A stretch of 6,316 nt of DNA. It comes from Chloroflexota bacterium. Lineage in GTDB: Bacteria; Chloroflexota; Limnocylindria; Limnocylindrales; CSP1-4. The translations under genes and the position numbers were made by a program. The stretch spans positions 1-6,316 of the forward strand of contig JAJYJR010000357.1 in NCBI GenBank assembly GCA_021789355.1, written 5' to 3'. Below the pieces are notes generated by a model. It worked only from the letters and a program-made list of their open reading frames with translations. It did not search any database and was not told the origin of the DNA. Below are positions 1 to 6,316 of the stretch, one piece after another. Each line of letters begins with the position of its first letter. Position 1 is the first letter of the stretch.

Positions 1-107
1 GCCGCCACGGCCTGATCGCCCCCGTCGAGAACCCGGTTCACGTCATCCGGACGGGTCGGGGGTGGGGCCAGATCTGAGCATCACGGTGGGGCCAAATCAG
101 GCCATCA
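1..107. mobile_element. End of an insertion sequence, IS21-like, continuing beyond the left edge
   Basis: Two near-identical 14-mers, GGTGGGGCCAGATC (61-74) and GGTGGGGCCAAATC (85-98), lie 24 bp apart at the very edge of the broken res gene. Repeated short sequences near the ends and a terminal CA dinucleotide (106-107) are typical of IS21-family ends, and ends built on GGTGGGGCCA are familiar from high-G+C IS21-like elements. Host sequence would resume at about 108. A plus-strand reading frame open from the left edge ends with TGA at 75-77 (24 visible residues, ending GRGWGQI). It could be the C-terminus of an element-encoded protein, but I do not recognise it. The family assignment rests on the end structure alone, because no transposase is in view. 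Confidence 0.6.
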
Positions 108-531
108 TTCCCAGGCGCTCGTCCCCGGCCTTGACCAGGAGGGCGTTCACGCCGAGCTTCTGGGTGTTCAAGAAGTAGACCGTGCCGGGCGCCAGAGTGC
201 GTTCATCGAACGCACTGTCAATCACAGTGAGCCTGTCTGGGCCGAGCTGAGAGGAGCTCGACAGCATCTTCCGTCGCGTCTGCTCATTCAGCTCTGGCTG
301 GTCGGTGATCCACAGGACCAGCGCCTTCGGGTCGGGTGAGGAGTCCTGGTAGCCGAAGATCAACCGCTCGATGGCAGCGGTTGCGACGATCGTCTTCCCA
401 GACCCGGTCGGGGACGCCAGGATGACCGCCTGGTCCTCGTGAATCGTCCGTGCATCACGGCGAGAGGCACGAAGCTGGGCGACCAGCTTCTCGACTGCCG
501 CGGCCTGGAAGTCCTTGAGGGTCACCCTCAT
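97..531 (-). pseudogene. res: Type III-like restriction helicase subunit (Res), N-terminal fragment cut by an IS
   Basis: The 144-codon product is the beginning of a superfamily 2 helicase of the kind that forms the restriction subunit of type III systems. Visible are an N-terminal FQ element (residues 8-9), a Walker A motif ASPTGSGKT (39-47), motif Ia around LVLWITDQPELNEQT (71-85), and a conserved-looking VYFLNTQKLG segment (118-127). The DEAH box, the later helicase motifs and the C-terminal nuclease domain are absent; Res proteins normally run to about 900-1000 residues. The last codons (MMA and stop) are encoded by the IS end, so native sequence stops near residue 141. The start codon overlaps the mod stop by 4 bp (ATGA, 528-531), which implies translational coupling. 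The fragment keeps the ATP-binding loop but cannot be a working restriction enzyme. The type III assignment rests on the N-terminal motifs plus the mod neighbour. Confidence 0.85.
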
Positions 532-2660
532 CCGGCCGACTCCCGACCGTTCTTGAAGGATCGGAGGTAGTCGCGCGGGAGCATCCGCACCGTCAACGTG
601 GCGGGGAGCTGTTCGGTGAGCTCCGAGAATGCGTCCTCGGAGTCAGTCAGAACGAAGACGTGAGTCACATCCTGTCGGCCATCGAGAGCGGCAAGCAGGC
701 CCTCAACGCCAGAGGGCCGCGCAAGGAAGGCGTACGGGCCGTCCGCGGCGACGGAGAAGTCGGCGGCCCGGTCGATCCCCTCGCGCTTCCCGCGACTGCC
801 AGCCGAGAGCCAGAGGGTCGGCAAGAGCTCATCGAAGCGTCTTCCGAGCTCGAGCTCAGCAGGGTCGAGGTAGTCGACGCGCAGGTACTCGACGTTCTCC
901 TCAAGCCCATCCGCGTACTCGCTGCCGTCAAGGTAGGTTCCGTCAACTGGGGCTCCGTTCGGCCGGCGGCCGGTCACGGCGGCCGACACCCGTGGGCGTG
1001 TTACCGCCTCGAAGATCCCATGTCGGTCGAACTCCGGATCGCCACGGAAGTGACCGCTCCGGTTGAGATGCCGCGCAAGATCCTCTCCCACCTCGTTGTT
1101 CGTAACGAGTAAGCAGCGCCGACGACCGCCATCTTCCGCGTTGAGGAGCATGGTCGCGTGCAACGTCGTGCCCGACCCGGCGAAGGCATCCAAGATGAGC
1201 GCATCCGGCCTGTCGTGGACGAGGATGTCCAGTGTGTCGCGGACCGCGTAGAGCGACTTAGGGAAGGTGAACAGGTTACGTTCGCCCAGGAAGCTCGCGA
1301 GTAGGGCGCTGCCATAGACACCCGCGGCGTGACGGCCACGGTTCCAGATCGTCTTGACCGAGACGGGCCTGTCCTCGGCTCGCTCAAGTCGCACGACGCC
1401 GTTGTCGTCTCGCCCGACGACCCGGATCGCACCTCTCTCGATCAGCGCAGCTGTGCTATCTGCGATGTAGAGGATCGTCCACGTGTTCCGGGTGCGGTCA
1501 TAACCACCGAGCTTCACGTACCCTTGCTCGATCAGGCGTTGCAGCTTCGCGGGACCAATCCGCCAACGCCCGTTCGATCCGTCGCCCCGCATCGGCCAGG
1601 CGGCCGTATGCCCGTTGACCTTGGCGCTGAGGTCCGGTTCGCCTTCCAGCAGCAGCTCACCCACACCCAAGACTCGTTGAGCATCTTCGTCGATCAGCAC
1701 CGGGTAGAACGTGCCGGGGTGCCCTGCTCGCCCCGAGGACGGCCCGCCACGGATCAGACGCTCCCATCGCACGACGTTGCCGGCGCTACCCCTCGGTTGC
1801 TCTGACAGAAAGTCGTCGCCGTGCCCTACCGGCGCTGGGGCGTTTCCGAAGAACAGGAAGAACGCCTGCTCGTCTACCCGTGCGAGTCCACCGACGCGGT
1901 TCTGCCCCGTTGGGTTGGTCACGATCGCCACCATCTGGCGGCGAGCATCAGGAAAGACCTGGTCGAGCAGCATTCCGAGGTGGTGCACCTCGTGCTCGTC
2001 GATCGTCACGACCATGACCCCATCCGGCCTCAGCAACCTTCGTGCAAGCCGAAGGCGCTTCTCCATAAACGAGAGCCACTTGCTGTGTTGCCAGGAGTCG
2101 TTGTCGTCGACGTATGCGTTGTTGTAGGTCCAGTCGTGGGCTCCGGTGTTGTAGGGCGGATCAAGGTAGATGACGTCCACCTGCCCCTCGAGCGAAAAGC
2201 CGAACAAGTCGAGAGCGTGGTAGTTCTCGCCCTCGATGACGGCGTGGAATGGCTTGTCTCCGCCTCGCTCGACTCGGCCGACGGAGGTCAGGGCAGGGTA
2301 GACGGTCTCCCCGAAGGTCTTCCTCACGAGTACGTCGGTGCAGTCAACTATCTCCGGCTCGCCCGGCGCGGCGTGGCCGCGACGGGGTGCCCTCGTCTCC
2401 CCGGCTGGGATTGGGGCGACAACCAACTCCTCTCCGCGGACTTCCAGCACCCGGAGAGGCGTGTCCTTCGAGTCGCGGCGCTTCACGACCGTCGAGCCGA
2501 CCCGGATCGGGGCGTTCAGGAGGAGCGTGGTCTCGGGGATATGTCGCTCGAACAACAGTCCGAACTGCTGTCGGCGCTTCAGGGTGGCGACTTCGGCCGC
2601 GATCTCCTGGCGCAGGGCGTCGTCGGCCACGAGGTCAACGAGCTGTTCGATCCGCGCCAC
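528..2660 (-). CDS. mod: Type III-like adenine-specific DNA methyltransferase (Mod)
   Basis: This 710-residue protein should transfer a methyl group from S-adenosylmethionine to adenine in a specific DNA site and, in type III systems, also supplies target recognition for Res. The catalytic motif IV DPPY is at residues 167-170 (context YLDPPYNTG). The AdoMet-binding motif I, DAFAGSGTT, comes much later at 491-499, preceded by an FPKSLYAVRDTL segment (466-477) resembling motif X. Motif IV before motif I marks the beta class. The long stretch between them (about 245-465) is where the target recognition domain should lie. The C-terminal part (from about 590, ENVEYLRVDYLDP, to YLRSFKNG near the end) matches a pattern I associate with methyltransferases paired with helicase-type Res proteins. 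The start is GTG at 2658-2660, with a GGGAGGG ribosome site 9 nt upstream (2670-2676). It overlaps res by 4 bp. Length and motifs look complete, so it is probably active although its partner is broken. No recognition sequence can be inferred. Confidence 0.9.
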   Translation of the reverse strand: MARIEQLVDLVADDALRQEIAAEVATLKRRQQFGLLFERHIPETTLLLNAPIRVGSTVVKRRDSKDTPLRVLEVRGEELVVAPIPAGETRAPRRGHAAPGEPEIVDCTDVLVRKTFGETVYPALTSVGRVERGGDKPFHAVIEGENYHALDLFGFSLEGQVDVIYLDPPYNTGAHDWTYNNAYVDDNDSWQHSKWLSFMEKRLRLARRLLRPDGVMVVTIDEHEVHHLGMLLDQVFPDARRQMVAIVTNPTGQNRVGGLARVDEQAFFLFFGNAPAPVGHGDDFLSEQPRGSAGNVVRWERLIRGGPSSGRAGHPGTFYPVLIDEDAQRVLGVGELLLEGEPDLSAKVNGHTAAWPMRGDGSNGRWRIGPAKLQRLIEQGYVKLGGYDRTRNTWTILYIADSTAALIERGAIRVVGRDDNGVVRLERAEDRPVSVKTIWNRGRHAAGVYGSALLASFLGERNLFTFPKSLYAVRDTLDILVHDRPDALILDAFAGSGTTLHATMLLNAEDGGRRRCLLVTNNEVGEDLARHLNRSGHFRGDPEFDRHGIFEAVTRPRVSAAVTGRRPNGAPVDGTYLDGSEYADGLEENVEYLRVDYLDPAELELGRRFDELLPTLWLSAGSRGKREGIDRAADFSVAADGPYAFLARPSGVEGLLAALDGRQDVTHVFVLTDSEDAFSELTEQLPATLTVRMLPRDYLRSFKNGRESAG

Positions 2661-2684
2661 CTGTGGGTTCCCTCCCGCACATCG

Positions 2685-2697
2685 AGGCTATCAGCCT
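2685..2697. promoter_or_regulatory. Small inverted repeat in the mod leader
   Basis: AGGCT-atc-AGCCT is a perfect 5-bp inverted repeat 25 bp upstream of the mod start, covering the end of the possible 32-codon ORF and its TGA TAG stops. It could be an operator or a small RNA hairpin in the mod leader. It is short enough to be chance. Confidence 0.2.
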
Positions 2698-2789
2698 ACC
2701 CGCTTGAGGACCACCTGTGCGGCGCGCAGTGAGGCAGCCTGAGCGCCCCACAAGCGTCTGAAGATCCCGATCGTACTCGGTCCGCTCAT
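2691..2789 (-). CDS. Possible 32-residue ORF upstream of mod
   Basis: An ATG at 2787-2789 opens a 32-codon frame (starting MSGPSTIGIFRRLWG) that ends with tandem stops TGA TAG, 30 bp before the mod start. The predicted peptide is a basic amphipathic helix in its second half. A weak AGGCGG-like ribosome site lies almost against the ATG. It begins just inside the recombination-site-like palindrome interrupted by the neighbouring element, so that element could supply or remove its promoter. It may be a leader peptide of the RM operon, the remnant of a longer gene cut by the insertion, or not coding at all. I do not recognise it. Confidence 0.25.
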   Translation of the reverse strand: MSGPSTIGIFRRLWGAQAASLRAAQVVLKRVG

Positions 2790-2792
2790 CCG

Positions 2793-2810
2793 CCTGACGA
2801 TAAGAGAAGT
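2793..2810 (+). other. Left half of an interrupted dif-like palindromic site
   Basis: CCTGACGATAA (2793-2803) followed by GAGAAG (2804-2809) and T2810 is the left arm plus centre of a palindrome whose other arm, TTATCGCGGAG, lies at 3403-3413 behind a second copy of GAGAAG (3397-3402). Joining the two across the element restores an 11-6-11 site. Its left arm matches that of the intact site at 4787-4814 in 10 of 11 bases, and its right arm in 8 of 11. The duplicated bases AGAGAAGT (2803-2810) are the left copy of the flanking direct repeat. Confidence 0.65.
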
Positions 2811-2847
2811 CCTGCTTATCCGGTTGACTCAGCCCGCCACAAGATGT
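2811..2847 (+). repeat. Left terminal inverted repeat of the 585-bp element
   Basis: The conserved core TGCTTATCCGGTTG (2813-2826) and CTCAGC (2828-2833) is followed by CCACAA (2837-2842) and ATGT (2844-2847). It pairs with the right repeat at 3359-3395. With the flanking CGATAA at 2798-2803, the sequence CGATAAG...CTTATCCG also forms a local inverted repeat across the junction. Confidence 0.75.
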
Positions 2848-2960
2848 GGGTTCTGAGCCGACCCAGACAAGGTCTGGCCCATCGAACGCAAGGGCCGTGC
2901 CGCAGATCGAGGGCGTCGCCATCCCGTGCCGGCTCTTCGCATCCGCAGATCGATCGTGGC

Positions 2961-3224
2961 TCAGGGGGCCTTTCCGCGTTCCCGTCGCTTACGGGCCCGG
3001 CGTTCCACATAGAACCCCAGGGCAAGGCCGCCGAGCAGCGCCAAGACTGCAATCGGGGCGCCATCCTCGGTCCACACCATGATCCCGGAGAGGATTGCCA
3101 GCGGAAGCCAGTGCCAGTGCACCCGCGCGAGCATGCGCCTCATGGCCAGGCGGCGTGGTCTGGGGGGCAGGTCGGGCAGTCCGGCAGACGAGCTGCGGTC
3201 ATCGCGTCGTTGTGGAACCCGCAT
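2961..3224 (-). CDS. Small two-helix membrane protein carried by the element
   Basis: The 87-residue product has an arginine-rich N-terminus (about residues 1-35), two hydrophobic stretches likely to span the membrane (about 40-51, around WLPLAILSGIMVW, and about 56-72, around IAVLALLGGLALGFYV) and a strongly basic tail (ERRARKRRERGKAP). By the positive-inside rule, both termini would sit in the cytoplasm with a short acidic loop (TEDGA) outside. It is the only plausible gene inside the 585-bp element. The ATG at 3222-3224 is preceded by TAGGAT with a 6-nt gap and no clear ribosome site, the usual layout of a leaderless transcript. A later start at residue 28 or 31 would remove the basic leader and leave the helices unchanged. 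The family is not recognised. A membrane-active small toxin or a simple passenger are both possible, and nothing here decides. Confidence 0.5.
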   Translation of the reverse strand: MRVPQRRDDRSSSAGLPDLPPRPRRLAMRRMLARVHWHWLPLAILSGIMVWTEDGAPIAVLALLGGLALGFYVERRARKRRERGKAP

Positions 3225-3230
3225 GTCCCG

Positions 3231-3236
3231 ATCCTA
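3231..3236 (-). promoter_or_regulatory. Possible -10 box for a leaderless transcript of the small membrane protein
   Basis: TAGGAT on the minus strand ends 6 nt before the ATG at 3224, so transcription would begin about at the start codon. No good -35 hexamer is seen, so this rests on the -10 sequence and the spacing. Confidence 0.3.
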
Positions 3237-3270
3237 TGCCGCCTGCGCGTGCGTGGACACCCCCGTGGGC

Positions 3271-3292
3271 GAGATCGATCTTCACCGATCTC
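3271..3292. repeat. Perfect 7-bp inverted repeat inside the mobile element
   Basis: GAGATCG, 8-nt spacer, CGATCTC. It lies 46 bp upstream of the small membrane protein start and about 65 bp inside the right terminal repeat. It could be an operator for that gene or a protein-binding site of the element. Confidence 0.35.
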
Positions 3293-3358
3293 CAACGCCG
3301 CGATGCGGCACTGCGACGAGCATGCGCGACCGGTCGAGCACGTCAATCTCTGACCACT

Positions 3359-3395
3359 ACATGTTGTGGTCTGCTGAGACAACCGGATAAGCAAG
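3359..3395 (-). repeat. Right terminal inverted repeat of the 585-bp element
   Basis: On the plus strand this reads GCTGAGACAACCGGATAAGCA (3373-3393) next to the outer direct repeat, preceded by the inner blocks ACAT and TTGTGG. It is the inverse of the left repeat at 2811-2847. Its inner part (3360-3388) is also matched by the distant copy at 6237-6265. Confidence 0.75.
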
Positions 3396-3413
3396 AGAGA
3401 AGTTATCGCGGAG
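3396..3413 (+). other. Right half of the interrupted dif-like site
   Basis: The second copy of AGAGAAGT (3396-3403) continues into TTATCGCGGAG (3403-3413), the right arm of the palindrome whose left arm lies at 2793-2803. This half-site defines the element's right border. Confidence 0.65.
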
Positions 3414-3517
3414 ACCGGCTCGCGAACCGCACCCGAGCCCGGGAGCTGGTCCGCGAGTTCGAGTGGGGCTGGCACGTGGGCGTTGCTCGGTCCAGGGCGG
3501 CGCGGTGCGTCCCCTGC

Positions 3518-3530
3518 GCGGGCCGCCCGC
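3518..3530. terminator. GC hairpin directly after the HNH gene stop
   Basis: GCGGG-ccg-CCCGC is a perfect 5-bp stem starting 1 nt downstream of the stop codon at 3532-3534 (minus strand). No T-run follows, so it would be at most a weak or factor-assisted terminator. In such GC-rich DNA it may be chance. Confidence 0.25.
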
Positions 3531-3531
3531 T

Positions 3532-4659
3532 CTACGCGCCGCCCGTTCCGCCGCCGCCCAGGTCGGATGACGACGGGTGGACCGGCTCCAGGCGCTTGGC
3601 GACGAAGGCGCCGCCCTGATCCTCCAGCAGGAGCTCGCGGCCGTTGAGCTGGTTGTAGCGGGCCTGGACCGCCTCGGCCCCACCCGCGGCGATGACGTGG
3701 GCGCCGTCGGCTCTCGTCTCGACGAGGTACCCAACGCCACACTCGCAGCCCGTTACGAACGCGTGGACCACCCCCTCCATCCCACGATAGCCGAGTAGGG
3801 CCGGGTAGTAGAAGACGTGCTTTCCGCAGAGCGCGTCGCACTCGACCATCGGCCCGACCAGCCGGCCCTCGGCCAGGTCCACGGCGGGGCCCCACGGGCC
3901 TATCGCAAGCGGCGCGTCCTCGACGGTTAGCAGATTCCCGCCGCAGAGCGCGATGAGGTCCGCCTCCCCGAGGCTCGAGCCTGGGGGCCAGACGATGCGC
4001 CCGGCCGGCGGCCACAGCCGCGTCAGCCCGGGGCCCGCCGACAGGCGCACCTCCACGGTCGGGGTCGTGAACCGGACGCCCTGGAGAACGAGCTGCCCGA
4101 CGATGACCGTCATGAGGTAGGCGTGCGGGCGCTCGGCGGGCGAGCCGCCGGCATCGACGACGACCGGCGTCACCTGCTCATGGGCGCCGCCCGGGCCGAG
4201 GTACCGGCCGATCCAGAACTGGCTCGCGTCGAGCGGGGCGGTCGCCTCGCGCGTGTCGTAGAGCGCCCGGTACTCGCCTGGCGGCAGCCCGTAGCCGCTC
4301 GCCCGGTCCCTCTCCGGCGAGACGAGCATGGCCACCAGCGCGGTCTTCTGCGTCCACGCGGCTACGATCCCCAGGTCGGCCTCCTCAACCGCGGCGGGCT
4401 GCCCCAGGATGAGCGGTCTGAGGATCCGGCGCGCCTGTGCCTCGAGCCGGCTCATCCAGCCGCCGTTGCAGGCGGCGCACACGTCGCGCACCGTGACCTC
4501 GAACGGGCGGCCAACACCGAGGGCCCGGGGCAGGCGGTTGAGCCAGCCCGCCTGATGGGAGACCGGGGTGCCATCGAGGCCCATGCCCTTGAGCCAGGCC
4601 GGGAGCACGTGCTCCTTGGTCTGGCGCCCCGCGCGACCGCAGAACACGCACACGCCCAT
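3532..4659 (-). CDS. HNH-type zinc-finger nuclease-like protein with a long C-terminal extension
   Basis: The 375-residue product opens with a treble-clef HNH signature: Cys4-x2-Cys7, then KEHVLPAWL with Glu16-His17 as the likely catalytic base region, and Cys61-x2-Cys64-Asn65 followed by GWM. This CxxC...EHxxPxWL...CxxCN...W arrangement is common in actinobacterial proteins annotated as HNH endonucleases; the substrate is not known. Residues about 70-235 follow the usual body of such proteins, ending in the WPP repeats near 216-226. Residues about 240-375 look like an added domain with a second group of possible metal ligands (Cys274, Cys278, His281, Cys305, Cys307) and a glycine-rich tail. 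The ATG at 4657-4659 has no ribosome site but a TATCCT 8 nt upstream, suggesting a leaderless transcript. The gene stands alone between two dif-like sites (about 3403 and 4800). A defence or mobile-element nuclease role is inference. It could also be a zinc-binding protein without nuclease activity. Confidence 0.8.
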   Translation of the reverse strand: MGVCVFCGRAGRQTKEHVLPAWLKGMGLDGTPVSHQAGWLNRLPRALGVGRPFEVTVRDVCAACNGGWMSRLEAQARRILRPLILGQPAAVEEADLGIVAAWTQKTALVAMLVSPERDRASGYGLPPGEYRALYDTREATAPLDASQFWIGRYLGPGGAHEQVTPVVVDAGGSPAERPHAYLMTVIVGQLVLQGVRFTTPTVEVRLSAGPGLTRLWPPAGRIVWPPGSSLGEADLIALCGGNLLTVEDAPLAIGPWGPAVDLAEGRLVGPMVECDALCGKHVFYYPALLGYRGMEGVVHAFVTGCECGVGYLVETRADGAHVIAAGGAEAVQARYNQLNGRELLLEDQGGAFVAKRLEPVHPSSSDLGGGGTGGA

Positions 4660-4667
4660 CGAGGCGG

Positions 4668-4673
4668 AGGATA
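4668..4673 (-). promoter_or_regulatory. Possible -10 box of the HNH gene
   Basis: TATCCT on the minus strand sits 8 nt before the ATG at 4659, consistent with a leaderless mRNA. No convincing -35 element is visible. Confidence 0.3.
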
Positions 4674-4743
4674 GACCAGGATCGCCTCGGTCCGGCCGCC
4701 GTCACGGCACTGGAACGCGACGAACGTCCTCGGCGGTTAGTGA

Positions 4744-4757
4744 GCCCGCGTGCGGGC
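4744..4757. repeat. GC-rich perfect palindrome
   Basis: GCCCGC-gt-GCGGGC has 6-bp arms and is the leftmost of three inverted repeats in the 216-bp gap between the HNH gene and the unknown pair. It may help end transcription arriving from the pair, but it lacks a T-run on either side. Confidence 0.3.
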
Positions 4758-4768
4758 GGCGTTGCCGC

Positions 4769-4785
4769 GCGGATCGCAGATCCGC
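4769..4785. terminator. Perfect 7-bp hairpin between the unknown pair and the HNH gene
   Basis: GCGGATC-gca-GATCCGC, about 90 bp downstream of the stop of the 182-residue gene at 4876. Together with the neighbouring palindrome it could terminate leftward transcription. Without a T-run, a protein-binding role is equally possible. Confidence 0.3.
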
Positions 4786-4786
4786 C

Positions 4787-4814
4787 CGTGACGATAAGTA
4801 TGATTATCGTGATG
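4787..4814 (+). other. Intact dif-like palindromic recombination-type site
   Basis: The arm CGTGACGATAA, the 6-bp centre GTATGA and the arm TTATCGTGATG make an 11-6-11 layout, with a perfect core palindrome ACGATAA/TTATCGT. Sites for XerC/XerD (dif) have this layout, with ATAA and TTAT bordering a 6-bp centre. By hand comparison with the Escherichia coli dif as I remember it, 13 of 22 arm bases agree, mostly the inner ones, so this is similarity of design rather than a clear dif match. It is strikingly AT-rich against its surroundings. Its sister site was split by the 585-bp element. An operator for a dimeric repressor is the main alternative. Confidence 0.5.
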
Positions 4815-4875
4815 CCACCGGTGCCGCTGCGCGCGTCGGTACCCCGGGGCAGGGGAGCCGGGTGTGGAGACGACC

Positions 4876-5424
4876 TCAGTCCGCGCCGTCGTTCCCCAGG
4901 TTGACGGGACCCGCGATGTTGACCTGGCGCTTCGCGATGTTGACCTGCACCGTCGGCACGAGCAGGCGCCGGACCTCGGCGAGGCTGCGCAGCGCCTTGA
5001 GGTACTGGCGGGCGGCGCGATCCTGGCGCCGCTGGTAGGGCTCCACCGCACTCGCAGGCAGGTCCTTCACGGCTCGCGCGTATGTGAGGTCGGCGTGGTA
5101 GGAGTGCAGCCAGCAGGCCACCACGCGCTCCGCCAGCAGGCGCTCGAGGGGCGATGCCTCCGGTCCGGCGAGCTCGGCCCGCAGGGCGGCGAGTCGGCGG
5201 CGCAGCCCCTCCTTCTTCAGCGTGCTGTCGGCAGACCAGAGGTCGACGACGGCGGTCTCGGCCGCGGCGGCGAGATCGCCGTACGCGTCCCAGACGGAGG
5301 GGACGACATCGAACACCTGCGCCACGAGGGCGAGGGCGGCCTGGTCCCCGTGGTCCGCCTGCTTCGTGGCCGCCTCGATCCGGGCGATGAGTGCGCGGTG
5401 CGCGAGCGGCTGCTGCTCAGCCAC
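4876..5424 (-). CDS. Conserved-looking helical protein of unknown function, second gene of the pair
   Basis: The 182-residue product is mostly alpha-helical and rich in Ala, Leu, Arg and Glu. It has no signal peptide, membrane segment or catalytic motif I can name. Notable parts are LWSADSTLKKEGLRRRL (62-78), CWLHSYHADLTYA (104-116), a basic helix YQRRQDRAARQYLKALRSLAEVRRLL split across 130-155, and a tail with the near repeat VQVNIA/RQVNIA (159-171). I chose the GTG at 5422-5424: a GGAGG lies 7 nt upstream, and the start overlaps the stop of the preceding gene by 8 bp, giving translational coupling. An in-frame ATG at 5449-5451 would add nine residues. Helix-rich proteins with a QVNIA-type tail, paired with a small GRGxYYTR protein, recur in my memory of high-G+C and planctomycete genomes, always as hypothetical proteins. 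No function is known to me. The partner relation is inferred from the overlap. Confidence 0.7.
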   Translation of the reverse strand: MAEQQPLAHRALIARIEAATKQADHGDQAALALVAQVFDVVPSVWDAYGDLAAAAETAVVDLWSADSTLKKEGLRRRLAALRAELAGPEASPLERLLAERVVACWLHSYHADLTYARAVKDLPASAVEPYQRRQDRAARQYLKALRSLAEVRRLLVPTVQVNIAKRQVNIAGPVNLGNDGAD

Positions 5425-5725
5425 GGCGACGCCTCCAGGCGCCTCGATCATGGCGGTGGTAGCCCGCCAGCAGCAGGTGCGCGCGGGCCGCCGTCTCTGC
5501 CGCCGCGCACAGGGCACCGACCAGCGCGTCCGCCTCGGCGAGGCGCTGGAGGGCCGCGCGGTTCGTCTCGCGTCGCGCCTCCCGCGTGACGCGCCGTTCG
5601 CGATCGACGGCGGCCACCGCCTCGGCGGCTCGCCCCGTGCCGACGTACTCGCGCACCACGACGCCGTCGCGGCGCACCGAGCGGGTGTAGTAACGGCCAC
5701 GCCCGCCCCGGGTCTCCCAGGCCAC
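5417..5725 (-). CDS. Small basic protein of unknown function, first gene of the pair
   Basis: The 102-residue product starts with MAWETRGGRGRYYTRS, then VVREYVGTG (23-31), a long charged helix (about 33-66), and a second helix ending HLLLAGYHRHDRGAWRRRRG. The aromatic-basic N-terminus followed by the REYVGTG turn looks like a small beta-hairpin of the sort that could bind nucleic acid, but I do not know a characterised member. The start is uncertain. GTG at 5723-5725 begins just before the conserved-looking WETRGGRG block, with an AGGA 12 nt upstream. GTG at 5792-5794 would add 23 unremarkable residues. Its stop overlaps the start of the 182-residue gene by 8 bp, so the two are almost surely cotranscribed. 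Both have higher G+C than the RM genes: one sampled 60-base line in the pair is 75% G+C, against 62% in mod. Confidence 0.68.
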   Translation of the reverse strand: MAWETRGGRGRYYTRSVRRDGVVVREYVGTGRAAEAVAAVDRERRVTREARRETNRAALQRLAEADALVGALCAAAETAARAHLLLAGYHRHDRGAWRRRRG

Positions 5726-5910
5726 CTGTGTTACCGATCCTCGCGTGCGCCGCTCGGGGCCAGCGTTGGCACAGGTGTTCGAGCGCCCTGACACCGTCCG
5801 CTCGTGCGCGCCCCTCGGTTCGCCGCGTCTTGCATGGCGATACGGTAGCTGCGGCGGCGACCTCTGCCAGGGGTTCGCACGCCGATGGCAGGCGCGCGCC
5901 GGCGGCCAGT

Positions 5911-5947
5911 CCGGCAGGAGGAGCCCGGCCGCTCCGGCAGGAGGTGG
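5911..5947 (+). repeat. Two CCGGCAGGAGG direct repeats
   Basis: CCGGCAGGAGG occurs at 5911-5921 and 5934-5944. The second copy, extended to CGGCAGGAGGTGG (5935-5947), recurs exactly at 6029-6041. A GGCAGGAG also lies on the minus strand at about 6118-6125. Each contains a perfect Shine-Dalgarno-like AGGAGG, but only the 6029 copy stands at a proper distance from an ATG. Confidence 0.5.
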
Positions 5948-5995
5948 AGCTACGGGTTGACTTCATGGCGTGCGTGAGCCACCTACGATTCGTGC

Positions 5996-6010
5996 GTGAT
6001 CTGAAATCAC
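5996..6010. promoter_or_regulatory. Operator-like palindrome GTGAT-N5-ATCAC
   Basis: Perfect 5-bp arms around CTGAA. The arms resemble the TGTGA/TCACA half-sites of CRP-family regulators, but the spacing is one base longer than that consensus. No regulated gene is evident nearby. Confidence 0.2.
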
Positions 6011-6043
6011 CACCATCTCCCCCCTGTGCGGCAGGAGGTGGCT

Positions 6044-6067
6044 ATGGAAGTTGATGGAATGTTGTAG
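6044..6067 (+). CDS. Seven-codon mini-ORF behind a strong ribosome site
   Basis: AGGAGG (6033-6038) stands 5 nt before an ATG that encodes only MEVDGML before TAG. The ribosome site is part of the 13-bp repeat at 6029-6041. It could be a leader peptide or the front remnant of a gene destroyed by rearrangement, since no plus-strand gene follows it. Confidence 0.2.
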   Translation: MEVDGML

Positions 6068-6144
6068 GCCCAGCGTCGCAGTTCCTCGGGCGCGGACTCG
6101 GCGGTGAGCGCCACATTCTCCTGCCGTTCAGTTGATCGGGGAGT

Positions 6145-6219
6145 TGGGGTGGCCCGGGGGACTTGAACTCCCGACCATCGGATCCACACGCCGTGCTCTG
6201 CCGATTGAGCGGAGGCCAG
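6145..6219 (-). tRNA. Degenerate tRNA-His-like sequence (anticodon GTG), possibly an attachment-site remnant
   Basis: On the minus strand the D arm GCTC-AATCGGCA-GAGC is perfect, with G18 G19 in place. The T loop TTCAAGT (6161-6167) is typical, and the 3' end GGGCCAC-C-CCA encodes discriminator C73 and CCA. The anticodon loop reads GTGTGGA, placing T33 and anticodon GTG, and C73 also fits histidine tRNA. Defects are plain: one base is missing between the D stem and the anticodon stem, the anticodon stem has mismatches at both ends, the T stem has an A-C pair, the first acceptor pair is C-C, position 8 is C rather than T, and the expected G at -1 is C. It is therefore more likely a decayed tRNA or an integration remnant than the cell's working tRNA-His. 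Confidence 0.45.
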
Positions 6220-6236
6220 GGCGGCCCGAGCGACAG

Positions 6237-6265
6237 CATGTTGGGGTCGGATGAGACAGCCGGAT
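6237..6265 (+). repeat. Third copy of the mobile-element subterminal repeat
   Basis: CATGTTG-g-GGTC-g-G-a-TGAGACA-g-CCGGAT matches the right repeat of the 585-bp element (3360-3388) at 25 of 29 bases, in the same orientation. Similarity ends at CCGGAT, before the AAGCA and AGAGAAGT found at the other copy. It lies 17 bp from the tRNA-like sequence. It may be the end of a related element reaching beyond the window, or an old excised copy. Confidence 0.6.
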
Positions 6266-6316
6266 CGATCGGGGCGTGGCCTGTTGTCCTGGGTTCGACG
6301 GGCGCCACGACCACTC

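Follow-up and report, generated by a model that had tools for sequence, protein, structure and literature searches.

A transposase-less 585-bp element with IS1595-type ends at the centre of a palindrome, and target symmetry among its candidate relatives

The element at positions 2811-3395 (585 bp) of the window, by which we mean the whole 6,316-nt stretch of DNA analysed here, is very probably a non-autonomous IS1595-type element that relies on a DDE transposase acting in trans. It would be classed as a MITE or, should its 87-aa open reading frame (ORF) prove to be a gene, as a mobile insertion cassette. Comparison with candidate relatives also brings out something measurable: IS1595-type insertions prefer targets that are symmetric about the 8-bp duplication. 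A documented transposon family takes the place of the recombinase element that had been proposed for this locus, and no new recombination mechanism is needed.

The element is bounded by inverted ends of about 37 bp and flanking direct repeats. The left end (CCTGCTTATCCGGTTGACTCAGCC..., 2811..2847, plus strand) stands in the same register as the IS1595-type ends of the relatives L056 and L044, and the right end, read on the minus strand, begins CTTGCTTATCCGGTTGTCTCAGCA... (3359..3395); paired over 38 nt, the arms at 2810-2847 and 3359-3396 show 84% complementarity. The 8-bp target duplication AGAGAAGT lies flush against the element on both sides (2803..2810 and 3396..3403). The coordinates and the degree of complementarity bear out the original prediction of an element with inverted ends and perfect direct repeats. 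That prediction had also placed the insertion in the centre of a palindrome, and indeed, when the element and one repeat are left out, the sequence reads CGATAAGAGAAGTTATCG, that is, CGATAA-GAGAAG-TTATCG, so that the split target has six consecutive complementary pairs. Its left arm CGATAA (2798..2803) ends on the first base of the left repeat, and its right arm TTATCG (3403..3408) begins on the last base of the right repeat. Chance is excluded as the origin of this arrangement: the element has a flush 8-bp repeat and ends that match at 21 of 24 bases, whereas the best flush 8-bp pair in 200 first-order shuffles of the window reached only 17 of 24. The position is intergenic, with the left end 151 bp upstream of the GTG start of a DNA methyltransferase ORF (PF01555, 528-2660, minus strand), and the insertion would have changed the upstream region of this gene.

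The identity of the element follows from its autonomous relatives. L044, a locus in genome G289, holds a 1041-bp element with the ends CTTGCTTATCCGGTTGTTTCAGCA and CTTGCTTATCCGGTTGTTTCAGTA, flush on both sides with the 8-bp duplication AGAAGTCT; one long open frame fills most of it, and the encoded protein matches the IS1595 transposase model NF033547 at 188.8 bits (cut-off 75) as well as PF12762. The right end of the window element and the left end of L044 agree in 23 of 24 bases, leaving a single difference. A second relative, L056, is 1046 bp long, has the end CCTGCTTATCCGGTTGTTTCAGCA on both sides (24/24) and the duplication AGACGCCT on both sides, and differs from the left end of the window element at 3 of 24 bases. 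The protein match at this locus shares 74% identity with the L044 transposase and falls into two pieces (223 and 88 residues), so this copy may be frame-shifted. The duplication has the same length of 8 bp in the window element and its relatives, whereas its sequence is different in every case among the window and the nearest relatives (AGAGAAGT, AGAAGTCT, AGACGCCT and AGCTAGCT). Constant length and varying sequence fit staggered cutting by a transposase rather than a fixed shared core. Within the window element, a tblastn search with the transposase fragment of another relative (L013) detected no transposase remnant (best E 0.15), and since there is no transposase inside, it is not itself an autonomous IS1595 element. 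The earlier description of a mobile element without an enzyme of its own is therefore upheld: the insertion sequence ends and the duplication are present, and the transposase is missing.

The mechanism that had been proposed instead was a tyrosine recombinase element of the att or dif type, in which the rebuilt target and the circle junction would be sites sharing a 6-bp core. The restored target can indeed be written as inverted arms around GAGAAG, and so can the element's ends when joined over one repeat (...GGATAAGCAAG|AGAGAAGT|CCTGCTTATCC...). This much of the claim stands; it is not separate evidence for att sites, because the symmetry of the joined ends arises from the element ends being inverted repeats. 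The arms adjoining the centre differ, moreover, being CGATAA in the target and GCAAGA/TCCTGC at the joined ends, and one recombinase would need like arms. In favour of a recombinase, the window holds a second copy of the target palindrome, with a different centre; the differing duplications of the window and its nearest relatives leave no constant crossover core. In the relatives, whose ends are nearly the same, an IS1595 DDE transposase lies between 8-bp duplications of differing sequence, and in L044, where both ends and the coding frame were read, a DDE transposase takes the place of the recombinase. An autonomous relative coding for such an enzyme had been named beforehand as the finding that would contradict the recombinase reading, and L044 is that relative: with a transposase lying between nearly identical ends, a recombinase is no longer needed. 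Nor would a circular junction alone argue for one, since a circular form of ISApl4, an IS1595-family element, has been obtained by inverse PCR (PMC12561309). We consider a tyrosine recombinase highly improbable here.

The inverted repeats might also be a fixed part of a regulatory region that was never mobile, and their intergenic position upstream of the minus-strand methyltransferase gene would suit such a role. We give this explanation practically no credence, as it has to contend with a flush duplication beyond chance, with ends held in common with the transposase-bearing L044, and with an ORF that recurs nearly identically on another contig.

That ORF (87 aa, 2961..3224, minus strand) is the only candidate cargo gene, and its translation has hydrophobic stretches. 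Neither Pfam (above cut-off) nor NCBIfam gives a match. Among 24 candidates, one relative was found at E <=0.001 (P0121, 98% identical, on a 2509-bp contig); the two proteins differ at 2 of 87 residues, both conservatively (V to I and K to R), and no distant relatives were found. This shows that the interior of the element exists elsewhere, and it does not imply selection on the putative protein. The G+C content by codon position (0.74/0.57/0.75) is weakly gene-like, and a 169-aa ORF on the opposite strand overlaps the frame. The claim that the cargo is one small membrane protein gene thus holds for the presence of a single ORF with hydrophobic stretches, and is tentative as to the status of that ORF as a gene. 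Perhaps it is a real membrane-protein gene, in which case the element would be a mobile insertion cassette with a functional cargo and not an empty MITE, although we lean somewhat against this.

An exact or near-exact search for the end core in genome contigs and viral contigs found nothing; blastn of the element against plasmids returned 15 records, in pieces covering 4-7% of the element, and blastn of its right end against plasmids returned none. The window itself contains a third end-like sequence (6237-6265, minus strand) that agrees with the element's right end at 25 of 29 bases, against 19 for the best of 40 shuffles; no partner end was found within the window, and it is perhaps a remnant of another copy. 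Because this third end shows variable end bases, a relaxed pattern, CCGGYTGWCTCANCNNNCCNCAA, was used for searching, which gave 20 loci in genome contigs and 2 of identical sequence in viral contigs. By eye, 7 of the 20 genome loci have element-like ends (L004, L005, L007, L013, L014, L019 and L022), and the sources of the relatives are Acidobacteria and other metagenome-assembled genomes (MAGs). L013 and L019 are two contig ends of one Acidobacteria MAG, both with GGTGGGTATCCGGTTGACTCACCA and with the same 8 bases, TCGTGAAA, outside the ends; the frame behind the L013 end matches PF12762 and PF12760, the IS1595 transposase domain and its zinc ribbon, respectively. L022, from an Acidobacteria MAG (G001), has an end very like that of the window element, for which no partner was found within its locus; G001 lacks a PF12762 match, which was present in 4 of the 5 genomes examined, and TTATCCGGTTGWCTCAGCA with at most one mismatch occurs in 3 of 396 genomes from the phylum of G001. 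In a Verrucomicrobia MAG (G003, L026-L041), at least 12 near-identical ends, TATCCGGTTGACTCACCA and variants, are found with differing flanks, 6 per strand and many at contig ends, and these make up a multi-copy set of this end type that looks active.

Landing in palindromes is a habit of this IS1595-type group, and the window target fits it. To sample the group, genomes were searched with the L044 transposase, yielding 32 of 162 genomes in the order of G289 and, by phylum, 35 of 396 for G520 (Streptomyces canus) and 18 of 194 for G003, all at E <=1e-30, together with 34 of 297 in the phylum of G002 at E <=1e-40; the four sets overlap, and some genomes are counted in two. Among the resulting 124 loci (L044-L167), some represent the same place more than once and some are truncated at contig ends. 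These loci and the window were scanned for flush 8-bp repeats spaced 450-2600 bp apart whose adjoining ends match at 17 or more of 24 bases. Besides the window, 33 non-redundant relatives passed; they are candidates by their ends and repeat, a transposase between the ends being confirmed for only some. At least 20 of 24 end bases match in 27 of the 33; in shuffles of the loci (five per locus), 1 of 165 reached 17 or more and none reached 20. When flush repeats of 5, 6, 7, 8, 9 and 10 bp were scanned at the threshold of 20, the counts were 4, 31, 3, 31, 1 and 5 loci, of which the 6-bp count is not independent, being an arithmetic consequence of the 8-bp count (one base dropped on each side and both ends moved out by one).

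Symmetry was measured by comparing, in each candidate, the bases equidistant to the left and right of the duplication centre. Over the nine innermost distances, 46.5% of pairs are complementary at the true centre (n=33), compared with 21-31% when the centre is displaced by 1 to 6 bases in either direction (12 shifted centres), an effect whose size is approximate because the relatives, nearly all found with one transposase, are non-independent. At distances 3-11, a mean of 3.97 of 9 pairs are complementary, compared with 2.29 (sd 0.22) when right halves are exchanged among elements, the highest value in 2000 such trials being 3.1. The excess holds for candidates with at least 20 (n=27) and at least 22 (n=15) end matches, and for elements of 990-1150 bp (n=15) and above 1150 bp (n=17); in each of these four subsets, 0 of 2000 permutations reach the observed symmetry. 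A smaller rise appears at a shift of -2, reaching 0.37 in the 15 short elements, where the true centre gives 0.436. Symmetry is strong in L141 (GCCCTGGGC-CAAAGATT-GCCCAGGGC), L079, L117 and L111, and 2 of the 33 (L114 and L134) have none at distances 3-11.

A symmetric target would be expected if two like subunits cut the strands 8 bases apart. In the pathway that we envisage, a DDE transposase supplied in trans would move the window element: its subunits would bind both ends, and the symmetric complex would make an 8-base staggered cut in the target; dyad-symmetric sites would be preferred because the two halves of the complex would each contact one half of the site. No statement of a symmetric-target preference for IS1595 surfaced in the literature at the level of titles and abstracts, and it may already be known. 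The family was reportedly founded in a 2009 paper by Siguier.

The target palindrome deserves attention in its own right. An intact second copy of CGATAA-N6-TTATCG lies at 4792-4809, with 3e-5 exact occurrences expected from base composition; the two window sites precede the start codons of minus-strand ORFs by 138 and 133 bp, and GGCGGAT follows at both, towards the gene. The extended form ACGATAA-N6-TTATCGT has 3 sites in 2 of 149 genomes from the phylum of G520. The idea that the palindrome is common in Actinomycetota was dropped, as those 2 of 149 genomes compare with 1 of 149 for a reversed control. One of the 2 genomes (G635) has ten GATAA-N6-TTATC sites and none of the reversed control, four of them on one 13.3-kb contig (positions 736, 5941, 7740 and 8964 of L172, G635:C118). 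A longer form, GCACGATAA-N6-TTATCGTGC, is over-represented in viral contigs, with 17 loci (L174-L190) compared with 3 and 0 for two scrambled patterns; L174, L185 and L187 look like near-duplicates. The contigs range in G+C from 0.32 to 0.71, and two of the 17 loci have two sites. At 5 of the 19 viral sites (two in L180 and one each in L183, L186 and L189) an ATG with a Shine-Dalgarno-like stretch follows the palindrome at a distance of 18-24 bases, an arrangement suggestive of an RNA hairpin or an operator; most other viral sites and the window site lack this placement. Known RNA families gave 0 matches at 16 palindrome-holding loci, no CGATAA-N6-TTATCG was found within the 9 kb examined around an Amycolatopsis plasmid relative of the window's HNH-like gene, and a literature text search for CGATAA and TTATCG returned nothing relevant.

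Assigning the window sites, whose arms are shorter than the 9-base form, to the viral palindrome class is a guess. It is tempting to speculate that IS1595-type transposases read the dyad symmetry of their targets and that one landed here in a member of a hitherto undescribed, conserved class of (G)CACGATAA-N6-TTATCGTG(C)-like palindromes. Such palindromes would precede genes of this locus at two places and be found again in viral contigs of widely differing base composition, sometimes directly ahead of a ribosome-binding site, a combination that we regard as unlikely. If true, the class would represent a regulatory or recombination site held in common, and the transposon group a natural probe for it. 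An RNA hairpin, an operator and a recombination site are all candidates, and the repeated palindrome is a lead for separate study.

The window appears to be one whole metagenome contig, its methyltransferase being listed on a 6316-base contig. The remainder of the window holds a ResIII match (PF04851, 97-531, minus strand) and a 375-aa ORF (3532-4659, minus strand) with a weak HNH_5 match below cut-off. Adjoining the 3' end of the ResIII ORF, at 61-107, are two tandem copies of GGTGGGGCCARATCnGnnCATCA, 83% alike, which look like an IS21-type end cutting the ResIII gene short. A 16-nt repeat of the type CCnGTCCGGCAGGAGG occurs three times in an otherwise gene-poor stretch (5906-5944 and 6023-6038). 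At 6150-6217 (minus strand) there is a tRNA-like stretch, scoring 20 bits against an Rfam gathering cut-off of 29, in which ARAGORN makes no call and the anticodon, by eye, would read GTG (His); an integrated element may have left this stretch behind as a tRNA fragment. Known RNA families have 0 matches across the window.

MITEs and mobile insertion cassettes are non-autonomous derivatives of insertion sequences. The window element resembles them in having two insertion sequence ends, a target duplication and no transposase; with regard to the multiplicity of MITEs, it is represented by one full copy and a near-identical ORF on a second contig. Both terms are used in PMC3129680. With the IS1595 family, as seen in L044 and L056, it shares the sequence and register of its ends and the 8-bp target duplication, and it differs in having one ORF in place of a transposase gene and in its length of 585 bp rather than about 1040 bp. 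ISApl4 of the same family likewise makes 8-bp duplications (PMC12561309), although its ends, GGGGCTGTACTAGA, differ from those of the window element. Fixed placement relative to a symmetric sequence is not unique to this locus, as the IS1202 family is reported to insert at pdif/dif sites (PMC10132070) and insertion sequences are reported within REP sequences (PMC1525189). The targets in these cases are different, and so, judging by their titles, are the elements; the IS1595-type set shows loose symmetry and target sequences that change from one insertion site to the next.
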